DNA from: Streptomyces sp. HUAS MG91
Lineage (GTDB): Bacteria; Actinomycetota; Actinomycetes; Streptomycetales; Streptomycetaceae
Direction: 5' to 3'
DNA: 64,000 nucleotides
Assembly (NCBI RefSeq): GCF_040529335.1
Contig: NZ_CP159534.1
Location: forward strand, 6,448,001 to 6,512,000
Part shown: positions 1 to 64,000 of the stretch, piece after piece
How the letters are laid out: every line of letters starts with the position of its first letter
Position numbering within the stretch: the first letter of the stretch is position 1
Made by a program: the position numbers and the translations under genes
Notes under the pieces: generated by a model
What the model was told of the DNA's origin: nothing
Databases searched by the model: none
Seen by the model: the letters and a program-made list of their open reading frames with translations, nothing else

Positions 1-642
1 CAGCTCCCAGTCCTCGGTGCGTTCCTCCGGGCACAGCGGATCCGCGTCGCCGAACACCGCGAGCAGCGGGCAGCCAAGAAGCGGTTCCGGCCCCGAGCTG
101 TACTCCTCGACGGCCCGCAGGTCCGCCACGAGCGACGGCAGCAGCAGCGCCAGCATCTCCTCGTTCGCCGCCAGCGACGCGGGCACGCCGCCGAACTCCT
201 TCAGGATCTCGAGGATCTGCTCCGGGTCGTCGGTGTCCCGCAGCCGCCGCCGCTGCGGATCGGGCTTCTCGGTGACCGCCCACTGCGACACCGCCACGAA
301 CCCGGCCACCGGCACATCGCCCGTGCGCTGCAACGCCCGTACGGCCTCCAGCGCGAGCACCGCGCCGGAGCAGACGCCGACCACCAGCAGCGGCGCCGAA
401 CCCGGCAGCGCGCGGGCCGTCGCGACGACGTCCGCCGTCAACTCGGCCAGCCCGCCCACCGGTTCGCGCACCCGGGACTCGCGCCCCGGCAGCCGCGCCG
501 TGGCCACCGCCCAGTCGGCGGGGGTGTGCGCGGCGAACGCGGTGCCGCTCGCCGCGCCCGCGCCCGCGTGCGGCACGAGCAGCACCCGCCAGGCCGCGTC
601 CTCGGGGCGCGCGCCGTCGAGTCGGAAGGTCTTCACCGGCAT
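1..642 (-). CDS. Type II thioesterase of the PKS/NRPS cluster (3' end beyond window)
   Basis: This is an alpha/beta-hydrolase of the type II (GrsT-like) thioesterase family, which removes stalled or misloaded acyl groups from carrier-protein arms in PKS/NRPS assembly lines. About 214 residues are visible. The early LLVPHAGAGAAS stretch is typical of the family, and the nucleophile elbow reads GVCSG, placing the serine in the G-x-C-S-G variant of GxSxG. The C-terminal acid/histidine part begins (VFGDADPL, then EERTEDWE) but the catalytic histidine lies beyond the window edge. The ATG at 642 sits only 7 bases after the stop of the aminopeptidase gene, so it is co-transcribed with the megasynthases upstream. 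Its presence supports the reading that the operon makes a thiotemplated natural product. The family call is firm. The substrate is unknown. Confidence 0.9.
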   Translation of the reverse strand, partial: MPVKTFRLDGARPEDAAWRVLLVPHAGAGAASGTAFAAHTPADWAVATARLPGRESRVREPVGGLAELTADVVATARALPGSAPLLVVGVCSGAVLALEAVRALQRTGDVPVAGFVAVSQWAVTEKPDPQRRRLRDTDDPEQILEILKEFGGVPASLAANEEMLALLLPSLVADLRAVEEYSSGPEPLLGCPLLAVFGDADPLCPEERTEDWEL

Positions 643-649
643 CCGCGCG

Positions 650-1936
650 TCACCCGGCCGTCACGAACTCGGCGAGCCCGCGGGCGAGATGGCCCGGATC
701 GTCGGCGCCGACCAGTTCGCGCGCCGAGTGCATGGACAGGCCGGGGACGCCCACGTCGACGGTCGTCACGCCGAGCCGGGCCGCCGTGATCGGCCCGATG
801 GACGTGCCGCACGGCAGCGCGTTGTTGGACACGAACCGCTGCCACGGCACGTCGGCCCGCTCGCAGGCGGCGGCCCACGCGGCGAAACCGGTGCCCTCGG
901 TGGCGTACCGCTGGTTGGCGTTGACCTTGACGACCGGGCCGGCGTTCGGCAGCGGGTGGTTGTCGGGGTCGTGCAGCTCCGCGTAGTTGGGGTGGACGGC
1001 GTGGGACATGTCGGCGGAGACGCACAGGCCGCCCGCGAGCGCCCGCTCCCAGTCCTCGGCGCCGCCGCCGCGCGCGGTCACCGAACGGTGCAGCACCCGC
1101 TCCAGGAGCGGCCCCTGGGCGCCGGTCTCGGAGCCGCTGCCGGTCTCCTCGTGGTCGAACGCGGCGAGCACCGGGACCCGGTCGGGAGCCGCCTCCGCGG
1201 CGGCGGCCAGCAGCGCGGTGACGCCCGCGTGCACGGAGACGAGGTTGTCCAGACGCGACGACACGATGAACTCCCGTCGGGCGCCCAGGAGTCCGGGCGG
1301 CTGTACGTCGTGCAGCATCAGGTCCCAGCCCAGGACGTCGGCCGCGTCGATCCCGCCCTCGTGCGCGACCCGGCGCAGCAGCGCGCCGTGCTCGGTCGGG
1401 CCGAGCGACCAGATCGGCTGGGTCTGCCGCTGCCGGTGCAGGGACAGCCCGTCGTTCACGGTGTGGTCCAGGTGGATCGCCAACTGCGGTACGCGCAGCA
1501 GGGGTTCGTCGATCCGTACGAGGGCGGAGGTGCCGTCGCGCAGCGTCAGGCGGCCGGAGATGCCGAGGTCCCGGTCGAGCCAGGTGTTGAGCGGGACCCC
1601 GCCGTAGATCTCCACGGCGACCTGCCGCCAGCCCGCCCGGCCCGTGTCGGGCGTCGGCTTGACGCGCAGGTTCGGCGAGTCGGTGTGCACGCCCATGATG
1701 CGGAACGGCGCGTGGGCCGGGGCGCCCTCGGGCACGTACCAGGCAAGCAGCGCGCCGCCCTTGGCCAGGTACCGGCCGCCGCTGTGGCCGGTCCACTCCT
1801 CGGTGCCGGTCAGCTCGGTGAACCCGGCCTTCTCCAGGCGCCGCGCGGCCGAGGCCACCGCGTGGTACGGGGACGGGCTCTCCCGCAGGAACGCCAGCAG
1901 GTCCTCGACGTGCTCGGCTTGTGTGGGCAGGTTCAT
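650..1936 (-). CDS. M18 family zinc aminopeptidase embedded in the biosynthetic operon
   Basis: The 428-residue product matches the full length of M18 (aspartyl aminopeptidase, ApeB-like) dinuclear zinc exopeptidases. Family signatures are visible in order: the metal-ligand segment MGVHTDSPNLRVKP, the VNDGL stretch, AAFDHEETGSGSE (the catalytic and metal acids), and SADMSHAVHPNYAELHD with the later TSIGP and SMHSARE segments. No signal peptide is present, so it should be cytosolic. Its ATG overlaps the stop of the NRPS gene (ATGA), and the thioesterase follows 7 bases after its own stop, so it is translationally coupled to the assembly line. M18 enzymes are usually housekeeping. Inside this operon it may be a resistant copy of the product's target, or may trim an N-terminal residue from a precursor. 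Those roles are inferences. Confidence 0.9.
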   Translation of the reverse strand: MNLPTQAEHVEDLLAFLRESPSPYHAVASAARRLEKAGFTELTGTEEWTGHSGGRYLAKGGALLAWYVPEGAPAHAPFRIMGVHTDSPNLRVKPTPDTGRAGWRQVAVEIYGGVPLNTWLDRDLGISGRLTLRDGTSALVRIDEPLLRVPQLAIHLDHTVNDGLSLHRQRQTQPIWSLGPTEHGALLRRVAHEGGIDAADVLGWDLMLHDVQPPGLLGARREFIVSSRLDNLVSVHAGVTALLAAAAEAAPDRVPVLAAFDHEETGSGSETGAQGPLLERVLHRSVTARGGGAEDWERALAGGLCVSADMSHAVHPNYAELHDPDNHPLPNAGPVVKVNANQRYATEGTGFAAWAAACERADVPWQRFVSNNALPCGTSIGPITAARLGVTTVDVGVPGLSMHSARELVGADDPGHLARGLAEFVTAG

Positions 1937-4900
1937 TCGGCGTCCGCCTCCAGGGGCAGGGGGTGAGGGTGGTCGAGCAGCGCCGCGAGGGGGCGCCCGG
2001 GCTGCGTGCACAGCTCCCCGAGCAGCGCGGCGTACGAGGTGAGGAGCCCGTCGGCCGTGGTCGCGTCCCACAGGTCGGCCGAGTACTCCAGGAAGGTGCG
2101 CAGGCCCAGCGCCGGGTCGCGGCGCGGGGAGAGGCCGAAGACCAGCTCGGCGCGGGCGACCGGCGGCGCCAGGTCCTCGACCTCGACGGCGAGTCCGGGG
2201 ATCTCGATGTCGGTGTCGGGATAGTTCTGGAAGGCGAGCACGTTCGGCACCCGGTCGGGCACCTCGGTGGCGCCCGCGTCGCGCATCGCCTGCATGATGC
2301 GGGCCGTCGGCAGGACGTGTGCCATCACAGCGAGCGCCTCGGCGCCGGTGCGGGCGACCAGGTCGGCGAAGGACTCGCCGGGCTCGATCCGCACCCGCAC
2401 CATCACCGAGGTCGACACCATCGCCACCAGCGAGTCGCCCGCCGTGCCCGCCCGGTTGGCGTACGGCACGGCCAGCAGGACGTCCCGTTCCCCGGACAGC
2501 CGGGCCAGGTGCACGCCGAGCGCGGCGGCCGCGACCGCGAACGGCGTCTGCCGCACGGAGGCGGCCAGCTCCTCCAGTGCGGTACGGACGTCGGCGGGGA
2601 CCGTGCCGCGCACGGTGCCGCCCGCGCCGCTGAGCGTGTCGGGCCGCGGCCGGTCCGTGGGCGTGTCCAGTCGGCACGGCACGCCCTCCAGATAGCGCGC
2701 GCAGAACGCGGCGCGCCGCTCCTCCTCGGCCGGGTCGTGCGCCGTGAGCTGTTCCCGGGCGTACTCCGGGGCCTGCGCCGACGGCGCGGGCAGGGTGTGC
2801 GGGCGGCCGGCCGCCGCGGCCGTGTACAGCTCGGCCAGTTCGGCAAGGAGCACGGAGTGGGACCAGCCGTCGGCACTGGCGTGGTGCAGCACGAACATCA
2901 GCACCCAGCTGTCGTCGGCCACCTTCAGCAGCCGGCAGCGCGGGAGGACCGGCTCCGCGAGATCGAACGGTTTCGCCGCCATGCGCCGGCACACCGCGTC
3001 CGCCCGCTCCCGCGCCGCGTCCGGAGCGAGCAGGGACAGGTCGTCGACCCGCAGCCGCGGGGGCGGCGCGTCCACCACCTCCTGCCACCAGGCGCCGTCC
3101 GCGCCCCGCACGAAGCGGGTCCGCAGGGCGTGGTGCCGCTCGACGAGCCCGGCCAGGGCCGTGCGCAGCGCGTCCGGGTCCAGGGCGCCCCGGAAGCGGA
3201 TCCGGGTCGGCACGTTCCACACCTCGGCATGGGGGACGGCGTGATGGCCGGCGATCATCCGGTCCTGCTGGGGGCTGACGGGAGCACGGTCGACGACACC
3301 GGGCCCGACGTCCTCCAACTCCTGCTCGGCGACAGCTATATGACGGGCCATCGCCGCCGGGGTCGGATCCGCGAAGAAGTCGGCCAGCGCGATCTCCGCG
3401 CCCAGCACCTCCCGCACCCGGTTCACGAGCCGGATCGCCGTGATCGAGTTGCCGCCCAGGTCGAAGAAGTCCGCGTCGTCGGCGACCTCGTCCACGCCGA
3501 GCACCGCACGCCACACCTCCCGCACCTCGCCGCCCGCGCCGGACGGCCCGGGGCGGGTGTCCGCGACGGTCCGTGCCCCGTCCTCCACCATGGCGCGCAG
3601 CACCCGGTCCAGGTCGGCCAGGTGACCGCGGACCGTTCCGTCGTCGAAGAGGCCGGCGTCGTAGCGGATCCGCAGCCGCAGCCCCGACGGCGTGCGCACC
3701 GCCATGAGGGCGAGTTCGAGCGGTGCCGACGAGGCGCCGCCCGGGACGTCGGACGCGGTGAGCCCCGGCAGGCCGACACGGGTGAGCGGTGCCGTGTCCA
3801 GATCCGCGGAGACCGTGACGAGCGGGCGCGGCCGTCCCGCACCGCCGCCGAGCCGCGCCGCCAGTTCGTCCGGGTCGACCCGCTGGTGCCGCTCGGCCTC
3901 GAACAGGGCGTCGCGCGTGGCCCGCACCGCGTCGGTGACCGTCGTGCCGTCGGTGAGGGCCGCGCGCAGCGGCAGCACCGCGGCGTGGAAGCCGACGGTC
4001 CGCGCGGTCGCGGGCGTGCGCCGGGCGAACGTCGAGCCGATGACGAACTCGTCGAGGCCCGACCGCTCGCGCAGCACCAGCTGCCAGGCGGTGAGCAGCG
4101 TCGCGAACAGGGTGACGCCGTGCCGCCCGCTCCACTCCTGCACGGCCGTCGTGCGTGCCGCGTCGAGCAGCACCTCGGCCGCGGCGCCGCGCTCGGATCC
4201 CCGGCGTCCGCGCGGCCGGTCCGTCCGGGGCGCGGGCGCGGGCGGCAGCGGGTCCAGGTACTTCAGCCACCACTCCAAGTCCCCGTCGTCCGCCGGTGGT
4301 TCGGGCGCGTCGGCGGCCGTCCCGGCGGGCTCGGGGAAGCGCGGGGCGCGCCCCTGGACGCGGGCCGTGTACAGCTCCTGGAGATCGTCCGCGAGGAGCC
4401 GCGCCGAGTGGCCGTCCGTGACCAGGTGGTGCAGGCCGAACAGCAGGACGTGGTCGTCGTCGGCGAGCGTCAGCAGACGCGGGGCGAACAGCGGGCCGTC
4501 GGCGAGGTCGAAGGGGCGGGTGCTCGCCGCGCGCAGGGCGGCCCCGATCGCGGCGTCCGGATCCTCCTCCCGGGCGTCGGTCACCTCCAGCGGGACGCGC
4601 GGCGACGCCCGGACGATCTGCTGGAGCAGACCGTCCGCGCCGCCCGCGCGGAACACCGTGCGCAGCCCCGCGTGCCGGGCCACGAGCCCGTCGACGGCGG
4701 CGGTCAGCGCGGCCACGTCGAGCGGGCCGCGCAGCCGCACCGCCTGCACCTCGTTGTACGCGGCCGGGTCCCCGGCCAGCTGCGCGGCGAGCCAGAGCCG
4801 GCGCTGGGCGGCGCTCGCGGGCGCGGTGACGTCCTCGGGGACGGCCCCCGACTCCGCGAGAGTGTTCTCCCGCAGTTCGGCGAGCCGGTCCAGGCCGGCC

Positions 4901-7437
4901 CGCGCGAGATCCGCGGGCATACCGAAGTCGACCAGGGCGGCGATCTCGTCGACGCCCGCGTCCCGCAGCGCCGCCACCACCGGCGCACACGTCCCGGGCG
5001 TGCCGATCAGCGCCCGCTCGTCGCAGTACCGGTCGTAGGCCCGCAGGAACAGATACTCCAGGTCGGCCTCGCTCGCCTCCGCCACGTCCCGCTCGCCGGA
5101 GGCGACGGCCCCGGCCGCCGACCGCATCTGGAGCGAGGAGCGCAGATAGCGGGTCATCGGCTCGCGGGCCTGCGCCCGCGCCGTCGCGTGGTCGTCGGCG
5201 AGATGGGTGTGCAGGAGGACGGTGACGCGGCCCGCGTCCGGGTCCAGGCCGTGCCGGGCGCGTGCGGCACGGTAGTGAGTGATGTTCGCGGCGAGTTCGG
5301 CGACGGTCTGGTTCATCAGGTTCGTGACGATGCCGAGGTCGCGGCGGGCCGCCTCCTCGTACGACGCCCGGCGCCCGGACGTCGCCAGGAACATCGGCGG
5401 GGCCTCCCGCACCGGCCGCGGCAGCGTCCCCACGTCGACCGGACGGCCGTCGCCGCCCTCCCGGCGCACGGTGCCGCCGCGCCACAACTCCCGTACAGCA
5501 TCGAGGTGTTCGAAGGCGATCTCGGTGCGCCGGGCGAACCGGTCCGGGTGCAGCGCGAAGTCCCGCGCGTGCCAGCCGGTGGCGCAGCCGAGGCCCACCC
5601 GGCCCCCGGACAGCCGGTCCACGACCGCCCACTCCTCGGCGACCCGCACCGGGTCGTGCAGCGGCAGCACCACGGACCCCGCGTTCAGCCGGATCCGCTC
5701 GGTCTCCCGGGCGAGCGCGGCGGCGACCACGGCCGGGTTCGGGAACAGCCCGCCGAAGGAGTGGAAGTGCCGCTCGGGGATCCACAGCGAGCTGAACCCG
5801 TGCGTGTCCGCGAACCGGGCCGTCTCCACGATCCGGTCGTACGCCTGTGAGGTGTCCTCGGCGTCCGGGTAGTCACCGAAGAAGTAGACGCCGAAGTCGG
5901 GCGCGGGACGCGGCGATTGAGCCTTCGAGGCCGTCCTCGTCCGGCTGGTGGCCGGGAAGAACCCGCCCTCGCGCAGCTCCCGCAGCGAGCCCTTCACCGC
6001 GTCGGCGACCCGCTCGACGTCCGCGTCCGTGTGCGCGGTCGACAGATAGAAGCTGCGCCACTCCCACACGTAGATCCCGCGCAGCAGCAGATGCTGGTAC
6101 AGCAGCTCCATGTCGGCGCGGTGCGTGAAGCGGAACATGGACCCGAAGTGCGCCAGCTCCAGCGGGAACTCCTCGTCGCGGAAGAACGTGTTGAGGTCGT
6201 CGGCGAGCGCGTCCGTGCGCGCGTTGAGCCGCTCCTGCAAGGCCGGTCCCTCGGCGGTCAGATGCGTGAGGACCGCCTTGGCCGCCGCCATCGACAGCGG
6301 GTGCTGGAGGTAGGTGCCGCCGAAGAAGGTGGTCTCCGCGCCGGGCGCGCTGTCGTCGCCGTAGCGCCAGAACCCGCCGTCCACCCCGTCGAGGAGATCC
6401 GCGCGCCCCGCGATCGCGCCCACCGGGAAGCCGCTGCCGAGCGCCTTGCCGTACGTGGCCAGGTCCGGGACCACGCCGAAGTGGTGCTGGGCGCCGCGCG
6501 GGTGCGGGCGCAGACCGGTCAGCATCTCGTCGAAGAGCAGCACGATGCCGCGCCGCCGGGTCAGCTCCCGCAGTGAGCGCAGGAACTCGACGGGCCGCAG
6601 GGCGGGGTTGCGGCACTGGACCGGCTCCACGACCACGGCGGCGAGGGAGTCGCCGAGCGCGTCGATGGTGTCCAGCGCCTCCTGGCTGCCGTACTCCAGG
6701 ACCAGCAGATCGGCGACCGCGCTCGCCGGGATGCCGCGCGACACCGGCACCGCGCGTCCGCCGTCGGGGCCGGGGCGGCCGAGGACCGGGTCGATGTGGC
6801 CGTGGTAGGAGCCGCGGAACATGACGACGCGGTCCCGGCCGGTCGCGGCGCGGGCCAGCCGGATCGCGCCCGAGTTCGCCTCCGTACCGGAGTTCGCGAA
6901 CGCCACCCGCTCCAGGCCCGTCAACCCGGCCAGCAGCTCGGCGACCTCACCGGCCTCGACCGGACGCGGCCCGAACCGCAGCCCGCCGTCGAGATGGGCC
7001 CGCACCGCCTGCGTCACGCACTCCGGCTCGTGCCCGAGGAGCAGCGCGCCGAAGCCCATCGTGATGTCGGTGTACGTGTTGCCGTCGATGTCCGTCAGAC
7101 GCGCGCCCCGCGCCGAGCGGGCCGACAGCGGGTACAGCGTCTCCTTCGTGGCGCGCCGGAACCCGACCACGGCACGGCTGTCCGCGAGGACCGGGCGCCG
7201 CCGCTGCGCCAACTCCTTCGAGGACGCGGTGCGTTCGCTCAGCCGCCGGGCGAGGTCGGCGGCGTGCGCGCGCTGCCGTGCGTCGGCGCCCGCGCCCGCC
7301 ATCCCCGAGTCCGCGGGCAGCACGACCCGCGGACCGTGCTGCTCCGCGGGCGCGGCGGCGCGGCTCCGGGCGCGGGCGAGCTGCGCCGTGAGGTCCCGGG
7401 AGAGCTGTGCGGCGCGGTCCGCCGCCGACGCCGTCAT
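1933..7437 (-). CDS. Hybrid NRPS protein: aminotransferase, luciferase-like monooxygenase, C, PCP, C (no A domain)
   Basis: This 1834-residue multidomain protein begins with a class III PLP aminotransferase (about residues 75-490, PLP lysine K331 in TYGKALG). Next is a luciferase-like monooxygenase of the natural-product type (about 510-855, RHFHSFGGLFPNP motif). Then come a condensation domain (about 868-1290, HHLVTDG from H1003), a carrier domain (LGGNS, phosphopantetheine serine S1331) and a second condensation domain (about 1389-1834, HHASADG from H1518). No adenylation motifs occur between the first C and the PCP, so the carrier must be loaded in trans. The aminotransferase should convert a PKS-made beta-ketoacyl thioester to a beta-amino one, and the monooxygenase should oxidise it, by family precedent at the alpha carbon. 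The ATG at 7437 overlaps the PKS stop. Domain calls are firm; the product is inferred. Confidence 0.92.
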   Translation of the reverse strand: MTASAADRAAQLSRDLTAQLARARSRAAAPAEQHGPRVVLPADSGMAGAGADARQRAHAADLARRLSERTASSKELAQRRRPVLADSRAVVGFRRATKETLYPLSARSARGARLTDIDGNTYTDITMGFGALLLGHEPECVTQAVRAHLDGGLRFGPRPVEAGEVAELLAGLTGLERVAFANSGTEANSGAIRLARAATGRDRVVMFRGSYHGHIDPVLGRPGPDGGRAVPVSRGIPASAVADLLVLEYGSQEALDTIDALGDSLAAVVVEPVQCRNPALRPVEFLRSLRELTRRRGIVLLFDEMLTGLRPHPRGAQHHFGVVPDLATYGKALGSGFPVGAIAGRADLLDGVDGGFWRYGDDSAPGAETTFFGGTYLQHPLSMAAAKAVLTHLTAEGPALQERLNARTDALADDLNTFFRDEEFPLELAHFGSMFRFTHRADMELLYQHLLLRGIYVWEWRSFYLSTAHTDADVERVADAVKGSLRELREGGFFPATSRTRTASKAQSPRPAPDFGVYFFGDYPDAEDTSQAYDRIVETARFADTHGFSSLWIPERHFHSFGGLFPNPAVVAAALARETERIRLNAGSVVLPLHDPVRVAEEWAVVDRLSGGRVGLGCATGWHARDFALHPDRFARRTEIAFEHLDAVRELWRGGTVRREGGDGRPVDVGTLPRPVREAPPMFLATSGRRASYEEAARRDLGIVTNLMNQTVAELAANITHYRAARARHGLDPDAGRVTVLLHTHLADDHATARAQAREPMTRYLRSSLQMRSAAGAVASGERDVAEASEADLEYLFLRAYDRYCDERALIGTPGTCAPVVAALRDAGVDEIAALVDFGMPADLARAGLDRLAELRENTLAESGAVPEDVTAPASAAQRRLWLAAQLAGDPAAYNEVQAVRLRGPLDVAALTAAVDGLVARHAGLRTVFRAGGADGLLQQIVRASPRVPLEVTDAREEDPDAAIGAALRAASTRPFDLADGPLFAPRLLTLADDDHVLLFGLHHLVTDGHSARLLADDLQELYTARVQGRAPRFPEPAGTAADAPEPPADDGDLEWWLKYLDPLPPAPAPRTDRPRGRRGSERGAAAEVLLDAARTTAVQEWSGRHGVTLFATLLTAWQLVLRERSGLDEFVIGSTFARRTPATARTVGFHAAVLPLRAALTDGTTVTDAVRATRDALFEAERHQRVDPDELAARLGGGAGRPRPLVTVSADLDTAPLTRVGLPGLTASDVPGGASSAPLELALMAVRTPSGLRLRIRYDAGLFDDGTVRGHLADLDRVLRAMVEDGARTVADTRPGPSGAGGEVREVWRAVLGVDEVADDADFFDLGGNSITAIRLVNRVREVLGAEIALADFFADPTPAAMARHIAVAEQELEDVGPGVVDRAPVSPQQDRMIAGHHAVPHAEVWNVPTRIRFRGALDPDALRTALAGLVERHHALRTRFVRGADGAWWQEVVDAPPPRLRVDDLSLLAPDAARERADAVCRRMAAKPFDLAEPVLPRCRLLKVADDSWVLMFVLHHASADGWSHSVLLAELAELYTAAAAGRPHTLPAPSAQAPEYAREQLTAHDPAEEERRAAFCARYLEGVPCRLDTPTDRPRPDTLSGAGGTVRGTVPADVRTALEELAASVRQTPFAVAAAALGVHLARLSGERDVLLAVPYANRAGTAGDSLVAMVSTSVMVRVRIEPGESFADLVARTGAEALAVMAHVLPTARIMQAMRDAGATEVPDRVPNVLAFQNYPDTDIEIPGLAVEVEDLAPPVARAELVFGLSPRRDPALGLRTFLEYSADLWDATTADGLLTSYAALLGELCTQPGRPLAALLDHPHPLPLEADAE

Positions 7438-10400
7438 CGGGCGGAGCGGTCGGCGCCGAGCAGGGCCACCGCCTCGGAGAGCTGGGTCAGCATCGCCGCC
7501 TGCGTCTCGGCCAACAGGTTGACCTGGCGCGTGAGTTCGGCGATCTCGGCGCGGGTGGCGTACTCGGCCGGCGGTGCCGGCTCCTCCTTGACGGGGGTGA
7601 TCACCCGGGCCTCGGGCGGTGCGGCGGGGCGCTCGCGCCGCTCGGCGATGAGCCCGGCCGTCAGCTCCGGTGTCCCCGCGTCCTCCAGGATCTCCCGGAT
7701 GGCGATCCGCACGTCGAACTCGGCCTCCAACTGGCGCAACATGCCGATCAGTTGCAGGGAGTCGGCGCCCAGCCCCACATAGGTCTGCGCGGGCGCCACC
7801 TCGTCCAGGGTGAAGCCCAGATGGTGCGCGGTCAGCTCGCGCACGCGGGTGAGCACCGGGCGGTCCTGGTCCTGTGCGGTCACTGCGTCCTCCACGGGGG
7901 GTTCGGGGGCGGGGGCGGGGCCCGTCCAGTAGGAGCGGTGCTGGAAGGGGTAGGTGGGCAGCGGGATCCGGCGGCCCGCGTGTCCGGCGAGCAGCGCCGT
8001 CCAGTCGACGGCCGTGCCCGCGCACGTCAGCCCGGCCACGGCCTGCCACAGCCCGTCGACATCGGCGGCCCTGCCCTGCGTCGGCAGGCACGGCACATCC
8101 GGCAGGGCCCGGCGCGCCATGCCGGTGAGCGGGGCGCCCGGCCCCAGCTCCAGCAGGACGTCCCGGTCGGCGAGGGCGCGCAGCACGGCGTGGAAGTCGG
8201 CGGTGCGGCGGGCCTGCCGCACCAGATAAGCGGCGTCGGGGCGCCAGCCCGCGGCGTGGACCGTGCCGTCGAGGCCGGACACGAACTCGGTCTCCACCGG
8301 CCGGAGTTCGACGTCCTCCACCGCCGCCCGCAGCTCGTCGAGCATCGGGTCGAGCAGCGCGGTGTGGAACGCCCGGTCGACCGGGAGCGGTTCGCAGGGC
8401 ACGTCGGCAAGGAGCCGCCGCGCCGCCGCCACCGCCTCGGGGCGGCCCGCGACGACATGGTGCGCGGGCCCGTTCACCACGGCGAGTTCCAGCCCGGCGC
8501 CCACCTCGTCGAGCAGCGCCCGCACCCGCGCGTACGGGGCGAACACGGCGAGCATCGCCCCGGGCGCGGTCTCCCGCATGAGCCGGCCCCTGCGGCACAG
8601 CAGCCGCATCCCGTCCTCCAGGGACAGCGCGCCGGCCGCGTACAGCGCCGCGTACTCCCCGACGCTGTGCCCGCCGACGGCCGCGGGACGCACCCCCAGG
8701 GACTCCCACAGCCGCACCTGCGCGGCCTGGAACGCGAACAGCGCGGGCTGGGCGAACGCCGTGTCCCACTGCCCGGGACCCGCCCCCGCCACCAGCCGCC
8801 CGGTGAAGTCGCCTTCTCCCGACTCCTGTTGATGGATCCGGGCGCAGGCGTCCAGCGTCGCGGCGACCACCGGGAAGCGCTCCGCGAGCGCCGCCGCCAT
8901 CCCCGGCGCGGCCCCGCCCTGCCCGCTGAACAGGAACACCGGCGCCGCCGGACCGTCCACCGTCCCCGTGCGGTACGCGGCCGGATCGGTCCGCCCCGCC
9001 AGGAACGCGTCGAGCCCTTCGCGGGGGTCGCCCGTCACGACGAGGCGGTGCTCGTGGTGACGGCGGCCCAGCGCGGTCGTGGTGAGCAGGTCGGCCGGGT
9101 CGAGCCCTGGATCACGTACGAGCGCGTCCCGGAACGCACGCGCGTACGCGGTGAGCGCCTCGGAGCCGCGGGCCGAGAGCGGCAGCAGCGGGGGAGCGCC
9201 GGACGGCGTCCTGGGCGGGACGGGCGGCGCCTGCTCCAGGACCACATGGGCGTTCGTGCCGCCCATGCCGATGGAGTGGACGCCCGCCCGGCGCGGTCCG
9301 TTGTCATCGGCGGGCCAGGCGGTCGCCCGGCGCGGCAGCGTGAACGGGCTCTCCTCGACCCCGAGCAGGGGATTGGCCCGGGTGAAGTTCACCAGGGGCG
9401 GGATCACGCCGTGCCGCAGCACCAGGATCGCCTTGATGAGCCCGGCGAGCCCGGCCGCGCTGTCCAGATGCCCGATCGCGGGCTTCGTCGAGCCGAGCGC
9501 GCAGAACCCCGTCCGGTCGGTGTGCCGGCGCAGGGCCTCGGTGAGCGCGGCGAACTCGATCGGATCGCCCTTGTACGTGCCCGTGCCGTGCGCCTCCAGA
9601 TAGCGGACCGACTCCGCCGGCACCCCGGCCGCCGCCAGCGCGCCGAGCACTGCATCCCGCTGCCCGGCCACGCCCGGAGCCGCGAAACCCGCCTTGTCCG
9701 CGCCGTCGTTGGTGACCGCCGAGCCGAGGATCACCGCGTGCACGGTGTCCCCGTCGGCGAGCGCGCGCTCCAGCGGCTTGAGGACCACGGCGGCCACCCC
9801 GTTGCCGCCGACCGTGCCGTCCGCCGCCGCGTCGAAGGCCCGTACCGCACCCGTCGGCGAGAGCGTCGACCCCTTCACCCGCCGGTGCCCGGTGATCTGC
9901 GGCAGGTGCAGCGCCGACGAACCGACCAGCATCAGCTCCGCGTCACCGGCCGACAGCGCCTGACAGGCCAGGTGCACGGAGACGAGCGCGCTGGAACAGG
10001 CCGTGGCCACGTTGACGGCGGGACCGGTCAGGCCGAGCCGGAACGCGGCCCGGTTCGCCGTGAAGTCCGGGTAGTTGCCGACCTGGATCTGCTTCACGGC
10101 CGTCCAGTCGTCGCCGGCCGCCTGCTCCCCGATGTTCCGCGCCAAGTAACTGTGCAACGAGTACAGGCGGTAGCCCACGCTCGCGTACACCCCGATCCGG
10201 GCGTCCGTGCCCGCGTACCCGGCGTCCTCCAGCGCGTGCCAGGCGCACTCCAGGAACAGCCGCTGCTGCGGATCGGTGACCGTGGCCTCGCGTCCGCTCA
10301 TCCCGAAGAACGCCGCGTCGAACCCGTCGATCCCGGGCAGCAGCGCGCTCGCCCCACCGAACTCCGGTTCCTTGTACGTCGCTTCGGGCACCCCGGCGGC

Positions 10401-10532
10401 CGCGAAGTCGGCGTCGCCGAACCGGCGTACGTGCGTCACGCCCGCCGCGATGTCCCGCCAGTACGCGTCCGGGCCGTCAGCTCCCGGAAACCTCAGCGCC
10501 ATCCCGACGACCGCCACGCGCCGGTCCCGCAT
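7434..10532 (-). CDS. Single-module type I polyketide synthase KS-AT-ACP with C-terminal coiled coil
   Basis: This 1032-residue modular PKS carries one minimal elongation module. The ketosynthase spans about residues 3-430 with active-site C179 in TACSSA, then EAHGTGT and the GHLDSA histidine motif. The acyltransferase has GHSVGEY (S623) and a downstream RAFHT segment close to the HAFH signature of malonyl-CoA selectivity. The ACP has GLGADSL (S925). There is no KR, DH or ER, so the beta-ketone is left intact, exactly the substrate the aminotransferase in the next protein needs. The last 50 residues (AEIAELTRQVNLLAETQ) form a short coiled coil, probably a docking element to that protein. The ATG at 10532 has a GGAGGAGGGG site just upstream. 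The start overlaps the MFS gene end by 56 bases. The starter unit is not evident from the window. Confidence 0.93.
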   Translation of the reverse strand: MRDRRVAVVGMALRFPGADGPDAYWRDIAAGVTHVRRFGDADFAAAGVPEATYKEPEFGGASALLPGIDGFDAAFFGMSGREATVTDPQQRLFLECAWHALEDAGYAGTDARIGVYASVGYRLYSLHSYLARNIGEQAAGDDWTAVKQIQVGNYPDFTANRAAFRLGLTGPAVNVATACSSALVSVHLACQALSAGDAELMLVGSSALHLPQITGHRRVKGSTLSPTGAVRAFDAAADGTVGGNGVAAVVLKPLERALADGDTVHAVILGSAVTNDGADKAGFAAPGVAGQRDAVLGALAAAGVPAESVRYLEAHGTGTYKGDPIEFAALTEALRRHTDRTGFCALGSTKPAIGHLDSAAGLAGLIKAILVLRHGVIPPLVNFTRANPLLGVEESPFTLPRRATAWPADDNGPRRAGVHSIGMGGTNAHVVLEQAPPVPPRTPSGAPPLLPLSARGSEALTAYARAFRDALVRDPGLDPADLLTTTALGRRHHEHRLVVTGDPREGLDAFLAGRTDPAAYRTGTVDGPAAPVFLFSGQGGAAPGMAAALAERFPVVAATLDACARIHQQESGEGDFTGRLVAGAGPGQWDTAFAQPALFAFQAAQVRLWESLGVRPAAVGGHSVGEYAALYAAGALSLEDGMRLLCRRGRLMRETAPGAMLAVFAPYARVRALLDEVGAGLELAVVNGPAHHVVAGRPEAVAAARRLLADVPCEPLPVDRAFHTALLDPMLDELRAAVEDVELRPVETEFVSGLDGTVHAAGWRPDAAYLVRQARRTADFHAVLRALADRDVLLELGPGAPLTGMARRALPDVPCLPTQGRAADVDGLWQAVAGLTCAGTAVDWTALLAGHAGRRIPLPTYPFQHRSYWTGPAPAPEPPVEDAVTAQDQDRPVLTRVRELTAHHLGFTLDEVAPAQTYVGLGADSLQLIGMLRQLEAEFDVRIAIREILEDAGTPELTAGLIAERRERPAAPPEARVITPVKEEPAPPAEYATRAEIAELTRQVNLLAETQAAMLTQLSEAVALLGADRSAR

Positions 10533-11757
10533 CGCCGCCCCCCTCCTCCGCGGACGCCGGATCCGTGCGCCGCTGCCGCAGCACCTGCGCGACGAACACC
10601 ACGGCCACCACGATCGCGACGCCGTGCGCCACACCGACCACGGAGAGCGGGGAGAACACGTCGAGCGCCGCCGCGACCGCGATCATGCCGACGCCGAAGC
10701 CGAGGTTCTCCACCGTCGCCGACAGCCCGAACGCGTGGGTGCGCAGGTGCGTCGGCAGCGTCTGGAGGTGCGAGCTGTACGACACCTCGGTGACCCCGTC
10801 GGCCGCGCCCGCCAGCAGCGCGACCACGATCGTCGCGGCCCACGGGAACCCGGCGAAGGCGAGGATGAACGTCGCCGACATCGCGATCGTGCCGAGCCCG
10901 AACCCGAGCGCGCCGACGGACCGTCCGTCCCGCTTCACCCACCGCTGGAGCACCTGCTGCACGAGGACGTTGCCGAGCGCCCACACGCACCAGAAGACAC
11001 TGACGAACACGGCGGGCCGGTCGGCGTCCAACTGCGTGGAGTACACCGGCAGGGCCGCGTTGTGCGAGGACGAGCCGAGCGCGTCGATGCCGCGCAGCGC
11101 CACCATCAGCGCGATGACCGGGGCGGTGGCGAGCGCCGCCAGCGCGCCCGGACCGCGCTTCCTGTCCGCCGCGGCCGGGGCGCTCTCCCGGCGCTCCGTC
11201 CGCGCGGTCAGCGGCAGCAGCGCCACGGTGCCCGCGCAGACCAGGAACGTCGCCATGTCCAGCAGGAACGCGGCCCGGTAGCCGAGCAGCGACACCACGA
11301 CACCCGACGACGCGAACCCGACCACCATCGCCATCGAACGGCCGCTCACCATCAGCGAGTTGGCCCAGGTGTGCCGGCCCTCGTCCACCATGTCCGGGAT
11401 CGAACTGCGGAAGGCGACCATGAAGAACGTGCCCGCCCCGCCGACCACCGCCGAGACCAGGAACAGTGCCGCCGTGCGCAGCCCGTCCGGCGCGCAGACA
11501 AGCAGCACCAGCGCGGCGGCCTGCACCACGTTCGCCCAGAACATCACCGGCTTCGCCGCCCACCGGGCGAGCAGCGCGGCGGCCCCGAGCCCCGCCAGGA
11601 ACCCGGCGGCCAGCCGGACGGCCATGAACACACCCACCGCGAGGGCCCGGTCCGTCACCGCGTAGACGTACAGGTTGAGCGCGACCAGATTCAGGTACGT
11701 GCCATAGGAGGAGATCGCGTAACCGGTCACCAGGATGCGGTACCGGCGTTCCTTCAT
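10477..11757 (-). CDS. MFS transporter, probable product exporter
   Basis: The 426-residue polytopic membrane protein has about 12 hydrophobic spans and the general look of the MFS_3/EntS-like family (start MKERRYRILVTGYAISSYG). It has a central charged loop (RTERRESAPAAADRKRG) separating two six-helix halves. It lies between the decarboxylase and PKS genes on the same strand, so export of the cluster's product and a share in self-resistance are likely. The final 19 codons overlap the PKS 5' end in another frame, so the two genes share 56 bases. That is longer than the ATGA couplings elsewhere in the operon. A 132-base gap precedes the gene and contains paired GAACG/CGTTC-type motifs at about 11779-11822, so an internal promoter is possible. 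Substrate assignment is inference. Confidence 0.85.
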   Translation of the reverse strand: MKERRYRILVTGYAISSYGTYLNLVALNLYVYAVTDRALAVGVFMAVRLAAGFLAGLGAAALLARWAAKPVMFWANVVQAAALVLLVCAPDGLRTAALFLVSAVVGGAGTFFMVAFRSSIPDMVDEGRHTWANSLMVSGRSMAMVVGFASSGVVVSLLGYRAAFLLDMATFLVCAGTVALLPLTARTERRESAPAAADRKRGPGALAALATAPVIALMVALRGIDALGSSSHNAALPVYSTQLDADRPAVFVSVFWCVWALGNVLVQQVLQRWVKRDGRSVGALGFGLGTIAMSATFILAFAGFPWAATIVVALLAGAADGVTEVSYSSHLQTLPTHLRTHAFGLSATVENLGFGVGMIAVAAALDVFSPLSVVGVAHGVAIVVAVVFVAQVLRQRRTDPASAEEGGGDAGPARGGRRDGAEVSGS

Positions 11758-11889
11758 GGAGCGTTCCTTTGCGAGCGGGCCCGTACGAATGCGAACGAGT
11801 GAGCGGTGGTTCGAACGTTCCGCACCCTAGGCGGGGGACTCCTCCCTTCGCAGGAAGATCATGGAAGTTTTCCGGGCGGACGGCTCGAT

Positions 11890-13227
11890 CTACATCCCCA
11901 CGTCGCGGCTGCGCAGGTCCTCCATCGACTCCCGGCGCACGAGCAGCCGGACCCGCCCGTCGCGCACGGCCGCCACCGGCGGACGGCCCACCAGGTTGTA
12001 GCCGGACGCCATCGACAGGTGGTACGCCCCGGCGACCGGTACGGCGAGCAGATCGCCCACCCGTACGTCGGCGGGCAGCGGGACGTCGGCGGCGACCACG
12101 TCACCGGCCTCGCAGTGCCGGCCCACGACCGTCATCGGGGCGCGCTCGGCGCTGCCCGCCCGGCCCACGAGCCGGGGCGCGTACCGCACTCCGTACAGGG
12201 CGGGCCTGGGGTTGTCGCTCATGCCGCCGTCCACGGCGACGAAGGTGCGGCCGCCGGTCCGCTTGACGGAGACGACGTGGTAGAGCGCGATGCCGGACGG
12301 CCCGGCGATGGCCCGGCCCGGCTCGATGATCAGGCGCGGCACGGGCAGCCGCGCCGCCGCGCAGGCGTCGGCCAGTTCGGCGCGCACCCGGCGGGCCAGC
12401 CGGGTCAGGTCGAGAACCGGTTCGCCGGGCCGGTAGGCGATGCCGTGACCGCCGCCGAGATCCAGCTCCGGCAGGACCAGGCCGTGCTGTTCGTGCAGCC
12501 GCGCCATCAGGCCGACCATCCGGCGCACCGCCGACAGGAATGGCTTGATCTCGGTGATCTGCGAGCCCAGATGGCAGTGGAGTCCGGTCAGTTCGAGCTG
12601 CGGCTGGTCGAGGATGCGGGCGATGGCGTGCTGCGCGTAGCCGTCGGAGAGGGACAGGCCGAACTTCTGGTCCTCGGTGCCGGTCCGGATCTTCTCGTGG
12701 CCGCCCGCGCTGATGCCGGGCACGATGCGCACCATCACCTTCTGGTGCCCGTCCGGGCCGACGGCGGCGGCGAGCCGGGCGATCTCGGAGGGGCTGTCGA
12801 TGACGATGCGGCCGACGCCGTACCAGAGGGCCTTCTTCAGGTCGTGCGGCGTCTTGGCGTTGCCGTGCAGCACGATGCGGCCGGCGGGGAATCCGGCGGC
12901 GACGGCCAGTTCGAGTTCACCGGCGGAGCAGACGTCGAGGCCGAGCCCCTCCTCGTCCATCCAGCGGGCCATGGCGCGGCACAGGAACGCCTTGGCCGCG
13001 TAGTGCACCTCGGCCTCGGGGAAGACGTCCCGGTAGGTGCGGCAGCGGCGGCGGACCTCGGCCTCGTCGAGGACGTACACCGGGGTGCCGAAGCGGCCGG
13101 CGACCTCGGCGAGCGCGACGCCGCCGACGGTCAGGTCGCCGGGGCGGGGTTCGGCGGTGGAGGCGGGCCAGACCGAGAGTTCCTCCGCGGCGCCGGTGGC
13201 GAGGGAGGTTTCGTGGACGGTGGTCAT
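11890..13227 (-). CDS. PLP fold-III decarboxylase, diaminopimelate decarboxylase-like
   Basis: The 445-residue product belongs to the alanine-racemase-fold decarboxylases that include LysA. The PLP lysine is K79 (HYAAKAFLC). HGNAKTP, a glycine-rich GGGHGI phosphate loop and IIEPGR follow in normal order. The substrate/catalytic cysteine motif reads HCEAGD rather than the usual CESGD, and the C-terminal substrate motif reads SMASGYN rather than a Y-N-type LysA end. The start at 13227 follows an AAGGGA site. It lies 17 bases after the SAV_915-type gene and upstream of the MFS, PKS and NRPS genes. It could be a second LysA. It could also be a pathway enzyme making an amine building block, in the way the butirosin enzyme BtrK decarboxylates a carrier-bound glutamate. 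The fold is certain, the substrate is not. Confidence 0.85.
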   Translation of the reverse strand: MTTVHETSLATGAAEELSVWPASTAEPRPGDLTVGGVALAEVAGRFGTPVYVLDEAEVRRRCRTYRDVFPEAEVHYAAKAFLCRAMARWMDEEGLGLDVCSAGELELAVAAGFPAGRIVLHGNAKTPHDLKKALWYGVGRIVIDSPSEIARLAAAVGPDGHQKVMVRIVPGISAGGHEKIRTGTEDQKFGLSLSDGYAQHAIARILDQPQLELTGLHCHLGSQITEIKPFLSAVRRMVGLMARLHEQHGLVLPELDLGGGHGIAYRPGEPVLDLTRLARRVRAELADACAAARLPVPRLIIEPGRAIAGPSGIALYHVVSVKRTGGRTFVAVDGGMSDNPRPALYGVRYAPRLVGRAGSAERAPMTVVGRHCEAGDVVAADVPLPADVRVGDLLAVPVAGAYHLSMASGYNLVGRPPVAAVRDGRVRLLVRRESMEDLRSRDVGM

Positions 13228-13244
13228 GGTGGCGTGGTCCCTTC

Positions 13245-13646
13245 TCAGCCGATCCAGTACGACAGCGCGGTCACCAGGGCGGCGGCCCCGGTCACCCGGA
13301 GCACACCGACCGCCTGGGCGTCCCAGCCGCGCCGCCGCCCGGTGACGGCGGTCGGAGTGGGCGCGGGGGCGGTGAGCTGCGGATCGACGGTGACCGTGGC
13401 GGCGCCGAGCGGCGCGGTCAGGGCCCGCAGCGCGGGCTCCGCGAGCCGGATCCACGGCTGGTCGGGGCCGAGCGTGGCGGCCAGCGCCCGCTCGGAGGTG
13501 AAGCCGACGGCCGTGCGGCCGCCGAGCGGGGTGCGGAACAGGCGGGCGGCGTGCCCGAAGGGGCCCGGCCGGACGGGGACGAAGAGCGGTCCGGCCGGGA
13601 ACCGTTCAGCGGGTTCCGGGTCGTCGCCGCACACGAGTTCGGTCAT
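13245..13646 (-). CDS. SAV_915 family protein with C-terminal membrane anchor
   Basis: The 133-residue protein has an N-terminal SseB-like region (RTPLGGRTAVGFTSERAL, then GPDQPWIRLAEPALRALTAPLG) characteristic of the actinobacterial SAV_915 family. A proline-rich linker and a single hydrophobic C-terminal span (about residues 110-131) follow. The ATG at 13646 has a textbook AGGAGG six bases upstream. It is the first gene of the long minus-strand operon, 17 bases ahead of the decarboxylase, so it is transcribed with the biosynthetic genes. The family has no established biochemical role. It may be incidental to the pathway or may help position or protect the machinery at the membrane. The call rests on motif memory of the family. 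Confidence 0.7.
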   Translation of the reverse strand: MTELVCGDDPEPAERFPAGPLFVPVRPGPFGHAARLFRTPLGGRTAVGFTSERALAATLGPDQPWIRLAEPALRALTAPLGAATVTVDPQLTAPAPTPTAVTGRRRGWDAQAVGVLRVTGAAALVTALSYWIG

Positions 13647-13986
13647 GGGATGCCTCCTGGAGGATCCGGGGGAGCGGGGGTCGGTCCTGGCCCCGGCCGG
13701 GGGACGGCCGGCCGGGGCACGCCGAGGACGCTATGCCCGTATGCCCCGCCACCCGGACCTGCCCTGATGGGATGTTGACGCGGACGGGGGCGACGCTGAC
13801 GCGATGGTGACGGGCCCGCGCCGCACGGGCCCGGACGCCGTCAGAAGTGCGCCAAGAAGTGCCGTCGCGGCTGGTCCCGGCCGGGCGCCGGGGATGGGAT
13901 GGGGCGGGGAACCCCGGCTCCCGGTGTTGTCCGACGCCGTCGACGGGGCACCCGGAACGGACAGTCGACATCACGGGAGGTGACCG
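13647..13986. other. Divergent intergenic region, operon leader with hairpin
   Basis: No gene is seen in these 340 bases between the biosynthetic operon (minus) and the universal stress gene (plus). On the operon side, 8-base arms CCCCGGCC (13691-13698) and GGCCGGGG (13710-13717) form a strong hairpin about 45 bases before the first start codon, so it would lie in the mRNA leader. No confident -10/-35 pair was recognised. Confidence 0.5.
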
Positions 13987-14568
13987 ATGTCCGGATCCGA
14001 CGAGGCCTCCGCCCCGCGCCCGCTCCGCGTCGTGGTCGGGGTGAACGGGGAGCCGGGCAGCCGCACCGCCCTGCGCCGCGCGGCGGCCGAGGCCCGGCAC
14101 CGGCGGGCCGAGCTCTGGCCCGTCCTCGCCTGGCAGCCGCCCTGCGGCGGACTCGGCGTCCGCCACGCCACGGTCGACCCGCTGCCCGCTGAGGCCTGGC
14201 AGGACCTCGCCCGCGGCACCCTCCTCGGCACCCTCGACGAGGTGTTCCCCGACGGCCCCGGCGCCCGTGTGCACGCGCTCCTGGCGCAGGGCTCCCCGGG
14301 CCGCGTCCTGGTGGACACCGCCGACCGGGAGGACGACCTCCTCGTCGTCGGCGCCGGACACCGCGGCACGCTGCACCGCCTGCTCCAGCCCTCGGTGAGC
14401 CGCTACTGCCTGGCCCGCGCCCACTGCCCGGTGCTGGCCGTGCCGCCGTCCCCGCTGGAGGCCGAACTCGCGGCGGCCCATCGGCGCAATCTGTGGCGGC
14501 TGCGCCTGGACACCCGCCACTTCGCCGAGGAGACGGCGGCGCCGGACGACGGCGCGCCTGTCGCCTGA
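13987..14568 (+). CDS. Universal stress protein (UspA fold)
   Basis: The 193-residue cytosolic protein has one UspA-type nucleotide-binding domain. It starts with RVVVGVNGEPGS and ends the domain with the ATP-loop pattern G-x2-G-x9-G-(S/T), here GAGHRGTLHRLLQPSVS, followed by HCPVLAVP. A 35-residue charged tail follows. The start is set by GGGAGGTGA just upstream of the ATG. It is transcribed divergently from the biosynthetic operon and sits close to the potassium transport genes. In many bacteria a Usp domain is part of KdpD, but this one is free-standing and there is no kinase next to it. It ends 39 bases before the convergent membrane protein gene, with a possible shared terminator between them. 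Confidence 0.85.
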   Translation: MSGSDEASAPRPLRVVVGVNGEPGSRTALRRAAAEARHRRAELWPVLAWQPPCGGLGVRHATVDPLPAEAWQDLARGTLLGTLDEVFPDGPGARVHALLAQGSPGRVLVDTADREDDLLVVGAGHRGTLHRLLQPSVSRYCLARAHCPVLAVPPSPLEAELAAAHRRNLWRLRLDTRHFAEETAAPDDGAPVA

Positions 14569-14569
14569 C

Positions 14570-14607
14570 ACCCCCGGCGACTCAACAGCCGCACGCCGTA
14601 CGGGGGT
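14570..14607. terminator. Possible bidirectional terminator between convergent genes
   Basis: Seven-base arms ACCCCCG (14570-14576) and CGGGGGT (14601-14607) flank a 24-base loop exactly between the ends of the universal stress gene and the convergent membrane protein gene. The loop is long, so confidence is modest. Confidence 0.4.
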
Positions 14608-15120
14608 TCAGCGGATCCCCGACACCTGGAACACCGCCCTGGCCAGCTCCCCGTCCACCTGTCGGGCGAGCCGGCGCAGCGCGGTCCCGCCGCAGAGCAG
14701 CAGCCCGCGCTCGGCCGACACCCGCGCCGCGTCGTCGAGCAGCCGCCACAGCGCGGGACTGGCCACGAGGACGCGCGGGTCGATCTCGACCCGGCCGCCC
14801 AGCTCGTCGCGGAGCACCAGCCGGTGGGCGACACCGTCCACGCAGCGCACGGAGACGAGCAGGTCGGTACGGACCGTGTGCGCACGCCACAGGCAGCGCG
14901 CGGTCAGCCGGTCGGCGGTCGCGGTGATTCGTGCGGGCAGCAGGACGAGGGTGAGCAGGGCCCCGAGGGCGGACCACAACAGGGCCCGCCACAGCGTGAG
15001 CTGGCCGGCCAGGGCGTCGATCCCCAGGAGCAGCGCGACCAGCACGGTCCCGTAGAGGACGGCGCTGCGCGCCTCCCGGGCCCCGTACGCGTCGCGGGCG
15101 ACAGTGGTGGTGTCTGACAT
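14608..15120 (-). CDS. Hypothetical membrane protein with two N-terminal helices
   Basis: This 170-residue protein has two adjacent hydrophobic spans (about residues 20-37 and 42-60) followed by a soluble domain rich in leucine and arginine. I do not recognise the family. The ATG at 15120 has no clear purine-rich ribosome site. Upstream on the same strand lie two CCGTCAAG direct repeats 33 bases apart, which resemble sequences before the kdp operon, so it may respond to the same regulator. It converges on the universal stress gene. The coding frame shows strong third-position G/C bias, so it is likely real. Confidence 0.65.
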   Translation of the reverse strand: MSDTTTVARDAYGAREARSAVLYGTVLVALLLGIDALAGQLTLWRALLWSALGALLTLVLLPARITATADRLTARCLWRAHTVRTDLLVSVRCVDGVAHRLVLRDELGGRVEIDPRVLVASPALWRLLDDAARVSAERGLLLCGGTALRRLARQVDGELARAVFQVSGIR

Positions 15121-15161
15121 GCGGCCGACGGTAAGGAGGCCGCGCGCACGCGTCCGTGTTC

Positions 15162-15200
15162 TTGACGGTTTCGCACGCCGCCGCGTACGCCGTCTTGACG
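15162..15200. promoter_or_regulatory. Paired CTTGACGGTTYC direct repeats, 33 bp apart
   Basis: TTGACG occurs at 15162-15167 and 15195-15200 within a longer shared core CTTGACGGTT. On the minus strand this reads CCGTCAAG twice, three helical turns apart, in front of the membrane protein gene that starts at 15120. Direct repeats at a helical spacing suit an OmpR/PhoB-class regulator such as the KdpE-type protein of this locus. The link is inference. Confidence 0.4.
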
Positions 15201-15214
15201 GTTCCGGCCGAGGA

Positions 15215-15400
15215 TCAGGCCGCGGTGGCGAGCGAGCGCGGCGGATACGTCCGGTGCGGCGCCACGGTCTTCCCGTCGGGCAGCAGCTCGCCGGTGTCGT
15301 CGAAGACGATCCTGCCGTCGCACCGCAGGCTCCAGCCCTGCTCGGGGTGGGCGGCGACGACGTGCTCGGGGCTCGTGCACGCGGGTCGGTGGTCACACAT
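15215..15400 (-). CDS. DUF5999 family small protein
   Basis: This is a 61-residue protein. It begins MCDHRPACTSPEHVVAAH, with cysteines near the N-terminus, and continues with GWSLRCDGRIVFDDTGELLPDG and a histidine-proline-containing tail. The layout matches the small streptomycete DUF5999 family, which has no known function. The ATG at 15400 is preceded by GGAGGTG at good spacing, which settles the start. It lies between the minus-strand membrane protein and the divergent kdp operon. The CxH/C-type cysteines suggest possible metal binding, but that is speculative. Confidence 0.75.
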   Translation of the reverse strand: MCDHRPACTSPEHVVAAHPEQGWSLRCDGRIVFDDTGELLPDGKTVAPHRTYPPRSLATAA

Positions 15401-15557
15401 GGCGCACCTCCAGGTGGGCTGTCCTCTGCTTCGACGATGCGCGCGCCGGGGCCCGGCGGCCAGAGCCCGGCGCGGAGTGTGACAGCTCCAGGACAGAGTC
15501 CGGACAGAGCGCGAACAGGGCACGGACAGCGCCGGGACGCGCGGGTCACGGGGCGGG

Positions 15558-15610
15558 GCGTAAGAGACGCGTCAAGGGCGTGAGCGCCCGCGTAAGGGAG
15601 CCGTCAACGG
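15558..15610 (+). promoter_or_regulatory. Imperfect 21-bp direct repeats upstream of kdp, candidate KdpE site
   Basis: Two 21-base units (15558-15578 and 15590-15610) start with GCGTAAG and end with CGTCAA plus three bases. They match at 17 of 21 positions and are offset by 32 bases, three helical turns. They lie about 77-129 bases before the first start codon of the kdp operon. A small palindrome CTGACTGTCAG follows at 15643-15653. The operator role is inferred from spacing and location. Confidence 0.45.
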
Positions 15611-15686
15611 GGCTCGGATCCGGCCACGACCAGGGGTTTCCTCTGACTGTCAGAACCATTCACCACCTTCGAACAGGGAGCTCACG

Positions 15687-15770
15687 ATGGCCGACGTGGC
15701 CTTCGTCGTCACCACGATCGCGGTCTTCGCGCTGGTGGCACTCGTCGCCAAGGGGGTGACCAAGCTGTGA
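15687..15770 (+). CDS. 27-residue membrane peptide leading the kdp operon
   Basis: A complete small reading frame starts at ATG 15687 after an AGGGAG site and ends at 15770. The peptide opens [16 protein letters not shown] and continues hydrophobic to a KGVTKL end, so it is a single transmembrane segment with a short basic tail. Its TGA overlaps the GTG start of kdpF (GTGA), so translation of the two peptides is coupled. It is about the size of KdpF, the 29-residue stabilising subunit of KdpABC, but is a different sequence. It could be an additional small subunit or a regulatory leader peptide. I know of no named family for it. Confidence 0.7.
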
Positions 15771-15856
15771 CCGCCGAGAACATCGTCGGCCTCGTCGTGG
15801 CCGTCGCCCTGCTGGGCTATCTCGTCCTCGCCCTCATCTACCCGGAGAGGTTCTGA
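15767..15856 (+). CDS. kdpF: KdpF, small subunit of the potassium-transporting ATPase
   Basis: The 29-residue single-span peptide starts with GTG, reads [20 protein letters not shown] and ends with YPERF, the conserved end of KdpF. KdpF stabilises the KdpABC complex in the membrane. It overlaps the preceding membrane peptide gene by four bases and is followed nine bases later by kdpA. Confidence 0.9.
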
Positions 15857-15864
15857 GTACCGAC

Positions 15865-17525
15865 ATGAGCCCCGTACTTGCCGGAGTGCTCCAGGTGCTC
15901 GCGCTGATCGCCGCGCTGGCACTGGCCTACCGTCCCCTCGGCGACTACATGGCCCGGGTCTACTCCTCCGAGAAGCACCTCCGGGTGGAGAAGTGGATCT
16001 ACAAGGGCATCGGCGCCAACCCGAACGCCGAGATGCGCTGGACCGCGTACCTGCGCGGCGTCCTCGCCTTCTCGGCCGTGAGCGTCCTCTTCCTGTACCT
16101 GCTCCAGCGCGTCCAGGGCAGCCTGCCGGGCTCGCTCGGCTTCACGTCGATCGACCCGGACCAGGCCTTCAACACGGCCGCGTCCTTCGTCGCCAACACC
16201 AACTGGCAGTCGTACTACGGCGAACAGGCCATGGGCCACGTCGTGCAGACCGCCGGCCTCGCGGTGCAGAACTTCGTCTCGGCGGCCGTCGGCATCGCCG
16301 TGGCGGTGGCTCTGGTCCGCGGGTTCGCCCGCTCCCGCACCGGTGAGCTGGGCAACTTCTGGTCCGACCTGGTGCGCGGCACCGTCCGGATCCTCGTCCC
16401 GATCGCCGTCGTCGGCGCGCTCGTCCTGGTCGCCTGCGGCGCCCTCCAGAACTTCTCCGGCATCCACGAGGTCGGCCAGTTCATGGGCGGCTCGCAGCAG
16501 TGGAACGGCGGCGCCGTCGCCTCCCAGGAGGCCATCAAGGAGCTGGGCACCAACGGCGGCGGTTACTTCAACGCCAACTCGGCCCACCCCTTCGAGAACC
16601 CCAACGGCTTCACCAACCTCTTCGAGGTCTTCCTGATCCTCGTCATCCCGTTCGCGCTGACCCGCACGTTCGGCACGATGGTCGGCTCGGTGAAGCAGGG
16701 CTACGCGATCCTCGCCACGATGGCGACGATCTGGATCGGCTTCATCGCGCTGATGATGTGGACCGAGTTCCACCACGGCGGCCCGGCCTTCGACGCCGCG
16801 GGCGGCGCCATGGAGGGCAAGGAGAACCGCTTCGGGATCGGCGGCTCGTCGATCTTCGCGGTCTCCACGACGCTCACCTCGACCGGTGCGGTGGACTCCT
16901 TCCACTCGTCCTTCACCGGCTTCGGCGGCGGCCTGACGATGCTCGGCATGCAGCTCGGCGAGATCGCGCCCGGCGGCACCGGATCCGGCCTCTACGGCAT
17001 GCTGATCATGGCGGTCATCGCGGTGTTCATCGCGGGTCTGATGGTCGGCCGCACCCCCGAGTACCTGGGGAAGAAGATCGGCAGCCGCGAGATCAAGTTC
17101 GCCGCCTGCTACATCCTGATCACGCCGGCCCTCGTCCTGATCTTCACGGCCGCCTCGATGGCCCTGCCGACCCCGCCGAACTCGATGCTGAACTCCGGCG
17201 CGCACGGCTTCTCCGAGATCCTGTACGCGTACACGTCCGGCGCCAACAACAACGGCTCCGCGTTCGCCGGCCTCAGCGCCGACACCCAGTGGTTCAACAC
17301 CACGATCGGGCTCGCGATGCTGCTCGGCCGGTTCCTGCCGATGGTGTTCGTGCTCGCGCTCGCCGGTTCGCTGGCCGAGCAGAAGCCGGTCCCGGCCACG
17401 GCCGGCACCCTGCGCACCGAGAAGCCGCTCTTCACCGGCCTGCTGGTCGGCACGCTGCTGATCATCACCGGTCTGACCTACTTCCCGACGCTCGCGCTCG
17501 GCCCCATAGCCGAGGGGCTCTCCTC

Positions 17526-17529
<4 letters not shown>
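15865..17529 (+). CDS. kdpA: KdpA, potassium-binding and channel subunit
   Basis: The 554-residue polytopic protein is full length for KdpA, the potassium channel-like subunit of the high-affinity Kdp pump. It belongs to the superfamily of K+ transporters. Filter-type segments are seen at each repeat: [13 protein letters not shown], the [19 protein letters not shown] region, [12 protein letters not shown] and [13 protein letters not shown]. The start ATG at 15865 lies nine bases after kdpF, and its TGA overlaps the kdpB ATG. Expression should be induced by low potassium or osmotic upshift via the KdpE-type regulator encoded after kdpC. Confidence 0.97.
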
Positions 17530-19685
<2,156 letters not shown>

Positions 19686-19690
19686 TCCGC

Positions 19691-20335
19691 ATGAACAACT
19701 CCGTAGGAAACACGGCCCGGTTGCTGTGGGCGGGCCTGCGCGCCCTCATCGTGCTCACCGTCGTCTGCGGCGTGCTCTACCCGCTCGCCGTCACCGGCGT
19801 CGCTCAGGCCGCCTTCCACGACAAGGCGAACGGCTCGGAGATCACGTCGAAGGGCAAGGTGGTCGGGTCGTCCCTCATCGGGCAGACCTACCTGACCAAG
19901 GACGGCAAGCCCGACCTGCGGTGGTTCCAGCCGCGCCCGTCCAACGGCCTCGGCGAGAACAGCGTCAACACGCAGTACAAGCTGATCCTCTCCGGCGCCA
20001 CCAACCTCTCCGGTGACAGCAAGGAACTGCTCAAGCAGGTCGAGAGCGCCAAGGCCGCCGTCGTGAAGGACAACTCCACGGCCACGTACCGGGTGAAGGC
20101 CGCCGACGTCCCGGCCGACGCCGTCACCTCGTCCGGCTCGGGCCTGGACCCGGCGATCTCTCCCGAGTACGCCGACCTCCAGGTGCACCGGATCGCGGAA
20201 CGCAACCACCTCTCCGTCACCCGGGTCCAGAAGCTCGTCGACGCGCACAAGGACGGCCGGATCCTCGGCTTCATGGGCGAGCCGACCGTCAACGTCCTGG
20301 AACTCAACATCGCGCTCAAGGAGTTGACGCAGTAG
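19691..20335 (+). CDS. kdpC: KdpC, accessory subunit
   Basis: The 214-residue protein has one N-terminal membrane helix (about residues 11-35, ALIVLTVVCGVLYPLAVTGVAQ) and an extracytoplasmic domain with the KdpC signatures GSSLIGQ, WFQPRPS and SGSGLDPAISPEYADLQ. It ends with LGEP-like FMGEPTVNVLELN. KdpC is thought to help ATP binding by KdpB. The family length is normal. No sensor kinase gene follows. The next gene, 72 bases on, is the response regulator. Confidence 0.95.
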   Translation: MNNSVGNTARLLWAGLRALIVLTVVCGVLYPLAVTGVAQAAFHDKANGSEITSKGKVVGSSLIGQTYLTKDGKPDLRWFQPRPSNGLGENSVNTQYKLILSGATNLSGDSKELLKQVESAKAAVVKDNSTATYRVKAADVPADAVTSSGSGLDPAISPEYADLQVHRIAERNHLSVTRVQKLVDAHKDGRILGFMGEPTVNVLELNIALKELTQ

Positions 20336-20407
20336 AGCTGATGCCGTCGACGAACAGCACGCACGAGAGGGACAAGCGGCAAACAGGCACAGGGAAGGCG
20401 TACGGCG

Positions 20408-21100
20408 ATGACGCGGGTACTGGTGGTGGAGGACGACCCTCGGCTCGTCCGGACCCTCGTCATCACCCTGCGGGCACACGGCTTCGGCGTCGACGCGGCA
20501 CCGGACGGGGCCACCGCGCTCCGGCTGGCCGCCGCGCGGCAGCCGGACGTCGTCGTCCTCGACCTGGGCCTGCCCGACATGGACGGCGTCGACGTGATCA
20601 GGGTGCTGCGCGGGCTGACCCGGGTGCCGGTCATGGTGCTGTCGGCGCGCAGCGCGACCGAGGAGAAGCTCGCCGCGTTCGACGCGGGCGCCGACGACTA
20701 CGTGACGAAGCCGTTCAGCATGGACGAACTGCTCGCCCGGCTGCGGGCGGCGGTCCGGCGCACCGAGTCGGCGCCCGGCGTCCCGGAGCCGGTCGTCGTC
20801 AGGGCCGGCGGCCTCACCGTCGACCTGGTGGCGAAGAAGGCCGCACGCGACGGACGCGACGTGCGCCTGACCCCGACCGAGTGGCACCTGCTGGAGATCC
20901 TGGTCCGCAACCCGGGCCGCCTGATCAGCCAGAAGCAGCTCCTGAACGAGATCTGGGGAGCCTCGCAGAGCAGCAAGACCAACTATCTCCGCGTCTACAT
21001 GGCCCAGCTGCGGCGGAAACTCGAAGCGGACCCCGCCCGCCCGCGCCATCTGATCACCGAGCCCGGCATGGGCTACCGGTTCGAGAACCCGGGCGCCTGA
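20408..21100 (+). CDS. kdpE: KdpE-type OmpR/PhoB response regulator
   Basis: The 230-residue two-domain regulator has a receiver domain with acidic pocket E8/D9/D10, phospho-acceptor D52 (VVLDLGLPD) and the K in YVTKPF. A C-terminal winged helix follows (LTPTEWHLLEILVRNPG, KTNYLRVYMAQLRRKLE, GMGYRFE), as in KdpE. It follows kdpC but the histidine kinase kdpD, normally adjacent, is absent from the window. The receiver must be phosphorylated by a kinase elsewhere or act differently. The direct repeats before the kdp operon and the membrane protein gene are plausible targets. It converges on the HAD hydrolase gene 24 bases away. Confidence 0.88.
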   Translation: MTRVLVVEDDPRLVRTLVITLRAHGFGVDAAPDGATALRLAAARQPDVVVLDLGLPDMDGVDVIRVLRGLTRVPVMVLSARSATEEKLAAFDAGADDYVTKPFSMDELLARLRAAVRRTESAPGVPEPVVVRAGGLTVDLVAKKAARDGRDVRLTPTEWHLLEILVRNPGRLISQKQLLNEIWGASQSSKTNYLRVYMAQLRRKLEADPARPRHLITEPGMGYRFENPGA

Positions 21101-21124
21101 CGCGGCGCCCCGCGCCGGAGGGGA

Positions 21125-21763
21125 TCATCCGAGCGCGGGCAGCGGCCCCAGCACGGCCCGCAGATCGGCCGGTTCGCGGTAGACGACACCGGTCATCCCG
21201 AGCGCGACCGCGGCCTCGACGTTCTCCTCGGTGTCGTCGACGAACAGACACCGGTCGAAGGCGGCGCCCGCGAGGGACGCGGCGATCTCGTAGATCTTCC
21301 GGTCCGGCTTGACCACGCCGAGCCGCGCACTGCTGACCACGTGGTCGGCGAGATCGCTCAGGCCCATCGAGGCCAGGTCGTCCTCCAGCCGCACCGTCGC
21401 GTTCGTCACCAGAACCAGCGGCACCCGCGCCGCCCGCACCCGCCGCAGCAGCGCCACGATCTCCGCGTCCGCCCGGAACGGCGAGTCGGCGAGCGCCCGG
21501 CCCAGCTCCCGCGCCCGCTCCTCGGACACCCGCCCGGCGAACCCGGCCACGATGGACTCCACCCACTGCCCGAGGCCGATCTCCCCGCGCATCAGCGGCA
21601 GATCCATCTCCGGCGCGAACGCCACCCGCGCGGTACTGCCCTCCGCCAGGCCGGCGGCGCGCTCCAGCGCGGCGAGGGGGCCGCTGTCGTAGAACCGGAT
21701 CACGTTGTCGACATCGCAGAGCACGGCGTCGAAGGAGCGGTCGGCATCGAACGGGATCTTCAC
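21125..21763 (-). CDS. HAD superfamily hydrolase
   Basis: The product is about 212 residues from the GTG at 21763. The haloacid dehalogenase motifs are present in order: nucleophile AVLCDVDNVIRF, motif II VLVTNAT, motif III lysine in GVVKPDRKIYE and acidic motif IV LFVDDTEENV. A helical cap lies between the first two. It is likely a small-molecule phosphatase of unknown substrate. The purine run AGGGGGT abuts the GTG very closely, so the true start is uncertain. Other in-frame GTGs lie just downstream. Upstream DNA holds repeats and a decayed locus, so its promoter lies in recently rearranged sequence. Confidence 0.8.
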   Translation of the reverse strand: MKIPFDADRSFDAVLCDVDNVIRFYDSGPLAALERAAGLAEGSTARVAFAPEMDLPLMRGEIGLGQWVESIVAGFAGRVSEERARELGRALADSPFRADAEIVALLRRVRAARVPLVLVTNATVRLEDDLASMGLSDLADHVVSSARLGVVKPDRKIYEIAASLAGAAFDRCLFVDDTEENVEAAVALGMTGVVYREPADLRAVLGPLPALG

Positions 21764-21828
21764 ACCCCCTGAATAGCACGCCGAACCACCCCGGCTCCGC
21801 CCGGCCCCCAGCGGCGGGCGAAGCGCGC

Positions 21829-21871
21829 CTCTGGGCACGGGGAACCGCGCGACCAGCCACAACGCTCATGC
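21829..21871. repeat. Copy of a streptomycete interspersed repeat
   Basis: The segment carries GGGCACGGGGAACCGCGCGA followed by CCAGCCAC, a type of sequence I recall as scattered many times through Streptomyces intergenic DNA. A related copy lies at 48032-48079, sharing GAACCGCGCGAC and the surrounding pattern. Confidence 0.55.
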
Positions 21872-21872
21872 G

Positions 21873-21999
21873 CCCGGCGACGTGACCGAACCCCTACGGC
21901 CACGCCCCCCACCCGGCCACGCGACCGAACCTCTACGGACACGCCCCCACACCCGGCCACGCGACCGAACCTCTACGGACACCCCCCTGCGCACCTGCA
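21873..21999. repeat. Tandem repeat, about three units of 40 bp
   Basis: Units begin at about 21873, 21912 and 21952. Each starts with CCCGGC, contains CGACCGAACCTCTACGGACA or a near copy, and ends in a C-rich run. Units two and three are almost identical, the first has several changes. The array follows the interspersed repeat and abuts the end of the LuxR remnant. Confidence 0.8.
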
Positions 22000-22007
22000 C
22001 CCGGCGA

Positions 22008-22208
22008 CTACAGCAGCCCCCGCTCCATCGCCACCACAACGGCCCGCGTCCGGTCGCTCACATCCAGCTTCGCGAACACCCGCAACAGATGGGTCTTCAC
22101 CGTCGCCTCGCCGATCACCAGCCGCCGCCCGATGTCCGCGTTGGACAGCCCGTCCGCCACGGCCCTGAGCACATCGACCTCGCGCGAGGTGAGCGCCGCG
22201 CGAGCCCG
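22008..22208 (-). pseudogene. C-terminal remnant of a LuxR/NarL-type response regulator
   Basis: On the minus strand, about 66 codons encode only the end of a LuxR-type regulator: LTSREVDVLRAVADGLSNAD, then a helix with EATVKTHLLRVFAKLDVSDR and the stop at 22010-22008. This is the GerE-type helix-turn-helix. No receiver domain and no start codon precede it. Instead the sequence changes abruptly near 22205 into the N-terminus of an MMPL transporter in another frame. It is therefore a remnant left by a deletion or rearrangement, and is unlikely to be expressed as a functional regulator. Confidence 0.8.
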
Positions 22209-22393
22209 CCCTCTCGGGCGATCGCCTCCGCGCGGCCGGCCTCACCGACACCGAAGTCGGCGGACGTGGCGGGATGCGACCCGGCGGCGACACCGGCGCC
22301 GAGGCAGAGGACGACGAAGAGGAACCATCCGGCGATCGCGCGCCACGGATGTCCCGCGCTCCAACGAGCCATGCGTACGGGGTAGTTGGTCAT
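22202..22393 (-). pseudogene. N-terminal remnant of an MMPL/RND-type transporter
   Basis: The ATG at 22393 opens a frame reading MARWSAGHPWRAIAGWFLF, one hydrophobic span, then TSADFGVGEAGRAEAIAREG, a good match to the start of streptomycete MMPL family transporters of about 700 residues. After about 64 residues the match ends at the junction with the LuxR remnant, and the frame runs on through non-homologous codons to a stop near 22115. Transporters of this type often lie beside a two-component pair. A deletion that removed most of the transporter, the kinase and the regulator's receiver would give this layout. Confidence 0.75.
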
Positions 22394-22568
22394 GGCGTCC
22401 ATGCTGCTCGGGAGGGGTGCGCCACCGGCAGCGGCGGCCGGTTGAACCTGCCGTCCACCGACCGGTGGACCCGCCCGTCCACCGGCCGGGTCCACACCTC
22501 GGACGGCCCGGCGGATATGTGCCGTGTGCAGCTACTCTGCGTCCGTACGCGAGGAAGCGGGAGGCACC

Positions 22569-23384
<816 letters not shown>

Positions 23385-23536
23385 ACAGGCCCCCGGGCGC
23401 CGCCACCACTCCCGGGGTGTACACAGCACCACCCCCGGTCCGGTCCGTACGCCCAGTGCCCCCGGCGCCCGCCGTCCATACCGTCGAAGACATCGACGAC
23501 ACGGCGCGCGAGCGTCTGACGAGGGGATCGGCGGCC

Positions 23537-24352
23537 ATGCGACAGCCACACGGACAGACACCCCACCGGGCGGAGGCGCTCCGCCTGGTGAAGGTCACCA
23601 AGACCTACGGCACCCGGGCGGACGGGGGGACCGGCGCCGGTGAGGGAACGGCGATCCGCGCCCTCGACGACATCACCCTCTCCCTGCCCGCCGGCACCTT
23701 CACCGCCGTGATGGGCCCCTCCGGGTCCGGCAAGTCCACGCTGCTGCACTGCGCCGCCGGGCTCGACCGCCCCGACCACGGCCTGGTCATGGTCGACGGC
23801 GAGGAGATGACCGACTCCGCGAAGCCGCCGCGCGGCGAGGCCGCGCTCACCCGGTTCCGCCGCACCCGCATCGGGTTCGTCTTCCAGCAGTACAACCTGC
23901 TGCCGACGCTCACCGTCGCCCAGAACACGATCCTGCCGCTCAAGCTCGCGGGCCGCCGCGTGGACCGGGACCGGGTCGAACGGACCCTCACCGCCGTCGG
24001 CCTCGGCGACCGGCTCGGCCACCGCCCCGACCAGCTCTCCGGCGGCCAGCGCCAGCGCGTGGCGATCGCCCGCGCCCTCGTCACCGAACCGTCGGTGATC
24101 TTCGCGGACGAGCCGACCGGCGCCCTCGACACCCGCAGCGCCCGCGACGTGCTGGGCCTGCTCAGGGACGCGGTGCGCATCCACGGCAGGACGGTCGTCA
24201 TGGTCACCCACGACCCGGTCGCGGCCGCGTACGCCGACGCCGTGCAGTTCCTCGCGGACGGCCGGCTCGCCGGACACCTCGGGGCGCCCACGGCCGACGC
24301 GGTCGCCGAACGCCTCGCCCACCTCGGTGACGACGTGGCGACGGGGGTCTGA
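23537..24352 (+). CDS. ABC transporter ATP-binding protein, LolD/MacB-type
   Basis: The 271-residue ATPase has Walker [11 protein letters not shown]-loop [14 protein letters not shown], signature [15 protein letters not shown], Walker [13 protein letters not shown] and switch MVTHDP, the pattern of ATPases that partner FtsX-like permeases (LolD, MacB, BceA). The ATG at 23537 follows GAGGGGATC. The permease gene starts four bases after the stop, so the two form one unit. Such pairs often drive mechanotransmission for antibiotic resistance or cell-envelope signalling rather than simple transport. An insertion of about 12 residues ([13 protein letters not shown]) lies after the first strand. Confidence 0.9.
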
Positions 24353-24355
24353 GCG

Positions 24356-25702
24356 ATGTTCACGACATTCGGCCTCGCGGCCCGCTCCGTACGGCAGCGC
24401 CCCGGCCGCTTCCTCGCGACCCTCCGGTCCGCCTTCCTCGGCGCGGCGATCATCATGACGTTCGACGCGATGCACGACACAGCGGCGGGCAGCGGCGTCG
24501 ACAGCACCAGCGCCGACACCCTCACCACCGCGGCGAGCGTCGTCGGCGGCTACGGCACCCTGCTCGTCTTCTTCGCGGTCGCCTCCACGTTGACGGTCAA
24601 CGTCCGTCAACGTACGGACGAGATCAACCTGTTGCGCACCGCGGGCGCGACCCCGGGCCAGATCAAGCGCATGGTCGTCGGCGAGTCCGTCGCGGTCGCC
24701 CTCGCCGGAGCCCTCCTGGCAGTCTGCCCGGCCGCGCTCGGCGGCGCCGTCCTGCTCGGCGTGTTCAAGGACAGCGGCCAGGTCGCCGACTCCGTCGACT
24801 ACTCCTTCGGGCCGATCGCCCTCCTGTCGGGCGTCGTCGTCACGCTCGTCGCCGCGGCGGGCGCCGCGTTCCTGGCCGTCCGCCGGGTCACCAGGCAAGC
24901 GGCGGGAATCCGGCACGGCAGGCGCGGGACACGGACGTTCATGTCCTGGGCCGCCCTCGTCGTCGGGTGCGCGTCCGTCTGCTCCACGTTCGCGATGAAG
25001 GCCACGGACGCCGCCCTCATGGCCGCTCCCGCCTACGGCGCGATCCTCCTCTCCGTGGGCCTCGCGCTCGTCTCGACGAGCCTGCTGCGCACCGTCCTCG
25101 GCAGGGCCGAACCGCTCCTGACCGCACTCACCGGCGCAGGCGGCTACCTGGCCGTACGGAACATGCGCCGGCGCGCCTCCCAACTGTCCGGCGTCCTCGT
25201 TCCGTTGATCCTCTTCACGGCGATGGCCACCGCGACGCTGTACATGCAGGCCGTCGAGAACGACACGATCAAGGCATCGGGATTGACCAAGTCAATAGAG
25301 GACAAGAACCTCGAGACGCTCAACCTGACCGTGGTCGGCATCATCGTCGTCTTCGCCTGCGTCATGCTGATCAACTCCCTGTACGCGGCCACGGCCGCCC
25401 GGGTGCGGGAGTTCGGGCAGCAGCGGCTCGCCGGCGCGACCCCGGCCCAGATCCTGGGAACCGTTGCGGTGGAGGGCGCCGTCCTGACCGTCACCGGAGT
25501 GTTCTTCGGCACACTCGCGGCACTCGCCGGAATCCTTCCCTTCACCGCCGTGCGCACCGACGGGCTCCTCCCGGACCGGGGCCTCGGCATCTGGATCACG
25601 GTCGTGGCCATTGCGGGGGCGGCCACCATGGTCACCAGCCTGGTCACCGCGCGGCGGGCGCTGCGGGTCCCGGCGGTCGACGCGGTCGCCCTGGCCGCGT
25701 GA
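24356..25702 (+). CDS. FtsX-like ABC permease
   Basis: The 448-residue permease has about ten hydrophobic segments and two copies of the FtsX-like core. The coupling-helix segments read [16 protein letters not shown] and [14 protein letters not shown]. No large extracellular domain separates the helices, unlike MacB or BceB. It follows its ATPase gene by four bases. The substrate is not apparent. By family, roles in lipid or peptide handling at the membrane are possible. Confidence 0.88.
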
Positions 25703-25730
25703 GCCGACGCGGCACCGGCCCGTGTCGGTG

Positions 25731-25760
25731 TTGGGCCAAGCGGGTGACATGACGTAAGAA
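25731..25760 (+). promoter_or_regulatory. Candidate promoter of the SepF-like gene
   Basis: TTGGGC (25731-25736) and TAAGAA (25755-25760) are separated by 18 bases, about 45 bases before the GTG start at 25806. This fits a housekeeping sigma promoter reasonably well. Confidence 0.45.
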
Positions 25761-25805
25761 TTGGTCGGTGCAGACAACAGTGCGAGCCCGGACGGGGTGG
25801 GGGCA

Positions 25806-26192
25806 GTGAACAGCCACGACGTCACCGACGAACAATGGGAAGGGCTCGCCCAGGTCGTACCGCTGCGCAGCCGCAACGAGTGGCCGTCGGCGGTCGACCA
25901 TCGGGCGATGCCGGATGTGAACACCGAGCCGCGACGCCGCTTCGTCGTGCTGCGGGTGAACGTCTTCGGCGACGCCCGCGAGGTCGCCGAGACGGTCATG
26001 TCCGGCATCCCGGTCCTGCTCGACCTGAGCGGCGCCGAGTCCGAAGTCGCCAAGCGGGTCCTCGACTTCAGCAGCGGCGTCGTGCTCGGCCTCGGCTGCG
26101 GCATGCACCGCGTCGACCGCAACGTGTTCCTGCTCGCCCCGCCCGGCACCGAGGTCCAGGGCCTCGTGGCGGGCGCGGGCGCGCTGTCCTGA
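25806..26192 (+). CDS. SepF-like cell division protein paralogue
   Basis: This protein has about 128 residues from the GTG at 25806, with a G-rich site upstream. The C-terminal 90 residues have the SepF core: a VVLRVNVFGDAREVAETVM strand-helix, then PVLLDLSGAESEVAKRVLDFSSGVVLGLGCGMHRV and VFLLAPPG. SepF links FtsZ to the membrane. This copy lacks the obvious N-terminal amphipathic membrane helix of main SepF and is shorter, like the extra SepF paralogues known in Streptomyces. A TTG at 25761 would add 15 residues but no helix. Its role in septation may be accessory. Confidence 0.8.
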   Translation: MNSHDVTDEQWEGLAQVVPLRSRNEWPSAVDHRAMPDVNTEPRRRFVVLRVNVFGDAREVAETVMSGIPVLLDLSGAESEVAKRVLDFSSGVVLGLGCGMHRVDRNVFLLAPPGTEVQGLVAGAGALS

Positions 26193-26220
26193 GCCCACGC
26201 CGACGGGCAATCCCGTTCGG

Positions 26221-26226
26221 CATAAT
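26221..26226 (+). promoter_or_regulatory. Candidate -10 element upstream of the AAA ATPase
   Basis: CATAAT matches five of six consensus bases, a rare find in this GC-rich DNA, about 68 bases before the ATG at 26294. A good -35 was not seen. A small hairpin ACGGG-CAAT-CCCGT just before it may end the SepF-like transcript. Confidence 0.35.
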
Positions 26227-26293
26227 CGCTCGATCGTAGGAAGGTCACGGGGGACGAACGGTTCTGCGGTGCCGGTCCGCCTACGTTCACCTC

Positions 26294-27466
26294 ATGACCG
26301 TGCTCCAGCGGGGAGCGCCCCCGTTACCTCCCGGCGCGTCCCCCGGCCGCCCGCGCGTGACCGAGCTACGGCTCTCGGCCTTCGCCCGCCACCGTGGCGC
26401 CACCGTTCCCCTCGGCCCGTTCACCGCGCTGACCGGCCCCAGCGGCGGCGGCAAGAGCAGCGTGCTGCGGGCCCTCGACGCCCTCGCCCGGCTCGGCGGC
26501 GGCGCGCACCTGGCGGAGGTGTTCCCCGACCCGCGCGCGTGCGTCCCCGAGCGGGCGCGGCCCGACGCGCAGCGCCGCCGCGGCTTCCGCATCGGCTGCA
26601 CCGTCGAGGGCCCGGCCGGACCCGTCCGGCTCGACCTCGCCGTCCAGGCCGAGCCCGAACTGCGCGTCGTCGGCGAGCGGCTGACCGGCCCCGGCGTCGT
26701 CTACCTGGAGACCGCCCTGCGCGACCCGGGCCGCCGCGACGTCCAGGCCGCCTGGCACACGGCCGGTTCGGTGCCGGTGACCCGGGGCCCGCTCCCCGAC
26801 GACCTGCTCGGCACGGCCCTGCTCCCGCTGCGCGTCTCCGGGCGCACCGAGGGGCAGCTCCAGGTGCTCGCCGCGGCGGAACAGGTGGTGGTCGGGCTCC
26901 GTTCGGCGTTCGCCTGCGATCCCGACCCCGCCCGGATGCGCGCCCCGGCCCCGTCCCGCGCCGACCGGCTGCTCGGGGGCTGCGACAATCTGGCGGCCGT
27001 GCTGCGCCGCACCCGCAGCGAGTGCGGCAACCGGCACGCGCTGCTGGTCGCCGCGGCGCGGGCGGGCCTCGCCGGACCTGTCCTCGACGTGTTCGCCGAG
27101 CCGGCCGGACGGGACGGCACGGTCCGCGCCTTCATCGACCGCGGCGACGGGCTGCGCACTCCTGTCGAGCGGCTCGCGGACGGGGAGTTGCGCTATCTGG
27201 CCCTCGCCCTCGTCCTGCTCACCGGCCCCCAGGTCCTTGAAGTGGACGCGGCGGCCGAGGTGCCGGAGGCGTATCAGACCCTGACCGTCGCGGCGGACGG
27301 CTTCGACCGCGGCCTCGACCCGGTCCAGAGCACCGAACTCACCGCGCTCGCAGCCCGGATGTGCGCCCGCGGCCACATCCGGCTCGTCGCCGCGATGGGC
27401 CAGGGCGCGAGCGCGCAACGGGAGGCGCGGGCGCACGGGGCGACGGTGGTAGACCTGGAGCCGTGA
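26294..27466 (+). CDS. AAA family ATPase of the ABC/SMC-like class
   Basis: The 390-residue protein starts with RVTELRLSAFARHRGATVPL and Walker A TGPSGGGKSS, the layout of AAA_21/AAA_23 ATPases. The C-terminal part has ERLADGELRYLALALVLLTG, a signature-like motif, then a degenerate Walker B region (QVLEVDAAAEV). It encodes no recognisable nuclease partner. Its stop overlaps the GTG of the MazG-like gene (GTGA), so the two are co-translated. The function is unknown. The coupling suggests nucleotide or DNA housekeeping, though defence-type roles are also known for such ATPases. Confidence 0.75.
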   Translation: MTVLQRGAPPLPPGASPGRPRVTELRLSAFARHRGATVPLGPFTALTGPSGGGKSSVLRALDALARLGGGAHLAEVFPDPRACVPERARPDAQRRRGFRIGCTVEGPAGPVRLDLAVQAEPELRVVGERLTGPGVVYLETALRDPGRRDVQAAWHTAGSVPVTRGPLPDDLLGTALLPLRVSGRTEGQLQVLAAAEQVVVGLRSAFACDPDPARMRAPAPSRADRLLGGCDNLAAVLRRTRSECGNRHALLVAAARAGLAGPVLDVFAEPAGRDGTVRAFIDRGDGLRTPVERLADGELRYLALALVLLTGPQVLEVDAAAEVPEAYQTLTVAADGFDRGLDPVQSTELTALAARMCARGHIRLVAAMGQGASAQREARAHGATVVDLEP

Positions 27467-27894
27467 CAGACGCACAGAACCACGGGGCCGCACGTCCGGC
27501 CGGCGGCGACGACCTCGATGTCGCCGCCCTCCAGAACCGCCTCGCCCGCTTCGCCGCCGCCCGCGACTGGCAGCCCTTCCACACCCCGAAGAACCTGGCC
27601 ACGGCGCTCAGCGTCGAGGCGTCCGAACTCGTCGAGATCTTCCAGTGGCTGACGCCCGAGCAGTCGGCCCGGGTGATGGACGACCCGGAGTCGGCGCACC
27701 GGGTCCGCGACGAGGTCGCCGACGTCCTCGCGTATCTGCTCCAACTGTGCGAAGTGCTCGGCGTCGACGTGCTCGCCGCGCTGGCGGCGAAGATCGACCG
27801 CAACGAGTCCAGGTTCCCGGTCCCCGGGGATCAAGGAGAGCCGGGGGCGCCGGGGAGGCCGAAAAAGGGAATCCGTCACTCTCCGGAGTCATAG
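27463..27894 (+). CDS. MazG-like nucleotide pyrophosphohydrolase
   Basis: The 143-residue protein has the MazG/dCTPase fold signatures: WQPFHTPKNLATALSVEASE, then LVEIFQWL and DEVADVLAYLLQLCEVLG, which supply the E-x-x-E and E-x-x-D magnesium ligands. These enzymes hydrolyse (d)NTPs to monophosphates and pyrophosphate, cleaning the pool of odd nucleotides. The start is the GTG overlapping the ATPase stop. A basic C-terminal tail (RPKKGIR) follows the domain. Confidence 0.88.
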   Translation: MTDAQNHGAARPAGGDDLDVAALQNRLARFAAARDWQPFHTPKNLATALSVEASELVEIFQWLTPEQSARVMDDPESAHRVRDEVADVLAYLLQLCEVLGVDVLAALAAKIDRNESRFPVPGDQGEPGAPGRPKKGIRHSPES

Positions 27895-27896
27895 AA

Positions 27897-27981
27897 ATAT
27901 CCACAGCGGATTACTTCTCCACAGATTTCGGGCCTCCCCTGGCTTTTCGCCTCACGACCCCTCACTCTGGGTAGTGGACAA
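27897..27981. promoter_or_regulatory. Three DnaA-box-like 9-mers in a 118-bp gap
   Basis: ATATCCACA (27897-27905), TTCTCCACA (27915-27923) and AGTGGACAA (27973-27981, reverse TTGTCCACT) each differ by one base from DnaA boxes TTATCCACA or TTGTCCACA. The interval is locally AT-rich and holds the promoter region of the DUF6099 gene. Confidence 0.35.
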
Positions 27982-28012
27982 GGGAGTTCGGGCGTGACAG
28001 GTGGAGGCGCGG

Positions 28013-28501
28013 ATGGAAGCGGTGCGGCTCATCAGGGTCGGCCGACGGGCCTTGGCGGAGAGCCAGGACGCGCCGGACATCATGAGGGAGGCGTGGCAGG
28101 CACAGGCTCTGGCACAGGCGATCGGCAGCCGGCTCGCCATGCTGGGGCCACCGGAGATGAGAGGAGAGGCGCTGGGCCTGTGCGAGGCGGGAGCGCGGGG
28201 CAGCGGCGGCTCGGCGGTCCCGGTGGTGGGCGCCGGCGGGATACGGGCGGCGCAGTTGACCGAACTGGGCGATGTGCGCGGGGCGTTGATGGATCTCGGC
28301 GCGCTGCTCGGCGACGTGGGCATCGCACTCGTCGCGGTGGCGAGCGAGTCCTTCGAGGAGGGGGCCTACTGGCAGTGCATGGAGGCCATCGACGCGGCGG
28401 ACGAGTCCCGGGACCGCGTCCTGGAGATACTCCGTCGACTGCCGGAGCGGAACGGGCTGACGGACCCCGGGCCTGAGCCCGGCTCCGACTCGGCGGCCTG
28501 A
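28013..28501 (+). CDS. DUF6099 family protein
   Basis: The 162-residue helical protein opens MEAVRLIRVGRRALAES and has a long run of predicted helices with AWQAQALAQAIGSRLA and ELGDVRGALMDLGALLGDVG. The pattern matches the streptomycete DUF6099 family, whose function is unknown. I choose the ATG at 28013 because GGTGGAGGC lies six bases upstream. A GTG at 28001 would add four residues. A perfect 10-base hairpin follows the stop directly. Confidence 0.7.
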   Translation: MEAVRLIRVGRRALAESQDAPDIMREAWQAQALAQAIGSRLAMLGPPEMRGEALGLCEAGARGSGGSAVPVVGAGGIRAAQLTELGDVRGALMDLGALLGDVGIALVAVASESFEEGAYWQCMEAIDAADESRDRVLEILRRLPERNGLTDPGPEPGSDSAA

Positions 28502-28534
28502 CCGGGAGCGCACCCGCCGCAGCGGCGCTCCCGG
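28502..28534 (+). terminator. Intrinsic-type hairpin after the DUF6099 gene
   Basis: Perfect 10-base arms CCGGGAGCGC (28502-28511) and GCGCTCCCGG (28525-28534) with a 13-base loop start right after the stop codon. A second 8-base pairing GCGCTCCC/GGGAGCGC follows at about 28540-28566, so the region may act for both convergent genes. Confidence 0.7.
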
Positions 28535-28592
28535 CACGGCGCTCCCCGCGGGCTGCTGAGGGAGCGCGGCGATGCCTCGGCGGGCGGCTGCC

Positions 28593-28781
28593 TCAGAGCT
28601 CGTCGGCGGCCGGACGCGCGGTGCCCGGGGGCTGTTGGAGGTCGGCGTCGAGCTGCGACAGATCGGCGTTGAGGGCTGCCATCAGCTCCTCCATCTGCTG
28701 CAGCAGACCCTTGGGTGCCCCCTGCTGCTCCGGCACGTTCGTATCGTGCGCGGCCTGCTCGGGCACGGCTTCCTGGGACAT
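28593..28781 (-). CDS. Small acidic helical protein, unknown
   Basis: The 62-residue protein starts at ATG 28781 after a perfect GAGGAGG. It has a polar N-terminus (VPEQAAHDTNVPEQQG) and a central amphipathic stretch LLQQMEELMAALNADLSQLD with heptad-like leucines, so a short coiled coil is likely. There are no cysteines and no signal or membrane segment. I do not recognise a family. The strong ribosome site and codon bias argue that it is real and well translated. It converges on the DUF6099 gene. Confidence 0.6.
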   Translation of the reverse strand: MSQEAVPEQAAHDTNVPEQQGAPKGLLQQMEELMAALNADLSQLDADLQQPPGTARPAADEL

Positions 28782-29084
28782 GACGGCCTCCTCGGCCCTC
28801 GCCCTCCCCGCGGAGGGGAAGGCAGCTGACGCAAGTGACGCGCGCGGCAGCGACCGCCGGCGCGGGGGCCGGGCGGTCCGGCTCCGCCCGAGCCAACGAT
28901 CATCGGGCGGGCCGGGTCACTGCGGCGGGAGTGCCCCGCACCGCCGGTTGACGCAATTTCACCCGACAGGGGCCGTCGGGCGGGACCGGACGACAGCGGA
29001 GTTGACGCCCGGCCCCGGTGACCGGACCAGGAGATGCGCGATCAGAGAGTGAGGAATCAGGTGGTGAGGACGGGTGGTGAGGGA
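28782..29084. other. Intergenic region, no gene seen
   Basis: About 300 bases between two minus-strand genes. It is low in coding signal. Near the oxidoreductase end it has three GGTGAGG-type repeats (about 29048-29087), and it must hold the promoter of the small helical protein. No confident promoter elements were recognised. Confidence 0.5.
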
Positions 29085-30008
29085 TCAGGACAGGTGCGGG
29101 GCCACCTCGGAGGCGATCAGCTCCAGATGGTCGAGGTCGTCCAGGTCGAGCAACTGCAGATACATCCGCTGCGAGCCGACGGCCTGGTACGCGGCGATCC
29201 GCTCCAGGACCTCCGCGGGCGAGCCGGCGAGACCGTTCGCCTTCAGCTCGTCGACGTCGCGCCCGATCGCGTCCGCGCGCCGCTTCACCTCGGCGTCGTC
29301 GCGGCCCACGCAGATGACGAGGGCGTTGGAGTAGACGAGGGAGTCCGCCGTCCGCCCGTATTCGACAGCGGCGGCCCGGACCCGCTTGAACTGCGCCTCG
29401 CTGTCGGCGACGGAAGCGAAGGGGATGTTGAACTCGGTGGCGAAGCGGGCCGCCAGCGCCGGCGTCTTCTTGGCGCCGTGGCCGCCGACGAGGACCGGCA
29501 CCCGCGCCTGCGCGGGCTTCGGCAGCGCGGGGGAGTCCTTCAGCTGGTAGTGGGTGCCCTCGAAGTTGAAGCGCTGGCCGACCGGCGTCTCCCACAGCCC
29601 CGTCACGATGGCGAGCTGCTCCTCCAGGCGCCCGAACTTCTCCTTCGGGAACGGAATGCCGTACGCGGCGTGCTCCTCGGCGTACCAGCCGGAGCCGAGC
29701 CCCAGCTCGACCCGGCCGCCCGACATCTGGTCGACCTGCGCGACCTGGATGGCGAGCACACCGGGCAGCCGGAAGGTCCCGGCGGTCATCAGGGTGCCGA
29801 GGCGGATCCGCCGCGTCTCGCGGGCCAGACCTGCCAGCGTCGTCCAGGCGTCCGTGGGACCGGGCAGACCGTCGGCGGAGCCCATGTGGAGATAGTGGTC
29901 GGACCGGAAGAAGGCGTCATAGTCCAGCTCCTCGGCCGTCTGCGCGACGCGGAGCAGCGTCTCGTAGGTGGCACCCTGCTGCGGTTCGGTGAAAACTCGA
30001 AGATCCAT
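29085..30008 (-). CDS. LLM class F420-dependent oxidoreductase
   Basis: The 307-residue TIM-barrel protein of the luciferase-like family starts MDLRVFTEPQQGATY. Its signatures are FFRSDHYLHMG, LAGLARETRRIRLGTLMTAG and QMSGGRVELGLGSGWYAEEH, as in the F420-dependent subfamily common in actinobacteria. It is a stand-alone enzyme, quite different from the LLM domain in the NRPS, and its substrate is unknown. It is divergent from the hen1 gene, with an 80-base gap that must hold both promoters. Confidence 0.85.
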   Translation of the reverse strand: MDLRVFTEPQQGATYETLLRVAQTAEELDYDAFFRSDHYLHMGSADGLPGPTDAWTTLAGLARETRRIRLGTLMTAGTFRLPGVLAIQVAQVDQMSGGRVELGLGSGWYAEEHAAYGIPFPKEKFGRLEEQLAIVTGLWETPVGQRFNFEGTHYQLKDSPALPKPAQARVPVLVGGHGAKKTPALAARFATEFNIPFASVADSEAQFKRVRAAAVEYGRTADSLVYSNALVICVGRDDAEVKRRADAIGRDVDELKANGLAGSPAEVLERIAAYQAVGSQRMYLQLLDLDDLDHLELIASEVAPHLS

Positions 30009-30088
30009 ACAGCCATGATGCCCGGGGCCGGGCCGCGCGGGAGAAAACTCGCTGGTCGCCGTGGCGGACGACGGGGAGACTGAGTGGC

Positions 30089-31543
30089 GTGTTCCTGACG
30101 ATCACCACCACCGGCACCCCTGAACGCCCCGCGACCGACCTCGGGTTCCTGCTGCACAAGCATCCCGACAACGCCCAGGCGTTCTCCACCTCCTACGGCA
30201 CCGCGCACGTCCTCTACCCCGAGGCGAGCGCGGAGCGGTGCACGGCCGCGCTGCTGCTCGAGGTGGATCCGGTGGCGCTGGTGCGGCGCGGCAAGAAGAA
30301 CAGCACCGCCGACGCGGCACTCGCGCAGTATGTGAACGACCGGCCGTACGCCGCCTCGTCACTGCTCGCCGTGGCGCTCAGCTCGGTGTTCTCCAGCGCG
30401 CTGCGCGGGGTGTGCAAGGCGCGCCCCGAGCGGGCCGAGGAGCCGTTGCCGCTGCGCGTCGAGGTGCCCGCACTGCCCGCCCGCGGCGGCCCCGACCTCG
30501 TACGGAAGCTGTTCGAGCCGCTCGGGTGGACCGTCGAGGCGGAGCGCATCGGGCTCGACGAGCGGTTCCCCGAGTGGGGCGAGTCGCGGTACGTGCGCCT
30601 CGTCCTCGAAGGAGAGCTGCGGCTCGCGCAGGCGCTGCGGCACCTCTATGTGCTGCTGCCGGTGCTCGACGACGCCAAGCACTACTGGGTCTCGGCCGAC
30701 GAGGTCGACAAGCTGCTGCGCGCGGGGGAGGGCTGGCTGGCCGGCCACCCCGAGCAGCGCCTGATCACCAGCCGGTATCTGTCGCGGCGCTGGTCGCTGA
30801 CCCGCGAGGCGATGCGGCGGCTCGAACTGGTGCGGCTCGCGGACGCCGACGACACGGACGTCGACGAGATCGACAACGCCGTGGACGAGACGACCGACAC
30901 CGAGGAGAAGCCGGTGCCGCTCGCGGTGCTGCGCCGCGAGGCGATCCTCGACGCGCTGCGCGCCTCCGGCGCGGCCCGGGTGCTCGATCTGGGCTGCGGT
31001 CAGGGCCAGTTGGTGCAGGAGCTGCTGAAGGACGTGCGGTTCACCGAGATCGTGGGGCTCGACGTGTCCGTGCGCGCCCTCACCATCGCCGCGCGCCGGC
31101 TCAGGCTGGAGCGCATGGGGGAGCGGCAGGCCTCGCGCGTGCGGCTGGTCCAGGGCTCGCTCGCCTACACCGACAAGCGGCTCAAGGGGTACGACGCGGC
31201 GGTGCTCAGCGAGGTGATCGAGCACCTCGACCTGCCGCGGCTGCCCGCCCTGGAGTACGCGGTGTTCGGCTCCGCGCACCCCCGGACCGTCCTGGTGACG
31301 ACGCCGAACGTCGAGTACAACGTCCGCTGGGAGACCCTGCCCGCCGGGCACGTCCGGCACGGTGACCACCGGTTCGAGTGGACGCGCGAGGAGTTCCGCA
31401 CCTGGGCGGAGCGCGTGGCGGAGCGGCACGGATACGACGTGCGGTACGTGGCGGTGGGGTCCGACGACCCCGAGGTGGGTCCGCCCACCCAGATGGCGGT
31501 TTTCACGGTACGAGAGACAGCGGAGAAGGAGGCGGCGGCATGA
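30089..31543 (+). CDS. hen1: Hen1, 3'-terminal RNA ribose 2'-O-methyltransferase
   Basis: This is a 484-residue protein. The N-terminal half (from FLTITTTGTPERPATDLGFL, with LHKHP and FSTSYG) is the bacterial Hen1 N-domain that activates the Pnkp ligase. The C-terminal half is a methyltransferase with SAM motif VLDLGCGQGQL (about residue 298) and the metal-binding set E375-x-x-E378-H379 (SEVIEHLD) plus the later GHVRHGDHRFEW histidine. Hen1 methylates the 2'-OH at the damage site so that repaired RNA resists recutting by ribotoxins. The start is GTG. The stop overlaps the pnkp ATG. Confidence 0.93.
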   Translation: MFLTITTTGTPERPATDLGFLLHKHPDNAQAFSTSYGTAHVLYPEASAERCTAALLLEVDPVALVRRGKKNSTADAALAQYVNDRPYAASSLLAVALSSVFSSALRGVCKARPERAEEPLPLRVEVPALPARGGPDLVRKLFEPLGWTVEAERIGLDERFPEWGESRYVRLVLEGELRLAQALRHLYVLLPVLDDAKHYWVSADEVDKLLRAGEGWLAGHPEQRLITSRYLSRRWSLTREAMRRLELVRLADADDTDVDEIDNAVDETTDTEEKPVPLAVLRREAILDALRASGAARVLDLGCGQGQLVQELLKDVRFTEIVGLDVSVRALTIAARRLRLERMGERQASRVRLVQGSLAYTDKRLKGYDAAVLSEVIEHLDLPRLPALEYAVFGSAHPRTVLVTTPNVEYNVRWETLPAGHVRHGDHRFEWTREEFRTWAERVAERHGYDVRYVAVGSDDPEVGPPTQMAVFTVRETAEKEAAA

Positions 31544-34095
31544 CCGACAGCGAGAACGCAGGACGGGTGCTGCCCGTCACCGACCTCTCCCTGGTCGTCC
31601 TGGTCGGCGCGTCGGGTTCGGGCAAGTCCACGTTCGCGCGGGCCCACTTCAAGCCGACCGAGGTCATCTCCAGCGACTTCTGCCGCGGCCTGGTCGCCGA
31701 CGACGAGAACGACCAGAGCGCCAGCCGTGACGCCTTCGACGTGCTGCACTACATCGCGGGCAAGCGCCTGGAGGCCGGCCGCCTGACGGTGGTCGACGCG
31801 ACGAACGTGCAGCAGGACGCGCGCCGCCAGCTCATCGACCTGGCACGGAAGTACGACGTGCTGCCGATCGCCATCGTGCTCGACGTGCCGGAGGACGTGT
31901 GCGCCGCGCGCAACGCGCAGCGGACCGACCGGGCCGACATGCCGCGCCGCGTCATCACCCGGCACACTCGTGAACTGCGCCGTTCGCTGCGGCACTTGGA
32001 GCGCGAGGGCTTCCGGAAGGTGCACGTCCTGCGGGGCGCGGACGAGGTGGCGCGGGCGGGCGTCGTGCGCGAGAAGCGGTTCAACGACCTGACCCACCTC
32101 ACCGGCCCGTTCGACATCATCGGCGACATCCACGGCTGTGCCGGCGAGCTGGAGACGCTGCTCGGCAAGCTCGGGTACGCCGACGGGGCGCACCCGGAGG
32201 GCCGCACCGCGGTGTTCGTCGGCGACCTCGTCGACCGCGGGCCCGACACCCCCGGCGTGCTGCGCCGGGTGATGGGCATGGTGAAGGCCGGCACCGCGCT
32301 GTGCGTGCCGGGCAACCACGAGAACAAGCTGGGCCGCTGGCTCAAGGGCGCGCAGGTCCAGCACACCCACGGTCTCGCCGAGACCGTCGAGCAGCTGGGC
32401 GGGGAGAGCGAGGAGTTCCGGGCCGAGGTGCGGGAGTTCGTGCGCGGACTCGTCAGTCACTACGTCCTCGACGGCGGCAGGCTGGTCGTGTGCCACGCGG
32501 GCCTGCCCGAGAAGTACCACGGGCGGACCTCGGGCCGGGTGCGCTCGCACGCGCTGTACGGGGACACGACGGGCGAGACCGACGAGTTCGGGCTGCCCGT
32601 GCGCTACCCGTGGGCCGAGGACTACCGCGGCAAGGCCGCGGTCGTCTACGGCCACACCCCGGTGCCGACCGCGACCTGGCTCAACAACACCATCTGCCTC
32701 GACACCGGCGCCGTCTTCGGCGGCCGCCTCACCGCGCTGCGCTGGCCGGAGCGCGAGCTGGTCGACGTACCTGCCGAGCAGGTCTGGTACGAGCCGGCCA
32801 GGCCGCTGGCCACCGAGGCGCCCGGCGGACACGAGGGCCGGCCGCTGGACCTCGCCGACGTCCAGGGACGCCGGACCGTGGAGACCCGGCACGGCGGCCG
32901 GATCACGGTCCGCGAGGAGAACGCGGCGGCGGCGCTGGAGGTCATGAGCCGCTTCGCGGTCGACCCGCGGCTCGTGCCGTACCTGCCGCCGACCATGGCG
33001 CCGACGGCGACGTCGGACGTCGAGGGCTACCTGGAGCACCCCGCCGAGGCCTTCGCCCAGTACGCGGCCGACGGCGTGGCCCGGGTCGTGTGCGAGGAGA
33101 AGCACATGGGCTCGCGGGCCGTGGTCCTGGTCTGCCGGGACGCGGCGGTGGCGCACGAGAGGTTCGGTGTCGCTGAGGGGGACGGGGCGGTGACGGGCGC
33201 GCTCTACACCCGTACCGGACGGCCGTTCTTCGACAGCGCCGAGATGACGGAGGCGGTGCTCGGGCGGGTGCGGGACGCCGTCACGGCGGCCGGACTCTGG
33301 GACGCGCTCGACACCGACTGGGTGCTGCTCGACGCCGAGTTGATGCCGTGGTCGCTGAAGGCGTCCGGGCTGCTCCGCTCGCAGTACGCGGCGGTGGGCG
33401 CGGCCGCCGGGGCCGTGTTCCCGGGTGTGCCGGGAGCGCTGGAGGCCGCCGCCGGGCGCGGGGTCGACGTGGGCGGTCTCCTCGACCGGCAGCGGAAGCG
33501 GGCGGCCGACGCCGCCGCGTTCACGGATGCCTACCGGCGCTACTGCTGGAGCACCGACGGGCTGGAGGGGGTGCGGCTCGCACCGTTCCAGGTCCTCGCC
33601 GTGCGCGGCCGGTCCCTCGCCGGGCTGCCGCACGACGAGCAGCTCGCGCTCGTCGACCGGATGGTCGAGCACGACACGAGCGGGCTGCTGCGGACGACCC
33701 GACGGCTCTACGTCGACACCGGGGACCCGGAGTCGGTGCGGGCCGGTGTCGACTGGTGGCTGGAGATGACCGGGCGCGGCGGCGAGGGCATGGTCGTCAA
33801 GCCGGTCGGGGCGCTGGTGCGTGACGGCAAGGGGCGGCTGGTGCAGCCCGGGATCAAGTGCCGGGGCCGCGAGAACCTGCGGATCATCTACGGTCCGGAG
33901 TACACGCGCCCGGAGAACCTGGCCAAGCTGCGGCAGCGGTTCCTCGGGCACAAGCGGTCGCTTGCGGTGCGGGAGTTCGCGCTGGGGGTGGAGGGGCTGG
34001 AGCGGTTGGCCGACGGGGAGCCGCTGTGGCGGGTGCACGAGGCCGTTTTCGCGGTCCTGTCTCTCGAGTCGGAGCCGGTCGACCCCCGCCTCTGA
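31540..34095 (+). CDS. Pnkp, polynucleotide kinase-phosphatase-adenylyltransferase of RNA repair
   Basis: The 851-residue three-domain enzyme matches the clostridial Pnkp size. An N-terminal 5'-kinase has its P-loop GASGSGKST at residues 24-32. The central metallophosphatase has [11 protein letters not shown] (from about 195), GDLVDRGPD and GNHENK, removing 2',3'-cyclic phosphates. The C-terminal ligase-like adenylyltransferase has nucleophile K521 in EEKHMGSR and the downstream GGEGMVVKP motif. With Hen1 it forms the RNA repair complex that seals tRNAs cut by ribotoxins. The ATG has AAGGAGG upstream and overlaps the hen1 stop. Confidence 0.95.
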
Positions 34096-34214
34096 CCTCC
34101 GGTCGCGCTCGTTCTCCGTCCGCGGCCCCGGTGGGGGCTGGTCGCGGCCCCGCCGAGCGCGTACCCGGTGAAACCCTGAGGGCATGGTGGGGCCCCCGGG
34201 GGAAGGATGGCCCC

Positions 34215-35447
34215 ATGGGATTTCACGTCGACTCCGAGACCGGGCGGCTGCGCCGCGTGATTCTGCACCGGCCCGACCTGGAGCTGAAACGGCTCACGCC
34301 CAGCAACAAGGACCAGTTGCTCTTCGACGACGTGCTCTGGGTGCGCAGGGCACGCCAGGAACACGACGGTTTCGCCGACGTGCTGCGCGACCGAGGTGTC
34401 ACGGTGCACCTCTTCGGCGACCTGCTCACCGAGGCACTGGCCGAGAACGAAGCCCGTACCCGCGTCCTGGACCGGGTCTTCGACGAGAAGGAGTACGGCC
34501 CGCTCGCCACCGACCACCTGCGGGCGGCCTTCGAGACACTGCCCTCGCACGAACTGGCCGAGGCGCTGATCGGCGGCATGACGAAGCGTGAGTTCCTGGC
34601 CCGGCACCAGGAGCCGACGTCCGTCCGCTTCCATGTCATGGACCTCGACGACTTCCTGCTCGCGCCGCTGCCCAACCACCTCTTCACCCGCGACACCTCG
34701 GCCTGGATCTACGACGGGGTCTCGGTGAACGCGATGCGCTGGCCGGCCCGGCAGCGCGAGACGGTGCACTTCGAGGCGATCTACCGGCACCATCCGCTGT
34801 TCCGCGACGAGAGATTCCACGTCTGGTCCGAGGGCCAGGCCGACTACCCGTCCACCATCGAGGGCGGCGACGTGCTCGTCATCGGCGAGGGCGCCGTCCT
34901 CATCGGGATGAGCGAGCGGACCACCCCGCAGGCCGTCGAGATGCTCGCGCACAAGCTGTTCGCCGCGGGCTCGGCCCGCACCATCGTCGCGCTCGACATG
35001 CCCAAGCGGCGGGCCTTCATGCACCTGGACACGGTGATGACGATGGTGGACGGGGACACGTTCACGCAGTACGCGGGCCTCGGCATGCTCCGCTCGTACA
35101 CCATCGAACCGGGCACCTCGGCGCGGGAGTTGAAGGTCACCGACCATCCGCCGGAGCACATGCACCGGGCCATCGCGGCGGCCCTGGGCCTGAGCGGCAT
35201 CCGGGTCCTGACCGCCACGCAGGACGTGCACGCCGCCGAGCGCGAGCAGTGGGACGACGGGTGCAACGTGCTGGCGGTCGAGCCCGGCGTCGTCGTCGCC
35301 TACGAGCGGAACGCGACGACGAACACCTTCCTGCGCAAGCAGGGCATCGAGGTCATCGAGATCCCGGGCAGCGAGCTGGGCCGGGGCCGGGGCGGCCCGC
35401 GCTGCATGAGCTGCCCGGTGGAGCGCGACCCGGTGACCTCCGGCTGA
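34215..35447 (+). CDS. arcA: Arginine deiminase
   Basis: The 410-residue cytosolic enzyme hydrolyses arginine to citrulline and ammonia, the first step of the arginine deiminase route. The guanidino-modifying fold motifs are in order: [23 protein letters not shown], the IEGGDVL acid and the HLDTV histidine. The catalytic cysteine is C397 near the C-terminus (GGPRCMSCP). The start ATG 34215 follows GGAAGGA. Ornithine carbamoyltransferase and an amino acid permease lie about 2-3 kb downstream, so the three likely form the arginine-catabolic set. Carbamate kinase is not in the window. Confidence 0.95.
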
Positions 35448-35465
35448 GGCGGCCCGGACCGGGGC

Positions 35466-36371
35466 TCAGGCGGGCGGGGCGGGCGGCAGTCCGCGTTCCG
35501 TCACCTGCGCGCGCAGCAGTGCCGTGAACGCCCGCAGGGCCGCCGAGCGGTGGCCGCCCGAGCGGGTCAGCAGCGCCGCCGTGCGGTGCGGGAGCGGCGG
35601 GCTCAGCGGCACCTGGGACAGCCCGGGCCGGTCCAGGGTGACGGCGTCCGGCAGCACGGTGGCCAGCGCCCCGCCCCGCACGATCTCCAGGAGCGCCAGC
35701 GCCGAGTCGGCCTCGACGACGACCCGGGGCGCCACCCCCTGCTCGGTGAAATAGGCGTCGATCCGGGCGCGGGTCGCGAAGTCGCCGGCGAGCAGCGCGA
35801 GGTCCCGCCCGTCCAGCTCGGCCACCGGCAGCGGCGCCGCACCGGCCCCGGCGCCCGCGACCACGCCGAGCGTCTCGACGAACAGCGGCTCGGCGGTGAC
35901 ACCGGGCACCTCGGCGCCGGTGAAACCGATGCCCGCGTCCAGCCCGTCGGCGATCAGTTCCTCCCCGATGTGCTCCTGCGTCGCCTCCCGGACGGTCAGG
36001 TCGAGCCCGGGATGCCGGGCGTGCAGGGCGGCCAGGAGCGGTCCGACGAGATAGGCCGTGAAGGTGGGCGTCACCGCGAGCCGCAGCCGCCCGCGCGAGA
36101 GATCCTGCACATCGCGCAGGGCCGAGTCGGCGGCGGCGAGCTCGCGCAGCGCCCGGCGCGCGTGATCGGCGTAGACCTCGCCCGCGTCGGTGGGCCGCAC
36201 GGTGCGTCCGGACCGGTCGAGCAGCGGCTGTCCCACGGCCCGCTCCAGCGCGCGGACCTGCTGCGACAGGGTCGGCTGGGAGATGTGCAGCGCCTCGGCG
36301 GCCCGGGTGAACGTGCCGTGCTCGACGACGGCCAGGAGATAGCGCAGGTGCCGTAGTTCGACAGGGGCCAT
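35466..36371 (-). CDS. LysR family transcriptional regulator, CynR-like
   Basis: The 301-residue LysR regulator has an N-terminal winged helix (ELRHLRYLLAVVEHGTFTRA, HISQPTLSQQVRALE) and a C-terminal periplasmic-binding-like effector domain (RLRLAVTPTFTAYLVG). The CynR-like subgroup is suggested by length and motif spacing. It is divergent from the nucleoside deaminase gene across 150 bases, the usual LysR target arrangement, and converges with the arginine deiminase gene. The effector is unknown. Candidates are a purine or pyrimidine or an arginine-derived signal. Confidence 0.88.
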   Translation of the reverse strand: MAPVELRHLRYLLAVVEHGTFTRAAEALHISQPTLSQQVRALERAVGQPLLDRSGRTVRPTDAGEVYADHARRALRELAAADSALRDVQDLSRGRLRLAVTPTFTAYLVGPLLAALHARHPGLDLTVREATQEHIGEELIADGLDAGIGFTGAEVPGVTAEPLFVETLGVVAGAGAGAAPLPVAELDGRDLALLAGDFATRARIDAYFTEQGVAPRVVVEADSALALLEIVRGGALATVLPDAVTLDRPGLSQVPLSPPLPHRTAALLTRSGGHRSAALRAFTALLRAQVTERGLPPAPPA

Positions 36372-36394
36372 ACGGCGAGCCTAGCGCCGGGTAT

Positions 36395-36429
36395 AGATGT
36401 CATCAATAAGTGGCATGGGTAATGCATCT
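36395..36429. promoter_or_regulatory. Inverted repeat in the LysR/deaminase intergenic region
   Basis: AGATGTCAT (36395-36403) pairs imperfectly with ATGCATCT (36422-36429) inside an AT-rich island of the divergent interval. This is the size and position expected for a LysR operator that also controls the deaminase. Confidence 0.35.
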
Positions 36430-36521
36430 TGGACGCTATAGGGGCAGATCACCCACGCTGGGTAGCAGTCCGACAGAGGCCGCCCGCACGGCGGCCGAAG
36501 GCCACCGACCGGAGGTACCCC

Positions 36522-37037
36522 ATGGACTTCGTCCAGCGCACCATCGACCTGGCCCGCGCCAACGTCCTCGACGGCGGACGCCCCTTCGCCACCGTCGTCG
36601 TCAAGGACGGCGAGATCATCGCGGAGCGCGCCAACCAGGTCGCCCAGACCCACGACCCGACCGCCCACGCCGAGGTGCTGGCCGTCCGTGACGCGTGCGT
36701 GCGGCTCGGCACCGAGCACCTGACCGGCGCCACGATCTACGTCCTGGCTCAGCCGTGCCCGATGTGTCTCGGCGCGCTCTACTACTGCTCCCCGGACGAG
36801 GTCGTCTTCGTCACGACCCGGGACGCGTACGAGCCGCACTACGTGGACGACCGCAAGTACTTCGAGCTGAGCACGTTCTACGACGAGTTCGCCAAGCCGT
36901 GGCAGGAGCGCCGGCTGCCGATGCGGCACGAGCCGCGCGAGAACGCCGTCGACGTCTACCGGCTGTGGCAGGACCGCAACGGCGGCGACCGCCGGGTGCC
37001 CGGCGCCCCGGTGAGCGACGGCGCCGCGCAGGGCTGA
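36522..37037 (+). CDS. Nucleoside/guanine deaminase family protein
   Basis: The 171-residue zinc deaminase of the cytidine-deaminase superfamily has the motif H49-A-E51 (TAHAEVLAV) and P-C79-P-M-C82 ([10 protein letters not shown]), which bind the catalytic zinc and provide the proton-shuttling glutamate. The overall layout is closest to guanine or nucleoside deaminases rather than tRNA TadA. The ATG at 36522 follows GGAGG. It lies between the LysR regulator and ornithine carbamoyltransferase. A shared nitrogen-scavenging role with the arginine genes is plausible but not shown. Confidence 0.87.
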
Positions 37038-37051
37038 CGGATCGGGGACGG

Positions 37052-37096
37052 CGGATCGGAGGCCGACGGATCGGAGGCCGACGGATCGGAGGCCGG
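37052..37096. repeat. Three tandem copies of a 15-bp unit
   Basis: CGGATCGGAGGCCGA repeats at 37052, 37067 and, with its last base changed, 37082. A degenerate unit (CGGATCGGGGACGG) precedes them. The array lies between the deaminase stop and the terminator hairpin. Confidence 0.85.
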
Positions 37097-37105
37097 CGGC
37101 CTCCG
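37087..37105 (+). terminator. Hairpin ending the deaminase transcript
   Basis: CGGAGGCC (37087-37094) and GGCCTCCG (37098-37105) form a perfect 8-base stem with a three-base loop, directly before the argF promoter region. There is no long T-run, as is usual in Streptomyces. Confidence 0.6.
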
Positions 37106-37108
37106 GGG

Positions 37109-37137
37109 CTGAATATAAATGTGGAACATCGTATAGA
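37109..37137 (+). promoter_or_regulatory. Candidate argF promoter with ARG-box-like sequence
   Basis: CTGAAT (37109-37114) and TATAGA (37132-37137) are separated by 17 bases. The -35 and spacer read TGAATATAAAT, matching the first part of an ArgR box (TGAAT, four A/T bases, AT) but not its end. Control by ArgR is therefore possible, not certain. Confidence 0.5.
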
Positions 37138-37198
37138 CTTCCACCGTCCCGTTGTTCCCTTCCCTTCCCTGTCCCCGAGCCCTACTCAGGAGCGCCCC

Positions 37199-38215
37199 AT
37201 GGCGACGACCGCCCGCCCCGACCTCGCAGGCCGCCACTTCCTGAAGGAGGTGGACTTCAGCGCGGAGGAGTTCCGCGGGCTCGTCGAGCTGGCCGCCGAG
37301 CTGAAGGCCGCCAAGAAGGCGGGCAGTGAGACGCAGTACCTCAAGGGCCGGAACATCGCGCTGATCTTCGAGAAGTCGTCGACCCGGACCCGCTGCTCGT
37401 TCGAGGTCGCGGCCGCCGACCAGGGCGCCTCGACGACGTACATCGACCCGGCCGGTTCGCACATCGGGAAGAAGGAGTCGAGCAAGGACACCGCGCGCGT
37501 CCTCGGCCGGATGTTCGACGCCATCGAGTTCCGCGGGGACGAGCAGGCGACCGTCGAGACGCTCGCCGAGTTCTCCGGCGTGCCGGTCTACAACGGTCTG
37601 ACCGACGACTGGCACCCCACCCAGATGCTCGCCGACGTGCTGACGATGACCGAGCACAGCGACAAGCCGCTGAACGAGATCGTCTTCTCCTACCTCGGCG
37701 ACGCCCGCTTCAACATGGGCAACTCCTACCTCGTCACCGGCGCCCTGCTCGGCATGGACGTACGGATCGTCGCGCCCAAGGCCTACTGGCCCGCCGCGGA
37801 GATCGTCGCGCGGGCGGAGAAGCTCGCCGAGACGAGCGGGGCACGCATCACGCTCACCGAGTCCGTCGCGGACGGCGTCGCGGGCGCCGACTTCGTCGTC
37901 ACCGACGTCTGGGTCTCCATGGGCGAGCCCGAGGAGGTCTGGGACGAGCGGATCAAGGCGCTCACGCCGTACGCCGTCACCATGGACGTGCTGCGCGCGA
38001 CGGGCAACGCGGACGTGAAGTTCCTGCACTGCCTGCCCGCCTTCCACGACCTGGGCACCAAGGTCGGCCGTGAGATCCACGCCAAGTACGACCTGGAGTC
38101 CCTGGAGGTCACCGACGAGGTCTTCGAGTCGGCGCACTCCCTCGTCTTCGACGAGGCCGAGAACCGGATGCACACCATCAAGGCCGTCATGGTCGCCACG
38201 CTCGGCCGCCCGTAA
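37199..38215 (+). CDS. argF: Ornithine carbamoyltransferase
   Basis: The 338-residue enzyme carries the carbamoyl-phosphate loop [10 protein letters not shown], the segment [11 protein letters not shown] and the ornithine-side motif HCLPAFHD. It interconverts ornithine plus carbamoyl phosphate and citrulline plus phosphate. The length, and the linkage to arginine deiminase and a permease rather than to other arg biosynthesis genes, favour a catabolic (ArcB-type) role, but the sequence cannot exclude a biosynthetic one. The ATG at 37199 follows CAGGAGCG. A strong terminator follows the stop. Confidence 0.95.
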
Positions 38216-38249
38216 CCGACAGGGCACATCTCCCACCACCGTTCACACT

Positions 38250-38281
38250 GATGGGGCCGGACCACCCTCTCCGGCCCCATC
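38250..38281 (+). terminator. Strong intrinsic-type terminator after argF
   Basis: Perfect 12-base arms GATGGGGCCGGA (38250-38261) and TCCGGCCCCATC (38270-38281) enclose an eight-base loop, 34 bases after the argF stop. This separates argF from the permease gene unless read-through occurs. Confidence 0.85.
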
Positions 38282-38333
38282 GGCACGCGGCACACCCCGC
38301 CGCACCCGCACCACCGGAAAAGAGCACCACCCC

Positions 38334-39761
38334 ATGCGCGTCAAGTCGCCCGAGTCCCTCATCGCCGAATCGGGCGCCGATCTCGAAGGCCACGGCCTCA
38401 AGCGCACCATGGGGCTCTTCCAGCTCGTGTGCTTCGGGGTCGGCGCGATCGTCGGGACCGGCATCTTCGTCGGTCTGTCCGACACGGTCGCCGAGGCCGG
38501 CCCGGCCGTGCTCGTCTCCTTCGTGCTGGCGGGCATCACCTGCGTCTTCACGGCGTTCTCCTTCGCCGAGCTGGGCGGCGCGATCCCGGTCTCCGGATCC
38601 TCGTACTCGTTCGCCTACGCGACCCTCGGCGAGCGCGTCGCGTTCCTCGTCGGCTGGTGTCTGCTCCTGGAGTACGGCGTCTCGGTGTCGGCCGTCGCCG
38701 TCGGCTGGAGCCAGTACCTCAACGAACTCCTCGACAGCCTCTTCGGATGGCAGCTGCCCGCCGCGCTGTCCGCGGGACCGTCCGACGGCGGCGTCGTCAA
38801 CCTGCCCGCCGTCGTCGTCCTGCTGATGGCCGCGACGCTGCTGGTGCGCGGCGTCCGGGAGAGCGCGCGGGCCACCACCGCGATGGCCGTCCTGAAGATC
38901 GGCATCCTGGTCGCGTTCTGCGCCATCGCCTTCACCGCGTTCCAGGACCACAACCTGACGCCGTTCCTCGCGAACGGCGTCGGCGGCGTCACCTCGGGCG
39001 CCTCGCTCGCCTTCTTCTCGTACATCGGCTTCGACGCGATCACCACCGCCGGCGAGGAAGTGCGCGACCCCCGGCGCAACATCCCGATCGCGATCATGAT
39101 CTGCATCGGCGTCGTCACACTGCTGTACTGCGCGGTCGCCGTCGCCGCCATCGGCGCGCTCGGCGCGGACGCCGTCGGGGACAAGCCGGCCGCGCTCTCC
39201 CTCGTCGTCGACGACGTCACGCACTCCACCGTCGGCGGCGGGATCATCGCCTTCGGCGCGGTCGTCGCCATCGCGTCCGTCGTGCTCGCGGTGATGTACG
39301 GGCAGACCCGGATCCTGATGTCGATGTCCCGCGACGGGCTCATCCCGCGCGTCTTCGAGCGGGTCTCGCCCAAGACGTCGACGCCGGTGCGGGGCACCTG
39401 GATCGTCGCGGTCGTCTTCGCGGTCCCGGCCGCCTTCTCGTCGCTGGACGCCGTGGTGAACCTGACGACCATCGGCACGCTCGCCATCATGGTCGCCGTC
39501 AATGTCTCGGTCGTCGCCCTGCGCCGCTCGCACCCCGGCCTGAAGCGCTCGTTCCGGGTGCCGCTGTACCCGCTCAGCCCGGTCCTGGGCGTCGCCTTCT
39601 GCCTCTACCTGATCTGGGGCACGGGCTGGACGACCTGGGTGCAGTTCGCGGTGTTCCTCGCCGTCGGCGTGCTCGTCTACGGCGTCTACGGGCGGAAGAA
39701 CTCGCGGCTCGGCGCTACACCTCGGACGGGGGCCGCTGCCGAGGCAGCGCGGGGAGCGTGA
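38334..39761 (+). CDS. APC family amino acid permease, cationic amino acid transporter-like
   Basis: The 475-residue integral membrane protein has 12-13 predicted helices and the APC signatures VGAIVGTGIFVGL in helix 1, SFAELGGAIPVSGSSY, and FFSYIGFDAITTAGEEVRDP, the CAT/YfnA-like pattern. It probably takes up arginine or another cationic amino acid, given the arginine deiminase and ornithine carbamoyltransferase genes upstream. Its 3' end overlaps the convergent ATP-binding regulator gene by 47 bases. Confidence 0.9.
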   Translation: MRVKSPESLIAESGADLEGHGLKRTMGLFQLVCFGVGAIVGTGIFVGLSDTVAEAGPAVLVSFVLAGITCVFTAFSFAELGGAIPVSGSSYSFAYATLGERVAFLVGWCLLLEYGVSVSAVAVGWSQYLNELLDSLFGWQLPAALSAGPSDGGVVNLPAVVVLLMAATLLVRGVRESARATTAMAVLKIGILVAFCAIAFTAFQDHNLTPFLANGVGGVTSGASLAFFSYIGFDAITTAGEEVRDPRRNIPIAIMICIGVVTLLYCAVAVAAIGALGADAVGDKPAALSLVVDDVTHSTVGGGIIAFGAVVAIASVVLAVMYGQTRILMSMSRDGLIPRVFERVSPKTSTPVRGTWIVAVVFAVPAAFSSLDAVVNLTTIGTLAIMVAVNVSVVALRRSHPGLKRSFRVPLYPLSPVLGVAFCLYLIWGTGWTTWVQFAVFLAVGVLVYGVYGRKNSRLGATPRTGAAAEAARGA

Positions 39762-40314
39762 ACCACACCGCCTTGCCGGACTCGGTCGGGCGGTGTCCGC
39801 ACGAGGAGGACAGGGTGCGGATCAGCAGCAGGCCGCGCCCGTGCTCCTGCCACGGGTCGGGCTCCTCGGCGTCGTCCGGGTTGGTGAGGTCCGCGGGCGG
39901 CGCCGGGTCCGCGTCGTGCACCTCGACCTGGCAGCCGGTCTCCAGCAGCTCCACCACCAGCTCGATGGGGGCGTCGCCCGCGGTGTGCTCCACGGCGTTC
40001 GCCACCAGCTCGGCCGTGAGCAGCTCCGCGGTGTCCATGTCGGCGGCCGGCGAGTCGATCTCGGTCAGCGCGGTACGGACGAGGGCGCGTGCCACCGGCA
40101 CGGCGGCGGCCGTGTGCGGCAGGGCTATGCGCCACGACGTGGGCGTGGAGGGCCCGGGGGGAGGAGTCAAAGCGGGTCCTGAGGGGGCGGGTGGGAACGG
40201 TTCGGGCGGGACGGGTGCCAGGGGGGAGCGGCATGGGGTGGCCGTCCTGCGTTCAACCTTATGAATGGTACGGCGTGCGTCGATAGAGGCTCCCGGTGGT
40301 CTTCCTCGGGACAT
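39715..40314 (-). CDS. RsbW-like ATP-binding regulatory protein (HATPase fold)
   Basis: The product has up to 199 residues. The C-terminal 130 residues are a GHKL ATPase of the anti-sigma/SpoIIAB-like type: TAELLTAELVANAVEHT (N-box), then LVVELLETGCQVEVHDADP and HGRGLLLIRTLSSSCG. Streptomycetes have dozens of these small kinases, which act on anti-anti-sigma partners or other targets. The proline-rich N-terminal 60 residues have no recognisable domain, and no clear ribosome site precedes the ATG at 40314, so the true start may be internal. It overlaps the permease end tail-to-tail. Confidence 0.8.
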   Translation of the reverse strand: MSRGRPPGASIDARRTIHKVERRTATPCRSPLAPVPPEPFPPAPSGPALTPPPGPSTPTSWRIALPHTAAAVPVARALVRTALTEIDSPAADMDTAELLTAELVANAVEHTAGDAPIELVVELLETGCQVEVHDADPAPPADLTNPDDAEEPDPWQEHGRGLLLIRTLSSSCGHRPTESGKAVWFTLPALPRQRPPSEV

Positions 40315-40397
40315 TGGGCTCTATGAGCTGAACTGTTCCTTATTCCGTCTCCCGCTTCCCGGCCTCGCGGCGCCCTTATCCGCGTATCGCGTTCTGC

Positions 40398-40423
40398 TGA
40401 CGACAGTCACAAAGCGGTGATAC
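40398..40423 (+). promoter_or_regulatory. TGACGACAGTCA box and -10 before the enoyl-CoA hydratase operon
   Basis: The palindromic-armed 12-mer TGACGACAGTCA (40398-40409) is followed after nine bases by GATAC (40419-40423). The identical 12-mer and GATAC at the same spacing occur at 47597-47622 before the acyl-CoA dehydrogenase gene. The box covers the -35 position, so it is probably the operator of a regulator shared by both units, most simply the PaaX-type protein. Confidence 0.6.
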
Positions 40424-40474
40424 CTTCGAGGAACAGCCGTCGGAGCACGCCTGCCCGCAGGAGGCCGCACGCGC

Positions 40475-41305
40475 ATGAGTCCCTTCACCGGCTCCGCCCC
40501 CCGCACCGAGACCTGGCACCACCTCACGTACACGGTGGACACCCGCGGCGTCGCCACCGTCACCCTCGCCCGGCCCGAGAAGCTCAACGCGCTCACCTTC
40601 GGCGCCTACGCCGATCTGCGCGACCTGCTCGCCGAGCTGTCCCGCGAGCGGGCGGTCCGCGCCCTGGTCCTGACCGGCGCGGGCCGCGGCTTCTGCTCCG
40701 GCGGCGACGTCGACGAGATCATCGGCGCCACCCTCGCCATGGACACCGCCCAGCTGCTCGACTTCAACCGGATGACGGGGCAGGTGGTGCGGGCCGTGCG
40801 CGAGGCGCCGTTCCCGGTGATCGCCGCCGTGCACGGGGTCGCCGCGGGCGCCGGCGCGGTGCTCGCGCTCGCCGCCGACTTCCGGGTCGCCGACCCCAGC
40901 GCCCGCTTCGCGTTCCTGTTCACCCGGGTCGGACTGTCCGGCGGCGACATGGGCGCCGCCTATCTGCTGCCCCGCGTCGTCGGCCTCGGCCACGCCACCC
41001 GGCTGCTGATGCTCGGCGACGCGGTGCGCGCGCCGGAGGCCGAGCGGATCGGCCTCATCAGCGAGCTGACCGACGAGGGCCGGGCCGACGCGGCGGCGCT
41101 CGCCCTCGCCCGCCGGCTCGCCGACGGCCCCGCCCTCGCGCACGCCCAGACCAAGGCGCTGCTCACCGCCGAGCTGGACATGCCGCTCGCCGCCGCGGTC
41201 GAGCTGGACGCCGCCACCCAGGCGCTGCTGATGAACGGCGAGGACTACGCCGAGTTCCACGCGGCCTTCACCGGGAAGCGGCCGCCCCGGTGGCAGGGGC
41301 GGTGA
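40475..41305 (+). CDS. Enoyl-CoA hydratase/isomerase family protein
   Basis: The 276-residue crotonase-fold enzyme has the CoA-binding and oxyanion segments LARPEKLNALTFG, GRGFCSGGDVDEI, AAVHGVAAGAGAVLALAADF and FTRVGLSGGDMG. It could hydrate or open a ring in CoA-thioester intermediates of aromatic degradation. The ATG follows AGGAGG. Its stop overlaps the GTG of the monooxygenase fusion gene, so the two act together. In the catalytic loop the usual glutamate position is an aspartate (GGDMG), so its exact reaction is uncertain. Confidence 0.88.
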   Translation: MSPFTGSAPRTETWHHLTYTVDTRGVATVTLARPEKLNALTFGAYADLRDLLAELSRERAVRALVLTGAGRGFCSGGDVDEIIGATLAMDTAQLLDFNRMTGQVVRAVREAPFPVIAAVHGVAAGAGAVLALAADFRVADPSARFAFLFTRVGLSGGDMGAAYLLPRVVGLGHATRLLMLGDAVRAPEAERIGLISELTDEGRADAAALALARRLADGPALAHAQTKALLTAELDMPLAAAVELDAATQALLMNGEDYAEFHAAFTGKRPPRWQGR

Positions 41306-43593
41306 CCGCGGTGCGCCCGCGGCGGATCGCCGTCATCGGCGGCGGGCCCGGCGGACTGTACGCGGCCGCGCTGCTCAAGCGCCTCGGCCCGGACCGCGAG
41401 ATCACGCTCTGGGAGCGCAACGCCCCGCACGACACCTTCGGCTTCGGCGTCGTCCTGTCCGACGAGACCCTCGGCGGCATCGAGCACGCCGACCCGGTCG
41501 TGTACGCGGCCCTGCGGGACGAGTTCGTGCGCTGGGACGACATCGACATCGTGCACCGGGGCGTGCGGCACACCTCCGGCGGCCACGGCTTCGCCGCGCT
41601 CGGCAGGCGCCGCCTCCTGGAGATCCTCCAGGACCGCTGTCGCCGGCTCGGCGTCGACCTGCGCTTCCGCACCAAGGCCCCGCCCCTGGACCGGCTGCGC
41701 GCGGAGTACGACCTGGTGGTCGCCGCCGACGGGGTGCGCAGCGCGACCCGCACGGCCTGCGCCGACGCCTTCGGACCGCACATCGAGGAGCACCGCAACC
41801 GCTACATCTGGCTCGCCGCCGACGTCGCCCTCGGCGCGTTCCGCTTCGAGATCGCGGAGACCCGGCACGGCGTGATGCAGCTGCACGGCTACCCCTACAG
41901 CGACAGCGAGTCCACGGTCATCGTCGAGATGCGGGACGAGGTGTGGCGGGCCTCCGGCCTCGCCGACCTCGACGTACGGGAGTCCGTCGCGGCCTGCGCG
42001 AAGATCTTCGGCGACGCGCTCGGCGGACGCGCCCTGAAGTCCAACGACTCCTCCTGGCTCACCTTCCGCACCGTCGTCAACGACCGCTGGTCGCACGGCA
42101 ACTGCGTCCTCATCGGCGACGCCGCCCACACCGCGCACTTCTCCATCGGCTCCGGCACCAAACTCGCCGTCGAGGACGCCCTCGCCCTCGCCGCGTGCCT
42201 GGAGGAGCACCCCGCCACGGACGCCGCGCTGCGGGCGTACGAGGCCGAGCGGCGGCCCGTCGTCGCCTCCACCCAGCGTGCCGCGCTGGCCAGCCTGACG
42301 TGGTTCGAGGACCTGCCGCGCTATCTGGACCAGCCCCCGCGGCAGTTCGCGTTCAACCTGCTCACCCGCAGCCGCCGGGTCACCCACGACAATCTGCGGC
42401 TGCGCGACGCCCGCTTCACCGAGTCGGTGGAGAAGGAGTTCGGCTGCCCCGAGGGCACCCCGCCGATGTTCACGCCGTTCCGGCTGGGCGGACTGCGGCT
42501 GCGCAACCGCGTCGTGGTCTCCCCGATGGACATGTACGCGGCCGTGGACGGCGTGCCCGGCGACTTCCACCTGGTCCACCTCGGCGCGCGGGCGCTCGGC
42601 GGGGCGGGCCTGATCATGACGGAGATGGTCTGCGTCAGCCCCGAGGGCCGCATCACCCCGGGCTGCGCCGGTCTCTACACCGACGAACAGGGCGCGGCCT
42701 GGCGGCGGATCACCGAGTTCGTGCACACCCGGGCGCCCGGCGCCGCGATCGGCGTCCAGCTCGGCCACTCCGGCCGCAAGGGCTCGACCCGCCTGATGTG
42801 GGAGGGCATCGACGAACCGCTGCCCGATCCGGCGGACAACTGGCCCCTGGTGGCGGCGTCCCCGATCCCGTACAAGCCGGGAAGCCAGACCCCGGCGGAG
42901 CTGACGGCCGCGCGACTCGGGGAGATCCGCGAGCAGTTCGTGGCCGCCGCGCGGCGGGCCGCCCGCGCGGACTTCGACCTCCTCGAACTGCACTGCGCGC
43001 ACGGCTACTTGCTGTCCGGCTTCCTGTCCCCGCTGACGAACCGGCGCGCGGACGCCTACGGCGGATCCCTGGAGGCGCGCCTGAGGTTCCCCCTGGAGGT
43101 CTTCGACACGGTGCGCGAGGTGTGGCCCGGCGACCGGCCCATGACCGTACGGATCTCCGCGACGGACTGGGCCGAGGGCGGCACGACCGCCGAGGACGCC
43201 GTCGTCCTCGCCCGCGCCTTCGCCGCGCACGGCGCCGCCGCGATCGACGTCTCCACCGGTCAGGTCGTCGCCGACGAGCGTCCGGCGTACGGGCGCTCCT
43301 ACCAGGTGCCGTACGCCGACCGGATCCGCGGCGAGACCGGTGTCCCCGTGATCTCCGTCGGCTCCATCTCCTCCTGGGACGACGTCAACTCCCTCGTCCT
43401 GGCGGGGCGTACGGACCTGTGCGCACTGGCCCGCCCGCACCTGTACGACCCGCACTGGACCCTGCACGCGGCGGCCGAGCAGGGCTACACGGGACCCGGC
43501 GCCGGCTGGCCCGACCCGTACCGCGCGGGCAGCCGACCGCCGCGGACCGGCCGCCTCGACACTCCCAAACCCCGTCTGGTCCTGCCGAGTTGA
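41302..43593 (+). CDS. Fused FAD monooxygenase and old-yellow-enzyme oxidoreductase (salicylyl- or aminobenzoyl-CoA type)
   Basis: This is a 763-residue natural fusion. Residues 1 to about 385 are an FAD-dependent aromatic hydroxylase (GGGPGGLYAAALLKRLG dinucleotide fold, LIGDAAHTAHFSIGSG second FAD motif). About 390-763 are an FMN-binding OYE/NADH:flavin oxidoreductase (FTPFRLGGLRLRNRVVVSPM, QLGHSGRKG, ELHCAHGYLLSGFLSPLTN, YGGSLEARLRF). This architecture is that of salicylyl-CoA 5-hydroxylase/oxidoreductases and of 2-aminobenzoyl-CoA monooxygenase/reductase. The CoA ligase nearby would make its substrate. Start: GTG at 41302 overlapping the hydratase stop. Confidence 0.92.
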   Translation: MTAVRPRRIAVIGGGPGGLYAAALLKRLGPDREITLWERNAPHDTFGFGVVLSDETLGGIEHADPVVYAALRDEFVRWDDIDIVHRGVRHTSGGHGFAALGRRRLLEILQDRCRRLGVDLRFRTKAPPLDRLRAEYDLVVAADGVRSATRTACADAFGPHIEEHRNRYIWLAADVALGAFRFEIAETRHGVMQLHGYPYSDSESTVIVEMRDEVWRASGLADLDVRESVAACAKIFGDALGGRALKSNDSSWLTFRTVVNDRWSHGNCVLIGDAAHTAHFSIGSGTKLAVEDALALAACLEEHPATDAALRAYEAERRPVVASTQRAALASLTWFEDLPRYLDQPPRQFAFNLLTRSRRVTHDNLRLRDARFTESVEKEFGCPEGTPPMFTPFRLGGLRLRNRVVVSPMDMYAAVDGVPGDFHLVHLGARALGGAGLIMTEMVCVSPEGRITPGCAGLYTDEQGAAWRRITEFVHTRAPGAAIGVQLGHSGRKGSTRLMWEGIDEPLPDPADNWPLVAASPIPYKPGSQTPAELTAARLGEIREQFVAAARRAARADFDLLELHCAHGYLLSGFLSPLTNRRADAYGGSLEARLRFPLEVFDTVREVWPGDRPMTVRISATDWAEGGTTAEDAVVLARAFAAHGAAAIDVSTGQVVADERPAYGRSYQVPYADRIRGETGVPVISVGSISSWDDVNSLVLAGRTDLCALARPHLYDPHWTLHAAAEQGYTGPGAGWPDPYRAGSRPPRTGRLDTPKPRLVLPS

Positions 43594-43690
43594 CGCCGAC
43601 GGGGTGGGCAAGAGGACCGTTCACCCCACCTCATTGCAATGACGCCTCCTTAACACCTCTTTACCTAGGGCGCATTGACGGAATCGATCG

Positions 43691-43719
43691 TTGACGACTC
43701 CGTGAACGCAATGTACCTT
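43691..43719 (+). promoter_or_regulatory. Candidate promoter of the serine hydrolase gene
   Basis: TTGACG (43691-43696) and TACCTT (43714-43719) are 17 bases apart in a relatively AT-rich gap, about 65 bases before the ATG. TGACGAC here repeats the first seven bases of the TGACGACAGTCA box seen at the pathway promoters. Confidence 0.5.
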
Positions 43720-43784
43720 TCGGGCGTTCGGCGAATCCTGACCATGTGCACGGGCGCCGGTGGCGGCGCGGGGGGAGTTACGTG

Positions 43785-45014
43785 ATGGGACAGAGCAGCG
43801 GCGGTTTCTCCAAGGCGGGACTGCGGAAGGTGCACGACGTGCTGGCGCGGAGCGTCGACACGGGCCGGATCCCGGGCGTCGTCGCCCTGTTCAGCCGCGG
43901 GGACGAGACGCACGTCGAGGCGATCGGGACGATGCGCCACGACGGCGGTGACCCGCTGCGCCGGGACACCCTCTTCCGGATGGCCTCGACGTCCAAGCCG
44001 GTGTCGGTCTCGGCGGCGATGGTCCTGCTCGACGAGTGCCGGCTCCGTCTCGACGACCCGGTCGAGCAGTGGCTGCCCGAGCTCGCCGACCGCCAGGTGC
44101 TGCGGAGCATCGACAGCCCGCTCGACGACACCGTGCCGGCCCGCCGCCCGATCACCGTGCGGGACGTGCTGACCTCGACGTTCGGCCTCGGCATGGATAT
44201 GACGGTGATCGGCACTCCGGTCATGAACGCCGTCTTCGAGCAGGGGATCACCCCCAATCTGCCCGAGCCGATGCCCGAGCAGGACGAGTGGATGCGCCGC
44301 CTGGGCGCCCTTCCGCTGATGTACCAGCCCGGCGAGCGCTGGCAGTACCAGATCGCCAGCGACCTGACCGGTGTGCTCGTCTCCCGCGTCACGGGCCAGT
44401 CCTACGAATCGTTCCTGCGCGAGCGGATCTTCGAGCCGCTGGGCATGAAGGACACCGGGTTCCACGTCCCGGCGGACCAGCTGCACCGGCTGCCCCCGCT
44501 GTACGCGCCCGACCCGGCGAGCGGCGAGTTCCACGTGTGGGACGAGGCCGCGACCGGCCGCCACAGCACGCCGCCGGCGTTCCAGGGCGGTGGCGGTGGA
44601 CTGAACTCCACGGCCGACGACTACCACGCCTACTTCAAGATGCTGCTCAACGGCGGCGTCCACGAGGGGGAGCGGATCCTGTCCCGGCCCGCCGTCGAAC
44701 TCATGACGACGAACCGGCTCACCCCCGAACAGCAGGCCGCACGCCAGGAGCTGGCCCTCAACAACGTGCACATCTCCTTCGGCCAGGGCCAGCACGGCGG
44801 CTGGGGCCTCGGCATGGCGGTGCGCACCTACCGCGGCGACTACGCGCCCGTCGGCCAGTTCGGCTGGGACGGCGGCAGCGGCACCTCGACCTACGCCGAC
44901 CCGGTCAACGGGATCGTCGGCATCCTCCTCACCCAGGTCGGCGCGTCCGCGCCGTACTCGATCCACCTGATGCACGACTTCTGGACCACGCTGTACCAGG
45001 CCCTCGACGACTGA
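43785..45014 (+). CDS. Serine hydrolase, class C beta-lactamase-like
   Basis: The 409-residue protein of the beta-lactamase/esterase EstB superfamily has nucleophile S68 in the S-T-S-K71 box (MASTSKPVS), a Y-x-x-type motif (WQYQIASDLTG) and GWDGGSGTS near the C-terminus. No signal peptide is visible, so it is probably a cytosolic esterase rather than a cell-wall enzyme. GGGGAG precedes the ATG. It lies between the monooxygenase fusion and the CoA-ligase side of the pathway. It may hydrolyse an ester or lactone precursor, but the role is inferred only from position. Confidence 0.85.
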   Translation: MGQSSGGFSKAGLRKVHDVLARSVDTGRIPGVVALFSRGDETHVEAIGTMRHDGGDPLRRDTLFRMASTSKPVSVSAAMVLLDECRLRLDDPVEQWLPELADRQVLRSIDSPLDDTVPARRPITVRDVLTSTFGLGMDMTVIGTPVMNAVFEQGITPNLPEPMPEQDEWMRRLGALPLMYQPGERWQYQIASDLTGVLVSRVTGQSYESFLRERIFEPLGMKDTGFHVPADQLHRLPPLYAPDPASGEFHVWDEAATGRHSTPPAFQGGGGGLNSTADDYHAYFKMLLNGGVHEGERILSRPAVELMTTNRLTPEQQAARQELALNNVHISFGQGQHGGWGLGMAVRTYRGDYAPVGQFGWDGGSGTSTYADPVNGIVGILLTQVGASAPYSIHLMHDFWTTLYQALDD

Positions 45015-45055
45015 CACCGGGTGACCTGCGCGGACCCGCCCCCGCACCCGTCCGC

Positions 45056-45865
45056 TCAGGAGGCGTTCACGAACCGGGTCGCGGCGGGGTGCAGCCGCTC
45101 GTGCAGCGCCCGGAACACCGCCGCCGAGCGCAGCCCCGGCCACCGCGCGGGCAGCAGCTCGGGCGGCAGGCCCGGGTCCGCGTACGGCAGGTGCCGCCAG
45201 GAGTCGAGGGCGAGCAGATGGTCCCGGTAGGCCGCCGTCGGCGGGGTGTCCTCGCGCGCCTCCCAGGCCCGCAGCACCGGCTCGTGCTCGGCGAGGAACG
45301 CCTCGTGCAGCGCGGCCAGGGCCGGCAGGTCCCACCAGCGGGCCACCGCCTCGGCCGTCGCCGTGAAACCCAGGTGCTCGCCGGCGAACAGGTCCACGTA
45401 CCCGGCGCAGCCCGCCCGCTCCAGCGTGTGCCGGGCCTCCGCGTACAGCCCGGCGGGCGCGAGCCACACGCCGGGCGCCGCGGTGCCGAAGCCGAGCCCG
45501 GCCAGCGTGGAGCGCAGGACGTGCCGCCTGGCGCGCTCGGACTCCGGGACGGAGAACACGGCGAGCACCCAGCCTGACCCGTCCGCGGTGTCCCCGTAGA
45601 CCCGGCGGTCGCCGTCGTCGAGGAGCTGGCGGGCGTCGTCCGACAGGGCGTACCCGGCGGCTCCGGCGGCCGTGTGCGCGGGCAGCAGCAGCCCGCGCCG
45701 CTTCAGGCGCGAGACCGCCGAGCGCACCGACGGCGCGTCGACCCCGGCCGCGCCGAGCAGCCGGATCAGCTCGGCGACCGGCACCGGCCCGGGGAAGCCG
45801 CGCCCGTGGGCGCCGTACAGGGTGACGATCAACGACCGGGGCGTATGCGGAGTCTGCTCGGACAC
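45056..45865 (-). CDS. PaaX family transcriptional repressor
   Basis: This is a 269-residue regulator. The N-terminal winged helix (PRSLIVTLYGAHGRG, then VAELIRLLGAAGVDAPSVRSAVSRLKRRGLL) and the middle PaaX-type domain (GWVLAVFSVPESERARRHVLRSTLAGLGFG) mark the phenylacetate repressor family, whose members respond to aryl-CoA thioesters. The GTG at 45865 lies five bases after the CoA ligase stop, so repressor and ligase are in one operon. The ligase product would be a natural inducer. The TGACGACAGTCA boxes at 40398 and 47597 are its most likely operators. Confidence 0.9.
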   Translation of the reverse strand: MSEQTPHTPRSLIVTLYGAHGRGFPGPVPVAELIRLLGAAGVDAPSVRSAVSRLKRRGLLLPAHTAAGAAGYALSDDARQLLDDGDRRVYGDTADGSGWVLAVFSVPESERARRHVLRSTLAGLGFGTAAPGVWLAPAGLYAEARHTLERAGCAGYVDLFAGEHLGFTATAEAVARWWDLPALAALHEAFLAEHEPVLRAWEAREDTPPTAAYRDHLLALDSWRHLPYADPGLPPELLPARWPGLRSAAVFRALHERLHPAATRFVNAS

Positions 45866-45869
45866 GCGA

Positions 45870-47549
45870 TCACTGTACGGTTCCGGGCTCCGCGTCACCG
45901 GGCTCGCCCTGCGCCGGTCCGGGCGCGCGCAGCCGGAAACGCTGGAGCTTCCCGGTGGCCGTGCGCGGCAGCGCGTCCAGAAACACCACCTCGCGCGGGC
46001 ACTTGTACGGCGCCAGCTCCGCCTTCACGAACTCCCTGAGCGCGGCGGCGCCTCGATCGTCCCCGCGCGCACCGGCGCGCAGCACCACGTACGCGACGGC
46101 GATCTGTCCCCGCGAGGCGTCGGGCCGCCCCACGACGGCGGCCTCCGCCACGTCGGGGTGGCGCAGCAGCGCGTCCTCGACCTCGGGGCCCGCGATGTTG
46201 TACCCGGCGGAAATGATCATGTCGTCGGCGCGGGCCACGTACCGGAAGTAGCCGTCGGGCTCGCGCACGTACGTGTCGCCCGTGATGTTCCACCCGTGCC
46301 GCACGTACTCGCTCTGCCGCGGGTCGGCGAGATAACGGCAGCCGACGGGCCCGCGCACGGCGAGCAGTCCCGGTTCCCCGTCCGGCAGGCCGCTGCCCGT
46401 CTCGTCGACCACGCGCGCCTGCCAGCCCGGCACCGGCACTCCGGTCGTCCCGGGGCGGACGGCCCCGTCGGCGGCCGAGATGAAGATGTGCAGGAGTTCG
46501 GTGGCGCCGATGCCGTTGATGACGCGCAGCCCCGTCGCCTCGTGCCAGGCGTGCCAGGTGGCGGCGGGCAGATTCTCCCCGGCGGAGACGCAGCGCCGCA
46601 GCGAGGTGAGGTCGTACGAGGACCGGGCCGGATCCGCGAGCATCGCCCGGTAGGCCGTCGGCGCGGTGAACAGAACCGACACCCGGTGCTCGGCGACCGC
46701 CGCCAACAGCCGTGCCGGGCCCGCCTGTTCGAGCAGCAGCGTGGAGGCTCCGGCGCGCAGCGGGAAGATCACGAGCCCGCCGAGCCCGAAGGTGAAGCCG
46801 AGCGGCGGGCTGCCCGCGAAGACGTCCTCCGGGGTGGGCCGCAGGACGTGCCGGGAGAAGGTGTCGGCGATCGCGAGGACGTCCCGGTGGAAGTGCATGC
46901 ACCCCTTCGGGCGGCCGGTCGTGCCCGAGGTGAAGGCGATCAGCGCGACATCGTCGGCGGAGGTGCGCACGGCCTCGTACGCGGGTGGTTTCGTCGCGGC
47001 GCGGCGCAGCAGGTCGTCCGGGCCGTCCCCGCCGAACGGGACGATCCGCAGGCCGGGAACCTCCGCCTTCACGAGGTCGTCGAGGGACCGCGCGTCGCAC
47101 AGCGCGTGCCGGACCCGCGCGATGTCGCACATCGTGGCCAGCTCGCCCGCCCGCGCCTGGGCGAGCACCGTCACGGCGACACCGCCCGCCTTCATCACGG
47201 CGAGCCAGCAGGCCGCGAGGTGCGGGGTGGTGGGGCCGCGCAGCAGGACGCGGTTGCCGGGGACGAGGCCCAGATCGTCGGTCAGGACGTGCGCGATGCG
47301 GTCGACGGTGGCCTTCAACTCGCCGTAGTTCCAGATGGGTTGCCCGGGACAGTGGAAGGCGGGGCGGTCCGCGCCGAACCGTTCCACGGTCGCGTCGAGG
47401 AGTTCGGCACCGCAGTTCAGGGTGTCGGGGTAGCGCAGCTCGGGACGGTCGAGGAGGAGGCCGGGCCACGCCTCGGCGGGCGGCAGATGGTCGCGCGCGA
47501 AGGTGTCGACGTGCCCCGAGGGGAGAAGTGAGCCGGGCGGGTGGGTCAT
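45870..47549 (-). CDS. Benzoate/2-aminobenzoate-CoA ligase-like AMP-forming synthetase
   Basis: The 559-residue adenylate-forming enzyme has the P-loop-like motif FTSGTTGRPKGCMHFHRD, the later motifs GIGATELLHIF and YFRYVARADDMIISAGYNI, and the catalytic lysine in PRTATGKLQRFR. The GCMHFHRD segment and overall pattern are typical of benzoate- and 2-aminobenzoate-CoA ligases. It activates the aromatic acid as a CoA thioester for the monooxygenase fusion. It is divergent from the acyl-CoA dehydrogenase gene and followed by the PaaX repressor gene. Substrate choice between salicylate, anthranilate and benzoate cannot be settled from sequence alone. Confidence 0.92.
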   Translation of the reverse strand: MTHPPGSLLPSGHVDTFARDHLPPAEAWPGLLLDRPELRYPDTLNCGAELLDATVERFGADRPAFHCPGQPIWNYGELKATVDRIAHVLTDDLGLVPGNRVLLRGPTTPHLAACWLAVMKAGGVAVTVLAQARAGELATMCDIARVRHALCDARSLDDLVKAEVPGLRIVPFGGDGPDDLLRRAATKPPAYEAVRTSADDVALIAFTSGTTGRPKGCMHFHRDVLAIADTFSRHVLRPTPEDVFAGSPPLGFTFGLGGLVIFPLRAGASTLLLEQAGPARLLAAVAEHRVSVLFTAPTAYRAMLADPARSSYDLTSLRRCVSAGENLPAATWHAWHEATGLRVINGIGATELLHIFISAADGAVRPGTTGVPVPGWQARVVDETGSGLPDGEPGLLAVRGPVGCRYLADPRQSEYVRHGWNITGDTYVREPDGYFRYVARADDMIISAGYNIAGPEVEDALLRHPDVAEAAVVGRPDASRGQIAVAYVVLRAGARGDDRGAAALREFVKAELAPYKCPREVVFLDALPRTATGKLQRFRLRAPGPAQGEPGDAEPGTVQ

Positions 47550-47596
47550 GGCCGGATGCCCCCTTGCCGTCGCGTGGTCCCACCGTAGCGTGATGG

Positions 47597-47622
47597 TGAC
47601 GACAGTCAACGGTGCGCGATAC
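47597..47622. promoter_or_regulatory. TGACGACAGTCA box in the ligase/acyl-CoA dehydrogenase gap
   Basis: The box (47597-47608) and GATAC (47618-47622) repeat the sequence and spacing found at 40398. On the minus strand TTGACT overlapping the box could be the -35 of the ligase-paaX operon, with TACGGT 16 bases further on. One operator could thus control both directions. Confidence 0.6.
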
Positions 47623-47631
47623 GGTGGATGC

Positions 47632-48789
47632 ATGGGCAACTTCTCGCTCGACCCCGGTCAGCAGGCCCGGCGCGCGGAGCTGCGCGACCTCGCCCGGCGG
47701 CACCTGGCGCCCCTCGCGGAGAAGGGCGAACCGGGCCGGATTAACCGCCCGCTCGTCGCCGAACTCGGCCGGCTCGGCCTCCTGGACCGCCTGTTCACCT
47801 CCGGCGCGCTCGATCTCTGCCTGATGCGCGAGTCGCTGGCCCAGGTGTCCACGGAGGCGGAGACGGCCCTGGCGCTGCAAGGGCTCGGCGCGCATCCCGT
47901 GCACGCGTACGGCACCGAGGCCCAGCGTGCGCGCTGGCTCCCCGAGGTCCGGACGGGCCGGGCGGTGGCGGCCTTCGCCCTGAGCGAGCCGGGCGCGGGC
48001 TCCGACGCGGCGGCCCTGGAGCTCAGGGCGGTCCCTCAGGGGCGCGGAGAACCGCGCGACGAGTTACGGCACGACGCACGGAGCTGGTTCCTCGACGGCG
48101 AGAAGACCTGGATCTCGAACGCCCCGGAAGCCGACTTCTACACCGTCTTCGCCCGCACCGGAGGCCCCGGGACCCGGGCCGCAGGCGTCACCGCCTTCCT
48201 GGTGCCGGCCGACCGCCCCGGCCTGAGCGGCACCCCGCTCGACATGCTCTCCCCGCACCCCATCGGCACCCTCACCTTCGCCGCCGTTCCGGTCACCGCC
48301 GACGACGTGCTCGGCGAGCCGGGCGGCGGCTTCCGCGTCGCCATGAACACCCTCAACCTCTTCCGGCCCAGCGTCGGCGCGTTCGCCGTCGGCATGGCGC
48401 AGGCCGCGCTCGACGCGACGCTCGCGCACACGGCCCGCCGCGAGGCGTTCGGCGGCCCGCTGAAGGACCTCCAGACCGTGGCCCACCAGGTCGCCGACAT
48501 GGCGCTGCGCGTCGAGTCCGCCCGCCTGATGGTGTACGCGGCGGCATCCGCGTACGACGAGGGCGCCGACGGCGTGCCGCGCCGGGCCGCGATGGCCAAA
48601 CTCCTCGCCACCGAGACGGCCCAGCACGTCGTCGACACGGCGGTCCAGCTCCACGGGGCGCGGGCCCTGCGCCGCGGCCACCTCCTGGAACACCTGTACC
48701 GGGAGGTGCGCGCGCCCCGGATCTACGAGGGCGCCTCGGAGGTCCAGCGTGCCGTCATCGCCCGCGAGCTGTACAAGGAGGCCCCCTGA
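47632..48789 (+). CDS. Acyl-CoA dehydrogenase family protein, with an inserted repeat
   Basis: The 385-residue flavoenzyme has the FAD motif FALSEPGAGSDAAALEL, the GEKTWISNAPEADFYTVF region, a helical C-terminal domain with VQLHGARALRRGHLLEHLYR and the RIYEGASEVQ end with the catalytic-type glutamate. Between LELRA and WFLDGEKTW lies an unusual arginine-rich stretch (VPQGRGEPRDELRHDARS), encoded by a copy of an interspersed repeat. It keeps the frame and falls in a surface loop. Oxidation of a CoA intermediate of the aromatic pathway is likely. The start is very close to the -10, so the mRNA may have almost no leader. Confidence 0.88.
   Translation: MGNFSLDPGQQARRAELRDLARRHLAPLAEKGEPGRINRPLVAELGRLGLLDRLFTSGALDLCLMRESLAQVSTEAETALALQGLGAHPVHAYGTEAQRARWLPEVRTGRAVAAFALSEPGAGSDAAALELRAVPQGRGEPRDELRHDARSWFLDGEKTWISNAPEADFYTVFARTGGPGTRAAGVTAFLVPADRPGLSGTPLDMLSPHPIGTLTFAAVPVTADDVLGEPGGGFRVAMNTLNLFRPSVGAFAVGMAQAALDATLAHTARREAFGGPLKDLQTVAHQVADMALRVESARLMVYAAASAYDEGADGVPRRAAMAKLLATETAQHVVDTAVQLHGARALRRGHLLEHLYREVRAPRIYEGASEVQRAVIARELYKEAP
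48032..48079 (+). repeat. Interspersed repeat copy inside the acyl-CoA dehydrogenase gene
   Basis: CCCTCAGGGGCGCGGAGAAC starts the element, which continues CGCGCGACGAGTTACGGC and ends near 48079. It shares GAACCGCGCGAC and its flanking pattern with the copy at 21829-21871. Here it lies within coding sequence without breaking the frame. Confidence 0.6.
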
Positions 48790-49193
48790 TGAGCCGCGAG
48801 CCGAACCGGGTGAACCCGCCCGAGCTCTCCCCGCCCACCGGCTTCTCGCACGCCGTCGTCGCCTCGGGCCGCCGCCTCGTGCTGCTCGCCGGGCAGACGG
48901 CCCTGGACACCGACGGCAAGATCGTGGGGGAGGACCTGCCCGCCCAGTTCACCCGCGCCCTCACCAACCTCCTCACCGCGCTGCGCCACGCGGGCGGCGC
49001 CCCGTCCGACCTGGCCCGCGTCACCGTGTACGCGACGGACGTGGCCGACTACCGGGCGCACGCCCGTGAACTCGGCGCCATCTGGCAGCGGTTGGCGGGC
49101 CGCGACTATCCCGCGATGGCGGTGATCGGGGTGACCCGGCTCTGGGACGAGGAGGCCCTGGTCGAACTGGACGGCACCGCGGTCCTGCCCTGA
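48789..49193 (+). CDS. RidA/YjgF family protein
   Basis: The 134-residue trimeric-fold protein has the RidA pattern: LVLLAGQTALDTDGKIVGEDLP in two parts, ALTNLLTALRHAGG, and a C-terminal strand with the conserved arginine (VIGVTRLWDEEALVELDG). RidA proteins hydrolyse enamine or imine intermediates. Its ATG overlaps the acyl-CoA dehydrogenase stop (TGATG), so it is coupled to the aromatic pathway. An enamine deaminase step would make sense if the substrate is 2-aminobenzoate, where the ring nitrogen must be released as ammonia. That is the main argument for an anthranilate rather than salicylate pathway. Confidence 0.87.
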   Translation: MSREPNRVNPPELSPPTGFSHAVVASGRRLVLLAGQTALDTDGKIVGEDLPAQFTRALTNLLTALRHAGGAPSDLARVTVYATDVADYRAHARELGAIWQRLAGRDYPAMAVIGVTRLWDEEALVELDGTAVLP

Positions 49194-49213
49194 CCCGTCG
49201 CCGCGCGGGCGCG

Positions 49214-50212
49214 TCAGGGAGCCTGCGGCACCCGGAATCGCCGCCGGTACTCGGTCGGTGTCGTGCTCAGCCGCCGTCTGAACGCCCGTACGAGCGTGTC
49301 CACCGTCCCGAACCCGCAGACGGCCGCGACCCGTTCGAGCGTGGCGTCCGACGACTCCAGCTCGTGCCGGGCCTTCTCCACCCGCACCGACTCGATGTAC
49401 GCGTGCGGGGTCGTGCCCAGCTCCGTCTTGAAGAGCCGGGTCAGATGCCGGTCGCTGACATGCGCGTACGCGGCCAGGTCGGAGACCGTCAGCGGCTCGG
49501 CGACACGGCGCAGGATGTGGTGGCGCAGATCCTCGATGCGCCGTGTCGTGGAGACCTGCTCCAGCGGCACGCTGAACTGGCTCTGCCCGCTGGGGCGTTT
49601 GAGGTACATGACGAGCTGGCGGGCGACGCGCAGGGCGACCGCCTCGCCGAGGTCGTCGGCGATCAGCGCGAGGGAGAGGTCGAGGCAGGCGCTGATCCCG
49701 GCGCCCGTCCACACATTGTCCTCGCGGATGAAGATCGGGTCGGCGTCGACCTCCACCTCCGGGTGATCGGCGGCCAGTTGGGCCGCCGTCGACCAGTGGG
49801 TGGTGGCCCGCTTGCCGTCGAGCAGACCCGCCGCCGCGAGCAGGTGCGCGCCCACGCACACCGAGGTGATCCGGTGCGTCCGCGCGGCGAGCACCTTCAC
49901 CCACTCGACCAGGGCGGGATCGACGAGCGGCCGCGCCCGGTGCTCCGCGTCGAGCTCCACCGCACCGGGCACGATCAGCGTGTCGATCGCCCCGGCCGCG
50001 ACGTCGGCGAAGGTGCGGTCCGGCAGGACGCGCACGCCCGCGCCGGTCCTGACCGGATCCAGGGTCTCGGCGGCGAGCACCACCTCGTACCCCGCGGCCG
50101 CGTCCGTCTCGCGCAGGGCGAGCGAGAACACCTCCGGAGGGCCCGTGACATCGAGCAGGTCGGCCCCCTCGAAGAGCACGATGACGATCAGTCGCCCGGC
50201 CGTGTCCGCCAC
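49214..50212 (-). CDS. GlxA family AraC-type regulator (DJ-1/PfpI plus HTH)
   Basis: The 332-residue regulator's N-terminal 190 residues are a DJ-1/PfpI-like domain (IVIVLFEGADLLDVTGPPEVF, VCVGAHLLAAAGLLDGKRATTHW). The C-terminal 100 are an AraC helix-turn-helix pair (LTVSDLAAYAHVSDRHLTRLFKTEL, VAAVCGFGTVDTLVRAFRR). The cysteine of the first domain (SVCVGAH) is kept. The GTG at 50212 follows GGGAGG, which decides the start. It is divergent from the isochorismatase pair, its likely target, across a 142-base gap with paired GACGTCA motifs. Confidence 0.9.
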   Translation of the reverse strand: MADTAGRLIVIVLFEGADLLDVTGPPEVFSLALRETDAAAGYEVVLAAETLDPVRTGAGVRVLPDRTFADVAAGAIDTLIVPGAVELDAEHRARPLVDPALVEWVKVLAARTHRITSVCVGAHLLAAAGLLDGKRATTHWSTAAQLAADHPEVEVDADPIFIREDNVWTGAGISACLDLSLALIADDLGEAVALRVARQLVMYLKRPSGQSQFSVPLEQVSTTRRIEDLRHHILRRVAEPLTVSDLAAYAHVSDRHLTRLFKTELGTTPHAYIESVRVEKARHELESSDATLERVAAVCGFGTVDTLVRAFRRRLSTTPTEYRRRFRVPQAP

Positions 50213-50251
50213 AGTTCCTCCCGTACGCCGCATGTCGGTATCTGCATGTTA

Positions 50252-50270
50252 GACGTCATTGCCGACGTCA
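50252..50270. promoter_or_regulatory. Direct GACGTCA repeats in the AraC/hydrolase gap
   Basis: GACGTCA occurs at 50252-50258 and 50264-50270, a 12-base period, upstream of a CATAGC -10-like element near 50280. The location suits the binding site of the divergent AraC-type regulator. Confidence 0.35.
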
Positions 50271-50354
50271 CAGCCGGGTCATAGCGTGGTGGACACGGCC
50301 CGGACGAACACCGCGGGCCGGTCTCTCCCACGTTCTTCCGAAGGCGGTACACCC

Positions 50355-50939
50355 ATGTCCCGAACCACGCTGCGCGAGCTGAACGGCCTCGACCAGGCGC
50401 CCGCGAAGCTGGCCGACTCGACGCTGATCCTGATCGACTTCCAGAACACCTACACCCAGGGCGTCATGGAACTCGACGGCTGGGAGAAGTCCCTCGACGC
50501 CGCCGCGCAGCTGCTGGCCCGGGCCCGCGAGGCAGGCACCAAGGTCGTGCACGTCATCAACGACGGCGGCGAGGGCACCCCGTACGACATCCGGGCGGAG
50601 ATCGGCCAGATCCACCCCAAGGTCGCGCCCGTCGACGGCGAGGCGGTCGTCGTGAAGCAGGCCCCGAACGCGTTCGTCGGCACCGACCTCGACACGCACC
50701 TCAAGGAGGGCCAGGACGTCGTCATCGCGGGCTGGATGACCCACATGTGCGTGGCGTTCACCGCCCAGGGCGCGTTCCTCAACGGCAACCGCCCCACCGT
50801 CGTCGCCGAGGCCACCGCGACCCGCTCGCTCCCGGTCGCGGGCACCGACCTCGACGCCTGCCAGGTGCACTACAGCGCCCTCGCCACCATCGCCGACCTG
50901 TACGGGGTCGTGGTTCCCACGCAGAAGGAGATCGTCTGA
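50355..50939 (+). CDS. Cytosolic isochorismatase-fold cysteine hydrolase
   Basis: The 194-residue protein has the catalytic triad of the isochorismatase-like superfamily: D28 (LILIDFQNTY), K101 (VVVKQAPNAF) and C132 (GWMTHMCVAF). It lacks a signal peptide. Members hydrolyse amides such as nicotinamide, N-carbamoyl compounds or ureido acids. Its stop overlaps the start of a paralogue that carries a lipoprotein signal, so the two are made together. The GlxA-type regulator gene is divergent. The substrate is unknown. Confidence 0.9.
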   Translation: MSRTTLRELNGLDQAPAKLADSTLILIDFQNTYTQGVMELDGWEKSLDAAAQLLARAREAGTKVVHVINDGGEGTPYDIRAEIGQIHPKVAPVDGEAVVVKQAPNAFVGTDLDTHLKEGQDVVIAGWMTHMCVAFTAQGAFLNGNRPTVVAEATATRSLPVAGTDLDACQVHYSALATIADLYGVVVPTQKEIV

Positions 50940-51664
50940 TGAAGCTGGTCCGTTCGGCCGCCGCGCTGGGCGCCGCCGCCGTGCTCGCGGCCACCCTGAC
51001 GGCCTGCGGCGGCAGCTCCGAGGCCGCCACCCGCACCGACGCCGCCGCGAGCCGCGAGAAGGGGCACGAGAAGAACTACGCGAAGGACACGACGACGCTG
51101 CGGCAGCTGATGAAGCTGGACGAGACGCCGGCGAAGCTGTCCGACGCCACGCTCGTCCTCGTCGACTACCAGAACGTGTACACCGGCGGCACGATGGAGC
51201 TCACCGGCTGGCGCGAGGCGGTCAAGAACACCAAGACCCTCCTGGAGCGGGCCCGCAAGGCGCACACGCCCGTCGTCCACATCGTGGAGAAGGGCTACGA
51301 CCTGAAGTCGAAGGCGGGCCAGATCATCCCGGCGCTCAAGCCGGCCAAGGGCGAGACCGTCGTCGAGAAGGCCGTCCCCAACGGCTTCCACGACACGAAC
51401 CTCGACGCGGTGCTCAAGAGGACCGGCCGCAAGAACGTCATCATCGCCGGCTTCATGACCCACATGTGCACCCTGTTCACCACCGAGGGCGCCGTCTACA
51501 ACGGCTACCGCCCGACCGTGATCGGCGACGCCTCCGCGACGCGCCCGCTGCCCGTCAACGGCAATCCGCGGGGCATCCCCGCCCAGCAGGTCCACGAGGC
51601 GGCACTCGCCACGATCCAGGACCGCTTCGGCGTCGTCGTGCCCAAGCAGCGCGACCTCAAGTAG
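50939..51664 (+). CDS. Lipoprotein isochorismatase-fold hydrolase, paralogue of the preceding gene
   Basis: The 241-residue protein starts with a lipoprotein signal: MKLVRSAAALGAAAVLAATL followed by TACGG, lipobox cysteine C23. A linker and an isochorismatase-like domain clearly related to the gene before it follow (TTLRQLMKLDETPAKLSDAT aligned with its TTLRELNGLDQAPAKLADST). The triad D, K and C is kept in LVLVDYQNVY, VVEKAVPNGF and GFMTHMCTLF. It should be anchored outside the membrane. A ribosome site AAGGAG and a TGATG overlap couple it to the cytosolic enzyme. A terminator follows 22 bases after the stop. Confidence 0.9.
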   Translation: MKLVRSAAALGAAAVLAATLTACGGSSEAATRTDAAASREKGHEKNYAKDTTTLRQLMKLDETPAKLSDATLVLVDYQNVYTGGTMELTGWREAVKNTKTLLERARKAHTPVVHIVEKGYDLKSKAGQIIPALKPAKGETVVEKAVPNGFHDTNLDAVLKRTGRKNVIIAGFMTHMCTLFTTEGAVYNGYRPTVIGDASATRPLPVNGNPRGIPAQQVHEAALATIQDRFGVVVPKQRDLK

Positions 51665-51686
51665 CCCACGGCTCAAGCACGTTCGG

Positions 51687-51714
51687 CAGGGAAGGGGCCG
51701 CGGCCCTTTCCCTG
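51687..51714 (+). terminator. Terminator after the isochorismatase pair
   Basis: The 14-base arms CAGGGAAGGGGCCG (51687-51700) and CGGCCCTTTCCCTG (51701-51714) pair with one G-T wobble. The inner bases would form the loop. It ends the two-gene hydrolase operon. Confidence 0.8.
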
Positions 51715-51725
51715 CTCATCTCTGC

Positions 51726-51792
51726 GCCCCCCAACCCCCCTCACCCCCCCATCCCCCCAATCCCCCCATCCCCCCAACCGAAGGTTCCCCCC
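51726..51792. repeat. C-rich tract with seven runs of six or more C (G-quadruplex potential on the minus strand)
   Basis: Between 51726 and 51792 there are seven C6-C7 runs. The first six are separated by only two or three bases (AA, TCA, AT, AAT, AT). The seventh is 11 bases further on. The minus strand is therefore a near-ideal G-quadruplex sequence, and the plus strand could form an i-motif. It lies in the leader of the Tat-exported protein gene. Confidence 0.9.
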
Positions 51793-51836
51793 ATGACCGA
51801 TCGACAGCTCTCGACATCCCTATGGAGAAAACGAAG

Positions 51837-52955
51837 ATGGCTACGCGCAGAGGCTTTATAGGTGGCGCCACCGGTGTCGGTACGGCGGCCCTGCTCGGCT
51901 ACTCGGCGACCCCGAGCGCCGCGGACACCGTGACCGCGACGGCGGTCACCCAGACGCAGGCGCGCGAGTCGATGTTCGCGGTGAACGCGGGCATGCGCGC
52001 CAACTACGCCACCCTAAAAGCCGAGTTGATCAAGCACCTCTCCCCGGTGGTCGTCGTCCAGAACGACGCCAAGGGCGGCCGGTTCACCCTCGTGACCCAG
52101 GACGGGCAGGAGTCCGTCAACCCCGTCTCGCAGACCTTCGAGCTGGCGAAGTCCATCGCCCACACCCCGCTCGGCATCTTCTCGGTCATCGCCTCCTACC
52201 TCGCCGACAAGATCCCCAACCTGCCGAACGCCGATCGCATCGACCCGCACGACCTCGTGATGGTCGCCTACAACGACGACGCGTCCACGGCGTGGATCGA
52301 GCCCCTGAAGGCCTACGCGGCCAAGCTCTCCACCGCCCGGACGAACCTGCCCGCCGCCGGACTCCCGGCCGCGCTCCAGACGTCCTGCGCGACGATCCTC
52401 GACGGCGCCCTCGCCTTCATCAAGACCTCCGTCGCCGCCAAGCACTTCGACATGGCGTCGTTCGAGCAGTTCTCCGGCAGCGTCTACCCGGCCATCCGCA
52501 CCAACATGGAGCACGCCTCGCAGGCCCAGATCAAGGGCGTGCAGGACATCATGAAGACCTGGCGCGCCAAGGTCGGCGAGACGGCGTGGGCGGACCTGTA
52601 CTGCGTGGTGATCTCGCAGTGGACCACCAGCGTCCTCAACCAGAACACCATCATCATCAAGGACTGCATGAACGCGGCGAAGGTCGCCACCCACCTGATC
52701 GACCTGCCCGGCCTGGAGCCGCCGGCGGACCCGATCTTCACCGCGCTCGACAACCTCGCCCGCATCGTGCAGGACAACATCGCCGCGGAGATGGTCTTCC
52801 CCAAGGACACCGTGGTCGCCGACGCCCTCAAGGGCCAGCAGGACCTGCTCTCCGACGAGATCCTCAAGCAGCTCGGCAGCAACAACGTGACGGCGCAGGC
52901 CGCACCGCTCTACAACACGGTCGCCACCCCGGGGGTGTGCCCGGTCCGCAAGTAG
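51837..52955 (+). CDS. Tat-exported protein of unknown function
   Basis: The 372-residue protein has a twin-arginine signal (ATRRGFIGGATGVGTAALLG) and a cleavage region around PSAADT. The mature part is mostly helical with repeated SPVVVV, TFELAKSIAHTPLGIFSV and DMASFEQFSGSVYPAIRT stretches and four cysteines. I do not recognise a family. The ATG at 51837 is favoured because GGAG lies at good distance. An ATG 15 bases earlier lacks a site. The leader holds the C-rich tract. A strong shared terminator follows the stop. Confidence 0.8.
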   Translation: MATRRGFIGGATGVGTAALLGYSATPSAADTVTATAVTQTQARESMFAVNAGMRANYATLKAELIKHLSPVVVVQNDAKGGRFTLVTQDGQESVNPVSQTFELAKSIAHTPLGIFSVIASYLADKIPNLPNADRIDPHDLVMVAYNDDASTAWIEPLKAYAAKLSTARTNLPAAGLPAALQTSCATILDGALAFIKTSVAAKHFDMASFEQFSGSVYPAIRTNMEHASQAQIKGVQDIMKTWRAKVGETAWADLYCVVISQWTTSVLNQNTIIIKDCMNAAKVATHLIDLPGLEPPADPIFTALDNLARIVQDNIAAEMVFPKDTVVADALKGQQDLLSDEILKQLGSNNVTAQAAPLYNTVATPGVCPVRK

Positions 52956-52964
52956 CCGAACGCG

Positions 52965-53005
52965 CCGCGGCGGCTCCTCCCGGAGGGGTGGGGGAGCCGC
53001 CGCGG
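52965..53005. terminator. Bidirectional terminator between convergent genes
   Basis: Perfect 13-base arms CCGCGGCGGCTCC (52965-52977) and GGAGCCGCCGCGG (52993-53005) separate the Tat-exported protein gene from the convergent ABC permease gene. Confidence 0.85.
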
Positions 53006-53036
53006 TCCTGTCGGGCCGGGATCCGGCGGACCGTGC

Positions 53037-55241
53037 CTAATCGGCCGACGGGCGCCATCGTTCGGCAGCGCGCGCGGCAGCCTGACCGCCGAGGACACCC
53101 ACCAGCACCGCGAGCACGGCGCAGCCGGCCAACGCCGCGCCGAGGACGCCCCAACTGAAGGTGCCCTCCTGCACCATGGCGATGAAGAAGACGGAGTGCC
53201 ACGCGGTGACGATGCCGGCCAGAACGGTCGAGAGCAGCAGCGGGACGGTCAGGTGCCACACCGTCACCCGCCGGTAGATCCGACGGCTGCCCGTCAGGAC
53301 GGCGAGGGGCGCCAGTACGCGGCTGACGCGCATGAATTCCGCCGCGGCACTGAGCGCGCCGGTCAGCAGCAACAGTGCCAGGCCCAGTGAGCCGAACAGC
53401 AGGACCCAGTTGTTGAGTCGCTCCTTGTTCGACGCGCCCACCAGCCAGTTCTCTCCGAGGGTTTCCGCGTTCACGGCAGGGACGACGGCGTACGCCGCCT
53501 TTTCCACCTGGACCCTCTGCCCTTCCCGCGGCGCCACGACGATCAGCTCGCCGTAGAGCCTGTTCACCCGCGGCTCGGCGGGAGCTTTCTGGATGCGCAG
53601 ATTCTGTCCGTACCAGTCGCGCAGCTCGGCGACCCGTGGGTCGCCGCTGACGGCGGGACGGGGTGCGGACGGGCAGTTCATGCCCAACGAACGCAGCGTT
53701 TCGCACGAGCCCCGCATCAGCGGTGCGCCGGCGGACGGGTCCGTGTCGAGGACGAGGATCCGGGATCCGTCAGGAACGGTGCGGGACAGGGTGGTGATGT
53801 CGGCAGGGGTGAGAGACCGGCTTCTGACGCTCACGACGCGGTCTCCGATGCGCTCCTCGGAAGCGCGCGCCGCGGCGGCCTTCTCCCCGAGCCGGCTGTT
53901 CCAGACCTGGATCTGGCAGACGAGCCCGAGGCCGATGACCATCGCGATGGCCAGGCGCACCACGACGCCGGGGTGTTCGACGGTCCAGCGTCCACCGATC
54001 AGCCGGCCCGGGCGGCCCTTCCGGAAACCCCAGGAGGCGATCGCCCGGCCCAGCCTGCGTCCGGCGGCGGCCGCCACCGAGGGCAGCAGGGCCCACATGA
54101 CGACGGTGCCGACCACGAACGCGGCGAGTCCCGGTGTGCCGCTCAGATACTGGCTGAGGGCGATGACGGCGACGGCCGTGCCGCACCCGAGCAGGCGCCA
54201 ACGGGGGATCTCCGAGGAGAAGGACCGAGGACGTGTGCTGGTCCCGCTGCGGCCGACCCGGTGGAGGCACACCACCACGCTCAGGACGACGACGAGGGAC
54301 AGCACAAGAGCGAGGAGCAGGGCGGGCCACGCGGTGCGAACGTCGTCGCTGTCCAGCAGGTACCCGGTGGGAGGGATCCGCACATCCGTCGCGAGTACGG
54401 CGGTCAGCGGAAGCACCGCGGCGGTCGTGCCGATCGCCGCGGGCAGGAGCGCTTCGCCGGTGTTGACGATCGCACGGTGCCGCCAGGTCCCGCCGAGCGC
54501 CTGGAGGAGGCCGCTCCGGCGGTCGCGGGTGCGCGAGCCGACGCGCGCGGCCACGACGAGCAGGGCGAGCGCCGGGAGCCCGGTCAGTGCTCCGAGGGTG
54601 AGGAGTACCTGGCTGAGCGGGCGGGAGTTGAGCGTCTCACCCATCGGGAAACTCTGGCCGAAGCCCTGGATCTCGAACCACAGCTCCTTGCGGTCGCGGG
54701 CGCTGGGCTCGTGTACGGGCCTGACGTAGGCGAGGCGTTCGGAGGGGGAGACCAGGCCGTCCTTGCCGATGGTGCCGGCGAAGTGGCCGTAGCGACGGGT
54801 GATCTGATCCGCCGCTCCCTGGCGGACCAGTTCCGGGGAGAGCACGGCCTGGCCGGGAGCGGGCCAGCGGTCGAGGCCGGGCGGCAGCGCGGCCCCGGGG
54901 GTGAGCGGGTCGATGTAGACGACGCTGTGCTGTACCTCGCCGACGGCGTCGAAGGACTCCCGCCACAGTGCCTCGGCGTGCCGGTGGTCGGTGAGGATCG
55001 GCCCCCGGGCCTGTTCCCTCAGCGCACGCCCGTCGTAGGTGGCGACCGCCACCGCGGCGCCCAGGGCGACCGAGGCGACGCACAGGGAGGCGAGCAGGAG
55101 TGCCCAGAAGCGAAGGCGGTCTCCGGGTGTGCCACGGCCTGCGGCACAGCCGATGCGGAACAGCTGCCACACCAGCCGTCCGCCGGGCCGTTGACGACGA
55201 ACGCCGGATTCCGGGCGCCGGGTCTCGGCGGCGACGCTCAT
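53037..55241 (-). CDS. Large ABC permease, FtsX-like
   Basis: The 734-residue membrane protein has an N-terminal helix, a large extracytoplasmic domain (about residues 70-220, ending SFPMGETLNSRPLSQVLLTL), several helices, a second extracytoplasmic domain (about 470-600, with two cysteines in RGSCETLRSLGMNCP) and a final group of helices (FGSLGLALLLLTGALSAAAE). This two-domain layout is seen in FtsX-family permeases such as those linked to secreted bacteriocins. The ATG overlaps the ATPase gene stop. It works with that ATPase and, by operon context, with the secreted small protein upstream. Confidence 0.85.
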   Translation of the reverse strand: MSVAAETRRPESGVRRQRPGGRLVWQLFRIGCAAGRGTPGDRLRFWALLLASLCVASVALGAAVAVATYDGRALREQARGPILTDHRHAEALWRESFDAVGEVQHSVVYIDPLTPGAALPPGLDRWPAPGQAVLSPELVRQGAADQITRRYGHFAGTIGKDGLVSPSERLAYVRPVHEPSARDRKELWFEIQGFGQSFPMGETLNSRPLSQVLLTLGALTGLPALALLVVAARVGSRTRDRRSGLLQALGGTWRHRAIVNTGEALLPAAIGTTAAVLPLTAVLATDVRIPPTGYLLDSDDVRTAWPALLLALVLSLVVVLSVVVCLHRVGRSGTSTRPRSFSSEIPRWRLLGCGTAVAVIALSQYLSGTPGLAAFVVGTVVMWALLPSVAAAAGRRLGRAIASWGFRKGRPGRLIGGRWTVEHPGVVVRLAIAMVIGLGLVCQIQVWNSRLGEKAAAARASEERIGDRVVSVRSRSLTPADITTLSRTVPDGSRILVLDTDPSAGAPLMRGSCETLRSLGMNCPSAPRPAVSGDPRVAELRDWYGQNLRIQKAPAEPRVNRLYGELIVVAPREGQRVQVEKAAYAVVPAVNAETLGENWLVGASNKERLNNWVLLFGSLGLALLLLTGALSAAAEFMRVSRVLAPLAVLTGSRRIYRRVTVWHLTVPLLLSTVLAGIVTAWHSVFFIAMVQEGTFSWGVLGAALAGCAVLAVLVGVLGGQAAARAAERWRPSAD

Positions 55242-55924
55242 ACGTGCGCCCCGTCCCGCAGTGTTCCGGCCGCGAGGTGCAGCGCCCGGTCGGCGCGGGC
55301 GGCGACCGCCGGGTCGTGGGTGACGACGAGGAGTGCGCAGCCCCGCCGGCGGGACATGTCGAACAGCACGTCGGCGACGGTCTCCCGGGCTTGGGGATCC
55401 AGGGCGCCGGTGGGTTCGTCGGCCAGCAGGACATGAGGGTCGGTGATCAGGGCGCGCGCGACCGCGGTCCGTTGGCGTTCTCCGCCGGACAGCATCCCGG
55501 TCGGCGTCCCTTCGTGGGGCACGCCCAGCTCGGAGAGGAGGTCTTGCGCCTGCCGATAGGCGCGGCGGTGGTCACCACCGCTCAGCAGGACGGGCAGAGC
55601 CACGTTCTCCACCGGAGTCAGTTCGGGCAGGAGCTCGCCGAACTGGAAGACCACGCCGATGTGTTGGCGGCGCGCCTTCGCCAACTGGGCGGAGGACAGC
55701 GCGGTGAGGTCCTGGCCCTGGATGTGCACCGATCCGGCGTCCGGTTTGATCAGGCCCATGATGCAGGTCAGCAGCGTGGACTTGCCGGATCCGCTCGGAC
55801 CGGTGACCGCCACCGACTCGCCGGAGGCGATCTCCAGGTCGACGTCGTCCAGCAGCAGCCGCTCGCCCAGCCGGTAGCTCAGCCCCTTCACCCGCAGACC
55901 GGTGGTGTTCCCGGCTGTAGCCAT
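55238..55924 (-). CDS. ABC ATPase partnering the large permease
   Basis: The 228-residue ATPase has Walker [13 protein letters not shown]-loop VVFQFGELLPELTPVENVAL, signature LSGGERQRTAVARAL, Walker [13 protein letters not shown] and switch VVTHDP, the LolD/MacB pattern. The ATG at 55924 follows AAGGAGAG, which decides against an ATG 18 codons upstream. Its stop overlaps the permease start (ATGA). A hairpin separates it from the secreted protein gene in front, which would allow more peptide than transporter to be made. Confidence 0.9.
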   Translation of the reverse strand: MATAGNTTGLRVKGLSYRLGERLLLDDVDLEIASGESVAVTGPSGSGKSTLLTCIMGLIKPDAGSVHIQGQDLTALSSAQLAKARRQHIGVVFQFGELLPELTPVENVALPVLLSGGDHRRAYRQAQDLLSELGVPHEGTPTGMLSGGERQRTAVARALITDPHVLLADEPTGALDPQARETVADVLFDMSRRRGCALLVVTHDPAVAARADRALHLAAGTLRDGAHV

Positions 55925-55986
55925 GCTGTGCACTCTCCTTCGATCCCGTTCCGTGCCGGGATGTGCTCGCGATGACACGACAGAGC

Positions 55987-56020
55987 CGCCGGGGCGACCG
56001 TGACAGGCCGACCCCGGCGG
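55987..56020 (-). terminator. Hairpin between secreted-protein gene and ABC genes
   Basis: Perfect 9-base arms CCGCCGGGG (55987-55995) and CCCCGGCGG (56012-56020) lie 22 bases after the end of the secreted protein gene. As a partial terminator it would set a high ratio of secreted protein to transporter. Confidence 0.65.
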
Positions 56021-56042
56021 AGACTCACGCTAGTTCCCTGGC

Positions 56043-56393
56043 TCAGGGAGCGCCCCAGCCGGAGCAGTCGTCCGGGGAGGCGTTGTTCTCGTCGCAGGCC
56101 TGGAACTTGATGATGGCCGAGCCGTCACCGGAGGTGACGCGCGTCTTGTAGCCACTCTTGTTCCACAAGGTGCGCTTGGTGCCGGCGCTGTCGTGGCGGT
56201 AGTACTCCGCCTTGCCCGGATCGTCGTCGTTGCTGCCGTCGTACACCGAGATGAGGCCCGAGTCGCTGCTGTAGGGCGTCGTGGCGGTAACGCCGCCACC
56301 CGTCAGCGTCTTGGCCACCGCGGTGGTAGTGGGAAGCGCGAGACCAAGGGCAAGAACCGCCGCGGCCACGAGCTTGGTTCTCTTCATCGTCAT
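56043..56393 (-). CDS. Small secreted protein with a signal peptide, next to an ABC transporter
   Basis: The 116-residue precursor starts MTMKRTKLVAAAVLALGLAL with a signal peptide and a probable cleavage after AVA. This gives a mature protein of about 88 residues rich in glycine, serine, aspartate and tyrosine (TPYSSDSGLISVYDGSNDDD, YRHDSAGTKRTLWNKSGYKT). Two C-terminal cysteines (FQACDEN and DDCSGWG) may form a disulfide. GGAGGGG precedes the first ATG. The local GC content is lower than in its neighbours. It is upstream of, and probably co-transcribed with, an FtsX-type ABC pair. A secreted bacteriocin- or signal-like role is possible. I do not recognise the family. Confidence 0.75.
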   Translation of the reverse strand: MTMKRTKLVAAAVLALGLALPTTTAVAKTLTGGGVTATTPYSSDSGLISVYDGSNDDDPGKAEYYRHDSAGTKRTLWNKSGYKTRVTSGDGSAIIKFQACDENNASPDDCSGWGAP

Positions 56394-56810
56394 TCTGTTG
56401 TTCCCCTCCGTTGACTTCCGTCTTGCGGGAAAGCCTGGTCGGCGCGCCATCGTGCCGCTGCCGCGGCTGTCGGGCGTCGTCCTAGCGGCGCAACGATCGC
56501 ACGGAGGTTCCCGGGGCGCCGCTCGATTTGTGGTCGTGGCTCGATGGCGACGCTGTGTCTTTGTCCGGTTGGATCTGGTTCCTGATGTGGCCCGCAGTCG
56601 GGATGCGGTGATCAACCGGAGGGAAACGATATTGCCTCTGCAAGAAGGGGCATATGCCGGTCACCGTGGAAGCGGACGACCAGGACCGCTGGAGGTGCTG
56701 GGCGCGGCGCGACCGAATCCGGTACCGGAGCATCTGGCCGAAAGTGACCGGCTGACCCGCGTGGCGCGGCTTCCGCGCCGCCAGAGCGATCCCGGAGAAG
56801 TCACAGAGAT
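56394..56810. other. Long intergenic region of lower GC, no convincing gene
   Basis: About 420 bases lie between the secreted protein gene and the murA terminator. Base composition is less GC-rich than the surroundings and codon-position bias is absent in all frames. A minus-strand frame at 56482-56820 lacks a ribosome site and family resemblance. The promoter of the secreted-protein operon must lie here. Confidence 0.5.
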
Positions 56811-56863
56811 GCCGCCGCACCCTCCCTTCCCGTCACGTCGCGGGTCGGCCGGGGTGCGGCGGC
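56811..56863 (-). terminator. Terminator after the murA-type gene
   Basis: Perfect 12-base arms GCCGCCGCACCC (56811-56822) and GGGTGCGGCGGC (56852-56863) with a 29-base loop lie ten bases after the stop of the minus-strand gene. Confidence 0.65.
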
Positions 56864-56872
56864 TTCCTCACC

Positions 56873-58402
56873 TCAGATGTCCCGGAACGTCTCGATCTGG
56901 GCGCCCACCGAGTTGAGGCGCTCCGCCAGGTCCTCGTAACCGCGGTTGATCACATACACGTTGCGCAGGACCGAGGTGCCCTCGGCCGCCATCATCGCCA
57001 GGAGGACGACCACGGCGGGGCGCAGGGCCGGCGGGCACATCATCTCCGCCGCGCGCCAGCGCGTCGGGCCCTCCACCAGGACCCGGTGCGGGTCGAGGAG
57101 CTGGAGGCGGCCGCCCAGGCGGTTGAGGTCCGTCAGGTAGATCGCGCGGTTGTCGTAGACCCAGTCGTGGATGAGGGTCTTGCCCTGGGCCGAGGCCGCG
57201 ATCGCCGCGAAGAACGGCACGTTGTCGATGTTCAGGCCCGGGAACGGCATCGGGTGGATCTTGTCGATCGGCGCCTCCAGTTTGGAGGGGCGGACCGTGA
57301 GGTCGACCAGGCGGGTGCGGCCGTTGTCCGCGACGTACTCCGCCGAGCGGTCGTGGTCGAGGCCCATCTCCTCCAGGACCGCGAGCTCGATCTCCAGGAA
57401 CTCGATGGGGACGCGCTTGACGGTCAGTTCGGACTCCGTGACGACCGCCGCCGCCACCAGGCTCATCGCCTCGACCGGGTCCTCGGACGGCGAGTAGTCG
57501 ACGTCCACGTCGATGTGCGGCACGCCGTGCACCGTCAGCGTCGTGGTGCCGATGCCCTCCACCTTGACGCCCAGGGCCTCCAGGAAGAAGCACAGGTCCT
57601 GGACCATGTAGTTCGACGACGCGTTGCGGATGACGGTCCGGCCGTCGTGGCGGGCCGCCGCCAGCAGCGCGTTCTCCGTCACCGTGTCGCCGCGCTCGGT
57701 CAGCACGATCGGGCGGTCGGGGGAGACGTCCCGCTCCACCTGCGCGTGGTACAGCCCCTCGGTCGCCGCGATGTCCAGGCCGAACCGGCGCAGCGCGATC
57801 ATGTGCGGCTCGATCGTGCGGGTGCCGAGGTCGCAACCGCCCGCGTACGGCAGCTTGAAGCGGTCCATGCGGTGCAGCAGCGGGCCGAGGAACATGATGA
57901 TCGAGCGCGTGCGGCGGGCCGCCGTCGCGTCGATGGCGGCCATGTCCAGGTCGGCCGGCGGCGCGATCTCCAGGTCGACGCCGTCGTTGATCCAACGGGT
58001 GCGCACGCCGATGGAGTTGAGGACCTCGAGGAGCCGGTAGACCTCCTCGATCCGGGCCACGCGGCGCAGCACCGTGCGCCCGTCGTTCAGCAGCGACGCG
58101 CACAACAGCGCCACGCACGCGTTCTTGCTCGTCTTGACGTCGATCGAGCCCGACAGGCGGCGTCCGCCGACGACGCGCAGATGCATCGGGCCCGCGTAGC
58201 CGAGGGACACGATCTCGCTGTCGAGGGCTTCGCCGATGCGGGCGATCATCTCAAGACTGATGTTCTGGTTGCCGCGCTCGATCCGGTTGACGGCGCTCTG
58301 GCTGGTGCCGAGCGCCTCGGCGAGCTGCGCCTGCGTCCAGCCCCGGTGCTGACGGGCGTCGCGGATGAGCTTGCCGATGCGTACGAGGTAGTCGTCTGCC
58401 AT
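56873..58402 (-). CDS. UDP-GlcNAc 1-carboxyvinyltransferase-like protein with N-terminal XRE domain
   Basis: This 509-residue fusion has an XRE-type helix-turn-helix at residues 6-60 (LIRDARQHRGWTQAQLAEAL, GTSQSAVNRIERG) followed by a full MurA domain. MurA adds enolpyruvate to UDP-GlcNAc, the first step of peptidoglycan synthesis. The substrate residues TSKNA (K93) and the catalytic cysteine C190 (AGGCDLGTR, equivalent to C115 of E. coli MurA) are kept, so activity is possible. It resembles the second MurA-like gene of Streptomyces (SCO5998). A palindrome just before its start may be its own operator. No purine-rich ribosome site is evident. Confidence 0.92.
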   Translation of the reverse strand: MADDYLVRIGKLIRDARQHRGWTQAQLAEALGTSQSAVNRIERGNQNISLEMIARIGEALDSEIVSLGYAGPMHLRVVGGRRLSGSIDVKTSKNACVALLCASLLNDGRTVLRRVARIEEVYRLLEVLNSIGVRTRWINDGVDLEIAPPADLDMAAIDATAARRTRSIIMFLGPLLHRMDRFKLPYAGGCDLGTRTIEPHMIALRRFGLDIAATEGLYHAQVERDVSPDRPIVLTERGDTVTENALLAAARHDGRTVIRNASSNYMVQDLCFFLEALGVKVEGIGTTTLTVHGVPHIDVDVDYSPSEDPVEAMSLVAAAVVTESELTVKRVPIEFLEIELAVLEEMGLDHDRSAEYVADNGRTRLVDLTVRPSKLEAPIDKIHPMPFPGLNIDNVPFFAAIAASAQGKTLIHDWVYDNRAIYLTDLNRLGGRLQLLDPHRVLVEGPTRWRAAEMMCPPALRPAVVVLLAMMAAEGTSVLRNVYVINRGYEDLAERLNSVGAQIETFRDI

Positions 58403-58414
58403 GAGGGGAACGGT

Positions 58415-58430
58415 ATCTCAGATATGAGAT
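58415..58430 (-). promoter_or_regulatory. Palindrome ATCTCA-N4-TGAGAT ahead of the XRE-MurA start
   Basis: Perfect six-base arms ATCTCA (58415-58420) and TGAGAT (58425-58430) lie 13-28 bases before the ATG. The position overlaps the probable promoter or transcript start and fits binding by the XRE domain encoded by the gene itself. Confidence 0.55.
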
Positions 58431-58466
58431 GACGCATTCCGGGGGGTCCATCGGAGTGACGGGACG

Positions 58467-58673
58467 TCAGTGGCCCTGGCGGCGCTTCGTGGTCGTCCTG
58501 CGCCAGCCGAACGGGCCGGGCAGGTCCATGGAGGTCGTGCGGCGGCCGGTGCTGCTGTGGGTGTGGCGGGGGCCGTGCTTGCCGCCGCCGGTCGTGATCG
58601 ACCAGGACTTGCGGTTGATGTTGAGCCGCACGCCGGGGAGGATGCGGAAGCTCTTTCGGAACGTGAGGGGCAT
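58467..58673 (-). CDS. DUF4236 family small protein
   Basis: The 68-residue basic protein starts PLTFRKSFRILPGVRLNINR and continues SWSITTGGGKHGPRHTHSST, the pattern of the DUF4236 domain (F-R-K-S-x-x-I-x-P-G-x-R-x-N). The domain is of unknown function. The ATG at 58673 follows AAGGAG. It lies 64 bases before the XRE-MurA gene on the same strand and could be co-transcribed with it, although the palindrome between them suggests a separate promoter for murA. Confidence 0.85.
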   Translation of the reverse strand: MPLTFRKSFRILPGVRLNINRKSWSITTGGGKHGPRHTHSSTGRRTTSMDLPGPFGWRRTTTKRRQGH

Positions 58674-58809
58674 GGTGTCGTCTCCTTCTGGCTGATGCCG
58701 TCCGGATACCCGCTCCCTCTTCAATCACTCGACCCCGGCCGCGCCTCGCCCCGCCTTGGGCGTGCGCCCCACCTGCGGCCCCGGCGGGGCCGACGTGAGC
58801 CCGCGACGG

Positions 58810-59373
58810 CTAGTTGCGTTCGTAGGTGCCTGTGAGGCGGGCTCGGCCGAGGGGAGGCTGGGTGAGGGAGGACAGCAGGGCCTTCGGGCGTGCCCCCTCC
58901 GCCGCGTCGCCCACCGGCACTCCCAGCGCGTACAGCAGGAACACGTACCGATGCGGCCCGTGCCCCTTGATCGGCCCGGGCCCGTGATAGCCCCGCCCGA
59001 TGCTCGCGCGCAGCGGCCGCACCCCGGCCCCCGGCCGCCCCGCATCGAGCGCCCCGGGCTCCAGCTCGCCGCACGACGGGTCGATCAGGGCGACGCAGTG
59101 CGTGAGGGGCCGGCGCATCAGCGGGATGTCCAGGTCCTCCATGACGAGGAGGAGCTGGGCCGTCCCGGCGGGCGGGGCCGTCCAGGCCAGATGCGGGGAG
59201 ACGTCCTCACCGCCGATGTTCTTCGCCGCCTGCCGGACCGGCATGTGGGCGCCGTCGGCGAAGTCCCGGCTGGTGAGGGTCAGGTTCTCCGGGGCCTGCA
59301 GACCGGGCAGGTGCCACGCGGAGTACGCCTCGTCGGCCTTGTGGTTCTTCAGAAGCCGTCCGAGCAGCGTCAT
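58810..59373 (-). CDS. YbhB/YbcL-type phosphatidylethanolamine-binding (PEBP) protein
   Basis: The 187-residue PEBP-fold protein has the signature segments EDVSPHLAW, LLLVMEDLDIPLMRRPLTH and YHGPGPIKGHGPHRYVFLLYAL, which form the anion-binding pocket. Bacterial members are of unclear function. Inhibitor-like and lipid-binding roles are proposed. Its ATG overlaps the stop of the isochorismatase-like gene, so it is part of the MarR-MFS-hydrolase set. A 25-residue N-terminal extension (LLKNHKADEAYSAWHLPG) precedes the fold. Confidence 0.88.
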   Translation of the reverse strand: MTLLGRLLKNHKADEAYSAWHLPGLQAPENLTLTSRDFADGAHMPVRQAAKNIGGEDVSPHLAWTAPPAGTAQLLLVMEDLDIPLMRRPLTHCVALIDPSCGELEPGALDAGRPGAGVRPLRASIGRGYHGPGPIKGHGPHRYVFLLYALGVPVGDAAEGARPKALLSSLTQPPLGRARLTGTYERN

Positions 59374-59930
59374 CGGGTCGCCTCCACCATGTCGATGATC
59401 TCCTTCGTGGTCGCGGTCTCGCCCAGCTTGGGGAAGACGCGCCGCACACTGTGCTCGTGGATGACGGCGTCCGGGTCGTCCATCGCGTCGGTGGCGAGCA
59501 CGACGTGGTAGCCGTGGTCGACGGCCGAGCGCGCGGTCGACTCCACGCCCGAGCCGGTCGCGACGCCGGTGAGCACGACCTGGGTGACCTTGTGGTCCCG
59601 CAGCAGGGTGTCGAGCCCGGTGTCGTGGAAGGCGCTGCGCCGCCGCTTGGTGACCCGCAGGTCGCCCGGCCGCGCGCCGAGTTCGTCGACCAGGTCGGCG
59701 AAGCCGTCGGGCAGGGCTGTGCCGGGCCGGATCCGCGCGGTCTCGGTGCGGCCGGGCGCGACGCCGTCGACGTTGACGAGGATCACCGGCAGACCGTGCC
59801 GCCGGAACGCGTCGGCCAGCTCGGCCGACCGCTCCACGACGGCGTCGAACGGGGATCCGGCCGGGGCGATGCCCTTCTGAAGGTCGATCACGACCAGCGC
59901 GCAGACGGGGTCGATGGTGCTGAGTGCCAT
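59370..59930 (-). CDS. Isochorismatase-fold protein lacking the catalytic cysteine
   Basis: The 186-residue protein of the cysteine hydrolase superfamily keeps the aspartate (VVIDLQKGI) and lysine (RVTKRRRSAF) of the triad. The cysteine position in GVATGSGVESTAR is glycine, as in a known subgroup of inactive or differently acting members. The ATG at 59930 follows CAGGAGTAA. It lies eight bases after the MFS gene and overlaps the PEBP gene. The loss of the nucleophile means a hydrolase role should not be assumed. Confidence 0.85.
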   Translation of the reverse strand: MALSTIDPVCALVVIDLQKGIAPAGSPFDAVVERSAELADAFRRHGLPVILVNVDGVAPGRTETARIRPGTALPDGFADLVDELGARPGDLRVTKRRRSAFHDTGLDTLLRDHKVTQVVLTGVATGSGVESTARSAVDHGYHVVLATDAMDDPDAVIHEHSVRRVFPKLGETATTKEIIDMVEATR

Positions 59931-59938
59931 GGTGCTGA

Positions 59939-61699
59939 TTACTCCTGGGAACTGGACGACGCGGAGGCCCGCGCCGTGGACGAGGGGGAAGGCTCGGACG
60001 CCGTACGCGGCCGTGCCCGCCCGGGGCCGCGCAGCAGCGACGCCAGCGCGGCGAGGAAGGCGAGGACCGCGCCGAACGCGAACACGACGACCAGGCCCGA
60101 GTGGAAGGGCCCGGAGAGCAGGTGCGGGAAGAACTCGCCGCCGGTCAGGGTCTGCTGCTGGGCCGGTGAGAGGTGGTGCAGGGCCCCACTGGGCTTCAGC
60201 AGGTTCTCCACCGGGTTGACGCCCAGCTGGGCGGCGAACAGCGAGGCGACGGGCGGCAGATCGCCGACCTGCGCCGCGACCTGCGCCGACACCCCCTGCT
60301 GGCGCAGACCCGCGGTGAGGGCCTGCGGAAGGCTGCCGGCCAGGCCCGCGATCATCAGCGAGAAGAACACGCCGATCGACACGGCGGTGCCGGAGTTCTG
60401 GAAGGTGGCGCGCATGCCGGAGGCGACCCCGCGCAGCCGGGCCGGGACGCTGCCCATGATCGAGGAGGAGTTGGGGGAGGCGAACATGCCGCTCGCTATC
60501 CCGTTCACCGCGATGAGCAGCGCGAAGGCCCAGTAACTGAAGTCGATCGGCAGCGCCATCAGGCCGAGGAAGGTGGCGCCGAAGAGCAGCGCGCCGCTCG
60601 TGGCCAGGCCCCGCGAGCCGAACCGGTCCGACAGATAGCCGGACACCGGGCCCGCCGCGAGGAAGCCCGCGATCATCGGCAGCATGAAGATGCCCGCCCA
60701 CAGCGGTGTCGCGTCGTAGGCGTAGCCGTGCAGCGGCAGCCAGATGCCCTGGAGCCAGATGATCAGTACGAACTGGAGCCCGCCCCGCCCGATCGAGATG
60801 GCGAGGCCGGCGAGATTGCCGAAGGTGAAGGCGCGGTTGCGGAACAGGCCCGGCTGGATCATCGGCGCCGGGACCCGCCGCTCGATGACGACGAACGCCA
60901 CGAGCAGCGCCACCCCGCCCACCAGCAGCGCCTGGACCAGCGGGTTCGTCCAGCCCATGGTGTGACCGCCGTAGGGCTGGAGGCCGAAGGTGACCGCGAT
61001 CAGGGCGGCGCTCAGCCCGACCGCGAAGGTGATGTTGCCCCACCAGTCGATGCCGCCGCCGCTGCGCCGCCCGGTCTCGCGCAGGGTGCGGTACGCCCAC
61101 ACGGTGAAGAAGATCCCGACCGGCACGTTCACCCAGAACACCGCGCGCCAGTCCCAGGCCGAGAGGAGCCCGCCGAGGACCAGGCCGATGAACATGCCCG
61201 CGAGGGCGGCCACCTGGTTGATGCCGAGCGCGAAGCCGCGCCGCTCCTTGGGGAAGGCGTCGGTCAGGATCGCCGCCGAGTTCGCGGTCAGCATGGAGCC
61301 GCCGACGGCCTGGAGCACCCGCCAGCCGATCAGCCAGACCGCGCCCCGGCCGCCGTCGAAGGGGTCGAAGGAGAGCAGGATCGAGGCGAAGGTGAAGACC
61401 GCGAACCCGCTGTTGTAGATCCGCACCCGCCCGTACATGTCGCCGAGCCGCCCGACCGTGACCACCAGGACGGCCTGGACCAGCCGGTAGCCCATGATCA
61501 TCCACAGCAGATAGGCGATGTTGCCCGGCGCCAGCGGGTCCAGGTGGATGCCGCGGAAGATCGCCGGCAGGGCGATCAGCACGATGGAGCCGTCCAGCGC
61601 GGACATGAAGACCGCGGCCGTCGTATTGGTCAGTGCCGTCCATTTGTAGCGCTCGTCGACGACGCCGTCCGCTATGAGCGTCTCGCCGGAATCCGCCAT
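59939..61699 (-). CDS. DHA2 (EmrB/QacA-type) MFS drug exporter
   Basis: The 586-residue protein has 14 predicted helices. Its signature segments are ALDGSIVLIALPAI at the first helix, GRLGDMYGRVRIYNSGF after helix 2, and WRVLQAVGGSMLTANSAAIL. The DHA2 family exports drugs and cationic dyes by proton antiport. A polar serine-rich tail ends it. The ATG at 61699 follows GAGGAAG. An ATG six codons upstream is less likely. A MarR gene lies directly upstream, so repression relieved by a toxic compound is the likely control. Confidence 0.9.
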   Translation of the reverse strand: MADSGETLIADGVVDERYKWTALTNTTAAVFMSALDGSIVLIALPAIFRGIHLDPLAPGNIAYLLWMIMGYRLVQAVLVVTVGRLGDMYGRVRIYNSGFAVFTFASILLSFDPFDGGRGAVWLIGWRVLQAVGGSMLTANSAAILTDAFPKERRGFALGINQVAALAGMFIGLVLGGLLSAWDWRAVFWVNVPVGIFFTVWAYRTLRETGRRSGGGIDWWGNITFAVGLSAALIAVTFGLQPYGGHTMGWTNPLVQALLVGGVALLVAFVVIERRVPAPMIQPGLFRNRAFTFGNLAGLAISIGRGGLQFVLIIWLQGIWLPLHGYAYDATPLWAGIFMLPMIAGFLAAGPVSGYLSDRFGSRGLATSGALLFGATFLGLMALPIDFSYWAFALLIAVNGIASGMFASPNSSSIMGSVPARLRGVASGMRATFQNSGTAVSIGVFFSLMIAGLAGSLPQALTAGLRQQGVSAQVAAQVGDLPPVASLFAAQLGVNPVENLLKPSGALHHLSPAQQQTLTGGEFFPHLLSGPFHSGLVVVFAFGAVLAFLAALASLLRGPGRARPRTASEPSPSSTARASASSSSQE

Positions 61700-61744
61700 C
61701 AGCCTGCTTCCTCTCAAGGGCCTCAGAGTCGCTGGTCAAGGGCC

Positions 61745-62185
61745 TCAGAGCCGCTGGGCCAGCCGCTCGACCAGCGGCGCGACCGCTTCGAGCTGCGCCA
61801 GCTCGGCGGGGGTGAACGCGTCGGAGGCCAGCACCCGGGAGAGCAGCTCCACCCGCTCGTTGCGCTTGTCCCGCAGGGCCCGGCGCCCGGCCTCCGTCAC
61901 GGCGAGCACCATCCGGCGCCCGTCGTCCGGGTCCGGGCTGCGCTCGACGAGGCCGCGCTCGCGCAGCACGCCGAGCGTCGCGCCCATGGCCTGCGCCGTG
62001 ATCTGCACCTCGCGGGCGAGCGCCGACGAGGTGGTGGGGCCCAGCCGCTCCAGCCGGGACAGCGCGGTGCGCTGCGGCATGGTCAGCCCGCTCTCCACGG
62101 GCGTCTGCCGCACGCGCCGCACCAGCGTGCTGAAGCTGGCGAGCAGGGCTGCGGCGACCGCCTCGGGGTCCGGCTCTTGGTTCAT
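61745..62185 (-). CDS. MarR family transcriptional regulator
   Basis: The 146-residue regulator has a winged helix-turn-helix (LTMPQRTALSRLERLGPTTSS, then LAREVQITAQAMGATLGVLRERGLVERSPD, DDGRRMVLAVTEAGRR) and the terminal dimerisation helices. It precedes the MFS exporter, isochorismatase-like and PEBP genes in one operon. An inverted repeat lies three bases before its start codon, so it very probably represses itself and the exporter. The leader would be very short or absent. Confidence 0.9.
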   Translation of the reverse strand: MNQEPDPEAVAAALLASFSTLVRRVRQTPVESGLTMPQRTALSRLERLGPTTSSALAREVQITAQAMGATLGVLRERGLVERSPDPDDGRRMVLAVTEAGRRALRDKRNERVELLSRVLASDAFTPAELAQLEAVAPLVERLAQRL

Positions 62186-62187
62186 AC

Positions 62188-62217
62188 ACTAAGGCTAGTT
62201 GATAAGGCTGCCTTAGT
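62188..62217 (-). promoter_or_regulatory. MarR operator: ACTAAGGC-N14-GCCTTAGT
   Basis: Perfect eight-base arms (62188-62195 and 62210-62217) are separated by 14 bases, with an inner pairing TAAGGC-T-GCCTTA (62203-62215). The site abuts the MarR start codon, as is usual for autorepressing MarR proteins. Confidence 0.75.
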
Positions 62218-62356
62218 AAATCCGCAGAGGTCGGGACGTCCAGCACTGGTGGACCTCTGGAGCCCGTACGACGATGGAAGTGTCCTGGGTGGGTACGCGC
62301 AGCGGTGAGCACCGCGCGGCACCGCTTGAAGGCACCGGCGGGTGATGTATTAGAGT

Positions 62357-62374
62357 TATCTCGACATCGAGATA
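62357..62374. promoter_or_regulatory. Palindrome TATCTCGA-CA-TCGAGATA upstream of aconitase
   Basis: Perfect eight-base arms (62357-62364 and 62367-62374) lie about 141 bases before the aconitase start. In Streptomyces the aconitase gene is a known target of the MarR-type regulator TamR. The size and symmetry suit such a site, but I cannot confirm the consensus. Confidence 0.55.
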
Positions 62375-62429
62375 TCTGCCGAGGCGCACGCAGCCCCGCG
62401 CCGCTGTCGAGTCCGACGGTAAGGGTTAC

Positions 62430-64000
<1,571 letters not shown>

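What the first reader, a model, noticed from the sequence alone, without database searches (positions are those of the whole stretch)
1..13646. Biosynthetic operon predicted to make an alpha-hydroxy-beta-amino acyl compound
Seen directly: a KS-AT-ACP module with no reductive domain is followed by a protein with aminotransferase, luciferase-like monooxygenase, C, PCP and C. Established: the aminotransferase plus monooxygenase pair after a PKS module is used in reported cyanobacterial pathways (microginin, puwainaphycin type) to build beta-amino, alpha-oxidised acyl chains. Inference: this actinobacterial version makes a bestatin-, amastatin- or microginin-like warhead. The domain order without an A domain and the added decarboxylase and M18 peptidase are not ones I can match to a described actinobacterial cluster.
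Basis: partly seen in the sequence, partly recalled or inferred. Interest (0 to 1): 0.75.

Follow-up and report, generated by a model that had tools for sequence, protein, structure and literature searches.

The report
Streptomyces peptide operon with immunity aminopeptidase
A widespread soil-bacterium gene set appears to make a small protease-blocking peptide and seems to carry its own spare peptidase as protection, a spare that some non-producing relatives have kept after losing the rest.

Summary
On the minus strand lie KS-AT-ACP, aminotransferase-LLM-C-PCP-C, an MFS exporter, a lysA-like decarboxylase and an M18 aminopeptidase. The operon runs 3.2 kb past the window's left edge (thioesterase, A-PCP, argininosuccinate-synthase-related protein), so the 'missing' A domain is in trans.
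Domain relatives (MycA aminotransferase, PuwE monooxygenase) and intact motifs support an alpha-hydroxy-beta-amino acyl unit.
(2) M18, not the decarboxylase, is core: 32 of 32 testable relatives without an in-cis A domain carry it, 0 of 18 with one. (3) It is a second copy beside a housekeeping M18. Of 36 genomes that hold it, 16 lack the biosynthetic genes; six of these kept exporter plus M18. These orphans nest inside the operon clade, are intact and under purifying selection. I read M18 (with the exporter) as immunity, so the product is probably an aminopeptidase inhibitor. (4) The ArgG-like protein best matches a nitrile synthetase and keeps its three reported amide-contact residues, so this branch may make a nitrile-bearing peptide. 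Starter, residues, target and product are unproven.

The parts
1933..7437 (-). aminotransferase-LLM monooxygenase-C-PCP-C protein (1834 aa); about: AMT 7260-5938, LLM 5895-4870, C1 4845-3583, PCP 3522-3328, C2 3315-1981
7434..10532 (-). PKS KS-AT-ACP (1032 aa), malonyl-type AT motif (recalled rule), no reductive domain
650..1936 (-). second M18 aminopeptidase (428 aa), proposed immunity protein
10477..11757 (-). MFS exporter (426 aa); its relatives are kept beside M18 in six genomes without the biosynthetic genes
1..642 (-). thioesterase (255 aa in full, -125..642) with GVCSGA where others read GHSMGA; continues left of the window
11890..13227 (-). LysA-like PLP decarboxylase (445 aa), one of two LysA-like copies in the genome; accessory, only in closest relatives
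13245..13646 (-). SAV_915-domain protein (133 aa); accessory

Best explanation
A Streptomyces operon for a short hybrid peptide. The KS takes an acyl starter from the cell's pool and adds one malonyl unit; the beta-ketoacyl-ACP is transaminated by the MycA-like domain and alpha-hydroxylated by the PuwE-like flavin monooxygenase, giving an alpha-hydroxy-beta-amino acyl unit (inferred from families and intact motifs). C1-PCP-C2 plus the trans A-PCP add one or two residues; the cysteine-type thioesterase may help release (inferred). The product leaves by the MFS. It probably inhibits di-metal aminopeptidases, and the operon's second M18 aminopeptidase is the immunity protein, most likely an inhibitor-tolerant copy of the target. 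In this sub-branch the A-PCP residue is probably a side-chain nitrile made from Asn or Gln by the ArgG-like enzyme. Shown: gene content, conservation, second-copy status, presence of M18 (with or without MFS) at the operon's sites in genomes without the pathway, residue conservation. Inferred: chemistry, target, immunity function, nitrile.
For: Aminotransferase to MycA 421.7 bits, monooxygenase to PuwE 323.6 bits; motifs intact. M18 in 32 of 32 testable A-less relatives and 0 of 18 relatives with an A domain in cis, one of which (L063) ends inside the gene. Second copy beside a 60%-identical M18. 36 of 295 same-genus genomes hold the operon-type M18 at E <= 1e-195; the 20 with the family-I AMT-LLM are all among them; the other 16 are orphans. 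Six orphans keep MFS+M18 with PKS and NRPS genes gone from the site. Orphans lie in at least four places inside the operon clade; dN/dS of M18 pairs from orphan loci 0.08-0.20. Partial control: operon-type thioesterase at 65% identity or more in 11 of 295 genomes, all 11 with the AMT-LLM. ArgG-like protein: nitrile synthetase 312.8 bits against 152.5 for the best true ArgG; ArtA Q146/S197/D199 aligned and kept in 120 of 120 homologs listed, of 1167 found.
Against: No product, assay or expression data. Starter unknown; the A code DM[S/C/A/I/G/V]YLG[L/I][I/V][Y/H] matches no specificity I can recall. No second A domain for the first PCP. M18 enzymes are recalled as acidic-residue peptidases poorly sensitive to bestatin, so a plain leucine-like warhead would fit M18 badly. 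The orphan search started from M18, and orphans of MFS, PKS, SDR or A-PCP were not sought; the thioesterase control is weak, because relatives at 58-60% identity sit in thioesterase-SDR cassettes elsewhere without the AMT-LLM. Several orphans share one loss by descent. G128 has Y331 without the ArgG-like gene.
Confidence: 0.5

Rival explanations
1. The M18 is immunity, but it works by hydrolysing or sequestering the product rather than as a tolerant copy of the target.
For: Active-site motifs are intact, and the orphan pattern fits any immunity gene.
Against: Aminopeptidases are normally blocked by an alpha-hydroxy-beta-amino N terminus rather than cleaving it (bestatin-type inhibitors, recalled). 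Ten near-fixed differences from the housekeeping copy include M310 beside the Asp of the SAD motif, which suits altered binding but does not show it.
Confidence: 0.25
2. The M18 is a maturation peptidase that trims a biosynthetic intermediate, as PepN does for leucylblasticidin S (title and start of abstract of PMC4664946, seen in the listing).
For: It overlaps the AMT gene by four bases and is present in every testable A-less relative.
Against: 16 of 36 genomes keep it with no family-I pathway to serve, with dN/dS like that of operon copies.
Confidence: 0.13
3. The M18 clade is an older stand-alone paralog of unrelated function, and the biosynthetic genes moved in around it later.
For: Orphans sit at two conserved chromosomal sites; the tree alone does not prove the direction of change.
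Against: Orphans fall in at least four places among operon copies. An MFS gene precedes the PKS in 17 of 18 relatives that have no M18 (the other, L056, starts inside the PKS), so MFS belonged to the pathway first, and MFS+M18 without the PKS is most simply a deletion. Types Ia and Ib keep the same gene order.
Confidence: 0.13
4. The ArgG-like protein does not make a nitrile; it couples another amine to a ureido or amide group.
For: It keeps the ArgG fold family and P-loop, and the family is annotated only as 'argininosuccinate synthase-related'. Two of the three ArtA residues (Ser, Asp) also occur in the own-genome ArgG.
Against: It is nearer the nitrile synthetase than any solved ArgG. At 9 of the 13 sites outside Ia operons it lies beside a 2OG dioxygenase and an EamA exporter, which suits a free amino acid as substrate.
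Confidence: 0.35
5. The oxidised carbon ends as an alpha-keto group (as in poststatin or eurystatin, recalled) rather than alpha-hydroxy.
For: Ib relatives add an SDR next to the thioesterase (18 of 20).
Against: The window's operon has no such oxidase, and the SDR also lies beside thioesterase and A-PCP genes in other settings without the AMT-LLM, so it may act on another residue. The aminotransferase-monooxygenase pair is tied to a 3-amino-2-hydroxy motif (PMC13252402, passages).
Confidence: 0.13

Closest known systems
Puwainaphycin, microginin and tychonamide type aminotransferase-monooxygenase modules (cyanobacteria)
   Same: PKS module followed by aminotransferase and monooxygenase (PuwE is the best solved relative of the LLM); 3-amino-2-hydroxy motif (PMC13252402, abstract and passages).
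   Different: No starter-activating domain seen; short line; A domain in trans; M18, cysteine-type thioesterase and ArgG-like enzyme added; actinobacterial.
Mycosubtilin synthetase MycA aminotransferase (Bacillus)
   Same: Best solved relative of the aminotransferase domain (421.7 bits); acts on a beta-ketoacyl thioester (recalled).
   Different: MycA has no luciferase-like monooxygenase and uses a long fatty acyl chain (both recalled).
Bestatin, amastatin, phebestin class aminopeptidase inhibitors (Streptomyces)
   Same: Same predicted N-terminal alpha-hydroxy-beta-amino unit and a similar peptide length (their structures are recalled).
   Different: No link to any of their gene clusters could be tested; none appears among the papers listed. 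The possible nitrile has no counterpart there.
ArtA/NitB, ArgG-like nitrile synthetase of the auranthine pathway
   Same: 312.8 bits over residues 10-388 to the PDB 'nitrile synthetase' 9lei; Q146, S197, D199 kept. That 9lei is ArtA is my inference.
   Different: Bacterial, in a PKS-NRPS operon beside an A-PCP; substrate not known.

Membership tests
Beta-amino-alpha-hydroxy acyl PKS-NRPS (aminotransferase + LLM type) | Non-reducing KS-AT-ACP followed by class-III aminotransferase and MupA/PuwE-type monooxygenase | tested here: met
Beta-amino-alpha-hydroxy acyl PKS-NRPS (aminotransferase + LLM type) | Catalytic residues intact | tested here: met
   motifs listed; PLP lysine aligned to MycA; flavin contacts not examined
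Beta-amino-alpha-hydroxy acyl PKS-NRPS (aminotransferase + LLM type) | Product contains the 3-amino-2-hydroxy unit | not testable with these tools
   needs the compound
Bestatin/amastatin-type aminopeptidase inhibitor | Product inhibits a metallo-aminopeptidase | not testable with these tools
   indirect only: M18 copy and its retention
Bestatin/amastatin-type aminopeptidase inhibitor | Gene cluster homologous to a proven producer's | tested here: inconclusive
   no such cluster among the papers listed; no MIBiG on hand
Cluster-encoded self-resistance by a second enzyme copy | Paralog of a housekeeping enzyme inside the cluster | tested here: met
Cluster-encoded self-resistance by a second enzyme copy | Kept by relatives that lack the biosynthetic genes | tested here: met
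   16 of 36 genomes; partial control
Cluster-encoded self-resistance by a second enzyme copy | Confers tolerance | not testable with these tools
   bench test
ArgG-like nitrile synthetase (ArtA/NitB) | Closer in sequence to the solved nitrile synthetase than to ArgG | tested here: met
   312.8 against 152.5 bits
ArgG-like nitrile synthetase (ArtA/NitB) | Amide-contact residues Q146, S197, D199 | tested here: met
   numbering by a constant offset of 29 that I inferred; S and D also occur in the own-genome ArgG
ArgG-like nitrile synthetase (ArtA/NitB) | Dehydrates an amide to a nitrile | not testable with these tools
   bench test

The most novel reading that the evidence does not exclude
A widespread Streptomyces family makes alpha-hydroxy-beta-amino peptides whose target is the M18 aminopeptidase itself; immunity is a dedicated second M18, and non-producers keep it (with the exporter in one lineage) because they meet the compound. 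Behind a fixed core (MFS, PKS, AMT protein, M18) the branches swap residue cassettes; the window's cassette adds a nitrile amino acid made by an ArgG-like nitrile synthetase, giving a bacterial nonribosomal peptide nitrile.
Probability: 0.33. Interest if true: 0.82.

Novelty: new variant of a known kind. Interest (0 to 1): 0.64.

Why it matters
It turns a cryptic cluster into a testable one: a candidate target (M18), a candidate immunity gene with natural carriers that lack the pathway as a comparison set, and a candidate chemistry (3-amino-2-hydroxy unit, possibly a nitrile residue). None of the papers listed (15 of 15 found; 1 of 1; 20 of 2,080) is, by title and start of abstract, about an M18 enzyme as a self-resistance determinant; the unlisted papers were not seen. 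A 2026 preprint calls auranthine the only nitrile-containing peptide natural product discovered before its own nitrilobacillins (PMC13060819, passages). If the immunity reading holds, the orphans would also show that the compound is met in nature.

Tried and rejected
Considered and dropped: the very long minus-strand frames reaching up to 8769 or 9111; the gene's start is 7437 inside them. The plus-strand 1309-aa frame at 1921-5850 has no Pfam match. Lysine or diaminopimelate chemistry by the decarboxylase as part of the pathway: dropped, 2 of 32 relatives with room have it. A-PCP as starter loader for the KS: not favoured, because KS identity stays high between branches with different A codes, and 17 of the 18 relatives with A in cis show no second A hit in the held DNA (L063 shows one); not excluded. 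Random retention of M18: an M18 search sees only M18 carriers, so I searched the same 295 genomes with the AMT-LLM (all 20 family-I genomes have the M18) and the Ib thioesterase. The latter gave 59 genomes at E <= 1e-60: 11 at 65% identity or more, all with the AMT-LLM. The cut at 65% was set after seeing the list (Ib loci: 64-100%), so I fetched the next four sites (G086 60%; G173, G080, G060 58%): a thioesterase next to an SDR in all four and to an A-PCP relative in three, in other settings. Those genomes lack the operon-type M18. Orphans of MFS, PKS, SDR or A-PCP were not searched for. Rows dropped: one search left out M18 hits under 380 aligned residues and seven duplicate rows; one search used 8 of the 22 housekeeping rows, dropped three duplicates, and has no row for G127, G178, G203, G218 and G287. 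Structure prediction was not used. Papers listed for bestatin, amastatin, phebestin, probestin, poststatin, eurystatin or lapstatin (9 of 10; 17: 4 of 4; 25: 1 of 1; 39: 6 of 6) show no gene cluster by title and start of abstract; (20 of 30 listed) gave PMC13252402. The library lacks most subscription papers.
Full report
What is there. The window is G000:C1:6448001-6512000 of an 8.6-Mb genome; the nearest named relatives of its proteins are Streptomyces. The finding is real and lies on the minus strand. In transcription order: SAV_915-domain protein (13245-13646), LysA-like decarboxylase (11890-13227), MFS (10477-11757), KS-AT-ACP (7434-10532), aminotransferase-LLM-C-PCP-C (1933-7437), M18 aminopeptidase (650-1936), thioesterase (-125..642), A-PCP (-2014..-122) and an argininosuccinate-synthase-related protein (-3207..-2011); negative numbers lie left of the window. 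From PKS to ArgG-like protein, neighbours overlap by four bases except M18/thioesterase.

Chemistry. The aminotransferase domain's best solved relative is MycA of mycosubtilin (421.7 bits) and the monooxygenase's is PuwE (323.6 bits; puwainaphycin, recalled). KS, AT, ACP, aminotransferase, both C domains and the PCP keep the motifs I looked for; the AT motif is of the malonyl type (recalled rule). This supports one malonyl extension, transamination of the beta-keto group and alpha-hydroxylation. A 2026 preprint on cyanobacterial peptides ties an aminotransferase-monooxygenase combination to a 3-amino-2-hydroxy motif (PMC13252402, abstract and passages). The starter is unknown: no loading domain was seen in the operon; relatives were checked only with the window's own domains and by gene calls in some loci.

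Family. A protein search found 999 relatives of the AMT-LLM region, 120 listed. A scan of one genome per species with two conserved peptides gave 57 loci. 39 have no A domain inside the AMT protein, as in the window; 18 have one, including Amycolatopsis, Catenulispora and Kineosporia. Of the 39, 32 run far enough to show what follows, and all 32 have the M18 next; none of the 18 does, though one of these (L063) ends inside the gene. The 32 fall into two types. Ia (12, window type) has a thioesterase reading GVCSGA in 12 of 12. Ib (20, S. griseus, S. globisporus, S. anulatus and others) has GHS[M/L]GA in the 19 with a thioesterase, an SDR in 18 of 20 and an A hit in 17 of 20, with the code DFWSVGMVH or, in L038, DFWNVGMVH (threonine by recalled codes). 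The tenth letter K printed was appended by the script, not read. A cysteine at the thioesterase nucleophile is recalled from beta-lactone and beta-lactam forming enzymes; the only hint here is a weak match to ObiF1.

Swappable cassettes. The downstream genes travel without the core. The Ib set (thioesterase-SDR-A-PCP) has relatives at 58-60% thioesterase identity beside an SDR in four other genomes, three of them with an A-PCP relative. The Ia A-PCP with an overlapping ArgG-like gene recurs in a different PKS-NRPS cluster of G167 (code DMIYLGLIY). So I read the operon as a core (MFS, PKS, AMT protein, M18) plus an exchangeable residue cassette.

The M18 is a second copy. The genome also holds a 60%-identical M18 elsewhere. 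In 61 same-genus genomes (one of them the own), nine have a copy of 74% identity or more, and each of these also has a 59-66% copy; the others have only a 59-67% copy (in G047 and G050 as two pieces), and G008 has none. In a 66-row tree the operon-type copies form one clade apart from the housekeeping copies (100/100; also with 60 rows). The HTDSP, RxDN, DHEE, S[A/S]D and SMHS motifs (metal and catalytic sites, recalled) are kept in both classes; ten positions differ almost cleanly between 38 operon-type and 22 housekeeping rows, one (M310) next to the Asp of the SAD motif.

Orphan M18. Of 295 same-genus genomes, 36 have the operon-type M18. Twenty of these have the family-I AMT-LLM (in G126 the operon is split over two contigs, L189). 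The other 16 do not: G005, 024, 056, 075, 095, 100, 116, 147, 155, 158, 166, 171, 179, 204, 208, 221 (recount); four of them (G024, G075, G100, G166) carry a more distant AMT-LLM elsewhere. I fetched all 16 loci. They lie at two chromosomal sites that in other strains hold the Ib operon; flanks were matched by BLAST for 13 (L182 on one side only) and by the N-termini printed for L129, L130 and L131. In six, MFS and M18 remain side by side and PKS, AMT protein, thioesterase, SDR and A-PCP are gone from the site (L175, L176, L177, L179, L181, L185); in nine M18 remains without MFS; in one (L182) the contig starts just before M18. G267 has a full Ia operon and an additional lone M18 (L188). In the tree the orphans occupy at least four places inside the operon clade (five changes of the operon label, one of them the housekeeping split). 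No stop lies in the 15 orphan M18 hits checked, and L182 is open. dN/dS between pairs from orphan loci is 0.08-0.20 for M18 and 0.18-0.26 for MFS, against 0.18-0.20 and 0.18-0.23 for operon pairs; some pairs include time before the loss. Partial losses also occur: L046 lacks the A-PCP, L028 lacks SDR and A-PCP, L061 lacks thioesterase, SDR and A-PCP; M18 stays in all three.

Control for the search bias. A search by M18 can only find M18 carriers. In the same 295 genomes all 20 family-I AMT-LLM genomes have the M18. The Ib thioesterase at 65% identity or more occurs in 11, all with the AMT-LLM; the cut was set afterwards, and the hits just below it belong to cassettes in other settings, so this control only says that no close operon thioesterase was left behind. 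Orphans of MFS, PKS, SDR and A-PCP were not searched for. Within these limits M18 outlives the pathway. A biosynthetic or maturation role would not explain that; immunity does. Since the predicted N-terminal unit is the classical mimic for di-metal aminopeptidases (recalled) and M18 is such an enzyme (recalled), the simplest mechanism is a tolerant copy of the target; hydrolysis or sequestration of the product remains open.

The nitrile branch. The ArgG-related protein matches NF038212 (574.6 bits, cut-off 425) and is only 25% identical to the genome's own ArgG. Its best solved relatives are two entries named nitrile synthetase (9lei and 9leh, 312.8 and 310.5 bits), against 152.5 for the best ArgG. 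A preprint states that ArtA/NitB catalyse only the amide-to-nitrile step, with amide-interacting residues Q146, S197 and D199 in ArtA, and ties this chemistry to auranthine (PMC13060819, passages and section 10). With a constant offset of 29, which I inferred, these are positions 175, 226 and 228 of 9lei, and all three are the same in the window's protein. They are kept in 120 of 120 listed homologs (1167 found); the own-genome ArgG shares Ser and Asp and aligns Glu to the Gln, in a stretch too diverged for a sure alignment. Among the 12 named Ia loci the gene is present in eight, all with Tyr at code position 331; three without it have His; the fourth (L046) has lost the A-PCP. G128 breaks the rule: Tyr without the gene. 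Of 19 genomes with the gene, six have it in an Ia operon (in G236 with one in-frame TGA) and nine beside a 2OG-Fe dioxygenase and an EamA exporter; Pfam was run for two of the nine, the rest were recognised by BLAST to these. All this points to a free or carrier-bound amino acid such as Asn or Gln as substrate, but that is inference.

What remains open. How the first PCP is loaded without its own A domain, the starter, the number of residues, the release step, the target and the structure. The decarboxylase (52% identical to the other LysA-like copy) is found only in the closest relatives and is probably accessory.

Verdict. New variant of a known kind; interest 0.64.

Noticed in passing
L133 7781-10837, L134 357-3447, L192, L197-L202: A recurring three-gene cassette: ArgG-like (putative nitrile synthetase), 2OG-Fe dioxygenase (PF10014) and EamA exporter, in 9 of the 19 genomes with the ArgG-like gene. 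It may make and export a hydroxylated nitrile amino acid.
   Followed up: partly
L203 2-13052 (G167:C255): A different PKS-NRPS cluster that carries the same A-PCP type with an ArgG-like gene overlapping it.
   Followed up: partly
L219 1569-6164, L220 1797-6508, L222 5812-10176, L221 5300-6855: Relatives of the Ib thioesterase and SDR side by side in four genomes, three with an A-PCP relative, in settings without the AMT-LLM.
   Followed up: partly
L207 7269-14057 (G068): An ArgG-like gene near separate A, PCP and C proteins of another kind.
   Followed up: no
[not shown]
   Followed up: partly
window 1-642 (gene -125..642): The Ia thioesterase has Cys where type II thioesterases have the nucleophile Ser (GVCSGA) in 12 of 12 Ia loci.
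   Followed up: partly
window 11890-13227: A second LysA-like decarboxylase, 52% identical to the other copy, tied to the operon only in the window and its close relatives L012 and L014.
   Followed up: partly
L131 11176-13035; L047 3573-5273: An AMP-binding (acyl-CoA ligase type) gene stands beside the operon or orphan M18 at one of the two sites; a possible starter supplier there, absent from the other site's flanks.
   Followed up: no
L191 (G236) ArgG-like gene; L169 and L174 (G149) AMT gene: One in-frame TGA in the G236 ArgG-like match and an AMT-LLM match split in two pieces in G149: decay or sequencing errors.
   Followed up: no
L061 (S. californicus), L028, L046: Operons with downstream thioesterase, SDR or A-PCP genes missing but M18 still present.
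   Followed up: partly
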